From an uncultured Poribacteria bacterium (GTDB taxonomy: Bacteria; Poribacteria; WGA-4E; WGA-3G), in contig OX638316.1 in the NCBI GenBank assembly GCA_951812525.1, forward strand, positions 310,001 to 374,000: a stretch of 64,000 nucleotides of DNA, given 5' to 3'. Under the pieces are notes generated by a model that ran no database searches, was not told the origin of the DNA, and was given only the letters and a program-made list of their open reading frames with translations. How positions within the stretch are numbered: the first letter of the stretch is position 1; every line of letters begins with the position of its first letter. This document shows positions 1 through 64,000 of this stretch, one piece after another. A program made the position numbers and the translations under genes.

Positions 1-688
1 TCGGATAGCGTGGGTTATCAGGGTGATCAACGATAGCAACGCCGTAGGTTTTATCGTCTGTGGGATGTTGTGAAGTGAAACTGCACCAACGGCTCTGTTT
101 GCCGAAGATGTCCATCGGTTCAGTGCGTCCATCAGCATCTAACAGGCTGCCGGGTGTGATGATATTGTCGAATCGGATTGCTAATCCACTGTAGAACCTA
201 CCGTCTGCACCGGGTTCACCGCGCCGTAAGTCTAAGACGACCTCACGCGCGTTCGGGTGGAGCGTCAATGACACAGATATCTGCATCGCATCTGTTGTAG
301 GTGGATGGACGGTTATCTCTCGCTGCTCGGTTAGATGCGTTGTGCCTTGCCAATCTATCCATGCGTTTTCTGTTGTTAGACTTGCGCTGTTGGCGTCTGC
401 ACTTTGCGCGACAATTCGCTGATGGATGATTTTACCGAAGCCGGTTGGATCACTACCGGGTGCCGGTTGTTCCCAAAAATTGACTTCGTTAACTTTTTTC
501 CATGCGACCCACATCCCTTGATGATGTACATGATCACCGGGTTCGTTCATTGTGAGTGATGGTGCACCGGGCAGGTTCAATGGATGACAAAACGGACGGT
601 TACCATCTTCAGGAAAATGGTAACCGAGGACCTGTTGTCCCTCCCAAGCGACGGTTAGACTGTTTTGTGTATGTGATAGTGTAAACAT
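1..688 (-). CDS. PmoA-like (DUF6807) family protein, partial
   Basis: An open frame starts with ATG at 688 and runs off the left edge, so only about 229 N-terminal residues are visible. The translation contains the signature HHQGMWVAWKKVNEVNFWE near residues 54-72, followed by beta-rich sequence with DGRFYSGLAIRFDN. This matches the PmoA/DUF6807 family, named after a methane-oxygenase-associated gene but found mostly next to sugar dehydrogenases and isomerases in Planctomycetes and Poribacteria; its reaction is unknown. The next gene upstream in the same direction is a xylose-isomerase-like TIM barrel that ends 17 bp from this start, so the two are probably co-transcribed. No signal peptide is visible. 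Confidence 0.75.
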   Translation of the reverse strand, partial: MFTLSHTQNSLTVAWEGQQVLGYHFPEDGNRPFCHPLNLPGAPSLTMNEPGDHVHHQGMWVAWKKVNEVNFWEQPAPGSDPTGFGKIIHQRIVAQSADANSASLTTENAWIDWQGTTHLTEQREITVHPPTTDAMQISVSLTLHPNAREVVLDLRRGEPGADGRFYSGLAIRFDNIITPGSLLDADGRTEPMDIFGKQSRWCSFTSQHPTDDKTYGVAIVDHPDNPRYP

Positions 689-705
689 TTTTTATTCGTC
701 TAACC

Positions 706-1530
706 TCAATTAAGGTAAAGATTCACGACTTCACGCTCCAGTGCCAAACCTTCCCATTCATCATCACCGGGTCCGTCGTATATGAGCGTATGCGGCCCAG
801 CGAAATCGGCTTTTTGGGTGAGTTCAAGGCATTGTACGTAGTCTTCTTTGTCCATTTCACGCGGGGCGGCGAAATGTGCTTTGGTATGACACGATTCTGC
901 CCACGAAGCGATTGCAGCGAGGTCATCATACTTTGTATCGCCACGCCAGTTGCCGAAGTCGAGACAAAGCCCGACCTTACCGTCTAATCCCCCTAAAATG
1001 GCGGTGACGTTTTCAGGTGTGGAGAAGATGGAGAACCAATTTTCGCTCATTAAGCGGATGCCTGCGGTGTCGGCACGTTCGGTGAGTTGCGAGAGCACCT
1101 CGCGGCTCTGTGCTAAGGTTTCTGGAGATGGTGACGCTTTCCCGCCGATGACGCGCGCACACTTCGCACCGAGTTCACCAGCAATATCAACCCATTTTTC
1201 AATCCACGCTATATCGCGTGCTGCTTCAGATGCGTGGGTGATGTCGCCATCGTCAATCAGCAGAGAGAAGAGTTCTACATCTGCATCTGCGAGTGCGGCG
1301 CGAAGTTCGGAGAGGTAAGACTTCTCCACAGAAGGCAGATGGAAGTGGCAAATCTCCAAGGTGCGAATGCCGAATTCGGAAACGCGAGCGGGTAGTTCAA
1401 GAAGCGAAGTAGCTCCCTGATTGTGGGTTTCAATTGGGATCTGCATATCATGCGCGGGTCCGGTAAATGCAGGTTTTCCGAGTTGCCGATGCAAACTCCA
1501 TGTTGAGACTGAAAGACGTGGTGTTGCCAT
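706..1530 (-). CDS. Sugar phosphate isomerase/epimerase family TIM-barrel protein
   Basis: A 274-residue protein of the xylose-isomerase-like (AP endonuclease 2-type) TIM-barrel family. Expected barrel features appear in order: TRLSV-type first strand (MATPRLSVSTWSLH), a LEICHFHLP strand near residue 58, an SENWF acidic/metal strand near 161, a LCLDFGNW strand near 187 and an H-x-K region (CHTKAHF) near 213. Such enzymes isomerise or epimerise keto sugars or act on cyclitols with a divalent metal; the substrate cannot be read here. It precedes the PmoA-like gene on the same strand, an arrangement typical of carbohydrate catabolic loci. The ATG at 1530 is the natural start. Confidence 0.8.
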   Translation of the reverse strand: MATPRLSVSTWSLHRQLGKPAFTGPAHDMQIPIETHNQGATSLLELPARVSEFGIRTLEICHFHLPSVEKSYLSELRAALADADVELFSLLIDDGDITHASEAARDIAWIEKWVDIAGELGAKCARVIGGKASPSPETLAQSREVLSQLTERADTAGIRLMSENWFSIFSTPENVTAILGGLDGKVGLCLDFGNWRGDTKYDDLAAIASWAESCHTKAHFAAPREMDKEDYVQCLELTQKADFAGPHTLIYDGPGDDEWEGLALEREVVNLYLN

Positions 1531-1589
1531 AATTTAATTCCCCCAATGTCCGAGATCCGGAAATCATCGTGACAGATTTTGACAATAGG

Positions 1590-1679
1590 CTACTTTTTTG
1601 TGGCTCTCCGCACGATCCGCCCAAAAGTAATGAAAAATGCTACAATAAGACCTACGATAACCAATTCTCTCCAATCCAT
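1590..1679 (-). CDS. 29-residue single-TM membrane protein
   Basis: A tiny frame beginning MDWRELVIVGLIVAFF and ending GRIVRRATKK: one hydrophobic segment followed by a basic tail, so a predicted N-out or signal-anchored mini membrane protein. Its ATG overlaps the stop of the preceding broken gene as TGATG, the hallmark of translational coupling. Pairs of a roughly 70-residue two-TM protein and a roughly 30-residue one-TM protein with these openings (IKEEIGWLKV and MDW/MNW) occur in many bacteria as far as I recall, but no function is known to me. Support is the coupling plus the sensible topology, not a database match. Confidence 0.45.
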   Translation of the reverse strand: MDWRELVIVGLIVAFFITFGRIVRRATKK

Positions 1680-1905
1680 CACAGTTCATCCAATTCACTC
1701 ATTTTTCGGCGTGCGGTCCTATCAATTCGGTCAATTACAAACATCATTAGGAATGCAGCAAACGTGCCAACAAGATAAAGAAACAAATTCACTTTTCCGT
1801 AATTCAGAACCAGCCAAGCAACCAAGGAAATGTCTGCGCAATCAAGAGAGCAAATATAACCTTTAACCAGCCAATTTCTTCCTTGATTTTATCAATATGC
1901 GACAT
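1679..1905 (-). pseudogene. Frameshifted small two-TM membrane protein gene
   Basis: From ATG 1905 the frame reads MSHIDKIKEEIGWLKVIFAL and stops at a TGA (1804-1806) after GWF. A different frame continues without interruption as LVLNYGKVNLFLYLVGTFAA, then a second hydrophobic segment and the charged end RRKMSELDEL, stopping at 1679. Joined, the pieces make a roughly 75-residue two-helix membrane protein with an amphipathic N-terminus. A one-base indel near 1805 explains the break. It is either a decayed gene or an assembly error; the downstream coupled mini-gene at 1590-1679 is intact. Function unknown. Confidence 0.5.
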
Positions 1906-1953
1906 ATACGTTCATCTTTCTGGTCAGGATAACCGTATGTTCTAACAATTCAG

Positions 1954-2709
1954 TCATAGTTTATCATTAATCCATGCCATAACTTTTTCAACCATGACAG
2001 GGGTGGCATCGCCAGAAAAGACGTGATCTACGCCTGGAAGTTCAAGGAGATCTGTTCGCGCGTTTGCGTGCTGAAGGATGTCGTGGCTATCCCCGATTGG
2101 AACGATATCGTCCTCTGTTCCGTGAACTAACAGCCACGGCACATCAAATTTACTTGCCTGTTTTGCAACGCTGCCGATCGTTGCCATGTCATCCATATAG
2201 GCTTGCGAGAGCGGACAGTCGGGTTCGTCCCACATAAAGCCCTCGTCGGGTGTGACATCGCCGAATTCGCGTTCTGCAAACGCCTTTGTATGTACCATCC
2301 CAGCGAGCGAGACAAGCACTTGGATACGTTTATCATTGATGGTACGCAGCACACCGACAGCACCGCCCATACTATGCCCGACATAACAGACGTTATATTC
2401 TTTAAGGACATCAATAATACTACCGAGGTCAGATACCTCTTTCGTGACAATGGAATCTGTAAATACGCCTTCCGATTCACCGTTGCCAGAAAATGAGAAG
2501 CGTATAGCAGAAATACCAGCAGCAGCGAGACCTTCCGCCAAAGCGATAAGGGCGGGTCGATCTTTGTTGCCGGTGACCCCATGTCCAATTACCACAATTC
2601 TGTTGCCTTCGCCTTCGTGGAAGGTATAATCAAGGCGTTCGCCGTGTTCGTTTCTAATTTCACCAAATTTTGCCCCCGCGGGCAAAATTTTTCCTTGCTT
2701 TACATCCAT
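1954..2709 (-). CDS. Alpha/beta hydrolase (serine esterase-like)
   Basis: About 251 residues from ATG 2709. Alpha/beta-hydrolase landmarks: oxyanion strand VVIGHGVTGNKDRP, nucleophile elbow GHSMGG, an acidic-residue strand with VHGTEDDIVP, and a histidine in GVDHVF close to the C-terminus, giving Ser-Asp-His in the expected order. It is a cytosolic hydrolase related to the YfhR/FrsA-like and acetylxylan-esterase-like branches; the substrate is unknown. A start at 2784 is also open, but the extra 25 residues would be encoded by a hairpin repeat (2715-2782), so the MDVKQG start is preferred. It follows the molybdenum hydroxylase on the same strand. Confidence 0.8.
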   Translation of the reverse strand: MDVKQGKILPAGAKFGEIRNEHGERLDYTFHEGEGNRIVVIGHGVTGNKDRPALIALAEGLAAAGISAIRFSFSGNGESEGVFTDSIVTKEVSDLGSIIDVLKEYNVCYVGHSMGGAVGVLRTINDKRIQVLVSLAGMVHTKAFAEREFGDVTPDEGFMWDEPDCPLSQAYMDDMATIGSVAKQASKFDVPWLLVHGTEDDIVPIGDSHDILQHANARTDLLELPGVDHVFSGDATPVMVEKVMAWINDKL

Positions 2710-2714
2710 AAAAT

Positions 2715-2782
2715 TGTAGGGCGGAGGATACTCCGCCCGAACTTCCTCTCTATCGTAGGGGGGATGCCTATGGCATCGCCCC
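2715..2782. repeat. Two adjacent short hairpin repeats
   Basis: Two near-perfect palindromes sit side by side: GGGCGGAGgataCTCCGCCC at about 2719-2738 and GGGGATGCCtatGGCATCGCCCC at about 2760-2782. Both carry a TGTAGGG/CGTAGGG edge. The same edge motif (CCTACA on one strand) flanks other hairpins in this window (19.4, 46.5 and 53.7 kb), so these look like members of a dispersed REP-like family. They overlap the extended start of the hydrolase gene and could act as a transcription-end or mRNA-stabilising structure after the molybdenum hydroxylase gene. Confidence 0.6.
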
Positions 2783-2806
2783 ACCAGTTATCTGACCTAC
2801 AAACAC

Positions 2807-5104
2807 TTAATGTCCATTGCTCTGCAATGCCTGAACGACCTTCTCAGGTTTGATTGGCAATTCGGTAACTCGTATACCGACAGCATCTTTGACAGCATTT
2901 GCCATCGTTGCCAATGTTGGCGTGATCGGCGGTTCACCTACGCCTTTGGCACCATAAGGACCGTTGGGGGCAGGCACTTCAACAATAACAGATTCTACTG
3001 TTGGCAGGTCTGCGGAGGTCGGGACGCGGTAGTCAACGAAACCCGGGTTAATATTTCCGTCTTCGCCGTACTGCATCTCTTCCATCATTGCCCAAGCGTA
3101 ACCTTGGACGGTTCCACCCTCAATTTGTCCTTCAACAGCCATTGGATTGATAGCGAAGCCGACATCCTGGGAAGCGACCAGTTTGAGAACCCTGGTTCTG
3201 CCAGTATCTGGGTCTACCTCAACTTTGGCAATCTGTGCGGCGAGTGCCGGTGTACTGGCTTGCCGTGCAAAGGAGCCTTTTCCGACGATGGGACCACCGG
3301 TCGTAGAGAGGCTGTACGCAGCGAGTTCACCCAACAAGATAGACTTCGGCGGATCGGCGGTAACCACATGAACCTCGCCATCTCTGAGTTCAAGGTTGTC
3401 AACATTCATATTGAGTCGTTCCGAGGCGAGTTCGAGAATACGCTGGTGCGCATCTTCGGCGGCCAATTTGGCAGTGTTACCCATTGTGAAGGTAACGACG
3501 CTTCCGCCTGAACCGGTTGAATACGGCGCGGAATCTGTATCACCCCGTCGAATTGTGACGCTCTCATACGGCACTGTCAGGATTTCAGCGATAATTTGTG
3601 AAATCGCGGTATCCGTTCCTGTGATGTCCATAGAGCCGTGGAAGATACGGACACTCCCGTCTTCGTGAACAGCAACGTAGACCCCACCGGGTCCACATCC
3701 GTTTGTCCAATCACCAACTGCGACGCCCCAACCTTGGTTTTCACCTGCTTCACGATCCCACCATCCGGCGGCATCAGCGACAGCTTCCAAGGTTTCTTTG
3801 TAACCCACTTTGGGTTCAGTTGCACCAGCAGGGATAGGATCACCTTCTTCACGCATGTTCATCAGCCGGAACTTAACGGGATCCATACCGATGCGTTCAG
3901 CAATTTCGTCGAGTTGAGATTCACCGGCGAAAATAGCTTGCGGTGCACCCGGTGCCCTGTATGCGGCTGTACCAGATTTGTTGGTGTGAACGCCGTAAGC
4001 ATCTACCTTGAGATTAGGAATCTTGTAGACACCACGGACTCGGATTGTGCTGCCAATGGATGCGCCGGAGACGGATCCAGAATCCCAAAAAGCGAGCGCC
4101 TGTCGTGCGAGGATACGTCCGTCGTTCGTGGCACCCGTTTTCAGCTTAATAACACATCCCGGTGCGGGTCTACCATCGGTGAATTCCTCTTCACGCGTCA
4201 TCTGTACACGAACTGGACGTCCCGATTTCTGTGAAAGCAACACGGCTGGAACGTGTGTAATGATGACGCCAAAACGTCCACCAAAACCGCCACCCATAGT
4301 TGTTCCGATGACATTAATCTGCGTCAATGGGATACCCAACGTACCGGCAATACCGGAACGGATAGCAAAAGGACCTTGGGTCGATGCCCAGACGGTGACT
4401 TTGCCAGATGAGTCGGCACTTGCCACAGAGACGTGGGGTTCCATGTAGGTTTGATGTACACGCGGAATCACATACGTATCTTCAACAACGACATCGCATT
4501 CGGCAAACCCTTTTTCAATATCGCCTGCGTCGGAGTGGCTTTCGGCAGAGATGTTATAGTAAACTTCATCTGGATAATTTTCTAATTCTGCCTCAAGTTT
4601 GCTAATTTCGTCGCTGTGATCGTTCTCTTTATCACGAGTGAGTCTTCGGATCTGCGTTGCGATTTCCCGGCGGTTCGGACCATCCTTTGTACCATCACCG
4701 TGCAGGCGAGGTGCTGACGGTTTAATCGCTTCCATAACGTCCTGCACAACCGGTAGAACTTCATATTCAATCTTAATGAGTTCAGCGGCTTCCTCAGCGA
4801 TATCAGGATCGGTTGCAGCGACAGCGGCGAGGGGTTCGCCCAAATACAAAATTTTATCAGTTGCAAAGACTCTACGACCGCTGGGTACATCGTCTTGCGT
4901 AATAATTGCCTTGACGCCAGGAAGTTTTTCGGCTTCGCTGGTGTCAATACTGAGTATGTTGGCGTGTGCCTGCTTGCTACGGACGATTTTGCCGTAGAGC
5001 ATCCCTGGAGGATGCACATCTGCGCCGTATTGGGCAGCACCAGTTACTTTTTCGACGGCATCCACCCGTGCAACTGTTTGCCCGACAACAGTATAGTCTG
5101 ACAT
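2807..5104 (-). CDS. Xanthine dehydrogenase-family molybdopterin-binding subunit
   Basis: A 765-residue large subunit of a molybdenum hydroxylase. It opens with the a/b-hammerhead domain (VGQTVARVDAVEKVTGAAQYG), has MGGGFGGRFG near residue 268, the Mo-site stretch AAYRAPGAPQAIFAGES near 380-396 and the catalytic-glutamate loop AKGVGEPP near 725. The enzyme hydroxylates an aldehyde, N-heterocycle or similar with water as oxygen donor, passing electrons to the 2Fe-2S and FAD subunits encoded just upstream. The AYR(A/G)xG-type loop resembles xanthine-dehydrogenase and aldehyde-oxidase relatives and not form-I CO dehydrogenase (AYRCSFR). Unusually, residues of about 138-183 form a highly charged insertion absent from typical members. 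Substrate undetermined. Confidence 0.88.
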   Translation of the reverse strand: MSDYTVVGQTVARVDAVEKVTGAAQYGADVHPPGMLYGKIVRSKQAHANILSIDTSEAEKLPGVKAIITQDDVPSGRRVFATDKILYLGEPLAAVAATDPDIAEEAAELIKIEYEVLPVVQDVMEAIKPSAPRLHGDGTKDGPNRREIATQIRRLTRDKENDHSDEISKLEAELENYPDEVYYNISAESHSDAGDIEKGFAECDVVVEDTYVIPRVHQTYMEPHVSVASADSSGKVTVWASTQGPFAIRSGIAGTLGIPLTQINVIGTTMGGGFGGRFGVIITHVPAVLLSQKSGRPVRVQMTREEEFTDGRPAPGCVIKLKTGATNDGRILARQALAFWDSGSVSGASIGSTIRVRGVYKIPNLKVDAYGVHTNKSGTAAYRAPGAPQAIFAGESQLDEIAERIGMDPVKFRLMNMREEGDPIPAGATEPKVGYKETLEAVADAAGWWDREAGENQGWGVAVGDWTNGCGPGGVYVAVHEDGSVRIFHGSMDITGTDTAISQIIAEILTVPYESVTIRRGDTDSAPYSTGSGGSVVTFTMGNTAKLAAEDAHQRILELASERLNMNVDNLELRDGEVHVVTADPPKSILLGELAAYSLSTTGGPIVGKGSFARQASTPALAAQIAKVEVDPDTGRTRVLKLVASQDVGFAINPMAVEGQIEGGTVQGYAWAMMEEMQYGEDGNINPGFVDYRVPTSADLPTVESVIVEVPAPNGPYGAKGVGEPPITPTLATMANAVKDAVGIRVTELPIKPEKVVQALQSNGH

Positions 5105-5191
5105 CTAATACTCCTTCCTATAATGATCGTTTAGGTTCGCTTTCAAAGCGACCTATCAATATAAATTTTTACGATGTGTTTACGTGATTTT

Positions 5192-5671
5192 TTAAGCAGT
5201 CGTGCGAATCTCTTCCGCTGCTTTTAAAACTGCCTCAAGAATTTTTGTGTACCCGGTACAACGACAGATATTCCCACCGAGGGCATGTCTGAATTCCTCT
5301 TCGCTCCGGTTCGGATTCTCATCCAAGAGTGCCTTTGATGCCATAATAAAACCGGGTGTGCAGAAACCGCACTGATAACCGCCTGTGTTAATAAACGCCT
5401 GTTGAACAGGATGGAGTTCGCCGTCTCCGGCTAAACCCTCAATGGTGGTAATTTCTTTGCCGGAAGCGGTGACACCGAGCACCATACAAGACGTAACAGC
5501 CTCACCGTCAACTATGACAGTGCAGGCACCACAGTCGCCTGTGCTACATCCCTCTTTAGTTCCAGTCAAACCGATCGTATCGCGAAGTACAGCCAATAAG
5601 GTTTTACGCGGCTCAACGAGTAAATCGTGTTCATCGCCGTTAACCTTCAGGTTGACATGGTGTTTTGCCAT
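5192..5671 (-). CDS. (2Fe-2S)-binding subunit of molybdenum hydroxylase
   Basis: A 159-residue small subunit with the two iron-sulfur clusters of this family. The N-terminal plant-ferredoxin-type motif is CSTGDCGACTVIV followed by SCMVLG, and the C-terminal four-helix domain carries CGFCTPGF and CRCTGY. All eight cysteines are present, so electron transfer from Mo to FAD should be intact. It lies between the FAD subunit gene (97 bp upstream) and the Mo subunit gene (87 bp downstream) on the same strand, the usual coxM-coxS-coxL order of such operons. The length is normal. Confidence 0.93.
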   Translation of the reverse strand: MAKHHVNLKVNGDEHDLLVEPRKTLLAVLRDTIGLTGTKEGCSTGDCGACTVIVDGEAVTSCMVLGVTASGKEITTIEGLAGDGELHPVQQAFINTGGYQCGFCTPGFIMASKALLDENPNRSEEEFRHALGGNICRCTGYTKILEAVLKAAEEIRTTA

Positions 5672-5767
5672 ATCTTTTCTCCTTCATACATCCTATGATT
5701 CCGTAGTCTAACGCGAGGCTAACTTTACTGTGCCTCAGCGTTCCTTTTGCTAAACAAATGCTGAGAC

Positions 5768-6616
5768 TTATGCCCTATTGACAGCCTCTTGTACGGTTCG
5801 TCTCGTGAGTACATTAACCATCTCACTGCGGTGTTCTGCGGAGCATCGCAAATCAGATATTGGGCTGGCTGCGGCTGCGGCTGCCTCACCGGCTTGTGCC
5901 AGAAGTTCCGCTGTGAGTTGATTCCCGTTTAACAGATTCTCTGCCTCAGTTGCGCGAATGGGTGTAGGTGCAACGGCTGCGAGTCCGATGCGTGCGTCCG
6001 TGATTACACCGTCGTTAAGATTAACAGCAGCGGCAACACCGATAAACGCCAGATCCATCACTTCTCGGATTTTGTGCTTGATATAGTGGGAACCGGATGC
6101 GGGACTCGGTAGACGAAAGCGTGTAATAATTTCACCGGGTGCCAAGACGGTCTGTCCGGGTCCTGTGAAGAGTTCGTCAATCGATACGGTACGCTCGCCA
6201 TCGGCACTTGCGATGTCAACCTGCGCGTCAGCAACAAGTAAACCTGCGACTGTGTCTGCTGCGGGGGAGGCGTGGGCAATGTTTCCACCGATAGTTGCGA
6301 GGTTACGAATCTGGATAGACCCGATCTCTGCGGCACCTTCTGCCAAGGCGGTGTGGTGTTGCTGGATATCTGCTGATAACTCGACTGCCCGGACCTTGGT
6401 CATCGCGCCAACGCTAATGCTGTTATCGGATTCCGTGGTGACCCCCGCCAATCCCGGAATTTTCTGCAAACTAATCACAGACTGCGGTGCTTCGGTGAGT
6501 GCCTTCATCCCGATAACGAGATCTGTCCCGCCTGCGAGCAGTTGCGTATGCTCCTGTGCAAACAGGCGAGAAGCCTCGGCGAGGGTGGTAGGTTCAAAAA
6601 ACTCAAAATTTCTCAA
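5768..6616 (-). CDS. FAD-binding subunit of molybdenum hydroxylase
   Basis: A 282-residue medium subunit (CoxM/XdhB-like). It begins FEFFEPTTLAEA, has the FAD-pyrophosphate loop AGGTDL near residue 30 and the second flavin motif TIGGNIAHASPAAD near 107-120, and ends with the CO_deh_flav_C-type domain. It passes electrons from the 2Fe-2S subunit to an acceptor. It is the first gene of the three-subunit operon read leftwards (6616 to 2807). No nucleotide insert or truncation is seen. Confidence 0.92.
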   Translation of the reverse strand: MRNFEFFEPTTLAEASRLFAQEHTQLLAGGTDLVIGMKALTEAPQSVISLQKIPGLAGVTTESDNSISVGAMTKVRAVELSADIQQHHTALAEGAAEIGSIQIRNLATIGGNIAHASPAADTVAGLLVADAQVDIASADGERTVSIDELFTGPGQTVLAPGEIITRFRLPSPASGSHYIKHKIREVMDLAFIGVAAAVNLNDGVITDARIGLAAVAPTPIRATEAENLLNGNQLTAELLAQAGEAAAAAASPISDLRCSAEHRSEMVNVLTRRTVQEAVNRA

Positions 6617-6749
6617 ATTTAATCCTCCGTTTCATGTCATTTTAGGGTAACATATCCGCTTGTATCTTTTCTGGATGGGAAACCTGATGACATTTAAAGC
6701 ATATCTCATTAGAGAAGATTCGTCAATCTTAAATTGACCGAATGCGCCA

Positions 6750-7988
6750 TCATGGAATCGGCCAGCCGGGTACCGGTTCACTACGAAGTGCTTCTATTTC
6801 ATAAAGTTCCTCAACGCTGACTTCGCGACCAAGCTTCGCAGATAAGAGCGCGCCGCTCATAATCTCTGTAACGTTCAAACCGATGTCGCCGTTGCTAACA
6901 GGTTGTGCGTCGCTATTACAGGCATCGAGAAAATCACGGAATTTGTCTGGGAAGTTTCTATCTGGCACTTCCAACGGTGTTTCAACGAGATTACCTTGAT
7001 AGCGTCTTCGATCCCCCTGGGTATCCCACGTTCCTCCTTCAAGAAAGAGTTTATCGTCGCTAAACGAACCTTTAGAGCCGAAAATGAAAATGCCTTGTGG
7101 TTGCCCCGCCATATTGCTTGACCAGCCGTTTTCAAATGTAAAGGACATACCGTTCGTGAACCGGACAAAGACGGAGGCGTGTTCTTCAACGTCGTTAATC
7201 TCGTCACCCGTATACTCAGGAAGCATCCCACGATAGGCGATACCACTGATCGTGGCAGGTTGCGGTGAACCGAGTAAATAGAGGGAGCGATTTATGAGGT
7301 ACACACCTGTATCGTATATGGTGCCGCCACCGCTGAAAGCCGAATTGAGGAACCATCTGCCGTAGCCGAACATGTCCACATTGGGTCTGCCGCGGACACG
7401 GTAACTGGTAAGTCTACCGTAGTAGACATCGCCGATTTTTCCAGAGGTCACATAGTCTCGAATGGCGTAACTCGTTGGATCGAGGCACGTGCCACCGCTC
7501 TGGTATGCGAGTTTAACGCCAGCCTCGGCACAGGCATCACGCATATTTCTTGCTTCTGTTGCCGTGCGCGCCATCGGCTTTTCGCAAAAAACGTGCTTTC
7601 CAGCTTTCGCAGCTGCGAGGGTAGCGGCTTCGTGGACAAACGGTGGTAACGCAAGACTCACAGCGTCTAAATCACATTCCCTCAACATTTCGTTGTAGTC
7701 GCTGAAGATTTTGACACCGTTGTTTGCATACTCTGCCCAGAGTGCAGCGTCTGCTTGCAATTGTTCGCGTACCTCTGAGGTATCCGCTTTTCCTGCCTCG
7801 GCGGTTGCAGATTCGGCGCGGGACGCTGCCCCGGAAAGGGCTTCTGCATGTCGCCGATTTACATTCGCTTCTACTGTATCGCAAATAGCAACGATTTCTG
7901 CGTGCTGCGGATGCGCGAGATACCCATTGATGTGTGAACCGGAGATCATACCGCATCCAATAAGCCCAATCTTAATCCGTTTTGACAT
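6750..7988 (-). CDS. Gfo/Idh/MocA family oxidoreductase
   Basis: A 412-residue NAD(P)-dependent sugar or cyclitol dehydrogenase-like protein. The N-terminal Rossmann fold begins IKIGLIGCGMISGSHI, and the conserved CEKPMARTATEA lysine-proline motif is near residue 138, followed by the C-terminal alpha/beta domain with GGGTIYDTGVYLI. Between the second strand and the SDYNEML helix there is an Ala/Glu-rich insertion of about 40 residues (about 48-90) that is not usual in the family. It is upstream of the molybdenum hydroxylase operon on the same strand with a 133-bp gap, so it could be in the same regulon. Substrate unknown. Confidence 0.85.
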   Translation of the reverse strand: MSKRIKIGLIGCGMISGSHINGYLAHPQHAEIVAICDTVEANVNRRHAEALSGAASRAESATAEAGKADTSEVREQLQADAALWAEYANNGVKIFSDYNEMLRECDLDAVSLALPPFVHEAATLAAAKAGKHVFCEKPMARTATEARNMRDACAEAGVKLAYQSGGTCLDPTSYAIRDYVTSGKIGDVYYGRLTSYRVRGRPNVDMFGYGRWFLNSAFSGGGTIYDTGVYLINRSLYLLGSPQPATISGIAYRGMLPEYTGDEINDVEEHASVFVRFTNGMSFTFENGWSSNMAGQPQGIFIFGSKGSFSDDKLFLEGGTWDTQGDRRRYQGNLVETPLEVPDRNFPDKFRDFLDACNSDAQPVSNGDIGLNVTEIMSGALLSAKLGREVSVEELYEIEALRSEPVPGWPIP

Positions 7989-8101
7989 TCTGATACTCCT
8001 TGGTGATGTGCTTCTAACAGCAAGTCCTGGCTTGTGTCTCTCAGTCTGCGGAGCCTACCACTTTTCAAAAGAAGAAATTAACCGCGATCGGGAGATTACC
8101 T

Positions 8102-8767
8102 CTACAATAAACCTGACGGCGATTGACCAGCACCTACCTTGACGTGTGTATCTGCTAATTGCGCTTCCACGTGTGCAATAGACTCTTGAAGGTTTGCGAA
8201 AGGCGAACTCGGATACGACTCTATGCTGAAATTAAGGTCATTTTCGCCGAAGGTTACCATATCCACGCCGGGTTTTGCGAATTTGCTGACGTTAATCACA
8301 GCATCAACGGACTCGATCTGCAAGATAAGAATACCGGTGTTGTTCCACCATTCAGCATATTCAAGGCGGTCCATACCACCTTTGATACCGTAGCCGCTGC
8401 TGGGACCCCAACTCCGTTTTCCCATCTGTGGATAGTAGAAGAAATCAATTGCTTCGTCCACGGTTTCAACGTTCTCCACCTGTGGCACGACAATAGCAAG
8501 AGGACCGAGATCCAACAGATTGCCTATGAGATAGGCGTTGCGAGTATGTTTGATGCGGAGCTGCACACCGACATCGAATTCGCTTGCCATGGTGCAGTAT
8601 TCAACGAGTTTGTCTTCATTTGCAGCACCATGTTGATGGTCAACACTAATTAAATCGTAGTTGCCTTGATCGAGAACCGCTGCCATCTCGTCGCGGGTGC
8701 AACCGAAGGGGGCACCAGATGCAATGTTAACCGCCTCTTTATTATGGATGCGTTGTTTTAAGGACAC
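8102..8767 (-). CDS. HpcH/HpaI aldolase family protein, short C-terminus
   Basis: About 221 residues of the HpcH/HpaI class II aldolase family, which cleaves or condenses 4-hydroxy-2-keto acids with pyruvate. Visible are the catalytic-base region DHQHG, the LRIKHT strand (Arg), the metal-binding Glu and Asp in LILQIESVDAV and TFGENDL. The start is GTG 8767, preceded by a perfect AGGAGG (8776-8781) with 8-nt spacing; a TTG at 8791 is open but lies upstream of that site. The protein stops soon after HVKVGAG, about 30 residues earlier than family members that end with a further barrel strand and helix, so it may be trimmed or decayed at the C-terminus. Confidence 0.75.
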   Translation of the reverse strand: MSLKQRIHNKEAVNIASGAPFGCTRDEMAAVLDQGNYDLISVDHQHGAANEDKLVEYCTMASEFDVGVQLRIKHTRNAYLIGNLLDLGPLAIVVPQVENVETVDEAIDFFYYPQMGKRSWGPSSGYGIKGGMDRLEYAEWWNNTGILILQIESVDAVINVSKFAKPGVDMVTFGENDLNFSIESYPSSPFANLQESIAHVEAQLADTHVKVGAGQSPSGLL

Positions 8768-9010
8768 TGTTTCAGCCTCCTGGGTGTTCAATCAGGTTAT
8801 GATGTCTATTATAGGTGTTTTCAGATTTTTGTCAAGGAGTTTTGAAACGATTTTCGGAGGGTTTCAGCTTGCAGTTATCTGAGTTACCCGTTTCTGTTGT
8901 GTGAAAAGTCGGCGATACAACCGCTCCTACAAGCATTGCAGTGAAATCTTGAAAATTTTAGGGAATTCTGGTAATCTGTATCTTCAACACATCACCGCGG
9001 AGAGGAATTA

Positions 9011-9838
9011 ATGTTTACGATCCATTCCACTTTGACCGAAGAGGAGAAGTGGTATTTCGACTTACACGGATTTCTGGTCTTAAGAAACGTTATCCAGAAG
9101 GATGAGATTGAGGAGATGGTGAAAGTGCTTCAGCACTGGTTGGCAATTGATGAAGCTGACATTCCGCCACCTCTTGATCGGGGACGACAGGAGCCTTGCA
9201 AGACACACATTGGACACATCCAATATGGACATCGTCTCTTTGAAAATCTGGCGATGAATCCAGATATTATGCGGGTTGTTGCCGGGTTAACGATGAACGC
9301 CCCGCGTCTATTTCACTGCAATTTCACGCTGATGACGAAGCACGATGCCTCACAACATTTTCATCGTGACGATAGCGGGTTTAAATTTCCGTTGGGATTC
9401 CGCAACCCACACAACGACTATCAAGCCGCCGCGGGTCATATCTATTGCAGCCACATTGCGACGTGGGTTGCTTTGGTAGATGTTCCACCCGGCACGGGTT
9501 TTTGCGTCGTCCCTGGCAGTCATAAATCCCTGTTTCAGACCCCAGAAAATTTACCCGTGAGACACGACCCGCCTACTTCAATTACGCTTCCTATGACGGC
9601 AGGTGATGTGGCAATCTTTTCGACGAATCTGCTTCACGATGCGAGTCCGTGGACAGAGAATTACCCGCGGATGAATATTTTTCAACGTTACCAATTGAGT
9701 GCGTATTTCAACGAAACTGGAAAGAGTGGATACCCTCTTGATGAACATCGCGATAAAATCTCGGATGCTCAGTATGAATTAGAATCGCTATCAAAAGAGA
9801 TAAAGACGGCAGTAAAACCCGTTTTACCTAATACCTAA
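9011..9838 (+). CDS. Phytanoyl-CoA dioxygenase (PhyH) family protein
   Basis: A 275-residue Fe(II)/2-oxoglutarate-dependent oxygenase of the PhyH family. The jelly-roll metal site is visible as HFHRDDSG (His118-x-Asp120) and a distal His in TNLLHDASPW near residue 214, with a nearby Arg in YPRMNIFQRY for 2-oxoglutarate. The first residues TEEEKWYFDLHGFLVLRNV are the usual family opening. GAGAGGAAT precedes the ATG. The gene ends 12 bp before an SDR dehydrogenase, so the two are probably one transcript performing oxidation steps in a row. Poribacterial genomes are rich in this family; substrates are mostly unknown. Confidence 0.9.
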   Translation: MFTIHSTLTEEEKWYFDLHGFLVLRNVIQKDEIEEMVKVLQHWLAIDEADIPPPLDRGRQEPCKTHIGHIQYGHRLFENLAMNPDIMRVVAGLTMNAPRLFHCNFTLMTKHDASQHFHRDDSGFKFPLGFRNPHNDYQAAAGHIYCSHIATWVALVDVPPGTGFCVVPGSHKSLFQTPENLPVRHDPPTSITLPMTAGDVAIFSTNLLHDASPWTENYPRMNIFQRYQLSAYFNETGKSGYPLDEHRDKISDAQYELESLSKEIKTAVKPVLPNT

Positions 9839-9850
9839 TGGAGGTAGAGA

Positions 9851-10612
9851 ATGCGTTTAAAGGATCATGTATGTATAATTACAGGTGGCGGAAGCGGTAT
9901 CGGTCGTGGCGCTGCCCTCACAATGGCAGAAGAAGGAGCAACAGTTGTCATCATCGGTAGAACGGCATCGAAATTAGAATCCGTCACGGCTGAAGTTACG
10001 GCAGCTGGCGGGACTGCAGTGAGTTATGCCCTCGATGTGGCTGACTACGACGCTGTTGAAGAAATGGTTGCGGATGTGGTTGATAAATTCGGACGGATTG
10101 ATGTGCTTGTGAACAACGCTGGACACAGTTCACGCCACCGGCGGATCCTGAACACACCGCCTGAAGAGATGCGATCGGTTATTGATTCAAATCTGATTGG
10201 CACGTTCTTCTGTACAAAAGCGGTTGTGCCAGCGATGTTGAAGGCGAAATCGGGAACAATTATCAATATCTCGTCGCTCGCTGCGGTTACACCGGGTCCA
10301 TTTAGCGGGTTCGCCTATGGTGCGGCGAAGGCTGGTGTTATCAACTTCACTGAATTTCTCAACGCCGATTTACGGAACACAGGGATTCGTGCAAGCGTAG
10401 TGGTCCCTGGCGAGGTAGCAACGCCGATTCTGGACCTACGTCCGATACCTCCAGATGCCGATGCTCGCGCTATGATGGTAGACGTTGACGAAACTTCAGC
10501 GGCGATTCTGCTTATCGCGACGCTGCCGCAGCGGAGCAACATTCCAGAATTAGTGATCCGCCCGACAATGCACCGCAACATGACAGGCGAAATTGTTGAA
10601 TTAGACGATTAA
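9851..10612 (+). CDS. SDR family NAD(P)-dependent oxidoreductase
   Basis: A 253-residue classical short-chain dehydrogenase. It shows the cofactor motif TGGGSGIG near residues 11-18, NNAG near 90, the catalytic Ser in INISSLAA near 143 and YGAAK (Tyr-x-x-x-Lys) near 157-161. GGAGG precedes the ATG at a suitable distance. It is translated right after the PhyH dioxygenase, so it may oxidise the hydroxylated product. The C-terminal region is typical of 3-oxoacyl-ACP-reductase-like SDRs, but that name says nothing about substrate. Confidence 0.9.
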   Translation: MRLKDHVCIITGGGSGIGRGAALTMAEEGATVVIIGRTASKLESVTAEVTAAGGTAVSYALDVADYDAVEEMVADVVDKFGRIDVLVNNAGHSSRHRRILNTPPEEMRSVIDSNLIGTFFCTKAVVPAMLKAKSGTIINISSLAAVTPGPFSGFAYGAAKAGVINFTEFLNADLRNTGIRASVVVPGEVATPILDLRPIPPDADARAMMVDVDETSAAILLIATLPQRSNIPELVIRPTMHRNMTGEIVELDD

Positions 10613-10627
10613 TGCCTTAGATGAGAA

Positions 10628-10689
10628 CTGGTGTGCTGATATCGAGATAAAGTATAACTTTCGCTACCATACGGGAATCAGCTCACCAG
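10628..10689. repeat. Long imperfect inverted repeat after the SDR gene
   Basis: CTGGTGtGCTGAT (10628-10640) and ATCAGCtCACCAG (10677-10689) are reverse complements except for the central T·T. They lie 15 bp after the SDR stop and just before the end of a minus-strand remnant. The loop holds a small AAAG/CTTT helix. Transcribed from either side it would fold strongly, so it may be a two-way transcription end, though no T-tract follows. Confidence 0.5.
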
Positions 10690-10696
10690 ACTTCCG

Positions 10697-10885
10697 TCAA
10701 TCTTGCTTGGCATCCTCTTCCGCCATTTTGTCATGTGCAACGAAAAGTGCGCCGGTAACTTCCATGAACACCCCAACTGTTGCACGTGACATATCCAGCA
10801 GAGCCCTCTGCTTTTCTATCAACCCCCTCTGATGAAACTTGAGGTAATTTCCGCCGCTCCGTATAGCACTCTTACCATTCCCTCA
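10697..10885 (-). pseudogene. Possible frameshifted remnant of a small gene
   Basis: On the minus strand a frame reads MVRVLYGAAEITSSFIRGG and hits a stop. After inserting one base it continues LIEKQRALLDMSRATVGVFM and then EVTGALFVAHDKMAEEDAKQ, ending at TGA 10697. The joined 60-residue peptide is amphipathic and protein-like, with a charged C-terminus. A G-run (GGGGG) sits at the junction, a common indel site. I do not recognise the family. It may be the tail of a decayed gene, since upstream sequence is AT-rich and full of stops. Confidence 0.35.
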
Positions 10886-10889
10886 TACA

Positions 10890-11635
10890 CCTACACCATC
10901 CCTACGATAAACCCTACACCTTAAAATCCACGAACACCCGTAAGGAATTCACCCTCATTTTAGCAGTTACCCCAGAGGCAGATTACTCGGAATAGATACC
11001 CCTCAAACTTTTCTACCCTAAGAAAAAATAGAAAAGCCAATTTTTGCGAGATTTATTCAATTTTTGTAAATTACCTTACAATTTTAGTGTGTTGACAGTA
11101 AAAAAAAGGGATTACAAAAAGATTCTATCTGCTTGGCGCGTCAATTTTTTTAGAAAAATACAAAAACTGCTAACTTTTTGACAAGCTTAGTCGCTAACTG
11201 CGTTTTATGGTGCAAAATATACTCTACATTTCCGGAATATGAGAGAAATATTTCAATTTTTGGTAGAATCGGCACGAAATTTGCTAATTAGTCATTAAAA
11301 TCATTTCATTATATTTACTTTATTTTTAATTATAATGATTCAAAATGACTTTTCCAGTGAGACGGTAATCCTACTTAGAGGTTGAAGTTGGAACCCGCCT
11401 CACAAGTTACTGAAATGTCCAGTTATTTCTTAGTTCACTATGATAATAAATCCGCCAAAAATGTAAGTAGACAAACCAAAAATGCCGCAGTTTTGTAAGA
11501 TTCTGCACAATTTTCACGACCTACTTAATCGCTTGCATAGATACAATTTTTGCGGTGTTAGTATCAATTCTGTAGTGTATAGTATCAGTTTATGCCTGAT
11601 AGCATCATTTACTTACGTTAGGAACGATCTGTCAC
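10890..11635. other. AT-rich non-coding gap upstream of the ECF sigma gene
   Basis: No frame with protein-like composition is seen on either strand. The sequence is strikingly A/T-rich with many T- and A-tracts between about 11030 and 11600. A TTGACA at about 11094 lacks a convincing -10 partner. It probably contains the promoter of the sigma-factor gene, but I cannot place it. Confidence 0.5.
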
Positions 11636-12184
11636 ATGGAAAAAAAAAATGAGATTGAGCTGATTAAGGATGCTTTAGCTGGTGATGACATAGCGTTCAA
11701 CATTTTAGTCCGTAAGCATCAGAAAGGTATCCACACATTCGTGTGGAAAAAGATTAACGATTTTCACTTCGCTGAAGAGATTACGCAAGATACTTTCCTC
11801 AAAGCATATACAAATCTCTCCACACTCAAGGATCTGAGTCAGTTTCCTCGATGGCTGTATACCATCGCGAGTCGGCTCTGCATTAACTGGATTCAAAGGA
11901 ACAAACAGCCGATCCCCTCGCTGGAGGACACACCAGCGAGTGAAATAGAACAATCCTCTTACAAACATTATGTGTTAGAGGAACGCGAGCGAGAGGCAAT
12001 TGAACATCGCTATCAACGCATTGAAAATCTTTTAAAAAAGCTGCCTGAGAAAGAACAAAGAGTTATCACCCTCTATTACCTCGATGAAATGACAACCAAA
12101 GAGATCGCGAATTTGTTGGGCGTGTCCGTAAACACAATTACGAGTCGGCTCCAGCGTGCGAGAAAACGTTTACAAGAAGATTAA
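11636..12184 (+). CDS. RNA polymerase ECF-type sigma factor
   Basis: A 182-residue sigma-70 family protein of the extracytoplasmic-function class. Region 2 is seen in HFAEEITQDTFLKAYTNL and FPRWLYTIASRLCINWIQR; region 4 as LPEKEQRVITLYYLDE followed by the helix-turn-helix TTKEIANLLGVSVNTITSRL. It directs core RNA polymerase to a dedicated promoter set. No anti-sigma gene is adjacent; the next gene, 600 bp downstream, encodes a giant secreted protein that could be a target. The second codon begins a run of ten A residues, a site where polymerase slippage could change frame. Confidence 0.92.
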   Translation: MEKKNEIELIKDALAGDDIAFNILVRKHQKGIHTFVWKKINDFHFAEEITQDTFLKAYTNLSTLKDLSQFPRWLYTIASRLCINWIQRNKQPIPSLEDTPASEIEQSSYKHYVLEEREREAIEHRYQRIENLLKKLPEKEQRVITLYYLDEMTTKEIANLLGVSVNTITSRLQRARKRLQED

Positions 12185-12782
12185 GCATTCTTGATATAGG
12201 CGACACGCGGAAGCGTGGAAATTCTGGGAGCATCAGAGAGGTCTGGTTTAGTTATTTGCATATTTTTTCGTATGCACGTTTTCCAATTCAAAATTGTGTC
12301 TTAATTAGTGAAGGCTATCAAATGGATGTTTACTTTAAGAGAAAATTATTGAAAACAATTCTTAAACGGGTTGGAGACCGGAAGAGATCGCCAGTGGAAA
12401 TGCGTTGTTCTTCTGGAAGATGTTGACTCTTAAGTAAACAGCGAAGGTTGATAAAGTCCTGAAATTACATATTTGAGTAGAAACGATTTGGCACTAATTA
12501 TGCGTTTCTCGTGAATTAACGCATTTTTATGTGGCTTAATTTATCTTAAATTACAATAGTTAATATAAAATAATTATTAAATATAAGTTTATATTTATTT
12601 TATGTTGCTATATTTGGTCTTCACATAGATGGCAACCTATGTATGCCGCCTCAAGTGACGAATTCCCAAAGTTGGCACTATAGCGGTGTATCTGTATCCG
12701 ATATCTTGGCTATCTATGTCAATCCGCTCTACAACTTTTTCAATGAGGTAGAGCAATCAACATTAAAAATGAAAGGAAATGA
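12185..12782. other. Non-coding region upstream of the LRR/dockerin gene
   Basis: About 600 bp without a coding frame, very AT-rich between 12480 and 12610. It contains the short hairpin CACGCggaaGCGTG near 12203-12218 just after the sigma gene, with no T-tract, and GCTCTAC/GTAGAGC (12726-12732 with 12748-12754) 20 bp before the AAGGA of the next gene. The latter would be in the 5' leader and could affect initiation. A promoter should be here but no clear -35/-10 pair is visible. Confidence 0.4.
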
Positions 12783-15700
12783 GTGAAATTTATGAACGAA
12801 TTGAAAATAAGTCGCTATTGTCGATTTTTTATTTTTTTGTTTACGTTAGCTGTCGTGCTCCCTACCGCAGACGCACAAGCCAATCTTGGACCTAAACCCC
12901 CGAATGTGGTGCCTAATGGCTGGAACTCCGGAAATACACAAAATACCCCCGCTCCTGAAGTGTGGATGCCGGATGCGAATCTCAGAGCAGTGGTTGAAGC
13001 CGAACTCGCGGCATGTGACCCTGCCCTGACACTCTCGCAAGACACTCTGGGGCTTTTACGTTCCATACTCGCTGATGGCTCAGGCCTGAGCCCAATAACG
13101 AATCTCACGGGCTTAGAACATGCGACTAACTTAGAATGGCTAGATTTGCGGGTGAATAGCATTACTAACGTTACACCCCTATCAGGTTTAGTGAATTTAA
13201 CTGGCTTAGATTTGGGATCGAATAACATCACTAATATTTCGCCGCTATCAGCGTTGGTGAATTTAGAACGCTTAAGTCTCTATGCGAATACAATCAACGG
13301 TGTTAGTGCGCTATCGGGTATGACAAGTATGAGGTCATTAAATTTATCCGTAACTGGCATCTCTGATATTAGTGATTTATCAGGAATGACTAATTTAATT
13401 GGCTTATATCTTGGGACGAATAACATCTCTGACATTAGTGTTCTATCTAATTTTGGCAGTTTAGAGAGTTTAAACCTCTATGAAAATAGGAACGATAATA
13501 GTGATGGTGTCTCTGATATTTCTGCTTTAGCGGATTTGACGAGTTTAACCTCCTTATCCCTTGGAATAAATAGCATCTCTGATATTAGTGATCTCTCAGC
13601 GTTAGTCAATTTAGAGTACTTAGGTATCGAGTCGAATCCTATCGATGATATTTCTACCCTAACGAATTTTCCGAACCTCGAGGCATTAAGACTGAATTTT
13701 ACTGACATCGATGATGATGATCTGACGCACCTATCGGGTTTGACGACGCTAGAGGTGTTATCTCTCGGCGCGAATGGTCTCTCTGATATTAGTGATCTTT
13801 CTGGGTTGGTAAATATGGAGAAATTAGATATCTCAAGCGGTAGCGTCTCTGATATTACACTGCTTGCCGGTATGGTAAATATGACGCATTTATCTCTCTC
13901 CTCGAATGACATCACTGATATTACACCGCTTGCCGGTATGGAAAATATGGATACGTTATTGCTCTCTGGCAATAGAATCAATCGTATCATTTCGTTATTG
14001 AATATGGAAGTCTTAGAGAAGGTAGATCTCTCTGTAAATCCAGTTGATAACATCTATGCGAATACATATACAGTGGAAACCTTACTGTCGAGGGGTACAG
14101 AAGTCATTATAGACGACTTAGTGGACACGCCAGACATCGGCTTCAAAGTTCCCCTTGATGTTCATCCCGCATCCCCAGTGAACGAGACGTTTCAGGTGTT
14201 CGCGAAGTTCCAGGGGCGAGTTGTGGGCTTCGACGTGTCAGAATTGGTATTAGCCCCGACGACAATCGCTTCTATCACATCCCAAGCGTTCACAATAACA
14301 GAAACAGAAGAGGGTGACTTTACTTATGCAGTGGATGTTACCCCGACGGACAGTGGCGAAGTGACCTTCAGTGTTGCTAAGCACGTGATGCGAGACGACT
14401 ATTATAACCGAAATGCGGCTTCGGATCCGTTGACGGTGGTTATAGATCTGGATGATCCGGGCGTCAGCTTGGATGTTCCTTCAGGTATCCAAACTGATGT
14501 GTTCCAGGTGTCTGTCATCTTCACGGAAGAGATGTCAGACCTCTCCACGGAAGAGATGTCAAATTTCGTTAATGCAGACCTTGTGTTAGGTGGGACGGGA
14601 ACAGTGTCTGTTGCGCCGTTTGAGACGGAAGATGATATCACCTATACAGCGTATGTTACGCCTGTGACAGATGGTGATATCACCTTCAGCGTTGCTGCAG
14701 GTGTGGCGACGGATCTTGCAGGCAACGCAAACACGGCTGCAACAACGAAGACTGTTTCTGTAGATGTTAAGCCGGAGGTCAGCCTGACGGTTCCATCGGG
14801 TGTTCAGAATAAACCGTTTACGGTGACGATCACGTTCACGGAGACTGTATCAGGCTTCGAGCAGTCAGAGCTGGTGTTAGATCCGAGGACACTCGCTTCT
14901 ATCTCATCCGAGGCGTTCACAATAACAGATAATGACACTACCTATACCGCAACGATTACACCAATGGGGGTTGGCGATGTCACCTTCAGCGTTGCTGCGG
15001 ATGTAGCGACCAATGCTGCTGGCACGCCAAACAATGCTGCGACATCGCAGACCGTTGCTGTAGATACTGTTGCCCCGGCCGTCAGCCTGACGGTTCCATC
15101 GGGAGTCCAAAATGCCGCGTTTGAGGCGACGTTCACATTCACGGAACCACTTCTTGAAACGGAGACACTTCCTGGATTTGTGGCATCAGATATTGTGTTA
15201 ACCGGACTGCCTGCTGAAGTCACGGATTTGCAACAGGATTCAGAAGACGTGAAGATTTATATCGCGACGATCACGCCGACTGACACACAAGCGGGAAATA
15301 TCACGATAAATCTTCCTGAGAATTCGGTAACGGATAAGGCTGGCAACGGAAATACGGCTGCGACGACACAGACGGTGTCTGTGGATTTACCCCCACAGGT
15401 CAAGTTCGATGTTCCACGCCGTCAGCAGTATGGTGCATTTAATGCAAAAATCATCTTCTCTGATCCGGTGACAGGTTTCATTAAGGATGATATTGAGTTA
15501 GGTGGCACCGCAACAGTGGCAATCACGGATTTTCAGGAAACGGATGAGAAGACCTATGATGTTGAGATTAAACCGACGTTGAAAGGTGATTTGACGATTA
15601 TCGTTCCAGCAGGTGTCGCATTGGATGAAGGAAACAATGGAAACATCGCTGCGACATCCGAATCTATACCTGTGGATGTGAATTTCGTCGTAGAGATCCC

Positions 15701-17525
15701 CGATGCAAGTCTGGCAGCGTTAATCCGTCATCAACTGAATTTGGATGCCAACGATGATATTACCAAGAGGCACATGTTAAGACTGACCACTTTGGGATAT
15801 CAACGTCATCCTAACTATCAACAAATAACGGACCTCTCCGGTTTGGAACATGCGACGAATCTGGAACGGTTAATTCTCCATAACACTAGAATAGTGGATC
15901 TCACTGTGCTTACGAATCTAACGAACCTAACTTGGTTAAACCTCAATAGCAGTGGTATAACTGACATCACTGTGCTTGTGAATCTAACGAGCCTAAACAC
16001 GTTACTGCTCCTAGATAATCAAATAACGGATGTCAGCCCATTCTCGACGATGTTAGGGTTACAAGGTTTATCCATCGCGGGAAATCCGTTTCTGGATACT
16101 TCACCGCTTTACCGTCTTCTCCATAATCCGGAAGCCGCTCTGACTTACGTGGACATTGCTATTTCGCAGTATCCACCTTGGGATGTCAATGAGGACGGTA
16201 GCGTGAATGCGACAGATGTGGCACTTGTGACAGCAGCACTGGGGCAGACTGGAAATGCGATAGTCGACCCTCATACGGATGTTAACGGGGATCAATCTGT
16301 CGATCAAACAGACGTAGACCTTGTGCAGATGTATGTCGAACCTCCTGCGTCAGAATGGATGCCGGATGTGAATCTGAGAAGGAAGATGCGAAGAAAATTG
16401 GACATCGCAGATGATACTGAGCTCACACAAGCGCGAATGACGCACCTAACGAGACTCGTTTTTATCAATGAACAGATCAGCGATATCACTGGTTTGGAAT
16501 ATGCGATAAACCTAACGGAACTTGTTTTTCGGAACACTCAGATCAGTGACCTTGAACCCCTCAAAGACTTGTCAAGCTTGGAAAGTTTGAAACTGGTAGA
16601 TAATACCATCAGTGACATCACCGCTCTTAGCGGGTTGACGAACCTGACGTTTTTAAATATATCGGGTAATACCATCACTGACATTACCGCTCTTGGCAGT
16701 CTGACGAACCTAACTGAGTTATGGCTGCGGGATAATACCATCAGTGATGTTACTCCACTGATGAGTTTAACGCAGTTGCAAAAGTTAAGGCTTAGTGACA
16801 ACCCGATTTTGGATACATCTCCGTTGTATCCACTCACGCAGGACGCGCTGTCGAGTGTAGATATAACAGTATCTCAGTATCAGCCTTGGGATGTCAATGA
16901 GGATGGTAGCGTGGATGCGACAGACTCAGCACTCGTCACCGCTGCCTTAGGGCAAACGGGAAATGCTATAGCAGACCCACGCACGGATGTCAATGGTGAT
17001 GGCACGGTAGATCAGGACGACCTAACGCTCGTAACGGATAATCTTGATACCAATAACCAAGCACCTTCAAGCAGTGGCATGTTTGCATTCTTGGATCAAG
17101 AGACCCTTAGGGCACTCGATCGAGGCGTGCTAGAGTCATATCTAAACGTCTTGCGTGCTGAGAGTGACGGTTCTCTGAAATACGAGCGTGCGATCGCTAT
17201 GTTAGAAAGTATTTTAGCGGCAACGCGCCCTGAGCAGACGCAACTGCTTGTAAACTATCCGAATCCGTTTAACCCGGAGACATGGATCCCGTATCACTTA
17301 GCGAATGCCAGTAACGTCCAGATCACGATTTATGATGTGCAGGGCACAGTCGTTCGGCGTTTAGACCTTGGACATCAGCGGGACGGCTACTACACGAGCC
17401 GTAGCCGTGCAGCATATTGGGACGGCAGAAACGTCTTCGGTGAACGCGTCGCAAGTGGTATCTATTTCTATCAACTCGAGGCGGATAATCTCTCACTACT
17501 TCGCAAAATGGTAATTCTAAAGTAG
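12783..17525 (+). CDS. Secreted LRR / Ig-like / dockerin mosaic protein with Por-type C-terminal tail
   Basis: A 1,580-residue predicted secreted protein. A signal peptide (to about residue 33) is followed by an internalin-like 22-residue leucine-rich repeat block (about 95-445). Next come five bacterial Ig-like domains of about 100 residues each (455-970), recognisable by VPSGVQ openings, FTE strands and a closing AATT-T-VSVD. Then follow LRR block 2 (970-1115), dockerin-like EF-hand pair 1 (DVNEDGSVNATDVAL and DVNGDQSVDQTD), LRR block 3 (1190-1350), dockerin pair 2 (DVNEDGSVDATDSAL and DVNGDGTVDQDD) and a C-terminal FlgD-like domain opening NYPNPFNPETWIPYHL. It likely acts as a calcium-stabilised adhesion or matrix protein at the cell surface. 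The start may be GTG 12783 or ATG 12792. Confidence 0.88.
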   Translation: MKFMNELKISRYCRFFIFLFTLAVVLPTADAQANLGPKPPNVVPNGWNSGNTQNTPAPEVWMPDANLRAVVEAELAACDPALTLSQDTLGLLRSILADGSGLSPITNLTGLEHATNLEWLDLRVNSITNVTPLSGLVNLTGLDLGSNNITNISPLSALVNLERLSLYANTINGVSALSGMTSMRSLNLSVTGISDISDLSGMTNLIGLYLGTNNISDISVLSNFGSLESLNLYENRNDNSDGVSDISALADLTSLTSLSLGINSISDISDLSALVNLEYLGIESNPIDDISTLTNFPNLEALRLNFTDIDDDDLTHLSGLTTLEVLSLGANGLSDISDLSGLVNMEKLDISSGSVSDITLLAGMVNMTHLSLSSNDITDITPLAGMENMDTLLLSGNRINRIISLLNMEVLEKVDLSVNPVDNIYANTYTVETLLSRGTEVIIDDLVDTPDIGFKVPLDVHPASPVNETFQVFAKFQGRVVGFDVSELVLAPTTIASITSQAFTITETEEGDFTYAVDVTPTDSGEVTFSVAKHVMRDDYYNRNAASDPLTVVIDLDDPGVSLDVPSGIQTDVFQVSVIFTEEMSDLSTEEMSNFVNADLVLGGTGTVSVAPFETEDDITYTAYVTPVTDGDITFSVAAGVATDLAGNANTAATTKTVSVDVKPEVSLTVPSGVQNKPFTVTITFTETVSGFEQSELVLDPRTLASISSEAFTITDNDTTYTATITPMGVGDVTFSVAADVATNAAGTPNNAATSQTVAVDTVAPAVSLTVPSGVQNAAFEATFTFTEPLLETETLPGFVASDIVLTGLPAEVTDLQQDSEDVKIYIATITPTDTQAGNITINLPENSVTDKAGNGNTAATTQTVSVDLPPQVKFDVPRRQQYGAFNAKIIFSDPVTGFIKDDIELGGTATVAITDFQETDEKTYDVEIKPTLKGDLTIIVPAGVALDEGNNGNIAATSESIPVDVNFVVEIPDASLAALIRHQLNLDANDDITKRHMLRLTTLGYQRHPNYQQITDLSGLEHATNLERLILHNTRIVDLTVLTNLTNLTWLNLNSSGITDITVLVNLTSLNTLLLLDNQITDVSPFSTMLGLQGLSIAGNPFLDTSPLYRLLHNPEAALTYVDIAISQYPPWDVNEDGSVNATDVALVTAALGQTGNAIVDPHTDVNGDQSVDQTDVDLVQMYVEPPASEWMPDVNLRRKMRRKLDIADDTELTQARMTHLTRLVFINEQISDITGLEYAINLTELVFRNTQISDLEPLKDLSSLESLKLVDNTISDITALSGLTNLTFLNISGNTITDITALGSLTNLTELWLRDNTISDVTPLMSLTQLQKLRLSDNPILDTSPLYPLTQDALSSVDITVSQYQPWDVNEDGSVDATDSALVTAALGQTGNAIADPRTDVNGDGTVDQDDLTLVTDNLDTNNQAPSSSGMFAFLDQETLRALDRGVLESYLNVLRAESDGSLKYERAIAMLESILAATRPEQTQLLVNYPNPFNPETWIPYHLANASNVQITIYDVQGTVVRRLDLGHQRDGYYTSRSRAAYWDGRNVFGERVASGIYFYQLEADNLSLLRKMVILK

Positions 17526-17580
17526 TAACGATTTCCGTGTTGCGATTGCCCTCAAGGACTTATCGCAATCACGACTGTTT

Positions 17581-17618
17581 GGTGGCGTGGTTTCTAACTA
17601 CGCCACCTTTTTCTTTTT
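17581..17618 (+). terminator. Rho-independent terminator
   Basis: GGTGGCGT and ACGCCACC form a perfect 8-bp GC-rich stem with an 11-nt loop, followed directly by TTTTTCTTTTT. It lies 55 bp after the stop of the giant secreted-protein gene and is the clearest intrinsic terminator in the window. Confidence 0.9.
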
Positions 17619-17700
17619 AAAGGAGGGTAGGAGAATATCCCCTTAGGACTCCAGACAATAACAGAAATTGCCCTATATCGCATTGTCTTGCTGAACTGGG

Positions 17701-18729
17701 TTAGCGATAGATAGAGGTCTCAGGATAATAGCGTGCCCACGCGAACCAGTAGATATTAACAGCGGGGAGACGTTCCAAACGCGTCCCTTTTTCTTTTCCA
17801 GATGTTGCCTCGCCTGTAATGAGATTCCAGGAGGTGCCGACGTTATCCTCTACAAGATGTTTATCCTGTACACTAAAGGTTCGTACGGCTCCTGCCACGT
17901 TCCGGGTAAAGACCGCCGTTGCAAATGATGTCTTGTCGTGAAAAATAAGCAGTGGAACTTCGCCAAGCGTATCGTTAATGACAGGAGTTTTCGTAAAGTG
18001 CGTCAACGGGTAAGCACGGAACTGTGTCGTGCCATCTTTCGTCGGCACTTGAACCCCGACCACGAGGGTTTTATTTGGAAGCCTGTCATCGGTGTATTCC
18101 ATACCGCTCACACCTGCGCGCTGGCTGGCGTGATAGTCTGCATAAACATCTTGGTTCAGGCTTTCTCGCATCCCGCCTCTGGTAGGCACAGACAGGACCT
18201 GTGTTCTCGGATAATTTAAGGACCACGTTTTCCATGCAATCTGTGGTGTGGAGGCTAACGGCTTCAATTGCTTGCCCTTGAGCGGTCCCCGTATCGCCTC
18301 TCCAGTTATATGCGACCAGAGCGAACGGGTCTGATGGTCGTACATCAACAGTGCGTCCCTCCATAATTTACCGCTGACCCCGAAAGTATAAGTCTTACCG
18401 TCAAGATCACGACTATACACGATAGCCGTTTTGCAGAGCGGTCACCACGTAGTCGCAATGTTCAGTCCACCGACAACGTCGTTGACGATTTCGTGTCCAT
18501 TCAGTAGATAAAGCGAATAGGCGCGACTATCGTCGTTGAAGGTTACGCCGATAACAGGTGCATCTGCATCAAGTTTCGCTTCGTTGGCAGATACAAATTG
18601 TGGATCGGTGATAGCGGGTATAGCATCGAAAGGCAATAAAGTCCGGATTGCGTCATCGGTATAATCTGCGGCTGCTGCACAGAAGGCAACAAAAATCAGT
18701 AGTGAGAGGGTGATGCTGTAGTTTTTCAT
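17701..18729 (-). CDS. DUF3179 protein, candidate selenoprotein (in-frame TGA)
   Basis: One continuous frame from ATG 18729 to the stop at 17701 contains a single in-frame TGA (18442-18444) and would encode 342 residues. The N-terminus is a signal peptide (ITLSLLIFVAFCAAAADY). The family core follows: HEIVNDVVGG, then TTW-[TGA]-PLCKTAIVY, then TFGVSGKLWRDALLMYDHQT and LWSHITGEA. In DUF3179 relatives I know, the position of the TGA is the first Cys of a CPLC motif. An 8-bp stem with loop CGTGT begins 12 nt after the TGA. The C-terminal half is a second, degenerate copy of the domain (AYPLTHFTKTPVINDTLGE, SWNLITGEA) without the motif. The function of DUF3179 is unknown; a redox role is inferred. 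A nonsense mutation is the alternative. Confidence 0.7.
18409..18444 (-). promoter_or_regulatory. SECIS-like hairpin directly after the in-frame TGA
   Basis: On the mRNA strand the TGA at 18444-18442 is followed by 12 nt and then ACGGCTAT, loop CGTGT, ATAGTCGT (18429-18409). All eight pairs form, one as G·U. Twenty nucleotides separate the TGA from the apical loop, and a G is the second loop base. These fit the bacterial SECIS model as I remember it (short apical loop with an early G, about 16-37 nt from the UGA). Whether it binds SelB is untested. Confidence 0.5.
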
Positions 18730-19500
18730 GATTATTTTATCCTATTAGAAGATTAATGTTTTTTAGTCGTACAAATTTGTCAATTATAATAATTGTAACA
18801 TAAGCGAAATCGCTTTAGCAAGATTTATTAGGGCTAATTACGGTAGATGTTAGGATTAACGTGAGTTCGATAAAAGACAGGCATGAGTTATGACGAAATA
18901 GCATTTTGGGGGACGGAGTTTGGGACAGTTAACCCTAATATACCTAAGTAGTTGTGGGTACTGGGTACTGGGTGATAGGGACTAGGTGAGTTGTCTGAAT
19001 CAGGATTTTCAGGATTTTAGGATTCGCAGGATTGGGTCGGATTAGAAACTCATCCTACAAGGGAGAGAGTTGCTTTAAATGAAAAAGAGCAGGACGGGTT
19101 GAGAGATACCTGTTCCGCTTTTTTTGCGTCTGGGTTACGCCGGATTCAATTCGCTTCAAACGGGATAGTGTGTTGCAAGAGACCCTATTTTGCACCCAGT
19201 GGTGACGGGGGTTGGGATACCCCAAAACCAAACGAGAACTCCGCAGGGCTTTTTTTGACTGAATATTTGCCCCGAAAATCGCACGAACCCCGATAAACAT
19301 TGATCCAAACACGTTTTTTTTGTAAGAGCTGCGCTAGAGTTAGGTGCTGCCTGCATTCGTGGACGATTTGTGTTGCGTCGGCAGCGGGTCTGTGCGTCGC
19401 GTTTGTTTCGGGAATCGGAGTTCCCTCCTACAGAAGAACCATTAAAATGTAAATGGTATTTTCATAATTCATCATAAATACCCTAAGACAATTCCCAATC
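18730..19500. other. Non-coding region with repeat-like tracts
   Basis: No convincing gene. It holds tandem-like short tracts (GGGTACTGGGTACTGGGTGATAGGG near 18957; CAGGATTTTCAGGATTTTAGGATT near 19002) and a hairpin resembling a terminator followed by TTTTTTT near 19085-19130. A REP-like hairpin lies at 19409-19432. A minus-strand frame at 19055-19312 has unusual composition and no recognisable domain and is not called. Confidence 0.45.
19409..19432 (+). repeat. Dispersed REP-like hairpin, copy A
   Basis: CGGGAATCGGAGTTCCCTCC followed by TACA: GGGAA and TTCCC pair around TCGGAG. An identical 24-nt copy is at 53683-53706. Both are intergenic and in the same orientation. Confidence 0.7.
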
Positions 19501-19504
19501 GTCT

Positions 19505-19533
19505 TGACAAATTGGGTTGACTTTGCTAACATA
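19505..19533 (+). promoter_or_regulatory. Sigma-70-type promoter for the PhyH gene at 19632
   Basis: TTGACA (19505-19510), a 17-nt spacer and TAACAT (19528-19533) lie about 100 bp upstream of the dioxygenase start. The -35 is perfect and the -10 has four of six consensus bases. The prediction rests on sequence alone. Confidence 0.5.
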
Positions 19534-19631
19534 GAATTAACAAATTCCCAATAAAGCTGCGCAAACAACTACCGAATAGCACAACACTTGCTAAAGCAGG
19601 ATTTTGGGTTTCAGCATACGAGGGAACAACC

Positions 19632-20447
19632 ATGAAACTGACAGAACATCAGGTGAATTTTTTCAATACTTTCGGTTATCTGGCAATACCGAACCTGTTT
19701 TCTCAGAGCGAGATAGAATGGATCATTGAAGAATTCGAGATGACGATTCAGGAATTCGGTGGTGGCAAAGACCACGATGGAACACGCCGCACAATGTTCG
19801 GTGGTCCGATTGAGCATCGTCCTCGGCTCTGCACGCTGCTCGATGATGAACGTATCACGGGACTGATCGGTGGCGTAATCGGTGAGGACTTCAACTACGC
19901 TGGTGGCGACGGGAACTATTACAGCGGCGACACAGGTTGGCATCCAGACGGAAACTGGGGACAACTCTTCGCTTGTAAGGTAACGTTCTATCTCGATCCA
20001 TTAACAAAAGACACGGGATGTCTACGCGTTATTCCTGGCAGCCAAAACCCATCACACTTCGTCAGAGCGGGAAAGATAGATCCAAACCAATCAGAAGTGC
20101 TATACGGCATTCCACCGCGCGATTTTCCAACGAGCATCGCACTGGAAAACAGACCGGGCGATGTGGTAATTTTCAACCACGATACCTATCACGCATCGTT
20201 TGGGGGCGGCACTCGGCGGCGTATGTTTACGATGAACTGTACGCGTCATTGCACAACCGAGCCGGATTTAGAAACCCTGCATCAATACTTGAGTGTCCAC
20301 TCGGCAGGTGGATACCAAATTGACACAGGTGCGGGTATGTTCTTTCCGACGATGGTTGACACTGCCGATGCAACTCGGCAAATCCATCTGCAACAATGCA
20401 GTGACATCCATGACGAATTGTTCCCACAATATGCTCGACGTTCTTAG
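19632..20447 (+). CDS. Phytanoyl-CoA dioxygenase (PhyH) family protein
   Basis: A 271-residue Fe(II)/2-oxoglutarate oxygenase. The metal motif is GWHPDGNWG (His-x-Asp near residue 104-106), the distal His lies in NHDTYHASFGG near 188, and RRRMFTMNCT supplies the cosubstrate arginine. It opens with TEHQVNFFNTFGYLAIPNLF, as is usual for the family. It stands alone on the plus strand between the DUF3179 gene and the SppA fusion and has its own predicted promoter. Substrate unknown; bacterial relatives hydroxylate amino acids, ectoine or polyketide-type compounds. Confidence 0.88.
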   Translation: MKLTEHQVNFFNTFGYLAIPNLFSQSEIEWIIEEFEMTIQEFGGGKDHDGTRRTMFGGPIEHRPRLCTLLDDERITGLIGGVIGEDFNYAGGDGNYYSGDTGWHPDGNWGQLFACKVTFYLDPLTKDTGCLRVIPGSQNPSHFVRAGKIDPNQSEVLYGIPPRDFPTSIALENRPGDVVIFNHDTYHASFGGGTRRRMFTMNCTRHCTTEPDLETLHQYLSVHSAGGYQIDTGAGMFFPTMVDTADATRQIHLQQCSDIHDELFPQYARRS

Positions 20448-20735
20448 CGTGCAGTAATTTTACAATTATTGAAACACTGCGAGTTAGTGAGGTTAAGAAA
20501 CGTCTCACTTCTGAGTAACGGGTAGTGTCCCTTACCGGAGGGAGATACTTTTTCGCGCCTGCGTTTACTGAGATGTTTACATATTTTGATAATTATTCAT
20601 ACATTCTATAAGTAAATCGCATTTTTGTTGCAATCATTGCTATTTTGTAGTATCTTAATAACATATATTGTATGTCTATTATCCATTTTATACCTCAGAG
20701 TTGCAACTCATAAACTCATACTTAAAGCGCGTCCT

Positions 20736-23168
20736 ATGGTTCCTCCTCTATCATTCCGCTTACGGTATATTGGTAAAACTATCCTTTCGGCAGCACTGAT
20801 TTACGGGATTAGCACGTTTTTTGTTGCTGCGTCACCAAAGGCACGCACGCACTTGCCTTCAAGTTCCATCGCCGTCAGCGACGACGCCTTAGCCACCTTC
20901 TTCAACCCATCCGGACTTGGCACAGGGCGCGGTTTAAACCTATACTACCTCCGAACATATCAGAGCGATTGGGCAGGCGATGACGCTTTTTTCCTCGCTG
21001 TGCCGAATGGTGGATTTGGTGTCGAATTTGCCACTGCTAACGCCGACACTACCTTTACACGCTATACACTCTCCGGTGGACAGCATCTAGGACACGCGCT
21101 CTACTTGGGTACAAGCTACAGTTGGATCAATTCAGATGATAAAACCTACGATGCATTCCACTCTCTTTCCTTCGGATTAATGTATCGACGTCGCTATTTC
21201 TCAATTGGCGCAATGGCGCGTGACTTGAATCAGCCTAAATTACTCGGCGAGAAGCTCGGACGCACCTACGACTTGGGGTTAGCAATTCGTCCAGGAACAT
21301 GGCGAACGACCCTCTCAATTGATATGCAGAAAACACAAGGTGTAGAGGGGATAGACCTGCGCTATGCCATGGAGGTGCGCCCGATTCACGAACTTATGCT
21401 CCGTGGGACGCTCAATAGCGATTTGAGTTTTGATGTTCGTTTTGGTATCAACATTGGGAATTGGGGCATCGGGACAGGTAATACTTTCAATGAAAACCGA
21501 GAACTACAAACCGGTGTCGGTTATTTCCATTTTTCTAATATTCCGACAACGAAGCAGCTACCGCGCCGTCGTATCTTCCTTGACCTGCAGATGCACTCCC
21601 TCAAAGAGGTCCTGTCCATAGCGAAATCCGATGAAGACATTGCCGGTATCCTCGTCCGTATCAATGGCAGCAGCTACGGCATGGCACAACTTCAGGAAAT
21701 GGCAGACGCCATCTTGGATTTTAGGGAATCTGGACGCGTTGTTCTCTGCTATCTTACGAACTGTTCCACAGGCGATTATATTGTCGCATCCACCTGCGAC
21801 GGTATCCTGATGCATCCGTCAGCAGAAGTCCGGTTGATTGGGTTGCGCACAGAACGTACCTTTTATAAGGGTATCTTAGATATGCTCGGTATCAGAGCCG
21901 ACCTTGAACGTATTGGGAAATATAAATCGGCATCCGAGGCATTCACAAGAAAGGAGATGTCCGAAGCACAACGTGAAATCCAAAACATCATTTTGGATGA
22001 CCTCTATGAACAACTTATAGATACCATCGCAGACGGGCGAGGATGGACACCTGAAGACGTTAAAAAACGCATAGACGCCGGACCCTATACAGCAAAACAA
22101 GCTTTCGCCGCTGAACTCGTTGATCGGCTCGTCTACGAAGATGAACTAACAGATGTAGTGACCGAACTCACGGATGATCAGACAGACTTGATATCCTCCA
22201 ATGAATACGCAGACAGCAGAGTGGATTCGCAGGATTGGCGGATTCCACAGCCGAAAATTGCAATTATTGAGGCGAAAGGGCTGATGGTAACAGGGGACAG
22301 CTTCATCGATCCGCTTACAGGCACGCAAGTAATGGGGGCTGATACGATTGTGAGTGCGATTCAGGAAGCGAAAGGCGACGATTCTATAAAAGCAGTTGTC
22401 TTGCGAATTGACAGTGGGGGCGGACTCGTTATCGCTGCTGACATTATATGGCGTGCATTGGTCCAACTTACTGAGGTTAAACCGTTAGTGGTATCAATGG
22501 GTGATGTAGCGGCATCAGGCGGCTACTACATTGCTGCACCCGCAAACGTGATCATCGCTGAACCGGGAACAATTACTGGCTCGATCGGTGTTGTTAGTGG
22601 TAAGTACAGCCTGAAAGGACTCTACGAAAAACTCGGTATCCAAAAGGAAATCCTTAAACGGGGCGAGCACGCTGATTTTTATACAGATTACGGCGACTAT
22701 CCACCCTCAGAACAGGAAATCATTCAGCAACAGATTAAGGAAATCTATGACGACTTTATCACAAAGGTAGCTCTTGGGCGAAGCGAGTTAACAACAACAG
22801 AAGTAGACGAACTCGGTCGTGGACGGATCTGGTCGGGTAGACAGGCAAAAGAAAACGGATTGGTAGACGAACTCGGCGGTTTAAGCCTTGCACTTGCCAT
22901 CGCGCAAGAATACGCCGGATTGCAAGGAAAAAGGGTTGAGGTAACCCGTTTCCCTAAGCAGACGTGGGTATCCCGTCTTTTCAATAATTTTCGGCTCTCA
23001 ACTGTCCCACTATATCAGGCTGTAGGCACCGATGGAGCGAACAAGATCGCAAGACTGCCACTTATTACGCCGTATGGAAGTTTCAAGGACACTGTAAAAC
23101 TTGTAAATGCCATCATGCAACACAGGCTTTTTCTTCTTATGCCTTATCAGATAGCCATGGGTCAATAG
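20736..23168 (+). CDS. sppA: SppA-type signal peptide peptidase fused to an outer-membrane-like N-terminal domain
   Basis: About 810 residues from ATG 20736; a TTG start at 20625 would add 37. After a signal peptide (TILSAALIYGISTFFVAAS), residues of about 40-290 are beta-strand-rich and start SSSIAVSDDALATFFNPSGL, like PorV/OmpP1-type barrels. Residues from about 300 form a 67K-type SppA with two ClpP-like halves. The catalytic Lys lies in RIGKYKSASEAF (about K397) and the Ser in GDVAASGGYYIAA (about S594), the same split as E. coli SppA K209/S409. SppA digests cleaved signal peptides in the inner membrane; the barrel-like extension suggests a periplasmic or outer-membrane location here. The fusion is within one uninterrupted frame. 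Confidence 0.85.
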   Translation: MVPPLSFRLRYIGKTILSAALIYGISTFFVAASPKARTHLPSSSIAVSDDALATFFNPSGLGTGRGLNLYYLRTYQSDWAGDDAFFLAVPNGGFGVEFATANADTTFTRYTLSGGQHLGHALYLGTSYSWINSDDKTYDAFHSLSFGLMYRRRYFSIGAMARDLNQPKLLGEKLGRTYDLGLAIRPGTWRTTLSIDMQKTQGVEGIDLRYAMEVRPIHELMLRGTLNSDLSFDVRFGINIGNWGIGTGNTFNENRELQTGVGYFHFSNIPTTKQLPRRRIFLDLQMHSLKEVLSIAKSDEDIAGILVRINGSSYGMAQLQEMADAILDFRESGRVVLCYLTNCSTGDYIVASTCDGILMHPSAEVRLIGLRTERTFYKGILDMLGIRADLERIGKYKSASEAFTRKEMSEAQREIQNIILDDLYEQLIDTIADGRGWTPEDVKKRIDAGPYTAKQAFAAELVDRLVYEDELTDVVTELTDDQTDLISSNEYADSRVDSQDWRIPQPKIAIIEAKGLMVTGDSFIDPLTGTQVMGADTIVSAIQEAKGDDSIKAVVLRIDSGGGLVIAADIIWRALVQLTEVKPLVVSMGDVAASGGYYIAAPANVIIAEPGTITGSIGVVSGKYSLKGLYEKLGIQKEILKRGEHADFYTDYGDYPPSEQEIIQQQIKEIYDDFITKVALGRSELTTTEVDELGRGRIWSGRQAKENGLVDELGGLSLALAIAQEYAGLQGKRVEVTRFPKQTWVSRLFNNFRLSTVPLYQAVGTDGANKIARLPLITPYGSFKDTVKLVNAIMQHRLFLLMPYQIAMGQ

Positions 23169-23252
23169 AATTCGATTGTTCAGAAGTCGCTGATCAATAT
23201 TTTGAATGATTTATAAAGTCATAGAACATAATGTTCTGGAGCGAAAATTAAA

Positions 23253-23915
23253 ATGCTATTCGCCAAAAATTATGCAACCTTACGCAAGAAAATGGTTCGA
23301 GATCAAATCGAAGCGCGTGGTATCAAAAGCCCACAGGTCCTTGCTGTCATGCAAAAGATAGAGCGCCACCTGTTTGTAAAACAGGAATACCTCAACAGGG
23401 CATATCAGGACGGTCCACTGCCAATCAATTGCCAGCAAACAGTTTCACAACCGTATATTGTTGCGCTAATGACCGACCTACTGAGCCTCACACCGGCTTC
23501 AAAAGTGCTGGAGATCGGAACTGGATGTGGCTATCAAACGGCTGTATTAGCAGAACTGGCAGCATCCGTTTACTCCGTTGAGATTGTACCGGTGCTTGCC
23601 AAAAGCGCGAAAACTCGATTGCAGCGTCTCAACTACCAGAATATTTATTTCAAAGAAGGCAATGGGCATTACGGTTGGCAAGAACACGCGCCTTACGACG
23701 CGGTGCTTGTAGCAGCCGCACCTAAGGTCGTACCAGAGCAACTGGTTCAGCAACTCAGCGAAGGCGGAAGAATGATCATTCCAGTGGGTGATAGCGAACA
23801 AAGCCTCCTTTTAATTCAGAAGAAAACCCAAACTGAGGATGGTATCAAACCCTCTGTAGAAACCACAGAGGTTACAGGGGTCAGTTTTGTGCCGATGATA
23901 GGTTCGGCAAATTAA
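23253..23915 (+). CDS. pcm: Protein-L-isoaspartate O-methyltransferase
   Basis: A 220-residue SAM-dependent methyltransferase that repairs isoaspartyl residues in aged proteins. It shows the family opening MVRDQIEARGI, VKQEYLNRAYQDGPLPI, the substrate-site segment QTVSQPYIVALMTDLL and SAM motif I VLEIGTGCGYQTAVLAEL near residue 88. The post-motif region with APKVVPEQLVQQLSEGGRMI is typical. It lies 84 bp after the SppA fusion on the same strand. Length and motifs are those of a standard cytosolic Pcm. Confidence 0.93.
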   Translation: MLFAKNYATLRKKMVRDQIEARGIKSPQVLAVMQKIERHLFVKQEYLNRAYQDGPLPINCQQTVSQPYIVALMTDLLSLTPASKVLEIGTGCGYQTAVLAELAASVYSVEIVPVLAKSAKTRLQRLNYQNIYFKEGNGHYGWQEHAPYDAVLVAAAPKVVPEQLVQQLSEGGRMIIPVGDSEQSLLLIQKKTQTEDGIKPSVETTEVTGVSFVPMIGSAN

Positions 23916-23996
23916 TTTTTTAATGAAGATTCACAAATATATAGGCAACTTACTCACAAAATACACCTACCGAGCCTGAGACGCATAAATCAAAAA

Positions 23997-24971
23997 ATGG
24001 TCAATTCTAAAAGGAAACATAGATTGAAACACATACTCCATATAATCCTATTCATGGTCATGTTCTTCCCTGCCACCGTTTCTGCGACGTTCAATGACAT
24101 AGGTGTTGGTGCAAGACCGCTGGGTTTAGGTGGTGCCTTCGTCGCGCTCGCTGATGATAGGAACGCCGCAAACTACAACGCCGCAGGATTAGGTTATATT
24201 GATACCATCCAAGTCGGTATAACACACGCACAACGCTTCAATGGACTCATCACCTATAATAGTGTCAGTGGCATTGTCCCGTTCGGGAGAGCAGGTTCCC
24301 TTGGTGCGAGCCTCGGTATCTTGGCAGAAGACTCCGAAATCTACCGAGAACAGGTGGTGCGCATCTCCTACGGGAACGCACTTTTTAAACAATTGGCGAT
24401 CGGTGCAAATCTGAAACTTTTCGGCACCTCCTTCGACACATCAAACGAATTCGTTGTTGATAATCCATATTTCGTCCAAACTTCCAGTTCAGCTGCTTCA
24501 TTCGATCTCGGCGTGATTGCCAAGCCGTTCCAGAGCCTGAACATTGGTGCATCTGTGGAGAATTTGCTCCCCGCAAATATGAGTATCTCCGAAACGCACA
24601 CAGACGTAGTGCCTCTGAACATCCGTGCCGGTTTGGTATATAAACTTGAATCTATTGCAGAGATGAGTGCACAGGGTGAGGCAGTCAGCAATTTGTTGAA
24701 ATCAAGTTTAGGGACAGTGGAGATTGCTTCTCGAAACGGTGAAATTTATATCCGCACGGGCGTAGAAATCTGGTTGAACAGCGCTATTGCTGTCCGCGGT
24801 GGATATAGTGCGAAAAATGGTGGAAACTCTGCAACGACACTGAATTTCGGCGGGAGTGCCAAACTCCCAATTAGTAGCACTCACCTACAACTCGACTATG
24901 GACTTCAAATACTGACTGGGGACTTTCAAGACAACATAACACAGCGATTCTCCGCCAATCTGCTGCTTTAG
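23997..24971 (+). CDS. PorV/PorQ family outer-membrane protein
   Basis: A 324-residue beta-barrel protein. A signal peptide (LHIILFMVMFFPATVSATF) precedes the diagnostic start FNDIGVGARPLGLGGAFVAL with ADDRNAANYNAAGLG, as in PorV/UPF0164 proteins. The sequence ends in a barrel-type strand (RFSANLLL). PorV is a shuttle and scaffold of the type IX secretion system; homologues outside Bacteroidetes have less certain roles. The next gene 17 bp downstream encodes a secreted protein with a C-terminal PNPF tail, and the giant protein at 12.8 kb has one too, which makes a secretion-linked role plausible. Confidence 0.83.
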   Translation: MVNSKRKHRLKHILHIILFMVMFFPATVSATFNDIGVGARPLGLGGAFVALADDRNAANYNAAGLGYIDTIQVGITHAQRFNGLITYNSVSGIVPFGRAGSLGASLGILAEDSEIYREQVVRISYGNALFKQLAIGANLKLFGTSFDTSNEFVVDNPYFVQTSSSAASFDLGVIAKPFQSLNIGASVENLLPANMSISETHTDVVPLNIRAGLVYKLESIAEMSAQGEAVSNLLKSSLGTVEIASRNGEIYIRTGVEIWLNSAIAVRGGYSAKNGGNSATTLNFGGSAKLPISSTHLQLDYGLQILTGDFQDNITQRFSANLLL

Positions 24972-24988
24972 AGAAAAGGCTTTATTCA

Positions 24989-26353
24989 ATGAAAAAGACA
25001 TTCATCGCTTTGATAATTATCGGTAGTCTGCTTGCCATCAGCAATAGTTATGGTGCGGTTACCTCCGTCGGAGAAATTAACGTTGCTGGCGAAACTAAAG
25101 GTGTCGTCCCCGCCAGTTCAACGGTGCCATTGATCGTGACACTCGTTGTTGACCGTTCACTGGCAGAACCGGGTGAGGAAATTAAGACGATTGAAATCGT
25201 AATGCCGTTCGGATTCGTGACCCAATCATCCTTTTTCAAAGGCATTTCTCGGGACGGAAACCCAATTGTAGCGCGGGCAGTCGTTTCCGGTGGAACCACT
25301 TTGCGTGTTGAGTTAGCAGATGCCATCGTTGATTTCCAAAATTCGATATATGAAATTACATTCGACACCCGAACACCAAACAGCGTCATACTGGAAGCGG
25401 TATTCAGAGTGCGGCTTCGTAATCTCCGAGACGGTCCCATCGGTGAATTTATCCGACCTGGACAGGCAGATGGGAAACTCAACAACGATGACTTTACCTT
25501 AGAGGTAATTCCCAATGTCCCACCTGATCCAGTCATAGGTTTTATCGCTGAAGCCGATAGCACTGGTGAGAATGATGTGACGCTTCGTTGGGAGAAATCA
25601 ACAGACCTAGATGTCAACGGTTACTTCATCTACAGGGATAAAGAGGAAGAGCCCATCGACATTGAAAATAGGTCTTCAACTACCTATCGCGATGTCAATG
25701 TAGTACCAGGGAGTCGTACGTATCAAATAACGGCTTACAAGACGCGTTTTTTGCAATCGGAACGTTCTCCAATACAAATAGTAGAGGTATCGCCCGATAC
25801 TGCTGCGCCAGAACCTCCTATGATGCTCAGCATTGTTACCTCAAGCGATGGGGTTGAAATTCTCTGGAAGCCGAGTGTCAGTCGCGACGTAATAACATAT
25901 CAAATTTTTGAAGGATCTACCCAACTTGGAGAAATAAGCGAGTCAAAAACGGAATACAAGTATATTGATAGTCGTCCTTTAGATATCGGTAGTTTTACCT
26001 ATGCCGTCACTGCCATTGACGAGGCAAATAATGAATCGGAACCGGTAGAGAAAAGGCTTCGTATATTTGACAAGCCGTATCCAAATCCGTTTACTCCGCT
26101 TTCTCCAAACGAAGATTTCAATCAGGTTGTGTTTCCTGCTCGTGCGCTTGAAGATACTTCAGGCGAATTCACAGTGTTTATCTACGACATCGATGGCATG
26201 CTCGTCAAATCCTTAGCTGCATTGCCGGGTGAAACGGAGTTGACTTGGGATGGACGCGATGAAACTGGTGAGGTAGTTGAAAGCGGTGTTTATGTCTACC
26301 AACTTCAGGTCGGAGAGAGTTTTAAGACTGGCACTTTAATTGTTGCCAAATAG
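24989..26353 (+). CDS. Secreted fibronectin type III protein with FlgD-like/Por-type C-terminal tail
   Basis: A 454-residue protein. A signal peptide (FIALIIIGSLLAISNSYGA) is followed by an Ig/cohesin-like beta domain (about 25-170). Two FN3-type domains follow (from VIGFIAEADSTGENDVTLRW near 183 and EPPMMLSIVTSSDGVEILW near 272). The C-terminal domain of about 90 residues opens KPYPNPFTPLSP and ends GVYVYQLQVGESFKTGTLIV, matching FlgD-Ig/type IX sorting-tail architecture. It is probably exported and attached to the surface. The gene starts 17 bp after the PorV-like gene, so they are likely one operon. Confidence 0.8.
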   Translation: MKKTFIALIIIGSLLAISNSYGAVTSVGEINVAGETKGVVPASSTVPLIVTLVVDRSLAEPGEEIKTIEIVMPFGFVTQSSFFKGISRDGNPIVARAVVSGGTTLRVELADAIVDFQNSIYEITFDTRTPNSVILEAVFRVRLRNLRDGPIGEFIRPGQADGKLNNDDFTLEVIPNVPPDPVIGFIAEADSTGENDVTLRWEKSTDLDVNGYFIYRDKEEEPIDIENRSSTTYRDVNVVPGSRTYQITAYKTRFLQSERSPIQIVEVSPDTAAPEPPMMLSIVTSSDGVEILWKPSVSRDVITYQIFEGSTQLGEISESKTEYKYIDSRPLDIGSFTYAVTAIDEANNESEPVEKRLRIFDKPYPNPFTPLSPNEDFNQVVFPARALEDTSGEFTVFIYDIDGMLVKSLAALPGETELTWDGRDETGEVVESGVYVYQLQVGESFKTGTLIVAK

Positions 26354-26455
26354 TATATATGTTAGGTGGAGTGTTAGCGGCATCCCTCATACTACAAAAA
26401 CTACTTTAGAGCCACAGATAAGCAAAACGCAATAGATTTCACACGAAAAAATGTG

Positions 26456-26485
26456 TTGACATAATTTTTAATTGAAAGTTATACT
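26456..26485 (+). promoter_or_regulatory. Strong sigma-70-type promoter before a structured leader
   Basis: TTGACA, an 18-nt spacer and TATACT. The inferred transcription start near 26492 lies only a few bases before the 5' arm of the long stem at 26499, and about 180 nt before the ATG at 26675. The position may be off by one base. Confidence 0.65.
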
Positions 26486-26496
26486 ATAAAATGACA

Positions 26497-26636
26497 TTTG
26501 CCGACGCAATATACCTTTCCGGTAGGTGTTCAGACCCTGATCTCCGAAGAGATTAAAGTCACATTTGACTCACATTTTTATATTTAAGGTGCCCGTCGGC
26601 AGAGCAACATTTTCGGTGTGCCCCACGAACCGAAAA
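26497..26636 (+). ncRNA. Structured 5' leader, riboswitch-like or small RNA candidate
   Basis: TGCCGACG (26499-26506) pairs perfectly with CGTCGGCA (26594-26601), closing a 103-nt domain. ACCTT (26513-26517) can extend this stem with AAGGT (26586-26590). Inside are three consecutive hairpins: TCAGaccCTGA, ATCTCcgaaGAGAT and AGTCAcattTGACT. A separate hairpin, TTTTCGGT/ACCGAAAA (26610-26617 with 26629-26636) with an inner GTG/CAC, follows. No T-tract ends it and an AAAGGAG lies downstream before the ATG. It does not match any riboswitch consensus that I know. Confidence 0.55.
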
Positions 26637-26674
26637 CTTGCTATAGAAATTAGAATAAAGGAGAAACGATAAAG

Positions 26675-27733
26675 ATGAATAGATTGAAGTCACACGGACT
26701 TCGGTTCGGGCAGAAAAGTTTAAAACGTACATTGCGCTTAGCGATTCTCATAACCGTGGCAACCGCTTATTCCGTTTTTGTCTCTTTACCGACTGCGGAA
26801 GGGTGGACTGTGCTACAAGAACGCGACCCAGACTTTCGGGATTATATGTCTATCACTTTTACGAGCAAGAGTACCGGCTGGGTAGTTGGTGCTGCATCGT
26901 TTGAGGATTTTGAGAATCCAGGTTTCATCGGTTATACCACAGACGGTGGTGCATCATGGCAAAAATCAGAAATCAAAATTGCTGCTGATTTAGCCGAGGT
27001 CTACTTCTTAGACGAGAAACACGGTTGGGCAGTCGGTGCAAACGGTACAATTGTAACAACCAGTAACGGGCAAGATTGGGAACCACAAACAAGCAAAGTC
27101 GGCAACGGACTTAAGGGTATCTACTTCGTTAATGAAGAGGTTGGGTACATCGCAGGAGAGAGTGACACTATTCTCTCTACGAAAAACGGAGGACGTACCT
27201 GGAAAGTGCTCCAAGGTGGTGCGCTCGGTGCCATTGGTGATGACGATGCCAATATGTATAACGCAGTCCAATTCCTTGACGAAGAAACTGGATGGCTTGC
27301 TGGCGTACGCGTTAGCCCCAGCACACAAGGACAAAGTGCCTTAATTCAGAAGACTACAGACGGTGGACAGAGCTGGGTTACCAAAGAAACTGGCAAAGAA
27401 GATATTCTTGAAGACCTTTTCTTCCTCAACCCCTCAATGGGTTGGGCAGTCGGTGAAAACGGTATAATTCTTCACACCGACGACGGTGGTGAGAGTTGGA
27501 CAGAACAAGCCAGCGGCACACCAGAGACACTACGAAGTGTCGGTTTTGCAGATGAGAATAACGGCTGGGCTGCCGGTGGCGACTTTGGCGTTGGTGCCAT
27601 TCTACGTACAACTGATGGTGGCAAAACTTGGGAACTTGAAGACTCTAAGGAAAAATTGGTTAAAGTCTTTGTACTTGATGGAAAAAATGTGTGGTTAGCA
27701 AGTTCCACTGGTGCCATCATGCGAGAAAAATAA
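26675..27733 (+). CDS. YCF48-like/Asp-box beta-propeller secreted protein
   Basis: A 352-residue protein with an N-terminal membrane-targeting segment (LRLAILITVATAYSVFVSL). It has at least six repeats of the type GWAVGANGTIVTTSNGQDWE, GWVVGAASF, GWLAGV and GWAAGGDFG, with Asp-box turns such as STKNGGRTWK and HTDDGGESWT. This is the seven-bladed propeller seen in photosystem II assembly factor YCF48/Hcf136 and BNR proteins. In a non-photosynthetic bacterium it is probably an extracytoplasmic scaffold. AAAGGAG precedes the ATG. Its transcript has a long structured leader, and a hairpin closes the gene 12 bp after the stop. Confidence 0.85.
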   Translation: MNRLKSHGLRFGQKSLKRTLRLAILITVATAYSVFVSLPTAEGWTVLQERDPDFRDYMSITFTSKSTGWVVGAASFEDFENPGFIGYTTDGGASWQKSEIKIAADLAEVYFLDEKHGWAVGANGTIVTTSNGQDWEPQTSKVGNGLKGIYFVNEEVGYIAGESDTILSTKNGGRTWKVLQGGALGAIGDDDANMYNAVQFLDEETGWLAGVRVSPSTQGQSALIQKTTDGGQSWVTKETGKEDILEDLFFLNPSMGWAVGENGIILHTDDGGESWTEQASGTPETLRSVGFADENNGWAAGGDFGVGAILRTTDGGKTWELEDSKEKLVKVFVLDGKNVWLASSTGAIMREK

Positions 27734-27744
27734 AACGAGACATC

Positions 27745-27780
27745 AGGGAGTAGCACCACTTTCCAATTCCACTACTCCCT
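27745..27780 (+). terminator. Hairpin after the propeller gene, probable terminator
   Basis: AGGGAGTAG (27745-27753) and CTACTCCCT (27772-27780) form a perfect 9-bp stem with an 18-nt loop, 12 bp after the stop codon. There is no T-tract, so it may instead stabilise the mRNA 3' end. Confidence 0.45.
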
Positions 27781-27881
27781 AAGTCTACATCTTACACGAA
27801 TACCCAATTGTATGGCAAAGGGTTAGTACCCAACCATGCAACGCTGAATGAATTATCTTTTCTGGAATCGGAGGTATAATT

Positions 27882-29054
27882 TTGGAAACATCCACGTTCG
27901 CGACGCGAATGGATCGATTGGGAACAGAATCTGCATTTGAAGTGCTTGCCAAAGCTAAACAATTAGAGGCACAAGGCAGAAACATCATCCACTTAGAAAT
28001 AGGACAACCGGATTTCCCGACACCGATTAACATCATTGAGGCAGCGTATAAAGCGATGAAGGATGGGCACACCGGCTACTGCCCATCGGCGGGAGTACCG
28101 GAGTTTCGCGAAGTTGTCGCGCAACACATAACAGAGACACGCGGTGTCAACATACACCCAGATGAGGTGACGGTAACACCAGGAGCTAAGCCGATTATCT
28201 TCTTCACCATTCTGGCTTTAATCGATGATGGCGATGAGGTGATTTACCCGGAACCGGGCTTTCCGGTTTATGAATCAGTTATCGACTTCATCGGTGGCAA
28301 AGCCGTGCCGCTGCCTCTTCGCGAGGAAGTAGGTTTCCGATTCCGACTCGAAGACCTCGCCGATGCGATCTCCGACCGAACAAAGCTTTTGATCCTCAAC
28401 TCACCACAGAACCCGACAGGTGGGATCCTAACCCCAGAAGACCTCACAGCCATCGCTGAACTTGCCCAGAAACACAACTTTTATGTGCTGACAGATGAAG
28501 TGTACTCCCGTATCCTGTACGAAGGCAAACACCACAGCGTCATCAACCTTCCCGGTATGAAAGAACGAACAATCCTCATTGAAGGACATTCCAAAACCTA
28601 CGCAATGACAGGATGGCGGTTGGGGTACGGCATCGCTCCGCAAGAAATTGCGGATAAGATTACTCAGTTAACAATCAACTCCAATTCTTGTACTGCAACT
28701 TTTACGCAAATTGCTGGAATAGAAGCATTGACAGGCCCTCAAACGTCCGTTACAGAGATGGTAGAAGAGTTTCAGAAACGGCGTGATGCGATTGTGGGCG
28801 GACTGAACGCTATTGAGGGAGTGAGCTGCATCAAACCGCTTGGGGCGTTCTACGTATTCCCGAATGTTACACAACTTCCTCTTTCGTGCGAGCCACTTGC
28901 TGATTACCTGATGAATGAGGCAGATGTGGCGTTATTGCCCGGCACCGCCTTCGGCAAATACGGCGACGGTTATCTTCGTCTTTCGTATGCGAATTCATTG
29001 GAAAATATCCAAGAGGCATTAGGCAGAATGGAAGCTGCGATTATGAAATTGTAG
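27882..29054 (+). CDS. Class I/II PLP-dependent aminotransferase
   Basis: A 390-residue fold-type I aminotransferase of the aspartate-aminotransferase (AspC/AatA, subgroup I-gamma-like) family. Visible are HLEIGQPDFPTP near residue 34, NSPQNPTGGILT near 172, the DEVYSRILYEG strand near 204, the PLP-binding Lys in EGHSKTYAMTGWRLGYG near 237, and the carboxylate-binding Arg in YLRLSYANS near 369. It transfers amino groups between amino and keto acids, probably aspartate or alanine-type substrates. The start is TTG 27882, with GGAGG ending 7 nt upstream; no in-frame ATG occurs before residue 10. Homoserine kinase follows on the same strand. Confidence 0.9.
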   Translation: METSTFATRMDRLGTESAFEVLAKAKQLEAQGRNIIHLEIGQPDFPTPINIIEAAYKAMKDGHTGYCPSAGVPEFREVVAQHITETRGVNIHPDEVTVTPGAKPIIFFTILALIDDGDEVIYPEPGFPVYESVIDFIGGKAVPLPLREEVGFRFRLEDLADAISDRTKLLILNSPQNPTGGILTPEDLTAIAELAQKHNFYVLTDEVYSRILYEGKHHSVINLPGMKERTILIEGHSKTYAMTGWRLGYGIAPQEIADKITQLTINSNSCTATFTQIAGIEALTGPQTSVTEMVEEFQKRRDAIVGGLNAIEGVSCIKPLGAFYVFPNVTQLPLSCEPLADYLMNEADVALLPGTAFGKYGDGYLRLSYANSLENIQEALGRMEAAIMKL

Positions 29055-29162
29055 CAGCATTGACAGTTATCGGTTGGTAGTCTTCAGTTAAGAGTTTTCA
29101 TTGAGAAAAAATCTCGTGTGACTGACAATTCAACCCGACAATTAACAATAGGAATTTCTTGT

Positions 29163-30110
29163 ATGCCTCAAACCTCTAACAGCGAACTAAGCGAAAAAGT
29201 TATTGCCCGTATTCCTGCAAGCACGACAAACTTGGGTCCTGGCTTTGATGTGCTGGGACTCGCCCTACAACTTTATAGCACTGTTACATTGGAAGCATCC
29301 AAAACCGACACTGAAGTCATTGTGAACGGTGTAGATGCTGATAAAATACCGAGTACACCGGAACATGTCGCGTTTCAAGCAGTAGAATTAGTTTTCAATC
29401 GAAGCGGTACAAAACCTCCTAAGGGCTTCAAATTACACATAGATAATGGAATACCCGCAATTCGTGGATTAGGCGGCAGTGGTACAGCCATTCTTGGTGG
29501 ATTGCTAACGGCAAACGTCCTATGTGGCACGCCATTCTCTGATGCAGAACTTCTCAATTTCGCGACAGAAATAGAAGGGCATCCCGACAACGTGGCGGCT
29601 TCTTTATACGGTGGTATTGTCGTCTCAGCACAGGAAAACGGACAAGTACACACTGTTCAGTTAGCGTGTCCACCTGAACTTTCAATTGTGCTCGCAATCC
29701 CGGATTTTCCGGTTTCAACGAAACAAGCGCGAGCGGTTCTACCAAAGTCAGTGGACTTCGCGGATGCTATCCACAATACGAGTCGCAGTACTCTATTAAT
29801 TGCCAGCATTGTTACCGGTCAATTTGAAATGTTGAGAGTCGCCATGAATGACAGGCTGCATCAGCCATACCGTGCTTCACTAATTCCAGGATTTAACGAT
29901 GTAGCTGAAGCGGCTATCTCCGCTGGTGCGCTCAGCGTCGCGTTGAGTGGTGCGGGCCCGACTGTAGCGGCTTATTGTATAGAACACGATGAACAAATCG
30001 CTAAACAGATGCAGACTGTCTTCAACATGCATCAAACAGTGTCCGATATTAAGATTCTGAAGTCAGATGCCGATGGGGCGAATGTGAAAATTCTGCGTTC
30101 CAGTGCATAG
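29163..30110 (+). CDS. thrB: Homoserine kinase
   Basis: About 315 residues of a GHMP kinase. It shows ARIPASTTNLGPGFDVLGLAL at the N-terminus, the phosphate loop AIRGLGGSGTAILGGL and the C-terminal GALSVALSGAGPTVAA. It phosphorylates homoserine in threonine synthesis. The P-loop is GLGGSGT where most homologues have GLGSSAA, a mild variation. The ATG at 29163 has AGGA 10 nt upstream; a GTG at 29118 would add 15 residues but lacks a ribosome site. It follows the aminotransferase gene and precedes a P-type-ATPase-like gene by 49 bp. Confidence 0.9.
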   Translation: MPQTSNSELSEKVIARIPASTTNLGPGFDVLGLALQLYSTVTLEASKTDTEVIVNGVDADKIPSTPEHVAFQAVELVFNRSGTKPPKGFKLHIDNGIPAIRGLGGSGTAILGGLLTANVLCGTPFSDAELLNFATEIEGHPDNVAASLYGGIVVSAQENGQVHTVQLACPPELSIVLAIPDFPVSTKQARAVLPKSVDFADAIHNTSRSTLLIASIVTGQFEMLRVAMNDRLHQPYRASLIPGFNDVAEAAISAGALSVALSGAGPTVAAYCIEHDEQIAKQMQTVFNMHQTVSDIKILKSDADGANVKILRSSA

Positions 30111-30159
30111 GTGATGGGAGTTTTCCGAGTTTTTAACACCTTGTGTTCATAAAAAAACG

Positions 30160-33030
30160 ATGTCAAATTTTCACACGGAAAACATTGCATCCATATTGAA
30201 TAGATTCAACTCCAACATGGATCAGGGGTTGAGTGTGGACGCCGTCCAGAGAGCGGAAACGCAATACGGCAAGAATGAACTGGATCCAACGGAAAAACCT
30301 TTTTCCTTTAAGGCGTTTTTTCAACCTTTCCTCACATGGCGCACCCTCGTCTTGACGCTAACCATACTTATTTTAATCATCTCCTTCGTTAATGGCGCAA
30401 GCGGCATTAATCTCTACACAATCGGGGCTGTTGGGATCCTGCTGGTTATGCATATTGGCTGGGCATACGTAACAGATCGCCGCAATCGCAGTCGGGATGA
30501 CAGCATACGTCAACTTATGGTCCACAGTATCAGGGTCATTCGACAAGGGAAAATTGACAAATGCGCACCACGAGACATCGTGCCGGGCGATTTACTCACT
30601 TTCAACGCAGGGGACTACGTTCCAGCTGATGCCCGAATTATCGAATCCGAGGGTCTAACGATTGACGAATCAGCACTCTTTGGTACTGAGGAACCAGTTG
30701 CAAAGACGAGCACCGATATTTCCGATCCTGCTGTACCACCACAAAGACAGAAAAACATGGCATTTGCTGGAACGTATGTTACAGCAGGACACGGCTTTGC
30801 GATTGTGGTACAGACGGGAAAAGATTTAGAAATGTGGAAGCAACGTCGCGATGTGCGTCCGCCTATCATCCCGTACACCTTAGCCGAAAACGAGATCCAA
30901 AGCCTGCACACCGCTATGAAAGTAGCAGGCGTGGTAATTGCTGGCGTAGCCGTGGGAGTTGCATGGTGGTTTGAATATCAAGATCAGACAACCGATTGGT
31001 ATGCCTTGACCCACCTCGGCGTACTGTTTATCCTTGCATCTGCTTCACATGATGTTATTTCCCTACTTCGGCTATCTTTCTCTCAACACGCCGAAAAATT
31101 GTTGGAAAAAGGCGTTATACTACGAAATCCAAATAGCATTGAAAAACTGAGCCGCATTACTGCCTTTTGCGCCAATGAAAATGGTCTCTCTACCACACGC
31201 GCCCTGACGATTTCTAATCTCTTTGTAGATGAACAACTAATTGACGGTAACACGTGGCAAACATGGTTAGACTCCCTGCAACACTTCACACCTACAGAAC
31301 GACAAGAAACAATCGCTGCAATGCCGTCTGGCGGGAAAATCCCACAAGGTGCCTCACACTTAGTGTTTACAGCCGCTCTCGGTACCTACGGCGGACAGCA
31401 GTCGGATAATTCCGAGTTCTTTAATATCGAAGAAAACTGGGAAATCGAGCAGTTTGAGGGAGCATCTTCACTACAAGCGGTAATCCATAAGGCAATGGAA
31501 GAGCTCGGCTACCAACCAGATACCCTAAGTGCCAAACTTCCGTTGGTAAATTCATACCCTTCCACGCGTAATTATGGGTACCACATGCAAGTGTTCGAGT
31601 CAGGTCCAGAAAACTATCTCAATGTCATCTTTGGGGAAGGACAAACGGTGCTTGACACCTGTGCGTACGTGCTCATTGACGGCGAAATTGAACCCATGTT
31701 AGACAATCGCTACGAAAGGTACTACGAGGTCATTGACTACCTGCTCACTACCAGAGCCCAGATTTACGGGGTTGCCTTCCACTCCTCGGATGTTATTCTG
31801 AAACCACAGGAGATGGAAGACAATGCAATTTTCTTAGGGTTTATCGCCCTCTCTGTCAGTAATGGTGAACAGACGAAATCGGTCCTGAAATCCAGTCTTG
31901 ATACCGGACTTAAAGTCATTCTCATGGCAGAGGATAAAAAACAACAAACGATTGATTTCGCGAAGGACCTTGGGTTGATTCACAATCGAAAATCAGTTGT
32001 ATCAAGTGAAGAACTCGATGAAGTTCCGCGCGAACAATTCGATGCCCAGACCTCAAAATGGCTGGCTTACTCTCAACCGACATCAGAACAGCGTCGGAAT
32101 ATTGTCCTGAGTTTGAAACGCCAGGGACATGCTCTCGGGTTCCTCGGTGAAAATAAATCTGATTTACGGGCGATGAATATCGCCAATATCACGCTTGCGG
32201 ATAACACTAAGGCACCGCACGTCGTACAAGCTCTTGCCGATGGGCTAATCGACAAAAAGGGCTTCCAAGCAGTGAGAGATGGATTGCTTTACGCGCGCGA
32301 AGCATATCATAATATAGCAGGTTTCCTAAGGTGGAGTTTCTCGTGTACGCTCTCCTTGCTATTAACCCTTACCCTTGGAACAGTTTTGCATTACCTCTAT
32401 AAACTGCCGATGCCTTTGACATTAACACAGATAATTTGGGTACAATTTCTCTTAACCCTACTACCTTCATTAGGTGTAGGCACTGAAAAAATATTCGCCG
32501 ACGAAAAACACCACCGTCCGACCCTATTTTCGGCTTCACGCTTCCTTTCCAGAACAACACCTGTGGATATCATTTGCCGTTCTGTAACCATCAGTCTGAT
32601 GACAATTATTTCCTTTTTTCTTCTGCTTTGGCACTCCGCTGCGCTGTCTGATCCACTTGGCGTCTCGACCTTACTAAGAGATGTATTTTCGACTTCAAAT
32701 TCGGCAGATCAAAATGCTGCGGATATCTCAGTAGCACGAACAGTAGCATGTACCACGCTTATTTTTACGCAATTGACGACCTGCTGGCAAACGCTGCGCT
32801 ATCCATGGGAATCGCTCTTTCAGAGGATGTTTGCGAACACTCGACTCTTTATTATCCTACTTGCTGTTATTGGACTTCACCTGATTGCTGTCTATGTCGA
32901 ACCTATTAGACAAGTCCTAGGAATGGCACATCTCAAATGGGAATGGCAATGGGCACTTCTGTTCAGCTTGATTTTGTTCTTTTTGCCGTTAAATCTGGCG
33001 ATAAATGCCCAGCCCGATGATGATTATTAA
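30160..33030 (+). CDS. P-type ATPase-like protein lacking catalytic motifs
   Basis: A 956-residue protein with the full layout of a P2-type cation ATPase: N-terminal domain, two TM pairs, A domain, P/N domains and a C-terminal TM bundle. Every catalytic signature is replaced in register. TGES reads GTEE (DESALFGTEEPVAK, 169 on); the PEGLP region is SASHDVI; the phosphorylation site DKTGT is NENGL (CANENGLSTT, N339 at the aspartate position); the KGAPE nucleotide site is FGEGQ; the GDGVND hinge is GENKSD (663-668). The frame is intact and TM segments are strongly hydrophobic, so this looks like a maintained pseudoenzyme rather than a decaying gene. It may be a sensor, scaffold or transport regulator; role unknown. 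Confidence 0.8.
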   Translation: MSNFHTENIASILNRFNSNMDQGLSVDAVQRAETQYGKNELDPTEKPFSFKAFFQPFLTWRTLVLTLTILILIISFVNGASGINLYTIGAVGILLVMHIGWAYVTDRRNRSRDDSIRQLMVHSIRVIRQGKIDKCAPRDIVPGDLLTFNAGDYVPADARIIESEGLTIDESALFGTEEPVAKTSTDISDPAVPPQRQKNMAFAGTYVTAGHGFAIVVQTGKDLEMWKQRRDVRPPIIPYTLAENEIQSLHTAMKVAGVVIAGVAVGVAWWFEYQDQTTDWYALTHLGVLFILASASHDVISLLRLSFSQHAEKLLEKGVILRNPNSIEKLSRITAFCANENGLSTTRALTISNLFVDEQLIDGNTWQTWLDSLQHFTPTERQETIAAMPSGGKIPQGASHLVFTAALGTYGGQQSDNSEFFNIEENWEIEQFEGASSLQAVIHKAMEELGYQPDTLSAKLPLVNSYPSTRNYGYHMQVFESGPENYLNVIFGEGQTVLDTCAYVLIDGEIEPMLDNRYERYYEVIDYLLTTRAQIYGVAFHSSDVILKPQEMEDNAIFLGFIALSVSNGEQTKSVLKSSLDTGLKVILMAEDKKQQTIDFAKDLGLIHNRKSVVSSEELDEVPREQFDAQTSKWLAYSQPTSEQRRNIVLSLKRQGHALGFLGENKSDLRAMNIANITLADNTKAPHVVQALADGLIDKKGFQAVRDGLLYAREAYHNIAGFLRWSFSCTLSLLLTLTLGTVLHYLYKLPMPLTLTQIIWVQFLLTLLPSLGVGTEKIFADEKHHRPTLFSASRFLSRTTPVDIICRSVTISLMTIISFFLLLWHSAALSDPLGVSTLLRDVFSTSNSADQNAADISVARTVACTTLIFTQLTTCWQTLRYPWESLFQRMFANTRLFIILLAVIGLHLIAVYVEPIRQVLGMAHLKWEWQWALLFSLILFFLPLNLAINAQPDDDY

Positions 33031-33090
33031 AGCGTCTGGTTTGCTTTGTGCTGGAAGGAGAAGGATTGGCTGATGGATAGCACAAGCCAA

Positions 33091-35070
33091 TTAGACCCAA
33101 AATCCATAGGTAGGGATTCCCACAATAATTCCAAGGATTGTCCAGAGACTGCCCACTATAAATTCTCCCAAGATTAACCCTAAAAAGAATGGGGCTATTT
33201 TGCGATGCCTCACCACACCACCGTACTGAAGAATAAGCCATTTGATTAGCCAACTCATGAAAAGGCAACTCCACGTAACGTTCATTCCCCAACTCGTGGA
33301 GATAGCAAATCCGGCAGGATGAAATGGCCACCACACAAACCGCATCCGAAAAAACATCAGCACTGTTGTTAAGAGAAAACCGAGACCCATAAACCCACTT
33401 TCAGGAATGAGTGTTTCTGCAGGTGCTTGCATCCACCCTGCGAGGCGGCGATACGGTTCTATGCCGAAAGCACTCAGAGAGGGCCAATAGGCACGTACCT
33501 CCATACCCAATCGATAACCGCGGTCAATGAGTGCCCAAAATCCTGCCAATGAACCTAAGATAGTCGCGAGCGTTAAGGCAAAGATGATACGATGCATTGT
33601 CATGTTCGTCCGCTCCATGATTTTGAAACCTTCCAATTGGTGTGGCATTGGATGGCTCCGATGGGCACGATTGATGAACCAAAACATGGAGAACATAATA
33701 AGATTGCCTCTTCCCAATCGGCGTGTGCCGACGGTGCGCGTCAATATTTCATCAGGGCCGGAATAGTGTAAGTCATGTACAGGGGTGCCTAACTCGGCAC
33801 GCATTCGAGTTATAGCGATGGAAATCATATAATAGATTACGAAAAATGCGAACATCACCCACAACTCAGCACCGCCATAGTAACAGAAAACTACAAGGAA
33901 CACCATCACTAAGATGAGACAGACCGTCGCACCCCGATAGGACATTGGTTCAGATGTATCGCGCCCTGCGGCAATAGATTCAGCATTACCCTGTTGGGTA
34001 TCCATTCCGAGAACAGTCTTTCCAACGTGCAAAAGATGTCGCCGACTCGCCCAAATTGCTAAAACACACAGCGCAAGATAACCACCTGATGCCTGCTCAT
34101 TCATGTATGGAAAGCGCGGGAGACTGCGGAGTCCAAGGGCAGCACCGAGAACACGCATAAATCGCCAATACCAAAAGAAAAACCAACACGAAAACGAAAG
34201 GTCCAGCGGAATAAAGAAACCGAGTCCAATAGCAAACGGATAGAGTGAAAATGGGATCCTACCCATAGCGTTCCAAGGACTCTCCGTAAAGATTTGAAAA
34301 CTGCGGACACGCGTCCTCAGCTCTGGTAAAATCGGATAGAGAAAGTTGACACCATTCCAAAGTGCAAGTGCACCCGCAATCCCGAAGCCGAGCCACATCA
34401 ACTTGTTCTGAAAGAGGCGATTCTGCGGTGTTTCCGTCAACTGGAGCGGAAGTTGAATGATAGGGTAGCTCAGTTTCTCATGTTCGATCCACTGTTTTCG
34501 GACAATTATATTGATGCAAAGCATACCGAAAATCAACACAGTAATAAAAGCCGTCCACCAGAGTACAGGTGTTGCCCATCCGAGTAAAGTTCTAACCGTA
34601 TAAAGGGGCAGCTCCCCTTCGTAATAGCCGTATAAAAGTGAAGTGTCACTAACAGTGAGCCACTCTGGAAGAAACGGAACAAACAACTGCTGCCACTCAT
34701 TTTCTGGTGTTGCGAATCGGAAGGCGTGTCCGAGCATCGGCACCAAAATCTCAAGCATATCGTGACCAGTGATACCTGAAGCAATAGAAAGCATCAGGTA
34801 AACAACGACCAATTCGCTCTGCACCAACGTCAATCTTGGCAGGAAACGCCGGAGCAATTGGTTCACACCGATCACCAAGAACAGGCTAAAGATCACATTA
34901 AAAAAAAGTGAAATTGTTACAGGATGACCCGAATACCGGATAACTTCCATCTCAATAACCCAATAGCAGTTAATGGGTATTAGGATAACAGCAATAAGTA
35001 TAGATTTGAGTGTGACACCGTGGGCAGGAACTTGAGATGTGACTAACGAAGGGGAAGTTTCAACTCCCAT
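33091..35070 (-). CDS. Polytopic membrane protein, DUF6785-like
   Basis: A 659-residue integral membrane protein with about a dozen hydrophobic segments (for example LFFNVIFSLFLVIGVNQLL and the C-terminal FLGLILGEFIVGSLWTILG). Conserved-looking loops include SGITGHDMLEILVPMLGHA near residue 97 and an ELGTPVHDLHYSGPDEI loop near 425. It resembles the DUF6785/DUF6784 proteins common in Planctomycetes and Poribacteria, which recall oligopeptide-type permeases in topology, but the substrate is unknown. It converges with the P-type-like gene and has its own predicted promoter at 35186-35214. Confidence 0.7.
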   Translation of the reverse strand: MGVETSPSLVTSQVPAHGVTLKSILIAVILIPINCYWVIEMEVIRYSGHPVTISLFFNVIFSLFLVIGVNQLLRRFLPRLTLVQSELVVVYLMLSIASGITGHDMLEILVPMLGHAFRFATPENEWQQLFVPFLPEWLTVSDTSLLYGYYEGELPLYTVRTLLGWATPVLWWTAFITVLIFGMLCINIIVRKQWIEHEKLSYPIIQLPLQLTETPQNRLFQNKLMWLGFGIAGALALWNGVNFLYPILPELRTRVRSFQIFTESPWNAMGRIPFSLYPFAIGLGFFIPLDLSFSCWFFFWYWRFMRVLGAALGLRSLPRFPYMNEQASGGYLALCVLAIWASRRHLLHVGKTVLGMDTQQGNAESIAAGRDTSEPMSYRGATVCLILVMVFLVVFCYYGGAELWVMFAFFVIYYMISIAITRMRAELGTPVHDLHYSGPDEILTRTVGTRRLGRGNLIMFSMFWFINRAHRSHPMPHQLEGFKIMERTNMTMHRIIFALTLATILGSLAGFWALIDRGYRLGMEVRAYWPSLSAFGIEPYRRLAGWMQAPAETLIPESGFMGLGFLLTTVLMFFRMRFVWWPFHPAGFAISTSWGMNVTWSCLFMSWLIKWLILQYGGVVRHRKIAPFFLGLILGEFIVGSLWTILGIIVGIPTYGFWV

Positions 35071-35185
35071 ATAAAATTCGGCTCCAGTGAATGCAAGATG
35101 ATTTCGATGTGCGCAGCGGGTTGACTGGCAGACGTGCCTCGCTTAAACTTATGTTCTACAGCAGGCTTCCATGTATACTAGAATA

Positions 35186-35214
35186 AATTTATCACACAAC
35201 TCATAACATGTCAA
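35186..35214 (-). promoter_or_regulatory. Promoter for the polytopic membrane-protein gene
   Basis: Read leftwards: TTGACA (35214-35209), a 17-nt spacer and TAAATT (35191-35186), about 110 nt before the ATG at 35070. The -35 is perfect and the -10 is weak. The rest of 35071-35396 holds no gene; a TATAAT at 35323-35328 may serve uppS in the other direction. Confidence 0.5.
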
Positions 35215-35396
35215 TTTTTAATAGCAGTTAGCCAAAACCAAACTGGGACATCGCTAAGGCGCAGCAATCTGGTGCCGAGGTAATAGTCGTAAAATAGACT
35301 TTTCTTTATAACTTCTCCATGTTATAATAAATACGTAATACCGGTTTGCAAGCTGCACCTAATTCGCAACTTGCCACAGCAAATCAGGACGCGAGT

Positions 35397-36200
35397 ATGA
35401 ACCCATTCCGCTACATTAAAAACCGAATCGAGAGATTTTTTTACAACGCTTATCAGAAGCGTTTGGAATCTGAAGCGAGTAGGTGGACTATTCCACGTCA
35501 TATCGGCGTAATCCTTGATGGAAATCGCCGTTACGCTAAAGCAAGCGGACTTGATAATATTATCAAAGGACACTATGAAGGTGCGGACAAGTTAGAAGAG
35601 GTTTTGCACTGGTGCGATGAATTGGGCGTTGAGATTTTTTCTATCTGGATTTTCTCGCTTGATAACTTTAAACGCGCAGCGCATGAAGTAGAAGGTATTC
35701 TGGGGCTTATTGAAGGAAAAATGCGTGAACTTCCCACAATTGAGGGACTCCATACAAATCAGATTAAAGTGCGCGCAATGGGGCAAATAGAATTGTTACC
35801 ACCGAGCCTGCAAGAAGCGATTCGTCAAGCGGAAGAGGCAACACGAGATTATGAGAAATTTATCTTAAATGTCGCCGTTGCTTATGGAGGACGAGAAGAA
35901 ATTATAGAGGCATTTCGCGGACACCTAAAAGCGGAAAGTGAAAGCGGAAAAACGATCCGTCAAATCGCCGACGAACTCACTGTGGACAAGATAACGCCTT
36001 ATTTATATACCTCAAACCTACCAGATCCTGAGCTTATTATTCGCACCAGTGGAGAGGTGCGATTATCAGGATTTTTACTGTGGCAGAGCGTTTACTCAGA
36101 ATTCTATTTCTGCGATACATATTGGCCATCGTTTCGGAAAATCGATTTCCTCCGCGCCTTGCGTGCCTATAGTCAACGCAAGCGGCGATTTGGAAAATAA
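35397..36200 (+). CDS. uppS: Isoprenyl (undecaprenyl) diphosphate synthase
   Basis: About 267 residues of cis-prenyltransferase, which makes the C55 lipid carrier for peptidoglycan and other envelope polymers. The catalytic region is HIGVILDGNRRYAKASG near residue 37-53, followed by SIWIFSLDNFKR, and the C-terminal pyrophosphate site is RTSGEVRLSGFLLWQSVYSE (RxSGExRxSxFxxWQ). The N-terminus carries about 35 extra basic residues (NRIERFFYNAYQKRLE), probably membrane-facing. A TTG at 35346 extends the frame but ATG 35397 is preferred. One difference from most UppS is GEVRL in place of GExRISNF-type wording. Confidence 0.92.
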   Translation: MNPFRYIKNRIERFFYNAYQKRLESEASRWTIPRHIGVILDGNRRYAKASGLDNIIKGHYEGADKLEEVLHWCDELGVEIFSIWIFSLDNFKRAAHEVEGILGLIEGKMRELPTIEGLHTNQIKVRAMGQIELLPPSLQEAIRQAEEATRDYEKFILNVAVAYGGREEIIEAFRGHLKAESESGKTIRQIADELTVDKITPYLYTSNLPDPELIIRTSGEVRLSGFLLWQSVYSEFYFCDTYWPSFRKIDFLRALRAYSQRKRRFGK

Positions 36201-36292
36201 AACGCGCTCACGGTTCTCTGTCGAGGATTGCGCAAGTTTGTTATATTCTTTATTCCGATTTCTCAGATACACAGATGAAAAGGAACGAACGC

Positions 36293-37060
36293 ATGCGATT
36301 TGGAATTTGTACCAGTTTAGAAAACGTCAATCGGCTTGCAGAAGTTGGGTATGACTACATTGAATTAGGTGTCCGACCAGGATTAATGCCTGAAGCGGAC
36401 GAAACCGAATTTCAGAAAATTCGCGAGCAGGTGGCGAATGCTCCCCTAAAGCCGGAGTCGTATTCGGGATTTATTCCAGGGGATCTGCGTGTGGTAGGCG
36501 ATACCGTGGACTTTCAACGCCTGTCTCGCTATGTAGCGACTGCGTGTCGTAGAGCCAATGAAATTGGCGGCGAAATTATTGTCTATGGAAGCAGCGGTTC
36601 ACGGAGTATAGAGGAAGGCTATTCACGTGAACGAGGATTAGCCCAAATCGCCGAATTTCTTGATATGGCAGCAGATCACGCCGAAGCACACAATATGACG
36701 ATCGTTATCGAACCAATTTGCTGGCGAGAAGGAAATATCCTTCGGACAGTTGCGGACGGAGTCGCTATGGCAAAACGGGTGAATCGCACAGGTATCAAGG
36801 CGTTAGCCGACCTCTACCACATCTGGCAGGAAGAGGAGCCGATGCAAAACATCATCGATGCTGCCGAGTGGCTTGCGCATGTCCATATCGCAGAACCTGT
36901 CAAGCGTTCTTATCCCGGAAACGATGACTTTGACTTTACCGACTTCTTTACTGCACTTCAAAAAGCCGGATACGACGGTCGCATCTCATGCGAGTGCAAG
37001 TTTGACAACTTCGACGAAGATGTTGAAACAGCTTTAAAAACTATGAAGGCTTATATCTAA
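36293..37060 (+). CDS. Sugar phosphate isomerase/epimerase family TIM-barrel protein
   Basis: About 255 residues of the xylose-isomerase-like TIM-barrel family. It begins MRFGICTSLENVNRLAEVGY, followed by YIELGVRPGLM, a VIEPICWREGN metal strand near residue 146, LADLYHIWQEE near 171, HVHIAEPVKR near 199 and SCECKFDN near 233, giving the Glu-Asp-His-Glu metal ligand set. The start is ATG 36293, preceded by AAGGAA with 7-nt spacing; an ATG at 36275 lies upstream of that site. It sits between uppS and rsgA. Substrate unknown. Confidence 0.85.
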   Translation: MRFGICTSLENVNRLAEVGYDYIELGVRPGLMPEADETEFQKIREQVANAPLKPESYSGFIPGDLRVVGDTVDFQRLSRYVATACRRANEIGGEIIVYGSSGSRSIEEGYSRERGLAQIAEFLDMAADHAEAHNMTIVIEPICWREGNILRTVADGVAMAKRVNRTGIKALADLYHIWQEEEPMQNIIDAAEWLAHVHIAEPVKRSYPGNDDFDFTDFFTALQKAGYDGRISCECKFDNFDEDVETALKTMKAYI

Positions 37061-37102
37061 AGGATGCTTATGTAGTATTAACTTCTTCCACGCTTTTAGG
37101 AG

Positions 37103-38059
37103 GTGGGTCTTATCCTGACACGCGAACAAGGCAGAGTTATCCGTGCGCGAACAGGTTTTTATGATGTTCAATACGGGGATCTTACCTTGCGATGCACACT
37201 CCGTGGCACCCTCAAGCGGAAACGTCGCTCTGAAACCGGACGCAGATTATATGCCGACCCGGTTGCTGTTGGGGACTGGGTTATCTTCACGCAACTCGAT
37301 GAAGAGGAAGGCGTGGTAGAGGATATTCTGCCGCGTGAGACGAAGTTCTCGCGTCAATATGCTGGAAAGCAGGGCGATATTGAACAGGTTATTGTCGCCA
37401 ACGCCCATCAAATTGTGGCTGTCGCCTCGACGCTCATGCCACCACTTAACTTTAGGACACTGGATAGATTTCTAATCTTAGCTGAGGCTGGTGACATGGA
37501 GGCTGTGATCTGCCTGAATAAGATGGATTTAGTGGACACGGCGCAACGAGAAGAATTCGCCGATGCTTTTACCAATTATGAACAGTTAGGGTACACGGTT
37601 CTTTATACCAGCATCAACAGCTCAGATAGTCTTGAAGCACTTCAACACGCACTCAAGGATAAATTCAGCGTTATTGTAGGGGCATCTGGCGTTGGAAAGT
37701 CCAGTCTGTTGAATGCACTCCAACCGAATTTAGGGCTACGCGTTGGTGAAGTCGGTATCAAAACCCAAAAGGGACGGCATACGACTACTCTTGTGGAACT
37801 TTTCTCGTTAGATTTCGGCGGCGAAGTCGCAGATACCCCAGGTATCCGAGAAGTCGGATTGTGGGGTGTTGACACCGAAAATTTAGAGTACTACTTCCCA
37901 GAAATGGATCCCTATCTCGGTAATTGCAAATACAATGATTGCGCCCATGTCGCCGAACCCGATTGTGCTGTTCAGGATGCTGTTGAAGCAGGCGAGATAC
38001 ACGCTGAACGCTATCGGAGTTATGTTGTGCTGCGCACCGGAGATACGACAGAAATTTGA
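37103..38059 (+). CDS. rsgA: Ribosome small-subunit-dependent GTPase A, non-AUG start
   Basis: About 318 residues. RsgA is a circularly permuted GTPase that checks 30S subunit maturation. An N-terminal OB fold precedes G4 (NKMDLV), then G1 (GASGVGKSSLLNAL) and G3 (DTPGIREVG), in that permuted order. A C-terminal zinc-finger is seen as CKYNDCAHVAEPDCAV. No ATG exists before about residue 113 and a stop lies at 37097-37099, so initiation must be non-AUG. AGGAGG occupies 37098-37103 and overlaps the GTG at 37103, so initiation at ATC 37112 or CTG 37115, 8-11 nt after it, may be real. Confidence 0.88.
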   Translation: MGLILTREQGRVIRARTGFYDVQYGDLTLRCTLRGTLKRKRRSETGRRLYADPVAVGDWVIFTQLDEEEGVVEDILPRETKFSRQYAGKQGDIEQVIVANAHQIVAVASTLMPPLNFRTLDRFLILAEAGDMEAVICLNKMDLVDTAQREEFADAFTNYEQLGYTVLYTSINSSDSLEALQHALKDKFSVIVGASGVGKSSLLNALQPNLGLRVGEVGIKTQKGRHTTTLVELFSLDFGGEVADTPGIREVGLWGVDTENLEYYFPEMDPYLGNCKYNDCAHVAEPDCAVQDAVEAGEIHAERYRSYVVLRTGDTTEI

Positions 38060-38485
38060 CATACCCTCCAAGCTAAAGTATAGCACTTGGCATGAAGATT
38101 GACGCAACCGAGTGCATCTTACCTCTAAGAACCGCATCCGACCGCGGACGTGCTATGCAATCCTCCATGAAATTGAGTAACGCTGCGATTTTCAAATCAC
38201 CTAGGGCGTTACCTATGACGGGTATACCGACATCGTCCGAATTTCGCGGGTAGGGTGATTACATTCCGACAACGACCAACTCTCACAGTTTTACATATCG
38301 CTGTAGTGAGAAATACGCTGTTATAAAACGATCCAATCAGTAATAACAGGAGGACACATTGGTATATTATAACGGTAGACAGCATGGGCAATGGTGTGGA
38401 AAAAACTTACCGTACGAGTTGCAAGTTGACTGAAAATACTAGAAAACTCTCACAGGAAATAAAGGGAATAGGCAAGGAACACACC
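38060..38485. other. Intergenic region, possible 24-residue small frame
   Basis: Mostly without structure. A perfect AGGAGG at 38348-38353 stands 5 nt before a TTG (38359) that opens a 24-codon frame beginning MVYYNGRQHGQWCGKN and ending LQVD at 38433. It could be a leader peptide upstream of the HhH gene or chance. I see no homology. A GTAACGC/GCGTTAC pair near 38177-38210 is the only other symmetric element. Confidence 0.3.
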
Positions 38486-39031
38486 ATGAATATGAATCTA
38501 CGCTTTCCTGAACCCCAAATCGACTACTGGGCGAACCGATACACGGAACGCCAGAGAGAGGAAAACCGCACGAAAGAACAGGAACTGATTGACCTAAAAC
38601 CTGAAGTCCAGAACCGCGGCTACCTCATCAAAGAAGAATTGCACAAAATAGCACGTTGGAAATCACCTAGACGCGCAGCCCTTACTTTAGAAAACACCGA
38701 CACATTTATAAATGACATCACACAAACAGCATTCACAGCCACAGACGACTGGACAAAGTTGCTAACGCTAACCCAGTTGCGCGGCATCGGACAACCGACC
38801 GCCTCCGCAATCCTACACCTCTACGACAAAGAACAGTATCCTATCCTCGATATACACGCACTGTGGGCTGTAGGACGGCAATGGACAGCAAGGAACTCCT
38901 ACCCGTTCTGGTTGGAGTACATTGAATTTTGTCGCAACACTGCGAACCGGAACGGCGTTTCAATGCGAGACTTTGATAGGGCGTTGTGGAAGTTTTCGTC
39001 CGACTACGCTTATACCGGACACGCTCGCTAG
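38486..39031 (+). CDS. Helix-hairpin-helix protein related to base-excision glycosylases
   Basis: About 181 residues. The only recognisable motif is LTQLRGIGQPTASAILHLY near residues 90-108, followed by PILDIHALWAVG. The GIG hairpin with a downstream Asp resembles the HhH-GPD fold of DNA glycosylases, where the Asp is catalytic. The N-terminal half is charged and helical and unlike known glycosylases. ATG 38486 has AAGGAA 7 nt upstream. The next gene encodes a DUF4268 nuclease-like protein, and an IS remnant lies nearby, so this is probably an accessory DNA-processing gene. Function unproven. Confidence 0.6.
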   Translation: MNMNLRFPEPQIDYWANRYTERQREENRTKEQELIDLKPEVQNRGYLIKEELHKIARWKSPRRAALTLENTDTFINDITQTAFTATDDWTKLLTLTQLRGIGQPTASAILHLYDKEQYPILDIHALWAVGRQWTARNSYPFWLEYIEFCRNTANRNGVSMRDFDRALWKFSSDYAYTGHAR

Positions 39032-39121
39032 TATTGTGAATGAGAGGACAACGTCTACTTCGGCATGAGATACTATATTGCGCATGTTAGCTTAACACCA
39101 TCCGAAAGGAAATACTAAATC

Positions 39122-40054
39122 ATGCCGAATTTTGGCATATTGAAAACCATTAATCTACGCACACAATGGGAACACGAGGACAAAGACTTCACGCCGTGGT
39201 TGTCGGAAAACCTGACTCTATTAAACAAGGTCTTGAATATGAACCTTGAATATGATGATGACCACGTCAAAGTTGGTCGTTATGAGTGCGACTTGCTATG
39301 TCGTGACAGAGACGATGATTCATACGTGGTCATTGAAAACCAATTAGCGGAGTTTGATCATGATCATCTGGGTAAAGCATTGGTTTATACAGCCGGATTA
39401 AACGCACATACTGTTATCTGGATTGCAGAACACTTTACCAATGAACACCGAAAAACTATTAACTGGTTGAACGAAAATACGCATGACCGTTTACAGTTTT
39501 TTGGTGTACAACTTGAGGTAGTCCAAGTTGAAAATTCACCCCATGCTCCGAAGTTTAATATTATCGTAACGCCCAATAACTGGATCCGCCCTTTCATAAT
39601 AAGTACCGACTATTGGAGGGATTTTGCACACTACTTAGAGCAGCAAGGAAGTCCTCTTAAGGTGCTGAGGTGGCAGAGCGACTCTGATTATCTTGGTTTT
39701 TACCTCGGTTATGGCGATAATAACGGTCAGCACCCTGAGTACTGGATTTCAGCAGGAAAAAATAAAGGCTTCATTGCAGCTAACTTCTGCATAAATCAAC
39801 AAAACTTACCAAACATCAAGCAGTGGTTCGCAAACAATACGCAGGATATTGACCGAAAATTTGATGCGGAATTTGGTGAGGAACCCGAACGTCCCCAGAA
39901 GAATCACTACGTAGAAGTGGGAGTCGCCCGGAGGGCATACACTGAAGCAGAACGCAACTCTGAGTTTGAATGGTTTCGCGAAAGACTTGAAAAGTTAGAG
40001 CGACTCTTTAAGCAGGGCGGTGAGATTAATTTCTTGTCAGATGAAAACCTTTAG
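39122..40054 (+). CDS. DUF4268 domain protein, PD-(D/E)XK nuclease-like
   Basis: A 310-residue protein. The N-terminal half opens with WEHEDKDFTPWLSENLTLL and has a nuclease-like core: VGRYECDLLCRD (acidic residue), a beta turn and VVIENQLAEFDHDHLGKAL (E-x-Q in place of E-x-K). This is the hallmark of the DUF4268/COG4951-type restriction-endonuclease fold. The C-terminal part (from about residue 160) is the DUF4268 region and ends with a charged helix. Members occur alone in many genomes and near restriction or mobile genes; the role is not established. It follows the HhH gene by 90 bp. Confidence 0.75.
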   Translation: MPNFGILKTINLRTQWEHEDKDFTPWLSENLTLLNKVLNMNLEYDDDHVKVGRYECDLLCRDRDDDSYVVIENQLAEFDHDHLGKALVYTAGLNAHTVIWIAEHFTNEHRKTINWLNENTHDRLQFFGVQLEVVQVENSPHAPKFNIIVTPNNWIRPFIISTDYWRDFAHYLEQQGSPLKVLRWQSDSDYLGFYLGYGDNNGQHPEYWISAGKNKGFIAANFCINQQNLPNIKQWFANNTQDIDRKFDAEFGEEPERPQKNHYVEVGVARRAYTEAERNSEFEWFRERLEKLERLFKQGGEINFLSDENL

Positions 40055-40517
40055 TGTGAAAAAGGCAAATTTTGGTATGTTAAACTAACTCGTGAAATCC
40101 TAAAAGCCTCTGACACCCCAGAGGTACGGATTTTTCTCGTTCAGACGTATTAACGGAGAGACATCTTCACCATTGATATATGTATAGAAAATATAGGGAC
40201 GGGTTCTGCTCGAGATATAATTTTCTCAGGAGACTTTATCTTTATTCGCACATATCTGAATAATACATTGGCGGAATATGCCGATATAAAAAACGGACGG
40301 AGACACTTAGGTTCCGGTAGTCAAATTCGCATACCCTGTTTGAAAATAATGAATCGGATTATACAGAAAAAATATATAATGAAGCACCAAATAGCGAAAA
40401 CGTCAAGATTGGATAACCTCTAACAAAAATCCTTTCCAGAACCGCCTACAAGACCTTCGAAAACGCTACCCTCCCTGATTTCACAAGTTCTTAGCTAACG
40501 TGAGTTTGAAAAAAGTT
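40055..40517. other. Non-coding gap between DUF4268 gene and IS remnant
   Basis: About 460 bp with no coding frame and no clear promoter or terminator. Sequence is AT-rich near 40180-40400. The boundary with the IS fragment shows no obvious terminal inverted repeat. Confidence 0.4.
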
Positions 40518-41093
40518 TTAGGCATTAAAAGACCTAGGTAAATCTTTTACGTCCTGAAGTTTTCGCAGTTTCAGCGTCGGTTTCTTCAGCAAATAAGTGT
40601 AAGCGATCAACGCAGCAATCGCGTTGACTTGGAAGTTTCGCAGACTTCTATGCCGAGTATGTTCGAGTTGCGTCTGGGTCTTGAGTTCTTTGATAACCGA
40701 TTCAATGATAACACGTTTTTTCAGTATCACCTCATCGGAAACTGATAAAGGCAGCGGTTTCATGTTCTTGCGAACTTTGTAAACCAAGTTGATCCCTTGC
40801 TTGTTGAGTATCTGGCGTAGGTCTTTTGAGATATACCCTCTATCTGCGTAGAGATTGCCAGATACGCCTGCGGAGCGCAGCTTCGGCAGGGGCTGCCGGT
40901 CATCGGTATTCGCTGGTGTGAAAACAAACCACAGAAGTTCACCGGCATCGTTGATGACGATATGGAGTTTAAACCCATAGAACCATACCCAAGTACGCCA
41001 AACGCATAGACTTGGCAGATAGACTACAGAAACAAACAGATACTCATGCTCCCACCTACTCAAAGGAAAAATGGAGCCGGCTTGGATAGGCAC
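40518..41093 (-). mobile_element. IS982-family transposase, N-terminally truncated remnant
   Basis: A 191-residue frame matches the C-terminal half of IS982-type transposases. It has the block WFYGFKLHIVINDAGELLWF, then PANTDDRQPLPKL, the second catalytic Asp in YADRGYISKDLRQIL, a basic stretch YKVRKNMK, and the catalytic Glu in KKRVIIESVIKELK, then THTRHRSLRNF-like TRHRSLRNFQVNAIAALIAY. Full transposases are nearly 300 residues and carry the first catalytic Asp in the missing part; the sequence before WFYGF is not family-like. The element is therefore inactive. No clear terminal repeats or target duplication were found. Confidence 0.8.
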
Positions 41094-41118
41094 CCTAAAG
41101 AAGTTCTGCGCCTTGATG

Positions 41119-41844
41119 TCATGGATTCACTTTGGAAACAGGGCGATATTCTATCAAGACAGAATCACCAATGATATCAACGATGCGCACCATTAGTTCA
41201 TTTCCATCTGCATCGACGAGATGCAAATCCTCCCCAAAAGTGAACCTAACAGGTTGCTGCTGTCCGCCGTTTATAGCGATATTGGTGGCATAAAGGTAGG
41301 TTCGATGCGAGGTATCAAGTATTGGGTTCAAACGTCCAGATAAGCCTGGAAGGTAACCTATCGAACCTGGAAAGATGACCGACCCACCATCTGGGAGGAC
41401 TCGCATTTCAATTGGCAAGGGTCCACTTGATGGCACCCAGTTACGTTTAACATATGCAGCAAACCCCGGTGCTGATGCGTATACCGTCATTGGAAGGTCT
41501 GTTGTGTGTAGATTGATTTGTACCTGACCACTGCTATCACTTCTGACCTGTTGCCATGTTTTATTTGGAAACAGTAGCAAGATTTCTACTATCGGCACTG
41601 GGTGTCCGAGGTAACGGGTTGAAATGTTGACGGTTGTAGGTGTAGTCTCTGTATTAGGCACCTCATCTTCCTTACCAAGATATTTGGCAACAAGGACTAA
41701 ATCTAAAATGTTGACGATACCATCTTCATTTACATCGGCTCTGCTGCGTTCATCTTGGAAATGTGTAACAGCAGTTGTAGTCAGAAGCAACATAAATGCA
41801 GCTGTAATTAATATAGCAAACAGAATCCAAGAAAAATATTTCAT
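41119..41844 (-). CDS. Dockerin-like EF-hand secreted protein
   Basis: A 241-residue protein. A signal peptide or anchor (FSWILFAILITAAFMLLLTT) is followed by one dockerin-type calcium loop, DVNEDGIVNILDLVLVAKYL, near residues 38-57. A carboxypeptidase-regulatory-like beta domain (about 70-150, with VPIVEILLLFPNKTWQQV) and a C-terminal beta domain follow. Only one of the two usual dockerin repeats is present. It is a probable envelope or secreted protein. It lies 25 bp beyond the IS982 remnant. Confidence 0.65.
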   Translation of the reverse strand: MKYFSWILFAILITAAFMLLLTTTAVTHFQDERSRADVNEDGIVNILDLVLVAKYLGKEDEVPNTETTPTTVNISTRYLGHPVPIVEILLLFPNKTWQQVRSDSSGQVQINLHTTDLPMTVYASAPGFAAYVKRNWVPSSGPLPIEMRVLPDGGSVIFPGSIGYLPGLSGRLNPILDTSHRTYLYATNIAINGGQQQPVRFTFGEDLHLVDADGNELMVRIVDIIGDSVLIEYRPVSKVNP

Positions 41845-41935
41845 AATATGTATTCCTTTTCACAAGTGTATGATACACTCTTCCTTATTAAACTCACCAA
41901 TATTTTACCTCTGAAGGGAATTCCTTACGAAACAC

Positions 41936-42484
41936 CTATAATACCTTATCCGAGTTCGGATAATCCGCAATCTTTTTCGCATGCTCCACAATTTGGTACG
42001 CGGACGGCTGCTCGCCCTCATCACAACCAAAAACGCACTTACGAACATAAGATGTACACTTCCTAAAGCAATCAAACATAAACGCGTTTATGCGTAGTAT
42101 GTTTTCATCCCAAGCCTCTGACAAGGAAAGTATTCTGTGATTTATATGGGCGATAACACGCTGTGCCTCTGATTGCTTCCAAACATCCCAACCTACAAGA
42201 TCTCGAATATCAGTAAAGTTCGCCCACCCCTGCGAAAAAAGATGCAACAAAACAATATATGCTTCCATCTCTCTTTTCATAGAATAATCTCCTAAAACCA
42301 CTTCAAGAAATCGTCTACAGTGTATTTGAAATACCACGGCTGTGGTAGAGAAAAGTGATAGGAAAGATTCTAACACGAATCGCATAGTTTTTCTAAGCAA
42401 ATCACACGCATCAGTGATTGATTTCTGAACCTGCGGGTTAAAAACTGCAGACCGGTTTTGTTGTAAAGGAAATATGTATGTCAT
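41936..42484 (-). CDS. Hypothetical protein
   Basis: About 182 residues from ATG 42484, which has AAGGTG 9 nt upstream; the frame is open to 42571. I do not recognise a family. The first half is hydrophobic and helical (SFLSLFSTTAVVFQIHCRRF) and the second half is Trp- and Cys-containing (WANFTDIRDLVGWDVWKQS, CFRKCTSYVRKCVFGC). No signal peptide is clear. It is divergent from an ankyrin gene 98 bp away. Codon usage is AT-richer than the catabolic blocks, in keeping with an accessory gene. Confidence 0.45.
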   Translation of the reverse strand: MTYIFPLQQNRSAVFNPQVQKSITDACDLLRKTMRFVLESFLSLFSTTAVVFQIHCRRFLEVVLGDYSMKREMEAYIVLLHLFSQGWANFTDIRDLVGWDVWKQSEAQRVIAHINHRILSLSEAWDENILRINAFMFDCFRKCTSYVRKCVFGCDEGEQPSAYQIVEHAKKIADYPNSDKVL

Positions 42485-42582
42485 GATAGTATGCACCTTA
42501 GTCGTCGGTACGTCGTTTTGCAGCCATCTCAGGGAAGAATCGGACAGTGGGACCACACCCCTTATGACCACAAGGAAAAGAA

Positions 42583-43395
42583 ATGAACCAAAAACTCATT
42601 GAACGCTGGCAGGCAGAATTTGAAACCGCAGATATAGAGACAGTTCAACAAATGCTTGCTGAAGCACCCGAACTCGTAAACGTAAAAATAAATAGGATAT
42701 CACCACTCCTTAGTGCAACTGTTAGGATCAAAGATCTCGATAAAGTTAAGGCACTTATAGAGGCAGGTGCAGATGTAAACAACAATGATCTCGGCACACA
42801 TTGGCCAAGCAAAGATTACGAGATTAACCGGTATCTCATGAGTCAGGGAACTGATGTCAATCAACCCTCCTACCTTGGGTTTCATGCCATCGGTGTCGCC
42901 GACTTCGATTCCTTTCTGCTCATAGTGGAAAACGGGTTGGATCCGAATTTCGCATGGCCCTACAACGGCGAAACCTTACTCCATGTGCAAGCCCGCCACG
43001 ATGACGATACACATCTCGCACAAGCCTATGTCCTGATAAAAGCAGGTGCTGATGTCAATGCGCAAGCACTGAGTGGACTTGATGATGAACCCATCATGGA
43101 TAACGAACATTTCGTTGAATACGGGAAAGAAACACCGCTACATTTCGCCGCCCGTCTGGGCAATCTGCGGATGATTCGGCTCCTGTTAGACCACGGTGCG
43201 AATCCATCGCTGAAAACGGTCAGTCGAATGCGTCATCCGAAACAGTTCACCGAATGGACAGATGAAGTCACATCACTGGTCTGGCCGTTACGTGAATTCA
43301 AGAGAGTCGTATTTCAACCCTATGAAGGAGAGACACCCCTCGACATGGCGTTGCGTGAGGGCAACAAAGAGATTGTCAACACACTCCAGCGATAA
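42583..43395 (+). CDS. Ankyrin repeat protein
   Basis: A 270-residue protein with about six ankyrin units. Examples are ISPLLSATVRIKDLDKVKAL with EAGADVN, GETLLHVQARHDDDTHLAQA with KAGADVN, TPLHFAARLGNLRMIRLLLD with HGANPSL, and the C-terminal ETPLDMALREGNKEIVNTLQ. Ankyrin repeats bind protein partners. No signal peptide is visible. Sponge symbionts are noted for many ankyrin proteins thought to affect host phagocytosis, so an interaction role is possible but unproven. AAAGGAAAAG precedes the ATG. Confidence 0.85.
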   Translation: MNQKLIERWQAEFETADIETVQQMLAEAPELVNVKINRISPLLSATVRIKDLDKVKALIEAGADVNNNDLGTHWPSKDYEINRYLMSQGTDVNQPSYLGFHAIGVADFDSFLLIVENGLDPNFAWPYNGETLLHVQARHDDDTHLAQAYVLIKAGADVNAQALSGLDDEPIMDNEHFVEYGKETPLHFAARLGNLRMIRLLLDHGANPSLKTVSRMRHPKQFTEWTDEVTSLVWPLREFKRVVFQPYEGETPLDMALREGNKEIVNTLQR

Positions 43396-43540
43396 TTGAA
43401 AATTATGCCGTCCCAATTCAGTGAGGCAGTATATTGTAAGATACCTTTCCTTCAAAACCTGCTTTTTTTCTCTCATGCACGTTCTTCGATCTATATTCCG
43501 TCACTATATAGTACAGACTCACCACATCTGGGAGAATGAA

Positions 43541-44841
43541 ATGCGTATAGTTGAGGGAGTATCCGTCGGAATTTCTGCGATGCGTAGCAACAAAATGCGT
43601 GCCTTGTTGACGATACTCGGCATTATCATCGGTGTCGCCTCGGTATTAGCAATGATAGCTATCGGGGACGGTGCCAAGGAAATCGTGATCCAAGATGCCC
43701 AGAAAATAGGGGGTGCGAACCAACTCGTATTGTACCGCTCATGGTATAAGCGCGTCAATAATCGATGGGTCCGCAACCGTAGCGCTGAATACCTGAAATA
43801 CGAGGATGTTCTCGCAATCGAGGCTGAATGCCCATCTGTCGATGCAGTCACGCCGCGAGTTTGGAAAGGGGAGGCGTGCGCATCCAAGCTTCAGGCGGCA
43901 CTGAAACTCGAGCAGGTTGGAACGGCGTGGATGCTACCTATCAAACCGCAATGGACTGGAAGATAAAAGATGGACGCTTCATTACAGACGAAGATGTCCA
44001 GAACGCAGCGAAAATTTGCGTCCTTGGGAATGAAGTTGCAACAGAGCTGTTTCGGGACAAATCGCCTCTCGGACAAGAAATTAAAATCGCACGCAGTGGT
44101 AGCAGTTACGATCAGTCCGGACGCAAAGATCGCAAACGTTTTACGGAACGGTTTATTGTTGTCGGAACATTCATGCCGAGAGGCAGAAGTTTACGCTTCG
44201 GCTGGAGCTTTGATAATCTCGTCTTTATTCCAATATCAACCGTCCAAGAACGCTTCACCGGCAATGACAGCATTGATGAGGTCGTAGTCTACGCACACAC
44301 CATCGACGATGTCCCAAAAGCAGTTGAAGAAGTAAAAGCCGTTATTCGGAAACGGCACAGAAACCAAGACGACTTCATTGGCATCTTTGAGATGCCCGCT
44401 GGCATGGCGCAGTTAGAGAAAATCAGTAAGATCATTAAAATCACATTAGGGAGCATTGCCGGTTTCTCGCTCCTCGTTGGCGGTATAGGCATTATGAATA
44501 TGATGCTCGTCGCCGTCAGCGAAAGAACGCGCGAAATCGGGCTTCGGAAGGCTGTCGGTGCAAAACGGTTGGATATTCTACTGCAGTTTCTAATAGAGGC
44601 TGTTATGATGTGTGCTGTAGGCGGCGCAATCGGCGTTGGTGCTGGCATCCTTGCTGGTGAAGGGATGGCGATGCTTGCTGTCAAGATCGTTAAAATTGTT
44701 CCCGAATGGCCTGCCGTTGTCTCATTGGAGTGGATACTGATCTCCGTGTCGGTTTCGGCGATCATCGGCATCTCTTTCGGGCTCTATCCAGCGATAAAGG
44801 CATCTTCGCTCTCACCGATTGAGGCACTCCGTACGGAGTAA
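43541..44841 (+). pseudogene. Frameshifted MacB-type ABC transporter permease
   Basis: The first frame from ATG 43541 encodes MRIVEGVSVGISAMRSNKMR, the first TM (ALLTILGIIIGVASVLAMIA) and periplasmic sequence to VTPRVWKGE. Near 43870-43875 the reading moves by -1 into a frame that continues GVRIQASGGTE, the rest of the MacB_PCD domain, and the three C-terminal TMs with MLVAVSERTREIGLRKAVGA. The joined protein of about 430 residues is a normal FtsX/MacB permease. A GGGG run marks the break; one missing G would restore the frame. No slippery heptamer in the right phase is seen, so this is a mutation or assembly error. No ATPase gene is adjacent. Confidence 0.75.
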
Positions 44842-44868
44842 AATAGCTATTAAAATTTAATTTTAGTT

Positions 44869-45558
44869 TTAAAGTGCTGAAAAATGTTGGCGCGCATAAG
44901 CTAACCGTTCTGGCACACCGATATCGATCCAGTCCGCATCCATTTGTAGCGCATAGAGATTTGAAACGAATGGAAAAACGTCTCGTTCGAGAGAAAATAC
45001 CTCTTGTCCCTTCGGAAATGCGTTAGCAATGCTTCGATCGAAAAGATATATCGCACCGTTGACATATCCGGCGCGATGGGTAGGTTGTTTTTCACGAAAA
45101 GCCTGAATTTTTCCACTGTTGTCGGACACGATTTCACCGTAAGGACGGATATCGGGAACATGCACACTCAGTAGCACACCCGCCATTTCCTCATGAAATC
45201 GAGCCAACATTTCCCGAAGTGAAAAGTTCGCGAGCAAAATGTCGCCATTGAGGACAAAAAAAGGAGACGTATCGACCTGTTTCATGGCGTTCTGAATCGC
45301 CCCACCAGTACCAAGCCGTTTTTCCTCTTTGGCATAGCGGATATGCATTCCAGCATAAACCTCACCGACGCGCTCATAGAGGACCTCGTGTAGATGTCCA
45401 GACGCGAGGACGACCGTGGTAACACCGGCATCCGCTAACAGATGGATTTGCCACTCCAAGACTGTCTTGCCAGCGATTTCTAATAAGATTTTTGGGAGCG
45501 TTTTCGCTGTCTCACCGAGCCGCGTCGCGAGACCTCCGCATAGAATGATGGCTTGCAC
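44869..45558 (-). CDS. Sugar-1-phosphate nucleotidyltransferase (HddC/GlmU-N-like)
   Basis: About 229 residues from GTG 45558. It begins VQAIILCGGLATRLGETAKT with LPKILLEIAGK, the nucleotide-binding signature of this family, followed by RLGTGGAIQNAM near residue 83 and the metal-binding FVLNGDILL near 103. Closest in appearance to HddC-like guanylyltransferases and mannose-1-phosphate guanylyltransferases, which activate sugars for surface glycans. An ATG at 45585 is open but gives a hydrophobic lead unlike the family. It converges with the frameshifted permease. The sugar is unknown. Confidence 0.82.
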   Translation of the reverse strand: MQAIILCGGLATRLGETAKTLPKILLEIAGKTVLEWQIHLLADAGVTTVVLASGHLHEVLYERVGEVYAGMHIRYAKEEKRLGTGGAIQNAMKQVDTSPFFVLNGDILLANFSLREMLARFHEEMAGVLLSVHVPDIRPYGEIVSDNSGKIQAFREKQPTHRAGYVNGAIYLFDRSIANAFPKGQEVFSLERDVFPFVSNLYALQMDADWIDIGVPERLAYARQHFSAL

Positions 45559-45628
45559 TGTTATAATCCCCAACAGAGAATACATCCTATAAACGCAGAC
45601 ACCGTATAAACCAAAAAGGGAGGGTGAA

Positions 45629-46453
45629 CTACACTGTCAGCGTAACCGTATCTCGCTTCACAATGTCCTTGACATGCCCATACGACGCAGATGCTACCAA
45701 TTCCAATGTCTCCGGCGATAACCGGTCCAGAATAGGTTGTGGGAAACTATGTGCCCCTGAGTATTGTGGGAAATACCGCAGGACGAGAAACCTTCGGTCT
45801 CGATCCTTCGGCTTCCAGCGCAGCACACCGTGTGTTAGTAATTCCGAGATAATCACGATATCGCCCGCCTTCGGGGTGATATTGACGAAAACCGGATCAT
45901 CGAGTGGATCAATGCCATCCGCTTCGTCAAGCGTCAGCAGCTCTTTTGGACGATTGAATTCGCTCTTATGCGAGCCTGGAATCACGATGAGTCCACCGTC
46001 ACCTGGGTAGACATCCGTGAAATAGGGAAAACAGACGAAGTTGTCGCAGTAAATACGCCCATTGTCAACCTCGTAGCGGGTACTATACCACCCGTAGTCA
46101 TCACGTGCGCAGTGGAGACCGCCGGGATTCACTTTCGCACGTTCGCCAGCCTCCCACAAATCGTGCTTATCATGCTTAAGTGATCCTCTGCCAAATCGCG
46201 GTTGGTTGTCTGTCAACTCTTTGATAATGGGCCACAATGCGGCGTGCGATGTTAAGCATTCAAGCGATTTATCAAAAGCGAATCCATGCTGATGAAGTCC
46301 TTGGATCTCAAAGCCCGATGGCAACTCATCAGGTGGACATGTGATATACCTATCAACCGCTTCAGCAGCCTCCGCTAATGCGTCACCAGTGATGACGTTC
46401 TCCAAATGAAGGTATCCGGTTACATCAAATAGGTAACGTTGTTTTGGGGTCAT
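45629..46453 (-). CDS. Phytanoyl-CoA dioxygenase (PhyH) family protein
   Basis: About 274 residues of the Fe(II)/2-oxoglutarate oxygenase family from ATG 46453 (MTPKQRYLFDVTGYLHLENV). The metal motif is GLHCARDDYGW (His-x-x-Asp spacing in appearance; the exact ligand pair needs alignment), with a distal His in SELLTHGVLRW and Arg in RDRRFLVLRYFP. The Pro-Gly-SH motif VIPGSHKSEF lies between. It is the third of three adjacent minus-strand genes (AKR, PhyH, PhyH). The 52-bp gap to the upstream PhyH contains a hairpin repeat. Confidence 0.85.
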   Translation of the reverse strand: MTPKQRYLFDVTGYLHLENVITGDALAEAAEAVDRYITCPPDELPSGFEIQGLHQHGFAFDKSLECLTSHAALWPIIKELTDNQPRFGRGSLKHDKHDLWEAGERAKVNPGGLHCARDDYGWYSTRYEVDNGRIYCDNFVCFPYFTDVYPGDGGLIVIPGSHKSEFNRPKELLTLDEADGIDPLDDPVFVNITPKAGDIVIISELLTHGVLRWKPKDRDRRFLVLRYFPQYSGAHSFPQPILDRLSPETLELVASASYGHVKDIVKRDTVTLTV

Positions 46454-46467
46454 ATCTATGTTCTTCC

Positions 46468-46497
46468 TTGTAGCGATTTGGAAACTGCTCCTACAAC
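46468..46497. repeat. REP-like hairpin between two PhyH genes
   Basis: TTGTAG (about 46468) and CTACAA (about 46492) are reverse complements around GCGATTTGGAAACTGCTC, matching the CCTACA-edged hairpin type seen elsewhere in the window. It lies between the two dioxygenase genes. Confidence 0.5.
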
Positions 46498-46505
46498 AAG
46501 TATAC

Positions 46506-47378
46506 TTACATTGCCATATCAAAATCTGTGCCGGTTACGTTGCCTTTCACGTACGCATCGCGGAAGAGCGTCTGGCGTTTGGGCGGCATTTTTTCAAGTA
46601 ACGCCTGCGGTGGTTTCGACAAACTCCATCGCTTATCCACCGAATTATACGCGTTGAAAACCGCTACCCGATCGGTATCTGGATTTTGCCACGGTTGCCC
46701 ACTATGCGTAAGTGCCTCGGTAAAAATAATGACGGATCCAGCCGGACAAGAATAGGTATCCCAGAACTCCCACCCTTGTGTATGAGCACCCTTTGGCGCA
46801 GTATATGCCGCTTTGTGGCTGCCCGTAATGAACATCGTGCCACCGTCGTCTTTCTCCACGGGGTTAAGTTCCCAGACGACACGCGTCAAGCCACTATAAG
46901 CCTGACCCGGAAGACACGAGTACTGATGGCAGTCTCCAGGCATTCGCAACATACCGCTGCCGTTGTGTGCGTGGAACTTAAAAGGTGGCTCGTCCGTCGT
47001 AGAACGCAACGCCAAAAAACTCATCTCCATACGGAAGCCATAACATACATCCGAAGCAAGATAGGGAGTTGCGAGAAACTCGTTCCCGAATGCCACCACA
47101 ACCGGATGATCTGTCAGTTGTTCCAAGGGACCGCCGTAAGTAGAGCGGTGGTGTTGTGGAATCGTTTCCGGTGAGTGCTTTAAACGGTAACAGAAATCGC
47201 GCATCTCCTCGATCTCCGAATCTGTTAAGACGCCAGGAACCAAGAGCCAACCGTTCTTGTCGAAAAGGTATTTCTGCTCCTGTGTCAGCGGGGCGACAGG
47301 TTCTCCATCAGCGTTTGTTTGGGTAATATCAGCCGATGTTGTTGCCAACGGGCTTCCTAAGTCTTTGTTGAATTTCAT
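46506..47378 (-). CDS. Phytanoyl-CoA dioxygenase (PhyH) family protein
   Basis: About 290 residues from ATG 47378, which has AAGGAG 7 nt upstream; a TTG at 47396 is also open. It opens with a 35-residue unstructured lead and then LTQEQKYLFDKNGWLLVPGV. The presumed metal region is FKFHAHNGSGM, in which an Asn follows the His where most members have Asp. The later Arg-Val-Trp strand, ITGSHKAAY and a distal His in TEALTHSGQPW are present. Metal binding may therefore use a different acidic residue or be weak. It is 18 bp from the AKR gene upstream, an operon. Confidence 0.82.
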   Translation of the reverse strand: MKFNKDLGSPLATTSADITQTNADGEPVAPLTQEQKYLFDKNGWLLVPGVLTDSEIEEMRDFCYRLKHSPETIPQHHRSTYGGPLEQLTDHPVVVAFGNEFLATPYLASDVCYGFRMEMSFLALRSTTDEPPFKFHAHNGSGMLRMPGDCHQYSCLPGQAYSGLTRVVWELNPVEKDDGGTMFITGSHKAAYTAPKGAHTQGWEFWDTYSCPAGSVIIFTEALTHSGQPWQNPDTDRVAVFNAYNSVDKRWSLSKPPQALLEKMPPKRQTLFRDAYVKGNVTGTDFDMAM

Positions 47379-47396
47379 CCATGGACTCCTTTCCAA

Positions 47397-48380
47397 CTAA
47401 CGGATACGTCCACCTGCAAAATAGTCTGGATCCTCACCGAGTTTCTCCAGCAGCGGTGCGGTTAGTGCGTCTAGACTGTCAATGACACTGGCAGGCGGAG
47501 AGTAGGCAACAACATGCAGGTTCTGTTCCAATTCACTTACATTCCGGGTGCCGACGAGCATACATGTGATACCGGGTCTCACCATCGCCCATGCAATAGC
47601 AAGCCGACTCATCGGAACTCCCTCAGCTTCCGCAATCGCCCGAATGCCTTCTAATGTCTCAAACATCTCTTCTTCAGCACCTTCTTCACCGTGCGAAGCC
47701 TCGGGTCGGTCATCCCGAAAATGGCGAAACCGAGCATGTACCGGTGGTATCTCATCTGCGCTTCTATACTGCCCAGTCAAAATTCCTTGTAGTAGTGGCA
47801 TATACCCCAAGATGCCGACATTTTGCTCTCTACAGAACGGCAGCACTCTCGGTTCTATTGCTCGCGACAAGAGGTTATAACAGACTTGATTTACGGCAAT
47901 AGTTGCGCCTGTGTCAAGAGCGGCTGCGAGTTGCTCTACCCCAAAGTTGCTTACACCGATGGCACGGATGAGTCCATCTTCCTGCAAACGCATCAATTCA
48001 GCCATGCTCTCTTCAATATTAAACTCGTCATGGGGCCAGTGAATCATATAGATGTCAACATAATCCGTTTGCAACCGCTGGAGGCTCGCCTCGCAATGCT
48101 CCCGCATTGTAGCAGGATCTGGTCTGCTTACCTTCGTGCCGATGATTGCCTCGTGTCGTCTGCCCTCCAATGCGACGGCGAGTGCCTCTTCGCTCCGTCC
48201 AGAGTTGTACCCCTCTGCGGTATCAAAGAAATTGATACCCGCATCCAACGCAGCGTTTACAACATCGGTGACATCTGATTGTGCTTGTGGTCCCCAATAA
48301 TCACCACCACCGTACGACCAACAACCGATGCCCATCGGTGAAATCTCAATTCCAGATTTTCCACATGTACGCCTTTCCAT
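47397..48380 (-). CDS. Aldo/keto reductase
   Basis: A 327-residue NAD(P)H-dependent TIM-barrel reductase. It begins RTCGKSGIEISPMGIGCWSY and shows the catalytic tetrad: Asp and Tyr in NFFDTAEGYNSGRSEEAL near residue 51-60, Lys in AIIGTKVSRP near 83, and His in YMIHWPHDEF near 115. NQVCYNLLSRAIEP and the C-terminal NADP-binding GTRNVSELEQNL follow. Members interconvert sugar or alcohol and carbonyl groups. It leads a minus-strand cluster with two PhyH oxygenases and may act on the same compound. Confidence 0.9.
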   Translation of the reverse strand: MERRTCGKSGIEISPMGIGCWSYGGGDYWGPQAQSDVTDVVNAALDAGINFFDTAEGYNSGRSEEALAVALEGRRHEAIIGTKVSRPDPATMREHCEASLQRLQTDYVDIYMIHWPHDEFNIEESMAELMRLQEDGLIRAIGVSNFGVEQLAAALDTGATIAVNQVCYNLLSRAIEPRVLPFCREQNVGILGYMPLLQGILTGQYRSADEIPPVHARFRHFRDDRPEASHGEEGAEEEMFETLEGIRAIAEAEGVPMSRLAIAWAMVRPGITCMLVGTRNVSELEQNLHVVAYSPPASVIDSLDALTAPLLEKLGEDPDYFAGGRIR

Positions 48381-48447
48381 TTTTCAGCCTCCATGAGGTG
48401 CGCACGAGGCAATAAAACCTCGCGCGAGAGGATGTTAGATACACAAT

Positions 48448-49284
48448 CTATCCCAATTCTGCACAGAGCTCCCCAATCAATTGGGCATTTTCACCAATCT
48501 GATCGCCGAATTGCTGATACATACCGAGCAATAACGGATCAATCGGCTTAGTATGTTCTATTGCGAATTTAATTTCTTCCCGAATCTGCTGTGGACTTCC
48601 GATTGTCCTACCGGCTGCGAGTACCTTGAAGACGAGACAAGGCTTATCTGTGCGCTGTATCGCCTTACACATTTCATCTCGGTCTTCCCGTGCGTAGATC
48701 TCGCCCAAGGCAGCGTAACCGAATTTTTCCCTGAACTTCTCAGCACCACCGTGGAGATTATAGAGTCCAGTCATGTAGTAGTCAATATCCCACGCTTCAT
48801 CTTCAGCAATATGTAAAAGCTTTGGATCATGCACAGACAAACCGACCAAAACCCCAGTATCGCGAATCCGTTTGAGGATGTCCTGTAGGTGATCGAGCCT
48901 ATTTTCTCGCAAACATCTCTGCCCAACACCACCCCCGTGCGGTGCCATGCCGAACGGATTGTGCTTCGCCGCTTCAAAAACAGCGTCGGGTTCCTCATAC
49001 CAAAGCCCACCTGGACTAAGGATGAACCAGTTCATCGTGCCACCCTCATCTCGATAACGCTGCAGATCGGAAAGTGAGCGGTCGGTTAAGCTATTCTGCC
49101 AAGCATTAAGCCCAGCCTCTTCTGCCCGTTTGAGTGTCGCTACGACGCGTTCCGGCGTATGGTACGCCTGCTGATGCTGTGAAAGGAGTTGATTAAAATG
49201 AGAATAGCCGTAAATTGGGTTATCCCCTATCACTAACTTACTGATTTGATGATTACAAAACGAAATCTTCGGTAAAGTCGCCAC
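48448..49284 (-). CDS. TIM-barrel-like protein of unknown function
   Basis: A 278-residue protein that looks like an alpha/beta barrel without a known active site. The first strand ISKLVIGDNPIYGYSHF resembles the opening of aldo-keto reductases; later strands are LSPGGLW, VGLSVHDPKLL, YYMTGLYNL and CLVFKVLAAGRTIG. No catalytic tetrad is seen. Similar proteins occur beside AKR and sugar-metabolism genes in Planctomycetes and Poribacteria, as I recall. It is upstream of the AKR gene with a 67-bp gap, so it may be in the same transcript. Confidence 0.65.
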   Translation of the reverse strand: MATLPKISFCNHQISKLVIGDNPIYGYSHFNQLLSQHQQAYHTPERVVATLKRAEEAGLNAWQNSLTDRSLSDLQRYRDEGGTMNWFILSPGGLWYEEPDAVFEAAKHNPFGMAPHGGGVGQRCLRENRLDHLQDILKRIRDTGVLVGLSVHDPKLLHIAEDEAWDIDYYMTGLYNLHGGAEKFREKFGYAALGEIYAREDRDEMCKAIQRTDKPCLVFKVLAAGRTIGSPQQIREEIKFAIEHTKPIDPLLLGMYQQFGDQIGENAQLIGELCAELG

Positions 49285-49340
49285 AGTCTATCCTCCAAGG
49301 GTGCACGCTGAGTAAAGTGAAGGACACTTTCAAAGCATGC

Positions 49341-50417
49341 CTAATCAAAAAGAAATCCTTCTAAAACAGACGCATCAATCTCACGTACGAGATGCAACAC
49401 CAATTCTAAGGTTGCTGTGTAGTCATCAATATTGATAATTGAGACGTGACTATGCACATAACGGGCAGGCACACCGAGCACAATAGAAGGCACACCGGCA
49501 CTAACTTGATGAATCGAACCACCGTCTGTCCCACCGGATTGACGAACCGCGATTTGATACGGAATCTGATGTCGCCTCGCTGTTTCAATCACAAACTCAC
49601 CTAATTTTGGGTTGACAATCATGGAGGGATCGTATAACCGAATCTGTACGCCGCCACCGAGTTTACCCTGAGAAGCACTGCCGCCCAATCCAGGTGTATC
49701 ATCTGCAGGCGGTCCTTCAAGCACAATCGCAATATCCGGCGCAACGCTCGCTGTGACTGTTCTTGCGCCTCGCAATCCGACCTCTTCCTGAACACTTCCG
49801 GCACTAATAACGGTATTCGGATGTTCCTTAAGCCCCATAAGTGCCTCAATAACGATCGCAACACCGACGCGATTATCAAACGCTTTCGCCGAAAACAATT
49901 TACTGTTTTTCATCGGCATAAAGGGTCCGTAGGGCGCGATTGGGCATCCGGGTATCACCCCAAATTCCTCCATCGCTTGTTCTCTACTTTCGGCGCTCAC
50001 ATCAATAAAAAGGTCTTTCATATCCACAACTTTATCACGGGATCCTGAACCGAGCAGGTGTGGTGGCGTAGAGCCGATAATACCGGGCACTTTGCCCAGT
50101 TTCGTTGTAATCGTAACACGTTGTGCTAACAGCGTATGTGCCCACCATCCACCCACAGGTAGGAATTTGACATAACCATCATCCGTCACGCTTTGCACGA
50201 TAAAGCCGACTTCGTCCATGTGCGAATCGAGCAGGATTCTCGGATGTTCTGTGGTTCCAACGCGCGTACAGAAAATACTGCCGAGCCTATCGGTCCCTAT
50301 CGTGCCAGCATCCGAGAGTTTATCGCGGAAAATCGCCCGCACCTCCGCCTCATGTCCGGGAATTCCATCCGCCTGCGTCAGTGATTTGAGTAGTTCGATT
50401 GATGTTTCAGCCATCAT
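49341..50417 (-). CDS. M42 family metallopeptidase
   Basis: A 358-residue tetrahedral (TET-like) aminopeptidase or glutamyl-endoglucanase of family M42. Metal and catalytic residues are visible: His and Asp in RILLDSHMDEVGF near residue 66, Asp in AKAFDNRVGVA near 175, Glu-Glu in QEEVGLRGA near 208, Asp in VLEGPPADDTPG near 228 and His in RYVHSHVSIIN near 321. It removes N-terminal residues from short peptides in the cytosol. Its promoter is predicted at 50454-50482. Length is normal. Confidence 0.92.
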   Translation of the reverse strand: MMAETSIELLKSLTQADGIPGHEAEVRAIFRDKLSDAGTIGTDRLGSIFCTRVGTTEHPRILLDSHMDEVGFIVQSVTDDGYVKFLPVGGWWAHTLLAQRVTITTKLGKVPGIIGSTPPHLLGSGSRDKVVDMKDLFIDVSAESREQAMEEFGVIPGCPIAPYGPFMPMKNSKLFSAKAFDNRVGVAIVIEALMGLKEHPNTVISAGSVQEEVGLRGARTVTASVAPDIAIVLEGPPADDTPGLGGSASQGKLGGGVQIRLYDPSMIVNPKLGEFVIETARRHQIPYQIAVRQSGGTDGGSIHQVSAGVPSIVLGVPARYVHSHVSIINIDDYTATLELVLHLVREIDASVLEGFLFD

Positions 50418-50453
50418 TGCATTCCTTCGGCAACTGTGCTATAATTTATGAAG

Positions 50454-50482
50454 ATTATAACACGGTTGACTTTTTATACCAA
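50454..50482 (-). promoter_or_regulatory. Promoter for the M42 peptidase gene
   Basis: Read leftwards: TTGGTA (50482-50477), 17 nt and TATAAT (50459-50454), about 37 nt before the start of the gene. The -10 is perfect. Confidence 0.55.
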
Positions 50483-50523
50483 CATTTAAGTGATTCGCAT
50501 CGAATAAAAACTCACATCTCTCT

Positions 50524-50596
50524 TTATTAACGCAAAGTGGCACAAACGTTAATAACACTATGCCTTATTAACGTAAAGTAGCGTAAACGTTAATAA
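50524..50596 (+). promoter_or_regulatory. Paired 32-bp palindromic operator-like sites
   Basis: TTATTAACG...CGTTAATAA occurs twice, at 50524-50555 and 50565-50596, with starts 41 bp apart (about four helical turns). The second copy has perfect 10-base arms (TTATTAACGT and ACGTTAATAA). The sites end 17 bp before a strong promoter. This resembles an autoregulated operator, as in toxin-antitoxin operons, with a dimer bound at each site. Confidence 0.6.
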
Positions 50597-50613
50597 GATC
50601 GCTCCTTTTTAAC

Positions 50614-50643
50614 TTGACACCAGTCTGTTTGCTACATTATACT
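50614..50643 (+). promoter_or_regulatory. Near-consensus promoter of the antitoxin-like gene
   Basis: TTGACA (50614-50619), 18 nt and TATACT (50638-50643), 17 bp beyond the paired palindromes. The first possible ATG with a ribosome site is at 50761. Confidence 0.65.
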
Positions 50644-50760
50644 GAACTTGCGATTGTAGACATTGAAGGACGCGATCTGTCACTAAGATACACATTAGAC
50701 ACCCAAACAAACATTCTCACCTCAACATCTATTTGGGTCTATGCTCACGGAGAAAATCCC

Positions 50761-51065
50761 ATGGCACAAACCAAATCACAAGATTCCAACTATGAGAGAA
50801 TGCAAAAAAGCAGCACTGATAAGGAAATCTCTTTACTAACAATTATCCAAGAAAATTCGCAATTGCCAGAAAAAGAACAGCAACGATATCAGCAGTTATG
50901 GCGTAAGTGTGAAATAGGACTTTAAGTGAAGACGAACTGATAGAATATCAGACATTATTGAGTCAGCTGGAAGTCTGTAACCTGAAGCGCATCGAGGCGC
51001 TCATTGCCTTGGCTAAGAACAGAGGAAAAACGTTAGGCGAGATCATTAATGAACAAAACCCCTAA
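50761..51065 (+). pseudogene. Frameshifted small antitoxin-like gene
   Basis: The frame from ATG 50761 (GGAG 8 nt upstream) reads MAQTKSQDSNYERMQKSS to QRYQQLWRKCEIG and stops at 50925. One base later a second frame continues TLSEDELIEYQTLLSQLEV and KRIEALIALAKNRGKTLGEI to a stop at 51065. The joined protein, about 100 residues, has the pattern LTPEEHxELLxLxxxIExxxxxRxxALxxLAxxRGxxLxEL that I associate with small helical antitoxin-like proteins next to nucleases in other phyla. A one-base deletion near 50920 explains the break. No toxin gene follows; iolG-like starts 17 bp before the end of the pseudogene. Confidence 0.45.
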
Positions 51066-52074
51066 GATTCGGGTCGGCGTCATCGGAACAGGACGCATCG
51101 GCAAGTTGCACATTGAACACATCGCTCAGGACATACCGGAAGCCGAACTCGTGACACTTTGCAGTTTGGATCGTCCGAGTATGGATAGCCTCGCGAAACA
51201 GTTTAATGTGGCACAGACTACATACGATTATACAGAACTATTAACCGATCCACAAATCGACGCGGTGCTCATTACGTCTGCTACCAATACACACGTGGAA
51301 ATTAGCCAAGCAGCTGCCAAGGCGGGAAAACACATCTTTTGCGAGAAACCGATTGCGTTAGATTTGCAACAGATTGACGAAACTTTGGCTATTGTCAAGG
51401 AAACAGGAATTAAGTTTCAGGTAGGCTTTCAGCGTAGGTTTGATGCGAGTTTCATGCTAATCCACGCAGCCATTGCCGATGGAGAGATTGGCGAGCCGCA
51501 CATCATGCGAATTACGAGTCGTGATCCGGCACCACCACCAATTGAATACATCGAGGTCTCCGGTGGCATTTTTCTTGACATGACTATTCACGATTTCGAT
51601 ATGGCACGCTATCTCATTGGGGATGAAGTGGTGGAAATCTATGCGATAGGTGGTGCACGTGTAGATCCAAAAATCGGTGCAGCAGGCGACATTGACACGG
51701 CTATTATTACCTTACAATTCAAGAACGGAGTTATCGCAACCATTGATAACAGTAGAGAGGCTACTTACGGTTACGATCAACGTGTCGAAGTCTTCGGTTC
51801 AAGGGGAATGGTTGCGGCAGCAAATCCATTGAGAGATACTGTCACCTTTAGCGGAAGTAAGGCGACGCATACTGCATTACCGCCGCACTTTTTCGTGGAA
51901 CGCTATAAGGCGGCATACCTCTCAGAATTGCAAGCGTTTTGTGCGTGTATTCAAGATGGGACACCGCCGCCAGTTACAGGTGAGGATGGACGCGCGCCAG
52001 TTGTGATGGGATTGGCTGCTTTGAAGTCGCTTCGTGAAAATCGACCAGTTCTGCTATCCGAGATCTCGCCTTAG
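51049..52074 (+). CDS. iolG: Inositol 2-dehydrogenase-like Gfo/Idh/MocA protein
   Basis: A 341-residue NAD-dependent dehydrogenase that probably oxidises myo-inositol or a related cyclitol. It begins IRVGVIGTGRIGKLHIEHIA, has ITSATNTHVEISQAA, the Lys in CEKPIALDLQQ near residue 97, and GFQRRFDASFM near 124. The catalytic Asp and His lie in SGGIFLDMTIHDFDMARYLI near residues 170-180, as in IolG. It overlaps the end of a broken small gene and is followed by a convergent ABC gene, so it may be transcribed from the strong promoter at 50614. Substrate preference is inferred. Confidence 0.85.
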   Translation: MNKTPKIRVGVIGTGRIGKLHIEHIAQDIPEAELVTLCSLDRPSMDSLAKQFNVAQTTYDYTELLTDPQIDAVLITSATNTHVEISQAAAKAGKHIFCEKPIALDLQQIDETLAIVKETGIKFQVGFQRRFDASFMLIHAAIADGEIGEPHIMRITSRDPAPPPIEYIEVSGGIFLDMTIHDFDMARYLIGDEVVEIYAIGGARVDPKIGAAGDIDTAIITLQFKNGVIATIDNSREATYGYDQRVEVFGSRGMVAAANPLRDTVTFSGSKATHTALPPHFFVERYKAAYLSELQAFCACIQDGTPPPVTGEDGRAPVVMGLAALKSLRENRPVLLSEISP

Positions 52075-52090
52075 GAATTCGTGAAACCCC

Positions 52091-52819
52091 TTAATGACCA
52101 CCGACCTCGCCGACTTCGATATCAATCTCGTCTCGGCTTCTAACGCGTTCAACGAGTCCATCTCGGATGTCTACAATCCTGTCAGAGACATCAAGCATCT
52201 TCAGGTCGTGTGTGGCAGAAATTATAGTGACGCCCTGCTCCTCATTCAGGCTTTTAATCAGGTCAATAATTTCGCGTCCGATAACAGTATCAAGATTCGC
52301 TGTAGGTTCATCAGCGAGGACGATGCTTGGATCATTGGCAAGGGCTCTGGCGATAGCGACACGTTGACGTTGACCACCCGATAACTCATCGGGAAGGTGA
52401 TACATCCGATCCCCCAAACCTACCATGTCCAGCAGTTCTTCTGCTTTCTCATTGCGTGCCCTTTCAGGCAGCCCAGCAAAAATCATCGGCAACGTAACAT
52501 TCCCATGTGCGCTCCGGACAGGCAATAGGTTGTAGCTTTGAAAAATATACCCTACCCGATGGCATCGAAACGCCGCAATCTGTCTTTGTGTTAGTTGGGA
52601 CATGTTTTGTCCGTCAATATAAACCTGCCCCTCTGTAGGCGTATCGAGCGCACCAATCATGTTAAAAAGGGTAGATTTTCCGGAGCCAGAAGGTCCCATC
52701 AATGAGATGTACTCGCCACGCTCAATTTCAATATTAATGCCATCCAAAGCACGGAGAACGTTTGAGCCCATTCGATACTCTTTGACAACATCTTCAGTTT
52801 TCACAACGATATCAGCCAT
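52091..52819 (-). CDS. ABC transporter ATP-binding protein, LolD/MacB type
   Basis: A 242-residue ATPase. Walker A is GPSGSGKSTLF near residue 41, the Q-loop is in FQSYNLLPVRSAHGN, the signature is LSGGQRQRVAIARAL near 145, Walker B is SIVLADEPTANLD near 161, and the switch His is in SATHDLKML. It pairs with the FtsX-type permease encoded 89 bp upstream on the same strand. Members move lipoproteins, peptides or drugs across the envelope. The C-terminus has an acidic tail. Length is normal. Confidence 0.93.
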   Translation of the reverse strand: MADIVVKTEDVVKEYRMGSNVLRALDGINIEIERGEYISLMGPSGSGKSTLFNMIGALDTPTEGQVYIDGQNMSQLTQRQIAAFRCHRVGYIFQSYNLLPVRSAHGNVTLPMIFAGLPERARNEKAEELLDMVGLGDRMYHLPDELSGGQRQRVAIARALANDPSIVLADEPTANLDTVIGREIIDLIKSLNEEQGVTIISATHDLKMLDVSDRIVDIRDGLVERVRSRDEIDIEVGEVGGH

Positions 52820-52908
52820 AGCCTTTCCTCTTTTTGCCTCCGTCTTCTTCTCCAGTGGGGTTGTAGATTCGCACCTTAGGTTTGAGCGTAAGAGACGTGT
52901 AATGGCAC

Positions 52909-53586
52909 CTACACCTCGGTCCGCATTGCCTCAGCCGGTGGGAGCTTTGCCGCACGCCATGCTGGAAATGATGAACCGATTACAGCTAAAACCATACCCA
53001 GAAAACATCCCAGTAAGATGACAACTATCACACCGAGTTGCCTCGGTCCATCTTCAGGCTGTGCTGGGAACAAAGGGAAATAGAAAAACAGATCTAATCC
53101 ATAGTCCTTAAGTCCCAAAAGAACTGCACCGAGTGTTCCTATGAGCGCGCCGATAAGTGCGCCTGAAAATCCTTGGAATCCCGATTCAAGCAGGAAGAGT
53201 CGAACCACGAACCCATCTAACGCCCCGAGACATTTCATCGTACCAATTTCGCGGAAGCGTTCCGTGACCGCCATCAACATCGAATTTGCAATCCCTACCA
53301 CACAGACAATCAAGGACATAACAATCAGCCAAATATCTTTCGTGGAAATGCCTTTTTGCGTTGTCTCTTCAAAAGTGTTAATTGTCGATTGTCGCCCGCT
53401 CTCCTGTAAAGCGATGCCGATTTCATTATTCATCCAGACTGAGACCAAAAATGCGATGCCCAGTGTTATACCTGCGGTCGTGATAATCGAACGTCCAAAA
53501 CGAATTTTCAAACTTTGAAAACTAATCCGTAGCGATTCCAGAAACGGGAGATCAATCTGTTCTTCAATTGGTGTTCTTTGCTGCAA
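52909..53586 (-). CDS. Minimal FtsX-type ABC permease lacking the periplasmic domain
   Basis: A 225-residue permease with four TM segments. The first helix (IITTAGITLGIAFLVSVWM) is followed after only about 45 residues (QESGRQSTINTFEETTQKGIS) by the second (DIWLIVMSLIVCVVGIANSM), then the coupling sequence LMAVTERFREIGTMKCLGA and two further helices. MacB/LolC-type proteins have about 200 periplasmic residues between the first two helices, so this is a compact form. The start is TTG 53586, with AGGAGG 7 nt upstream. It pairs with the ATPase gene downstream. Confidence 0.82.
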   Translation of the reverse strand: MQQRTPIEEQIDLPFLESLRISFQSLKIRFGRSIITTAGITLGIAFLVSVWMNNEIGIALQESGRQSTINTFEETTQKGISTKDIWLIVMSLIVCVVGIANSMLMAVTERFREIGTMKCLGALDGFVVRLFLLESGFQGFSGALIGALIGTLGAVLLGLKDYGLDLFFYFPLFPAQPEDGPRQLGVIVVILLGCFLGMVLAVIGSSFPAWRAAKLPPAEAMRTEV

Positions 53587-53682
53587 ATCTCTGCCTCCTT
53601 AATTTGTATCTACTTGTGTATTGTACCAAATTTACAATTTAAAGTCAAGTTTTTGGTGATTTAACCATTTTGGTTAGACAGT

Positions 53683-53706
53683 CGGGAATCGGAGTTCCCT
53701 CCTACA
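53683..53706 (+). repeat. Dispersed REP-like hairpin, copy B
   Basis: Identical over 24 nt to the copy at 19409-19432 (GGGAA and TTCCC arms, TACA edge). It lies between the divergent permease gene and the gene at 53795. Confidence 0.7.
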
Positions 53707-53794
53707 AGAAAATTGAATTCCCAGCCATAGATTGTATATGATTGACTCCTCGGTTTTTTAGTGCTACAATAAAAATAAAGGTAGGTACAAACCA

Positions 53795-54403
53795 ATGCGT
53801 CAACTTCTTCCGTATTTCCCCCTACTACTGTTATTTATCGGTATGCTGTGTTGGTGTACGCCAATTTCTGCACACGACGCTTTCTATCCACATCATCGTG
53901 AAGATTTTGAAAATATGACGCGCCGTCGCGAATTAAGAGGGACGGTTATCCTCAGCACGATCGCTTTCGTTAGCGTTGTAGGTACAATAATCTATATGGC
54001 GTTGCGAAAAAGTAGCACCGATGACAAAACAGATCAAATGGAAGCAAAAACTGTTCAGGAACGCTTAGAACATGCCGCAAACAACGCTGCAAAAGCCGCT
54101 CGATATGCTCTTAATACTAACAGCAATATTGAAGGCACCGTCGTAACGGCACTCACAAGCTATGCCGCAACCTCTGGTGTAGCATGGCGACCGCGCTCTT
54201 ATGGACGAAACAGTGCTGAATTAATTCCATACCAAATTCGATGCAAAATTGGGCATGATGTTGTCACCCTTAGTATTAATACAGACACTATCCAAGTAAA
54301 AGCCGACCACTATTTTTCTAAGACGGGTTTGGGTGCGCAAGGCGGCTTGAAGGGCGTGAGTGCGACTGCCACGCTGAAAATTAAAGGTGAGGAAGAGGGA
54401 TAG
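53795..54403 (+). CDS. Hypothetical envelope protein with signal peptide and one TM
   Basis: A 202-residue protein. An N-terminal signal-like segment (PYFPLLLLFIGMLCWCTPIS) is followed by a His-rich stretch (AHDAFYPHHRED) and a second hydrophobic helix (VILSTIAFVSVVGTIIYMAL) near residue 50-69. The C-terminal beta-rich domain (IRCKIGHDVVTLSINTDTIQ) ends in a positively and negatively charged tail. I do not recognise the family. It converges with larB. No catalytic motif is seen. Confidence 0.6.
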   Translation: MRQLLPYFPLLLLFIGMLCWCTPISAHDAFYPHHREDFENMTRRRELRGTVILSTIAFVSVVGTIIYMALRKSSTDDKTDQMEAKTVQERLEHAANNAAKAARYALNTNSNIEGTVVTALTSYAATSGVAWRPRSYGRNSAELIPYQIRCKIGHDVVTLSINTDTIQVKADHYFSKTGLGAQGGLKGVSATATLKIKGEEEG

Positions 54404-54427
54404 GACTTAATACAAAAAACTTACAAG

Positions 54428-55177
54428 TTACGCCGTGAGTCGATTAATGAGAGAAGCACTATAACCTGCCCCGAAACCGTTATCAATGTTCACAACGGTG
54501 ACACCAGACGCACAACTATTTAGCATGCCTAAAAGGGCAGCGAGACCACCAAAACTCGCACCATAGCCTATGCTCGTTGGCACTGCAATAACGGGACAGT
54601 CCACCAATCCACCGACTACGCTTGGCAACGCTCCCTCCATACCTGCAACGACGATAATGACCTTCGCTGTCAGAAGTTTCTCATGATTGCTGATTAGGCG
54701 GTGTAGCCCTGCAACGCCGACATCGTAAAGGCGTTCTGGCTGGTTTCCCATCATCTGTGCCGTTTCAACGGCTTCCTCCGCTACAGGTAAGTCAGATGTC
54801 CCAGCAGAAACAACGAGGATCCCTGGTACCCCCGTGTCTTCAGATTGTGAAACGGTGATAGTCCGTCCGAGCGCGTTATAGCGTGCTGCAGACGCAATTT
54901 CCTTCACGGCTTCATACATATCGGATGTGGCACGGGTTGCAAGGAGTGGGTGTCCAGCGGCGAGGATGCGTTCGCTAATCTGTTTGACATGTTCCACCGT
55001 CTTTCCTTCGCAGAAAATGACTTCAGGAAATCCAGTGCGAAGTTGACGATGGTGATCGATTTTTGAAAACCCTAAATCTTCAAATGGCAGCGTACGGAGG
55101 GACTGCAGGGCAGTATCTACATCAATCTCCCCGCCTTTAACCTGTTCAAGTAGGGCTTTTAACTTCTCTATTTCCAT
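54428..55177 (-). CDS. larB: Nickel-pincer cofactor biosynthesis protein LarB
   Basis: A 249-residue PurE-fold carboxylase/hydrolase. It starts [20 protein letters not shown] with [20 protein letters not shown], the LarB N-terminus, then [15 protein letters not shown] and the AIRC-like domain with [20 protein letters not shown] and [20 protein letters not shown] near the active site. LarB turns nicotinic acid adenine dinucleotide into a pyridinium dicarboxylate precursor of the nickel cofactor of LarA. LarC and LarE genes are not in this window, so either they lie elsewhere or the protein has another role. Confidence 0.88.
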
Positions 55178-55256
55178 TCATTTAACAATAGGAAACAACA
55201 GGGTTGTCTCCATAGTTATCCTGTCCGTCCAATATCTACTGCATCTGTAACCAGAG

Positions 55257-55277
55257 GAGCGGGCTTTGAGCCCGCTC
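55257..55277. terminator. Strong hairpin downstream of the YtxH gene
   Basis: GAGCGGGC and GCCCGCTC pair perfectly around TTTGA. It lies between the stop of the YtxH gene and larB on the minus strand and could end the YtxH transcript or be another short repeat. No T-tract follows in that direction. Confidence 0.4.
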
Positions 55278-55299
55278 AACTTACAGTTCAAAAAAACGC

Positions 55300-55710
55300 T
55301 TAGGCTTCCTCGGCTGCTTCTGTATCGGATTCGTCTGCGCCGCCGACACCTGGAATGGAACCTGCGATTTTGGTGCGAACATCTGCGGAGACTTTACGAC
55401 CGGTTTCCACAGCGCCCTTCACCTGCTCGCCTGCTTCTTGGAGACGTTCTTTACTGCTATCTACGATACCTTGAACGTTCTCTTTACCCTGTTCCATGAG
55501 ATTTTGTGCATTGCGCCGTGCGCTCTCAGAAGTTTGCTGCGCAAGCTCAACTGTCCGATCTTTTGCTTCAACGGATTTGTCGCGAATTTTCTGTCGGGTC
55601 TCCTTACCGGAACTCGGTGCATAGAGCAGACTGATAACCGCACCTGCCATAAAACCGGTGAAAAAGGCGAAAATCATGCCTAATCCGTTATTCTGTCCAT
55701 TATTGCTCAT
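55300..55710 (-). CDS. YtxH domain-containing protein
   Basis: A 136-residue membrane-anchored protein. One hydrophobic segment (LGMIFAFFTGFMAGAVISLL) is followed by YAPSSGKETRQKIRDK, the family mark, and a long amphipathic helix rich in Glu, Lys and Ala resembling stress or apolipoprotein-like repeats. YtxH proteins are widespread and of unclear function, often linked with general stress. It is 205 bp beyond the DUF948 gene on the same strand, a pair that often occurs together. Confidence 0.82.
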   Translation of the reverse strand: MSNNGQNNGLGMIFAFFTGFMAGAVISLLYAPSSGKETRQKIRDKSVEAKDRTVELAQQTSESARRNAQNLMEQGKENVQGIVDSSKERLQEAGEQVKGAVETGRKVSADVRTKIAGSIPGVGGADESDTEAAEEA

Positions 55711-55915
55711 CTTCTTATCCTTTCTATTAAAAAAATAATTCTGTTCTGGTGCCGTTTATAACCCAAAACTAGGCGTTAAAGTTTACGAAAATCAGCGGAA
55801 AAAGTTTCAATTTTGAGGCTCTTTCTTCTCTTGATGTAATTTTTTTGGATAACACTTCAACTGGAATATAAATGGCACGATGGCTTAATACGGAGCATCT
55901 GCAAACTTAGTTCTA

Positions 55916-56476
55916 TTAACCCTCAGTTGGTGTCCCCGATGCCACTGTTTCTTCTTTAGGTTCGGACGGTCGAGCAGAAGAAAAACTATCCCACCCCGCC
56001 TTAACGCCTTGCCACAAACTAATAATATCAGCCAACGAAACTGCTAACTGATTACGGAAAAAAGCCGCTTGTTCAATTGTCTGCCCAGAAAAACCCGTAA
56101 CCTTTTGAACCAATTCCTCAAGTTCTTGAATACTCTGATTCAGAGCACCACTCATTTCTTGGATATTATGCACAGTGGGTTGAATTTCAGATTCGCTAAT
56201 CCCCTGCAAGGAAGCCGTTAAACCGTTCAGGTTCTGCAGCAACTCCGGTAACTCCTTGTTTACCTCTTTCACTGTTTTGTCCACGTCAGCTATCAATTCA
56301 CCGATTTCCTGATTAACAATGCTTTCCGTGGAATTAAGTGTGTTTCGGATGCTATTCAGCGAATTGCGAAGACTACCGACTGCTGCACACAAATAGCCTG
56401 CAAGTGCCGTAAGTGCGAGTAGCAAAATACCGAGACTAAATTTCCAAAAAATTGAAGCAATAAGACTCCAATCCAT
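55916..56476 (-). CDS. DUF948 domain-containing membrane protein
   Basis: About 186 residues from ATG 56476, with GAAGGAG 5-6 nt upstream; a start at 56506 is also open. A single TM (FSLGILLLALTALAGYLCAA) is followed by coiled-coil sequence (SLNSIRNTLNSTESIVNQEI) with regular heptads to about residue 140. DUF948 proteins form envelope-associated coiled coils of unknown role and are commonly adjacent to YtxH genes, as here. The C-terminus is low-complexity (PSEPKEETVAS). It follows alaS by 72 bp. Confidence 0.8.
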   Translation of the reverse strand: MDWSLIASIFWKFSLGILLLALTALAGYLCAAVGSLRNSLNSIRNTLNSTESIVNQEIGELIADVDKTVKEVNKELPELLQNLNGLTASLQGISESEIQPTVHNIQEMSGALNQSIQELEELVQKVTGFSGQTIEQAAFFRNQLAVSLADIISLWQGVKAGWDSFSSARPSEPKEETVASGTPTEG

Positions 56477-56547
56477 ATTTTCTCCTTCGCGTGTATTGCA
56501 CCACACCGTTCTCTTATATCGCTACAAAAAGTGTGGTGTCTACAGAC

Positions 56548-59205
56548 TCAAACTCCAATTTGCTGTTTGACGATTTCCGTGACTGCATCGATTGCAGCAC
56601 TCACTTTGCTTGGATTCTTGCCACCACCCTGCGCGAGTTCAGGACGACCCCCGCCGCGACCATCTGCCAGTTGGGTTAATTCAGAGATGATTTTACCGGC
56701 ATGCAAACCGCGATTCTTCACAAGGTCTGAGGTGACGCCAACTACAAAGGCAGCCTCGTTCCCGCTAACAGAGGCAAGTGCCACAACACCAGATTCTAAA
56801 CGATTCTTGAGTTCATCAACGAGTTGCCGTAATCCGTTCCTATCCGTGTCTGTCACGAGCGAAGCGACAATTCGAACATCCTCTACAAGTGCTGCCCCCT
56901 CGACTAAACTACTGACATTAGCCAATGCCTGCTGTCCTTTCAACTTTTGAAGCTGCTGTTCCAATTCTCGTTGCTCTTGCAGCAATCGTTCGATGCGCTC
57001 AGACACGTCGGTCTTGGGTGTTTTCAGTAAATTAGCGACACTGGAAATCAGAACGCTATCGTTTTGGACTGCCGTTACGGCTGCAACACCGGTCAGTGCT
57101 TCAACACGTCTGACCCCCGCAGCGATGCTGCTCTCGCCCATCAGTTTCACGAAACCGAGTTCACCAGTCGCCGCAACATGCGTGCCTCCGCATAACTCAA
57201 CACTATATTCACCCGCTTCTACGACACGCACAATATCACCGTACTTGTCGCCAAAGAAGGCTAAAGCACCTTTTGCTTTTGCAGCATCCAACGACATTTC
57301 GTTTATGGAAAGGGCATCATTTCCGCGAATTTTCTCATTGACAAACCCTTCAATCTCGCGCAGTTGTTCCGATGAAACAGATTCGTAGTGTGAAAAATCA
57401 AACCGAAGCCTACCGGCTTCAACAAGCGAACCTGCTTGTCCGACATGCGTTCCAAGCACACGCCGCAACCCACTATGTAGGAGATGTGTTGCGGTGTGAC
57501 TCACAGCAACAGCCCCTCGGTGTTCAGTATCAATTTGGGCATGCACGGTGGTGTAGGGTGTAATCTCACCTTCAAGGACTTCGCACCTATGGACGACCAA
57601 GTCTGCGGAAGGTTTGAGCGTGTCTTGCACACGCAGTTTCGCATTTTGGTTTTCAATTGTGCCGACATCACCCACCTGTCCACCGGATTCACCATAGAAG
57701 GGTGTCCGATTCAGAAACACGAATACTTCGTCTCCTTGTTGTGCACTCGCCACTGACTCAGCATCGGCAATTAAAGCGACAATTTCCGACTCGGCGTTGT
57801 CTTGGGCGTAACCGACGAATTCGGTCTCACCATGCTCTTTAAGGATTTCCGCATAAACAGCAATCTCTTCGTCTCTCGCGCCACCTTTTGCTTCCCACGC
57901 TGCTCTTCCGCGCGATCGCTGCGCTTCCATACTGTGCTCAAAGCCAGCATCGTCAACAGTGAATCCACGTTCGCGTGCGAGCATCTGTGTCAAATCAAGA
58001 GGGAAACCGAAGGTATCATACAACTCAAAAGCGCGCTTGCCATCAAGTTGTGTATCGTCCTTCTCTGTGAGTGTATCGAGTGAGGTATCAAGGAGTTCCA
58101 AACCGCGTTCAATGGTTTGATGGAAGCGATGCTCTTCACCTTGAATCGTTCGGGTGATAAACTCACGACGCGGCAAGACATCAGGGAAGACGCCACCGAG
58201 CAATTCAATGACATGATCAACGAGCTGATAAATGAAAGCTTCGTCCATATTTAATTTTTTGCCATAGAGCACAGCACGTCGCAAAATTCGGCGGATGACG
58301 TATCCACGTCCCTCGTTAGAGGGCATTACACCGTCACCGATTGCAAAGGTCAAACACCTGATATGGTCAGCAATAACACGATGGGGTAACCCGCGTTCAT
58401 CATCAAAATAGGCGGTGTCTGTCATACCGGCAATTGTTGCTAAGAGCGGTGTAAACAGATCCGTCTTGTAGTTTGAATCAACGCCTTGCAATATGGAAGT
58501 AATCCGCTCAAAGCCCATGCCTGTATCCACATGCGTTGCAGGCAGCGGCTCAAGTGTGCCGTCATCGTTCCGATTGTATTGAATGAATACAAGATTCCAG
58601 AATTCTAGGAAGCGATCACTGGTGTTGGGACCGGCATCCGGGTCATTTGCGGTTTCGGGGAAGGCTTCCACACCCATGTCAACGAAGAGTTCACTACAAG
58701 GACCACAGGGACCTGTCTCTCCCATTTCCCAAAAGTTATCCTTATCGCAGCGGCGGATACGCGAGAGTGGCAGGTCGGTCTCTTGCAACCAGAATTTTTC
58801 TGCTTCGTCGTCCTTAAGGTATACCGTTGCCCAGAGACGTTCCTTGGGAATCTGCCAGAGTTCGGTTACCAATTCCCAAGCAAAAGCGATAGCTTCCTGC
58901 TTGTAATAATCGCCGAACGACCAGTTTCCGAGCATCTCAAAGAAGGTATGATGGCTCGGTGAATAACCCACCTCTTCAAGGTCATTGTGTTTGCCGCTGA
59001 CGCGCAAACACTTTTGGGTATCAACAGCGCGCGTATATTCCCGCTGCCCGATACCGAGAAACACATCCTTGAACTGGTTCATACCAGCATTGGTAAACAA
59101 TAAAGTAGGGTCCCCAGCGGGTACTAAGGACGCGCTCGGAACAATTGTGTGCCCCCGTTCGCGGAAGTATTCCAGGAAACTGGCTCTAATTTCATCTGAG
59201 GTCAT
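56548..59205 (-). CDS. alaS: Alanyl-tRNA synthetase
   Basis: An 885-residue class II synthetase. It opens with TSDEIRASFLEYFRERGHTI, with motif 1 and motif 2 in FTNAGMNQFKDVFLG and the QKCLRVSGKHNDLEEVGY segment. The editing domain zinc motif is seen as SHTATHLLHSGLRR and CGGTHVAATGELG, and the C-terminal C-Ala domain ends with GRGGGRPELAQGGGKNPSK. It charges tRNA-Ala and clears mischarged Ser or Gly. It lies 106 bp downstream of recX on the same strand. All hallmark motifs are intact. Confidence 0.97.
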   Translation of the reverse strand: MTSDEIRASFLEYFRERGHTIVPSASLVPAGDPTLLFTNAGMNQFKDVFLGIGQREYTRAVDTQKCLRVSGKHNDLEEVGYSPSHHTFFEMLGNWSFGDYYKQEAIAFAWELVTELWQIPKERLWATVYLKDDEAEKFWLQETDLPLSRIRRCDKDNFWEMGETGPCGPCSELFVDMGVEAFPETANDPDAGPNTSDRFLEFWNLVFIQYNRNDDGTLEPLPATHVDTGMGFERITSILQGVDSNYKTDLFTPLLATIAGMTDTAYFDDERGLPHRVIADHIRCLTFAIGDGVMPSNEGRGYVIRRILRRAVLYGKKLNMDEAFIYQLVDHVIELLGGVFPDVLPRREFITRTIQGEEHRFHQTIERGLELLDTSLDTLTEKDDTQLDGKRAFELYDTFGFPLDLTQMLARERGFTVDDAGFEHSMEAQRSRGRAAWEAKGGARDEEIAVYAEILKEHGETEFVGYAQDNAESEIVALIADAESVASAQQGDEVFVFLNRTPFYGESGGQVGDVGTIENQNAKLRVQDTLKPSADLVVHRCEVLEGEITPYTTVHAQIDTEHRGAVAVSHTATHLLHSGLRRVLGTHVGQAGSLVEAGRLRFDFSHYESVSSEQLREIEGFVNEKIRGNDALSINEMSLDAAKAKGALAFFGDKYGDIVRVVEAGEYSVELCGGTHVAATGELGFVKLMGESSIAAGVRRVEALTGVAAVTAVQNDSVLISSVANLLKTPKTDVSERIERLLQEQRELEQQLQKLKGQQALANVSSLVEGAALVEDVRIVASLVTDTDRNGLRQLVDELKNRLESGVVALASVSGNEAAFVVGVTSDLVKNRGLHAGKIISELTQLADGRGGGRPELAQGGGKNPSKVSAAIDAVTEIVKQQIGV

Positions 59206-59311
59206 ATTAAAACGCTCCCCTGTTTCTTGTGTTCCTAATTATAGTCTTTTTCCAATAGAGAAGTCAAGGCGAAAATCTGGTTGGGGAACTTTAACGCCCT
59301 GTGCTAACGCC

Positions 59312-59992
59312 CTAAAAAATCTGCTCAAGTACTTGTCGCACAATTTCCGAGCCAAACCCGCGCCGTGCCAAAAATCCATGTAATCGGCGTTTAGCGACAT
59401 GAACGGGTAACTGTCGATATCGCTTCACGCGTTTCTGAGCAATCTGAAGAGCGACGGTCGTTTCGTCTTCGGTCTCTATCTGTGCCACAACCTGCTCGGC
59501 AACCTCGCGGTCAACTCCCTTGTCAAGAAGTTCGCGCTTTAGTAAGGTCGTGCCTCGCGGATTCGACTTTAGCCTGCGGACGACCCAATTCTCTGCATAC
59601 TTCCGGTCGCGAATATGCCCCGAATCAATCAACTCCTCAATAGCTGTCTCAATTGCTGTTTCCGAAAAGCCTTCTCGCGCGAGTCGCTGCTTTACTTCAC
59701 TTTTAGTATAGGGCTTGGGCTTTACCGTAGGACGAGAATCCTCTGTTTCATCCACTGCAGCGTTATCTGTCCGTTCACGTAGTAACCTGAGGGCGTAGTT
59801 TTTCGCGCGCATCACCTCATCCGCCGCGATTATCTTCTCAATGACTTCGGCTTCAATCTGTAAACCGACGCGTAACCCAAAATTTTCAACCAAGATAGTA
59901 TGAAGGACAACAAACGGTGCGTCATCCAGAAAGAGTTGGCGATGTGAGGGCAATTCAGGAACCGCCTGAATATCTGTAATCTGCTGCTTCAT
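59312..59992 (-). CDS. recX: Regulatory protein RecX
   Basis: A 226-residue modulator of RecA. The three-helix RecX repeats are seen in AKNYALRLLRERTDN, YTKSEVKQRLAREGFSETAI, YAENWVVRRLKSNPRGTTLL and RQLPVHVAKRRLHGFLARRG. RecX inhibits RecA filaments. The N-terminal lead of about 70 residues (QRLFLDDAPFVVLHT) is longer than in most members. The recA gene that usually precedes recX is not next to it; alaS follows, as in the common recA-recX-alaS order. Membership is clear, the exact start less so. Confidence 0.85.
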   Translation of the reverse strand: MKQQITDIQAVPELPSHRQLFLDDAPFVVLHTILVENFGLRVGLQIEAEVIEKIIAADEVMRAKNYALRLLRERTDNAAVDETEDSRPTVKPKPYTKSEVKQRLAREGFSETAIETAIEELIDSGHIRDRKYAENWVVRRLKSNPRGTTLLKRELLDKGVDREVAEQVVAQIETEDETTVALQIAQKRVKRYRQLPVHVAKRRLHGFLARRGFGSEIVRQVLEQIF

Positions 59993-60139
59993 GTCTTTCT
60001 ATTATTGTAGAAGACGGTCATCCATAGAAATGTGAAGTGGAGTGAGCGCGAGGTTTAAAGGATATCGCTTGAAAACTTGCTTACAAAGACCTCGCGCTTC
60101 AACGGGGGGATGTATTGCTACAACAAAAGGTTATAGCAT

Positions 60140-60775
60140 TTATTCACCGTTACTCGTACCTGCCCAGAGCGCACCGCGCAGTAGGAGCGTTTCAAACATA
60201 TCATGCTGACATGCTGCCGCATCATGACCGAGCGCGAGGTAGAAAACTTTGCCTTCGCCCCAGTTTTTCGTCCATGCTACCGGTGCGGCATCACCTTTCC
60301 ACAATGCTGATGCAAGCACATGGTTCCGAGGATCGTAGTCGAGGATGTACTGCTCATCCGTTACGACAAACTCGTCAAGTCCCTCTGTGATTTCGTGCTC
60401 GCTATCGACAATGCTGACTTGGTAATCGCGGTAGCGCGGGTGTGTGACAAAATAACCACCTACCATCGAGCGATACTCAGGACATCCACGGAATGAATCC
60501 GCCGCCGAGTGCACACCGACGTAGCCTTTACCCGAAGCGATATGGTTGAGTAAACCGTTTTTCTGCGCGTCTGAAATCTCACCTATTGTGTAGTAGAAGA
60601 CAACGAGATCATACGGATCCAGATTTGGTGAGACGAGGGCATCAAGGTCTTCCTCGACTCTGGTAATTTCAAATTCATCTCGCTGTGAAAGCACCTTCAC
60701 GATTTCGTCACTACATCCCTTCCAATCGTGAATTGCACCACCTGCAAAAACGAGTGTGTTAATTTTTCCCATCAT
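60140..60775 (-). CDS. ThuA domain-containing protein
   Basis: A 211-residue class-I glutamine-amidotransferase-like protein. It begins KINTLVFAGGAIHDWKGCSD, with DLVVFYYTIGEI, then GKGYVGVHSAADSFRGCPEY, and ends with ALGHDAAACQHDMFETLLLR. ThuA proteins are associated with trehalose or other sugar use, with unknown chemistry. AGGAGG lies upstream, 4 nt from the first ATG and 7 nt from the second (60772). It is divergent from coaD and lacks neighbours of obvious pathway. Confidence 0.85.
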   Translation of the reverse strand: MMGKINTLVFAGGAIHDWKGCSDEIVKVLSQRDEFEITRVEEDLDALVSPNLDPYDLVVFYYTIGEISDAQKNGLLNHIASGKGYVGVHSAADSFRGCPEYRSMVGGYFVTHPRYRDYQVSIVDSEHEITEGLDEFVVTDEQYILDYDPRNHVLASALWKGDAAPVAWTKNWGEGKVFYLALGHDAAACQHDMFETLLLRGALWAGTSNGE

Positions 60776-61012
60776 TTAGCCTCCTTGCTATGTAATATTG
60801 CTATTATATCACGCGCGCAGAAATACAAGTAACTTTTTTTCATAGATTTGCATGATGCTGTATCCTATGCTATAATGATAGGGCAAGCAGAGAAATCCAT
60901 GCCTTGGCTCTTTGATAACCTCACCACTTTTATATTTACGTGAAAATGAATCCATTAAATCAAAGATTGACGCTACTGCCAGAAAATTCTGGACCACCAG
61001 AAAGGAGCGTAC

Positions 61013-61525
61013 ATGCCGAAAAAAATCGCCATCTTTCCCGCAAGTTTTGACCCTGTCACGAATGGGCACGCCGATCTCATTGATCGGATTTGCAACCTCG
61101 GTATTTTCGATGAACTTGTCATTGCCATCGGTGTCAATCCTGCCAAACCTGCGCGCTTCACGCTTGAGGAACGGACTGAGATGCTTAAAGCCGTTATTGA
61201 ACCGTATCCGCAAGCCACTATTGATGGATATACCGGATTAACAGTGCATTACGCACAGACGCGCCGTGCTTGCGCTATCATCCGTGGGCTGCGTGAAATC
61301 TCCGATTTTGAATGGGAGTTCAAGATGGCACGAATGAATCAGCAAATTGCACCAGATATTGACACCCTCTTTATGATGGCTAATACTCAGTACGCTCATA
61401 TCAGTTCAACACTCGTGATGGAAGTTGTGCAGATGGCACAGCGGAAGGTTAGTGCGGAGAAATTACGCGAGATGGTACCAGAAATCGTGGTCGAATTTAT
61501 CAAGAAGAAATTTGACGTGCTATAA
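61013..61525 (+). CDS. coaD: Pantetheine-phosphate adenylyltransferase
   Basis: A 170-residue cytidylyltransferase-fold enzyme for the fourth step of coenzyme A synthesis. It shows the start IAIFPASFDPVTNGHADLID with the T-x-G-H nucleotide motif, then GLREISDFEWEFKMARMN and the ISSTLVMEV motif near residue 130. GAAAGGAG lies 6 nt from the ATG. Length and motifs are standard. It converges with the TonB-dependent receptor gene and is alone on its strand here. Confidence 0.95.
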   Translation: MPKKIAIFPASFDPVTNGHADLIDRICNLGIFDELVIAIGVNPAKPARFTLEERTEMLKAVIEPYPQATIDGYTGLTVHYAQTRRACAIIRGLREISDFEWEFKMARMNQQIAPDIDTLFMMANTQYAHISSTLVMEVVQMAQRKVSAEKLREMVPEIVVEFIKKKFDVL

Positions 61526-61569
61526 GTTACGAACGTGGTTGGAAACTACGCCCTCTATATTCTGAATTT

Positions 61570-63882
61570 TTAAAACCGGTTGTCCAGACTCAAGCTCACA
61601 TTGAAGCCGGGTGCGTTCATACCGGAACCGTGCGGACGATATCGCTGATCAAGCAGATTTTCAAATGCTAATGTTAAACGTGTGTAATCAAACAGCCTGA
61701 TACCGCCGCGAACGTTGAGTGTCCACCATCCGGGTGTGCCAGCATCCAGTGCGTAGCCGTTGGCATCAAATTCAACTTCCGCTGGGTCGCGCGTCTTTCC
61801 AGGTATTCGTGGGTCGCGAATGTCGCTCCGGTTCAGTCGCCGCTGCTCGGCTGCACCTCGCACATAGAGCGAAGCCCAAAATTGTGTGTTCAGCGGTTCC
61901 CACTGGATTCCAATGATTCCGTTCAACGGTGGTTCTCTACGAGTACGTGCTTCCCAAGGCTTCGTTGGATCCGGGGCATTTCCATTAATCTTGAGTACTT
62001 CGCCACGTATAAATGCTGCATTACCAAACACCGACCAAGCGGGTTGAATTGGGACGAGTCCGGCTAATTCAACGCCTTGAAATTGTGCTTCATCGACGTT
62101 ATCAAATACGAGCACGTCAATACCCTCGTATTCTTTAATTAGGTCTTGATGGAGTTGGGGAAGCGTTCCACCGGCGTATGCCTCTTGGACAGGTCTGCGT
62201 GCAACTAAGCCATTGACCCGACTGTGGAACAACGTCAGGGCACCACTGAAGTAAGAATGTCGCACCTTGAGCCCACTCTCAAGCGTCCAAGAAGTCTCCG
62301 CCTCAAGACCGGGACTCGGTGCTGTGACACCCTCATTGGTGACCTCTACGGCTGTTGTATCATTCAAAGACGGAGCACGGAAGGCTGTTCCAAAGCTGCT
62401 AACAAAGTTCAGCGAATCTGTCAAACTGATAACCATCCCTGCACTTCCTGTCACACTACTGTCGTATTCATTGAACACATCAAAACTCTGATCGCGAAGA
62501 GAGAGGTCAGCATTGGTTTGATACAGCGTTGCGCGACCGCCGAGTGTGAACTCTACGCGCTCGTGCACCATAATTTCATCTTGAAGATACAGACTCGCAT
62601 CCCAGAACTGAGAACCGTTGATAAAGCGTCCCAAGTTTTCGTTAATATCTTCCTTGCCTGTCGTGATATCCGTATTGACGGTGTGACTCTGCAACATATC
62701 CAAGTAGAATTCTCCGCCACCAACCAAACGTTGCCGAGGAAGGATTGAACTGACCGCTTGCGCGCTGAAGCCGATGGTATTAACTGTATCATATCGCTGC
62801 CGCCGAGATGTCGCACCAATCTTCAATTCGTTGCGTCCCTCTTTTTGGCGGTGATAAGAGGCTGTCAGGCGGACTCTGTCAATATTTCCCCCTACAGGAT
62901 TTACGACATAGTTTGCATAAACGAGGTCGCGATTTTGCGGCTCAAAATAGAATTCGTCAAACTCTCTGGGTGCGATTTTATCATAGCGCGGTGTTTGGGG
63001 CTGTCGCCACATCTGGTAGGCGACGTTTATAGTGCTGGTATCACTGAGTTGATACGCAATTTTCGCATCCGCATCGTAGGCTTTCCAACTCAGCGGTCCT
63101 TCGTTGTCAATAAGCCACCTGTCAGGAGGCGCAGCTGGCATCTCGTCATAAAGTTCCACACCGCTCGGTTTTTGACCTACTATTTCAAATTTCCGATTCT
63201 TGTAGTGAAGATCGTATCCGGTTCCAGGGTTTATATTCCCGTAGGATCGCATGCCACCACCGGCGATAAATCCAAACCGCTCTTTGTTCCCTGTTATCTC
63301 CAACCTACCAAGCCGTTCCTGTGTAGCAGTCGCATAGCGAGCAATGAGGCGTGGCTGTATATCCCAAGTTTCCTGCGCAAGATTAATCGGCACCTCTTTT
63401 GTAAAGAAACTGGTAACACCACCCATCGCGCCGCTGCCATAGAGCATAGAGCTTGAACCGAGTAGCACTTCTGCCCGTCCCAGCATTTCTGGTGCGATGG
63501 TTGCAGTGTACTGATTTGGTCCCGAACGAAATGTTGAATTATTGAGACGGACCCAGTCGACTTGTATCAATGTTTGGTAACCTGTTAACCCCCGGAGCAA
63601 GGGAGATCCTTGTCCCACTGTCGTCTGCTGTGCGCTAACGCCAGGTACATCACGAAGCATGTTGGATGCGATGTCTGCATTGCTCTGTTCCAATTGTTTT
63701 AAATTGAGAACGGTAATAGCATTAGGCGTTTTGAAAGGATCTTTCTCGGCACGTGTGGCTGTCACCGATATCTCTCCAAGTCTGACGACTTCTTCACTAC
63801 GGGACTCGGCCTCTGCACATGCAAACCAACTCACTAACAGACTTAAACTTATGAGTAAAAAAAGATAAAATGATTTTTTCAT
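61570..63882 (-). CDS. TonB-dependent outer-membrane receptor
   Basis: About 770 residues from ATG 63882, with GGAG 9 nt upstream; the frame is open to 63936. A signal peptide (FYLFLLISLSLLVSWFACAE) precedes the TonB box/plug: GEISVTATRAEKDPFKTPN, NMLRDVPGVSAQQ, RGLTGYQTLIQVD and GSSSMLYGSGAMGG. The barrel ends with LENLLDQRYRPHGSGM-type sequence and the terminal Phe (SLDNRF). These receptors import siderophores, haem, cobalamin or glycans using TonB energy; the substrate is unclear. RGLTGYQ and the barrel end look HemR/CirA-like. No transport genes are adjacent. Confidence 0.92.
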   Translation of the reverse strand: MKKSFYLFLLISLSLLVSWFACAEAESRSEEVVRLGEISVTATRAEKDPFKTPNAITVLNLKQLEQSNADIASNMLRDVPGVSAQQTTVGQGSPLLRGLTGYQTLIQVDWVRLNNSTFRSGPNQYTATIAPEMLGRAEVLLGSSSMLYGSGAMGGVTSFFTKEVPINLAQETWDIQPRLIARYATATQERLGRLEITGNKERFGFIAGGGMRSYGNINPGTGYDLHYKNRKFEIVGQKPSGVELYDEMPAAPPDRWLIDNEGPLSWKAYDADAKIAYQLSDTSTINVAYQMWRQPQTPRYDKIAPREFDEFYFEPQNRDLVYANYVVNPVGGNIDRVRLTASYHRQKEGRNELKIGATSRRQRYDTVNTIGFSAQAVSSILPRQRLVGGGEFYLDMLQSHTVNTDITTGKEDINENLGRFINGSQFWDASLYLQDEIMVHERVEFTLGGRATLYQTNADLSLRDQSFDVFNEYDSSVTGSAGMVISLTDSLNFVSSFGTAFRAPSLNDTTAVEVTNEGVTAPSPGLEAETSWTLESGLKVRHSYFSGALTLFHSRVNGLVARRPVQEAYAGGTLPQLHQDLIKEYEGIDVLVFDNVDEAQFQGVELAGLVPIQPAWSVFGNAAFIRGEVLKINGNAPDPTKPWEARTRREPPLNGIIGIQWEPLNTQFWASLYVRGAAEQRRLNRSDIRDPRIPGKTRDPAEVEFDANGYALDAGTPGWWTLNVRGGIRLFDYTRLTLAFENLLDQRYRPHGSGMNAPGFNVSLSLDNRF

Positions 63883-64000
63883 CTCACTATTCTCCGTCGA
63901 ATCAACTTTTTGGAGGTAATACAAACATCCTAACACTATCTGCGACTTTTGTTTTACTATCCTATAGCAAATTGCGTGCCATTCGTAATTCCACCTTAAA

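Follow-up and report, generated by a model that had tools for sequence, protein, structure and literature searches.

Does the in-frame TGA within a DUF3179 gene of an uncultured member of the Poribacteria terminate translation, or is it read as selenocysteine (Sec)? The locus lies in a stretch of 64,000 nucleotides (the window, i.e., that whole stretch) from a host genome of 5.06 Mb assembled as a single contig, and standard ORF calling cuts the gene into two. Taking the lines of evidence below together, we propose that the gene recodes UGA as Sec at an otherwise invariant cysteine, and we give this reading of the sequence data a probability of about 0.95. The two features on which the question turns are as follows.

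17701 to 18729, minus strand: predicted DUF3179 selenoprotein gene of 342 residues, Sec being residue 96; the frame and the TGA are read directly and the family is assigned by a PF11376 match.

18442 to 18444, minus strand: TGA predicted to be read as Sec, where the family motif CPLC has its first Cys, in a column that holds TGA or Cys in relatives.

The preliminary description of this DNA had noted two open frames of the same phase split by the TGA and seven codons, with family motifs continuing on both sides and the TGA at the first Cys of CPLC, all of which is borne out. The minus-strand frame runs from an ATG at 18729 through 95 codons to the TGA at 18444-18442, and from there in the same phase to a TAA ending at 17701; the downstream ORF (239 amino acids) has a GTG start at 18420, exactly seven codons past the TGA. 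In translation the context is T-W-(TGA)-P-L-C. When the read-through product was compared with Pfam, DUF3179 (PF11376) was the sole family matched, with one alignment crossing the TGA (E = 1e-78; profile positions 2-292 of 292) at 265 bits, far over the curated cut-off of 27 bits; an NCBIfam search returned no model matching the protein. The window holds fifteen TGA codons with at least 60 open codons on each side. At this one the flanking frames are spanned in full by one family model, and an obvious UxxC motif is lacking from the remaining frames that a TGA bridges.

Across 65 close orthologues, the median pairwise dN/dS is 0.078 upstream of the TGA and 0.106 downstream (0.101 with the hairpin described below left out). 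Because dN/dS is low downstream of the TGA, that part is evidently translated and selected as protein, and values of about 0.1 indicate purifying selection on both sides.

The nearest named relatives of the protein are all Candidatus Poribacteria (59-87% identical), and DUF3179 is present in 86 of the 146 relatives surveyed. In the genus, family, and order of the window, complete copies nearly all contain a single TGA; in the loci that were read it always falls in the identical column, which elsewhere is Cys or TGA and nothing else. TGA occupies this column in 73 of 96 motif-bearing loci of relatives, the remainder having Cys. Among the 79 GTDB loci of named organisms that could be scored, 35 have TGA and 44 Cys; the two sets overlap in part. 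The 35 named loci come from Poribacteria, Chloroflexota, Planctomycetota/Anammoxibacter, Nitrospinota, Marinimicrobia, Acidobacteriota, and Bacillota; all scorable archaeal loci in the same set have Cys. The first Cys/Sec column is invariant in diverse alignments, and on a quick 101-row tree with many open branches its state changes at least six times.

These patterns bear on the possibility that the TGA reflects a true nonsense mutation or a misread TGC or TGT. Most of the relatives' genomes are metagenome assemblies, in which errors of this kind might be suspected, and one distant relative has a copy that looks degenerate (L116; G128:C169:59533-59994), with TGA, TAG, and TAA inside. Against this, close relatives do not carry random stops near the site; the same single TGA recurs in dozens of independent assemblies, dN/dS is low beyond it, and the hairpin that follows is conserved and covarying, so that we regard a pseudogene or sequencing error as having next to no chance of being correct. 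The genome with the degenerate copy has selA, selB, and tRNA-Sec.

If the codon is recoded, then the Sec machinery is expected in the genome, and its absence would have counted against recoding; all four genes sought, selA, selB, selC, and selD, are present. selB (2709354-2711252; 336 bits, over the cut-off) directly adjoins the tRNA-Sec gene (2709224-2709313; 78 bits; anticodon TCA), selA lies at 879346-880701 (E = 1.5e-178), and selD at 3914052-3914975 (E = 4.6e-107). The selD gene has its own in-frame TGA in the context KCAGUASK (L049, G000:C1:3914052-3914975). Judged by its sequence, SelD is a selenoprotein too, so default ORF calling places its start late. It thus provides an internal example of identical recoding, with an in-frame TGA decoded by the same machinery in a family different from DUF3179.

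Further, the TGA in DUF3179 tracks the Sec machinery. Among 22 genomes checked, the well-assembled TGA carriers have selB, and four genomes lacking a selB over the cut-off (G089, G113, G130, and G140) carry Cys. Two TGA carriers of 73-83% completeness (G034 and G057) gave only fragmentary or paralogous selB matches, and two others (G030 and G050) have selB with no clear selA; the missing genes in these four are probably gaps or divergent copies. The same data speak to a second alternative, namely, that the TGA stands for some residue other than Sec (for tryptophan, which it encodes in code 4, or for a near-cognate residue inserted by readthrough) or that the halves are separate proteins, as the GTG seven codons past the TGA might suggest. 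This we consider very unlikely: relatives have Cys in the column and in no case Trp, the preceding codon encodes Trp as TGG, the Sec machinery is present in the genome, lineages without selB have Cys in the column, and the family fold spans the TGA.

Bacterial Sec insertion depends on a hairpin in the mRNA, for which the following candidate was considered.

18410 to 18428, minus strand: putative SECIS element with a 7-bp stem (CGGCTAT/ATAGTCG) and the loop CGTGT, predicted from synonymous conservation and covariation.

The full sequence, A-CGGCTAT / CGTGT / ATAGTCG-T, starts 12 nt past the TGA, with the loop at 18421-18417 and a G at its second position (18420). The hairpin had been described in just these terms, except that its 8-bp stem resolves into 7 conserved pairs and one optional A-T pair (18429/18409). 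In the 65 close orthologues, we compared synonymous entropy over 119 columns in which the amino acid is at least 90% conserved. Codons +5 to +9 after the TGA (ACG GCT ATC GTG TAT) show the five lowest values of the set, four of them with zero variation, against a mean of 1.29 bits elsewhere. Were the columns exchangeable, the chance of these five codons ranking lowest would be about 1 in 1.8e8, a figure that is a guide only because of relatedness and unequal degeneracy. Codon +10 is only AGC or AGT, which keeps its pair as G-C or G-U.

From phylum to phylum the stem varies in sequence with pairing kept (CGGCTAT/ATAGCCG, CGGGAAT/ATTCCCG, CGGCCAT/ATGGCCG, CTGGAAT/ATTCCAG, CGGGTGT/ACACCCG). When 34 Sec sequences from at least seven phyla were set against 57 Cys homologues at the same codons, 93.7% of stem cells were paired in the former versus 45.4% in the latter, and at least 6 of the 7 pairs formed in 31/34 Sec versus 2/57 Cys sequences. 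All 34 Sec sequences have G as the second base of the loop. In the same 34, cells changed on both sides number 40, as opposed to 11.6 +/- 2.6 on shuffling (40 was reached in none of 500 shuffles); when the partner is shifted by 1-3 columns, pairing falls to 29-47%. The folding z-scores of individual sequences are weak (mean -1.0 for Sec forms and -0.1 for Cys forms), and the SECIS assignment is therefore carried by covariation and synonymous conservation rather than by energy; an Rfam scan of the window gave no match at the gathering score.

The preliminary description held that no DUF3179 selenoprotein had been described. This was wrong: two reviews list DUF3179 (PF11376) as a prokaryotic selenoprotein family with the Sec motif UxxC/T (PMC9312934, PMC13188914), both citing Zhang and Gladyshev 2007 on the symbiont of Olavius algarvensis. 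As far as those listings go, the 2007 family is the same Pfam family, and UxxC/T covers the UPLC of the Poribacteria gene; that selenoprotein came from the delta-proteobacterial symbiont, the present one from Poribacteria, and the comparison is by listed motif. Going by the list, it probably corresponds to OS_HP1, a UxxC family in the GOS paper (PMC2398784). A study of sponges notes that most symbiont bins, drawn from various phyla, have SelA together with SelB (PMC5649159), which fits the finding in Poribacteria. In the literature searched, we found no paper combining Poribacteria with a selenoprotein, no account of deep conservation of the DUF3179 SECIS, and none of a predicted DUF3179 fold of two Rieske-like halves without Fe-S ligands.

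What kind of protein would carry this Sec? Three further features, the last two from an AlphaFold2 model, bear on its architecture.

18661 to 18729, minus strand: likely signal peptide MKNYSITLSLLIFVAFCAAAADY, read from the sequence, with the N terminus at low confidence in the model.

18196 to 18561, minus strand: predicted N-terminal Rieske-like half, carrying Sec (residues about 57-178).

17716 to 18045, minus strand: predicted C-terminal Rieske-like half, with neither Sec nor Cys (residues about 229-338).

The likely signal peptide at its N terminus makes export of the protein to the periplasm or beyond probable. The model (pLDDT 91.5) shows an internal two-fold repeat, and the Sec-bearing half modelled alone (residues 25-205) reached a pLDDT of 93.8. 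Each predicted half resembles Rieske ferredoxins and the NirD-type small subunits of nitrite reductase (3c0d, 4aiv, 2jo6), with Z values of 8-9 to the ferredoxins and 6.8-8.4 to the NirD-type chains: for the C-terminal half, the VIA Z against Rieske ferredoxins is up to 9.4 (rmsd 3.2 over 92 residues; residues 233-328), and for the Sec-bearing half the best is 8.4 (97 residues, 3.6 A) to 3c0d, all of these being near levels reachable by unrelated folds. Foldseek gave the C-terminal half a Rieske probability of up to 1.00, with E no better than 0.007. The resemblance is nevertheless credible because nearly all leading rows, including those for the Sec-bearing half, are of the Rieske type and the two separately modelled halves agree.

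Unlike Rieske proteins, DUF3179 has its two predicted halves in tandem, and its translation contains no pair of the ligand motifs C-x-H and C-x2-H. Nor do the sequence profiles match: hhalign of DUF3179 against ten Rieske proteins of the same genome gave a probability of 0.3% and no ligand correspondence. As this link is not significant, it is the predicted structure that carries the Rieske statement. A PDB sequence search found no relative with a solved structure, the one row returned being at chance level (E = 0.63). With ligands absent and profiles unlinked, the model looks like a Rieske-fold protein without a cluster, and we do not claim membership in the Rieske Fe-S family (PF00355).

Some variation in architecture was seen among relatives. 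In 14 genomes of the same genus and family of Poribacteria (L086-L099), an insertion of ~30 or more residues lies between the halves and splits the profile match near position 195, the TGA and hairpin being retained. A divergent branch from the same class and phylum (L100-L102; G083, G080, and G079) has U-H-L-C in place of U-P-L-C and REIIND in place of HEIVND, with a poorly matched C-terminal half. Gene neighbourhoods in twelve relatives revealed no conserved partner of functional value. In three Poribacteria, judging by eye from sequence, DUF3179 is followed by short-chain dehydrogenase-like and phytanoyl-CoA-type dioxygenase-like genes. In the window, an ORF of 1580 amino acids (12783-17525, plus strand) appears to have leucine-rich repeats, repeated beta-sandwich-like segments, two dockerin-like segments, and a C-terminal sorting-like end.

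At the putative active site, the U-x-x-C redox motif of the preliminary description stands in part: UPLC is present here, and the motif is not universal. The +3 Cys is found in 71/73 Sec forms of the relatives and 33/35 of the named GTDB set, with Thr, Ala, or, in the degenerate copy, Glu in the others; UPLA occurs in Anammoxibacter (L134) and Bacillota (L157), CPLA in Scalindua (L137/L138), and UPLT in L028. Since the +3 Cys is usual but dispensable, the first Cys/Sec is likely the essential residue; as Ala or Thr takes the +3 position in some Sec forms, a thioredoxin-like UxxC exchange cannot be assumed. The thioredoxin-fold UxxC selenoproteins (Prx-like, DsbA-like, and GOS_C) share with DUF3179 the U-x-x-C spacing and a bacterial SECIS just past the UGA, whereas the predicted fold of DUF3179 differs and its +3 Cys is not universal. 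Trp precedes Sec in 70/73 and 35/35 Sec forms of the two sets, and most Cys forms have Tyr or Phe there; the few W-C forms (L137, L138, L151, and L156) may be former selenoproteins. Scalindua has Cys in the column where its relative Anammoxibacter has Sec. Glu80, Asn83, and Asp84 do not vary in the diverse alignment and His79 hardly does, making these four candidate active-site members.

We envisage that, when the ribosome meets UGA at codon 96 of the mRNA, SelB sitting on the hairpin, which begins 12-13 nt further on, would supply Sec-tRNA(Sec), formed by SelA using selenophosphate that SelD provides, and that translation would then run for 246 further codons. In the mature protein, a Rieske-like beta fold lacking Fe-S ligands would occur twice in tandem, with Sec96, next to Trp95, as the chemically active residue of the first repeat. 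Where Cys99 is present it would probably form a selenenylsulfide with Sec96, and in forms without it an external thiol would resolve. Catalytic redox use is the usual role of Sec, and a redox selenol in an exported selenol/thiol protein, with the first Cys/Sec doing the chemistry, is in our judgment likely; the redox role, as well as any substrate and the resolving step, we infer. One could instead accept the recoding and suppose that Sec96, within a Rieske-like fold that has degenerated, serves to bind a metal or cofactor. The modelled likeness of both halves to Rieske proteins, the closeness in sequence of the invariant Glu80, Asn83, and Asp84 and the nearly invariant His79, and the replaceable +3 Cys are consistent with such a role; it is nonetheless unlikely given the missing CxH and CxxH, the lack of ligand correspondence with the same-genome Rieske profiles, the usual use of Sec, and a Sec turn that would not match the Fe-S loops by strand order.

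We tentatively suggest, at rather less than even odds, that DUF3179 might comprise exported tandem Rieske-like domains devoid of an Fe-S cluster, with a selenol/thiol active site in one repeat, i.e., a selenoenzyme on a scaffold other than thioredoxin, with chemistry unlike the usual UxxC exchange and widespread in Poribacteria and Chloroflexota. With the Poribacteria gene, a phylum of sponge symbionts gains a securely supported case of stop-codon recoding, and the DUF3179 SECIS is now well sampled, with a stem that covaries across phyla. The predicted Rieske-like scaffold provides a first concrete structural hypothesis for DUF3179, a domain found in bacteria and archaea, and the family offers natural Sec/Cys pairs for comparison of activity.

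Follow-up and report, generated by a model that had tools for sequence, protein, structure and literature searches.

The gene at positions 30160 to 33030 of the window, by which we mean the whole stretch of 64,000 nucleotides analysed here, is a homologue of P2A-type (SERCA/PMR1/LMCA1-like) P-type ATPases in which the signature motifs have been replaced. Throughout the phylum, its orthologues have intact open reading frames and have lost their catalytic sites, evolve under purifying selection, descend vertically and are predicted to retain the whole P-type fold. As nearly all examined genomes of the phylum keep the gene intact, the body of a pump probably now serves a purpose other than pumping. 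We consider an ancient, phylum-wide pseudopump, kept for a fold-dependent, non-catalytic job that involves neither ATP hydrolysis nor classical cation transport and most likely acting as a membrane scaffold or regulator, to be the best explanation, with a probability of about 0.6. P-type ATPases belong to the textbook enzymes, and their motifs are taken as diagnostic. Candidatus Poribacteria, to which the host genome of the window gene belongs, are sponge-associated; this genome is a single contig of 5.06 Mb.

An intact homologue of P2A-type ATPases

The open reading frame starts with ATG and encodes 956 residues with no internal stop. Three Pfam families, Cation_ATPase_N, E1-E2_ATPase and Cation_ATPase_C, score over their cut-offs, which represents significant P-type homology over the length of the protein; the HAD and N-domain models gave no match, and the same Pfam search returned no domain besides these three families, cyclase domains included. 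The NCBIfam model TIGR01522 matches with an E value of 2.5e-58. In the PDB sequence search the top match was LMCA1 (6zhf, E 1.4e-51), in two stretches that flank the N domain. The initial annotation, which had described an intact 956-residue P-type ATPase homologue with fold-defining sequence and transmembrane segments retained, is borne out by the stop-free frame, by matches in the three databases along the length, and by the predicted models described below. By eye, no clear Shine-Dalgarno sequence precedes the ATG. Scans around the gene found 12 promoters (8.1 expected from shuffled sequence) and 7 terminators (5.5 expected); as both are near the shuffled expectation, we make no claim about a transcription unit beyond what spacing indicates.

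The gene and its replaced segments are as follows; residue positions are those of the window protein, and the motif and ligand positions come from the alignment.

30160..33030, forward strand: the 'pseudopump', a 956-residue P2A-type homologue of P-type ATPases that lacks the catalytic motifs (open reading frame, domain searches, alignment)
30517..30879, forward strand: A (actuator) domain, residues 120-240 (Pfam and conservation count)
30679..30690, forward strand: TGES position, now FGTE (174-177); dephosphorylation Glu lost
31045..31059, forward strand: M4 PEGLP position, now SHDVI (296-300); cation ligand E309 replaced by His (H297)
31174..31188, forward strand: DKTGT position, now NENGL (339-343); phosphorylated Asp replaced by Asn, Lys by Glu
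31630..31644, forward strand: KGAPE position, now FGEGQ (491-495); ATP-site Lys replaced by Phe
31855..31866, forward strand: DPPR position, now VSNG (566-569)
31927..31935, forward strand: TGD position, now AED (590-592)
32146..32163, forward strand: GDGVND position, now GENKSD (663-668); Mg2+ Asp D703 lost, D707 kept
32347..32358, forward strand: M5 cation ligands N768/E771, now T730/L733 (730-733)
32443..32457, forward strand: M6 cation ligands N796/T799/D800, now Q762/L765/T766 (762-766)

Loss of the signature residues

Residues were compared in an alignment of the window protein with 76 orthologues (77 in total) and 43 canonical P-type ATPases. Residue numbers are those of SERCA, mapped through LMCA1 and the canonical sequences in the alignments. 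Before counting, we dropped three canonical rows, L145 and L154 (wrong frame, from the longest-ORF rule) and L155 (partial, 502 residues), as well as the orthologue fragments L085, L086, L076 (two pieces), L157 and L158. The canonical sequences served as controls: D351, K352, E183, D703, F487 and R560 are kept in 43 of 43.

In the window protein, the nucleotide-site residues F487, K515 and R560 correspond to S468, F491 and Q534. The replacements of DKTGT, KGAPE and GDGVND had been read exactly from the sequence alone, and the alignment confirms them. TGES and PEGLP are likewise replaced, but their segments need adjustment: the first is FGTE rather than the proposed GTEE, a shift of one residue, and the second is SHDVI, within the longer SASHDVI given before. 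The more general statement that every catalytic motif has been replaced holds for all signature motifs but not for each single residue, as G354, G516 and D707 are retained and K684 has become another basic residue, Arg. Given the established chemistry of P-type ATPases, the window protein is expected to be incapable of ATP binding, phosphorylation, dephosphorylation and cation coordination.

Homologues with the same replacements were looked for and found. In the window's genus, where identity to the window protein goes down to 63%, the D351 column is Asn in 37 of 38 sequences and His in the remaining one, and K352E, K515F, K684R, N768T, E771L, N796Q and D800T are fixed (38/38). As the pattern is common to full-length orthologues in 77 of the 84 phylum genomes, it is not a matter of chance.

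These counts bear on the idea that the protein still works as a pump, its catalytic residues having moved or a new nucleophile having taken over. Asp occupies the D351 column in 30 of the 77 orthologues and Glu the E309 column of M4 in eight, while D707 is kept, and K684 is Lys or Arg, in 76 each, all of which would fit such a pump. Against it, D703 and the cation ligands N768, E771 and D800 are kept in none of the 77, and the Lys of the phosphorylation loop, K352, in a single one. The ATP site fares no better (K515 in none, F487 in four, R560 in nine), and Glu is found at the E183 column of TGES in one ambiguous, gapped row; in the window's own genus the nucleophile column holds no Asp. We regard an active pump with rearranged chemistry as highly improbable and, judging from the residues, a pump function of any kind as very unlikely. 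The losses did not begin with the phosphorylatable Asp, since this residue persists in 30 orthologues in which D703, the three cation ligands and, with one exception among all 77, K352 have disappeared. It stayed as a bystander in some lineages and turned into Asn in the window's genus. Some residual chemistry may exist in other families of the phylum, given the orthologues that keep the aspartate or the M4 glutamate.

Distribution and descent

A search with the window protein gave matches in 89 of 97 genomes, and a profile built from 60 orthologues in 83 of the 84 genomes of the phylum (Poribacteria and kin). A full-length, stop-free orthologue is present in 77 of these 84, and fragments at contig ends in four more (G056, G069, G076, G077). 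In G079 (64% complete) the orthologue consists of two adjoining open reading frames of 403 and 629 codons (L076:3707-6572), owing to a frameshift or an assembly error. With the fragments and the split copy, the orthologue is thus present in 82 of 84 genomes; its identity goes down to 18%, with the reading frames still intact. Of the other two genomes, G081 has a canonical pump only, and in G051 (81% complete) neither the orthologue nor a match to the window ThrB was detected, the thrB block being missing.

A gap in profile scores separates the full-length orthologues (E 7.1e-245 or better) from the best full-length match outside the phylum (E 9.4e-182). Of the 386 genomes searched, 302 lie outside the phylum, and 95 of these have a match at E<=1e-60. 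From these we took 40 high-scoring sequences, of which 37 were readable at full length; all 37 of this high-scoring subset keep DKTGT and GDG[V/I]ND. Pseudopumps may exist outside the phylum beyond these 37 sequences.

Two trees were built, the first from 36 of the 77 orthologues and 43 canonical rows, the second, a quick IQ-TREE run, from 15 orthologues and 14 canonical sequences. Both FastTree and IQ-TREE (quick, C20) part the orthologues from the canonical pumps by one branch with a support of 100, and the inner branching of both trees broadly matches taxonomy. Synteny with thrB further backs orthology. A single origin of the orthologues is supported by the trees, if not proven given their long branches.

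The orthologue nearest to the canonical side of the trees belongs to another class of the phylum (L070:3968-6805, genome G082). K352 is retained in it, but its phosphorylation site holds Asn and its D703 position Lys. Genome G082 further contains canonical P2A-like pieces (L082, L156) and a canonical pump (L081). With these canonical sequences beside it, the dead gene probably arose next to an active paralogue. In the most plausible scenario, a P2A-type ATPase would have lost the residues for ATP binding, phosphorylation, dephosphorylation and cation coordination close to the base of the phylum. Purifying selection would since have maintained it for a role that depends on the fold and not on catalysis.

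Purifying selection

The dN/dS values of the window gene against its six closest congeners are 0.119, 0.109, 0.077, 0.099, 0.082 and 0.075. A further 17 pairs, one of them overlapping this set, range in relatedness from genus to class; 15 of the 17 have values of 0.075-0.19. The two outliers are L004/L005 (0.45), which are 99.7% identical and have no power, and L075/L158 (0.275), a near-saturated pair. For the neighbouring genes compared with the same congeners, the values are 0.019-0.042 for the aminotransferase and 0.04-0.10 for thrB where dS is finite, two thrB rows with infinite dS yielding no ratio; seven uppS rows with pN near 0.7 reflect an alignment artefact and were ignored.

That the gene might be a decaying pseudogene that has yet to acquire stops could be argued from its faster evolution relative to the adjoining aminotransferase (0.075-0.12 versus 0.019-0.042) and from the split gene of G079. 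Yet its dN/dS of about 0.1 is far from 1 and comparable with the upper values of thrB, and the gene is intact in genome after genome down to the most divergent orthologues. The distribution and the dN/dS values rule this explanation out for the phylum as a whole, in line with the early view that the gene is not decaying, and we see almost no room for it in the window gene.

Predicted structure

Structure prediction, proposed as a check in the initial annotation, yielded complete P-type folds. The AlphaFold2 model of the window protein has a pLDDT of 82.4 and a pTM of 0.74, with structural matches over residues 1-956, and that of L075, among the most degenerate orthologues, a pLDDT of 81.5 and a pTM of 0.76. 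The models match whole P-type ATPases, including SERCA1a in the E1 state (4h1w; Z 34.3, rmsd 6.9, 888 residues aligned) and LMCA1 in the E1-Ca state (9evc; Z 33.6, rmsd 5.7, 806 aligned). The models support, but do not prove, that the A, N and P domains and the ten helices are retained, as AlphaFold may favour the often-seen P-type ATPase fold. Most of the top structural matches of both models are E1-state pumps. We infer that the pseudopump is an inner-membrane protein whose conformation is fixed and resembles the open E1 state.

Gene neighbourhood

The genes around the pseudopump gene are listed here.

24989-26353: protein ending in a FlgD-Ig domain, with a match below threshold to CHU_C (type IX secretion signal)
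26675..27733, forward strand: Ycf48/BNR-repeat protein, usually upstream of the aminotransferase (synteny)
27882..29054, forward strand: class I/II aminotransferase (aspartate aminotransferase-like), usually the next gene upstream (synteny)
29118..30110, forward strand: thrB-like homoserine kinase (GHMP kinase), 49 nt upstream of the pseudopump gene
33091-35070, reverse strand: convergent neighbour with DUF6785/DUF6784 (a large family), adjoining in nearly all family-level relatives

The gene at 24989-26353 is preceded by one for a 324-residue protein without Pfam match, and both are syntenic with the ATPase block. In 67 of 79 orthologue loci (the second fragment of L076 not being counted), thrB is the immediate upstream gene and has the same orientation, with gaps of -44 to 403 nt. 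Among the 12 other loci, L026, L064 and L085 are truncated by contig ends, and the remaining nine (L057-L062, L070, L075, L077) genuinely depart from this arrangement. L057-L062 come from six genomes of one genus (f4 g7), in which the pseudopump gene lies away from thrB, itself found elsewhere. In L060, an order-level relative that retains the phosphorylatable Asp, part of the frame upstream of the pseudopump looks, by eye, like the beginning of ribosomal protein L27. L072 has no aminotransferase between the Ycf48-like gene and thrB. In G071 (91% complete) and G072 (95%), no gene reaches the family cut-off for thrB and nothing matches the window ThrB, but both keep the pseudopump; in G072, a Ycf48-like gene is directly upstream of it (L075:3995-6691). 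The persistence of the gene in these genomes and arrangements rules out ThrB or the aminotransferase as an obligatory partner. By co-location, their products are nevertheless partner candidates.

It is tempting to speculate that the pseudopump might serve aspartate-family amino-acid metabolism as a receptor or facilitator in the membrane. Without any catalysis, it would be expressed together with the aminotransferase and ThrB and would sense or pass a small metabolite instead of pumping ions; we find this rather improbable.

Alternatively, the protein might act as a subunit that forms heterodimers with an active P-type ATPase in its own cell and regulates it. MgtA is called a dimeric P-type ATPase in the title of one paper (PMC10925321), and most genomes encode at least one further PF00122 protein. 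However, that of the window's genome is a 749-residue frame, judging by its length probably of the heavy-metal rather than the P2A type, and no other PF00122 protein was found in G072 or in G004, G013 and G054 (81-89% complete). In G072, the pseudopump is the sole PF00122 protein found and is thus not merely a subunit of an active pump. We disfavour this alternative as most improbable.

Conserved regions and putative function

Within the window's genus, the mean frequency of the major residue is 0.98 for FGTE and 0.93 for NENGL, versus 0.81 for the whole protein, and the TGD segment is conserved below the protein average. For deep conservation, we counted columns conserved at >=80% (weighted) in the orthologues and in canonical pumps. 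The A domain has 27 such columns versus 28 in canonical pumps and is the only domain to equal them. The corresponding numbers are 20 versus 74 for the P domain, 8 versus 27 for the N domain, 3 versus 27 for M1-M4 and 14 versus 32 for M5-M10. W725 (M5) and P943 (M10) are newly conserved in the orthologues, at 94% each.

The membrane segments are central to the main rival explanation, an ATP-independent transporter or facilitator whose ten-helix body would pass another substrate (perhaps neutral, an amino acid or a lipid) down its gradient. Several features speak for it: M4 is still broken at residues 294-298 in the window model, and in family f1 the E309-G310 pair is mostly [H/Q/Y/G]-[D/N], the M4 acid being shifted by one residue (G310 column D in 43 and N in 13 of 56). 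T730, Q762 and T766, polar residues that are new at their positions, do not vary within the genus, and genes of aspartate-family amino-acid metabolism lie upstream. Nevertheless, M1-M4 have lost nearly all their deep conservation, SHDVI is more variable in the genus than the protein mean (0.70 versus 0.81), unlike a substrate site, and genomes devoid of thrB keep the pseudopump. We regard such a transporter as unlikely. A non-catalytic scaffold or regulator is better supported, because constraint acts on the fold rather than on the sites, and because M1-M4 conserve no single path for a substrate. In such a scaffold, a partner from the cytoplasm or the membrane would most probably dock on the conserved A domain. 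This is a guess, and a weak one, because the A domain is the faster-evolving part between close congeners (0.12-0.20 versus 0.06-0.09 for the P/N region).

Comparison with known systems

This deep, vertically inherited branch indicates that a complete fold can be selected for without the P-type motifs. It lets one ask what use there is for a P-type fold that cannot pump, and pseudopumps provide natural controls for structure-function work on SERCA-like pumps. They also carry a warning for annotation, as three Pfam families over their cut-offs lead to an automatic call as a cation pump.

The P2A Ca2+-ATPases LMCA1, PMR1/SPCA and SERCA are the best sequence and fold matches to the whole window protein, with which they have the A, N and P domains and the ten-helix layout in common. 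In contrast to them, the window protein has all tested catalytic and cation-binding signatures replaced and scores far below the equivalog cut-off (197.6 versus 798.3 bits). Its situation recalls that of pseudoenzymes such as pseudokinases and pseudophosphatases, which have kept the fold and lost catalysis, and in which scaffold or allosteric roles are common according to the available part of a review (PMC10211241). In that part of the review, the words ATPase and transporter do not occur, and in the available part of another (PMC10654040), the terms 'inactive' and 'without ATPase activity' are absent. Our literature search for inactive or pseudo P-type ATPases, weak evidence as it covered open-licence papers only and some of these in part, gave none in a bacterium, consistent with the earlier remark that dead P-type ATPases are rarely described in bacteria. 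If the receptor or facilitator reading were true, the phylum would have a P-type pseudoenzyme family of a sort found in print, within the material consulted, only for eukaryotes.

In that material, the nearest precedents for the pseudopump are TMEM94 and PfGCbeta. In Plasmodium PfGCbeta, as described in the accessible part of PMC6592433, a degenerate P4-ATPase domain of a eukaryotic protein is fused to a guanylate cyclase, whereas the window protein is P2A-like and stands alone, with no C-terminal cyclase domains in Pfam. Human TMEM94, the claimed ER Mg2+-ATPase 'ERMA', showed no ATPase activity and stayed in a single fixed conformation under each of six conditions (PMC12134183), but ATP-dependent Mg2+ uptake is reported in the part of PMC13322241 available to us, so that its activity is disputed. 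TMEM94 has no entry among the 50 structural matches listed for the window model. Unlike the window protein, it is eukaryotic; like it, TMEM94 folds as a P-type ATPase, with ten helices and domains resembling A, P and N, and lacks TGES (PMC12134183). The pseudopump family bears on the disputed case of TMEM94.
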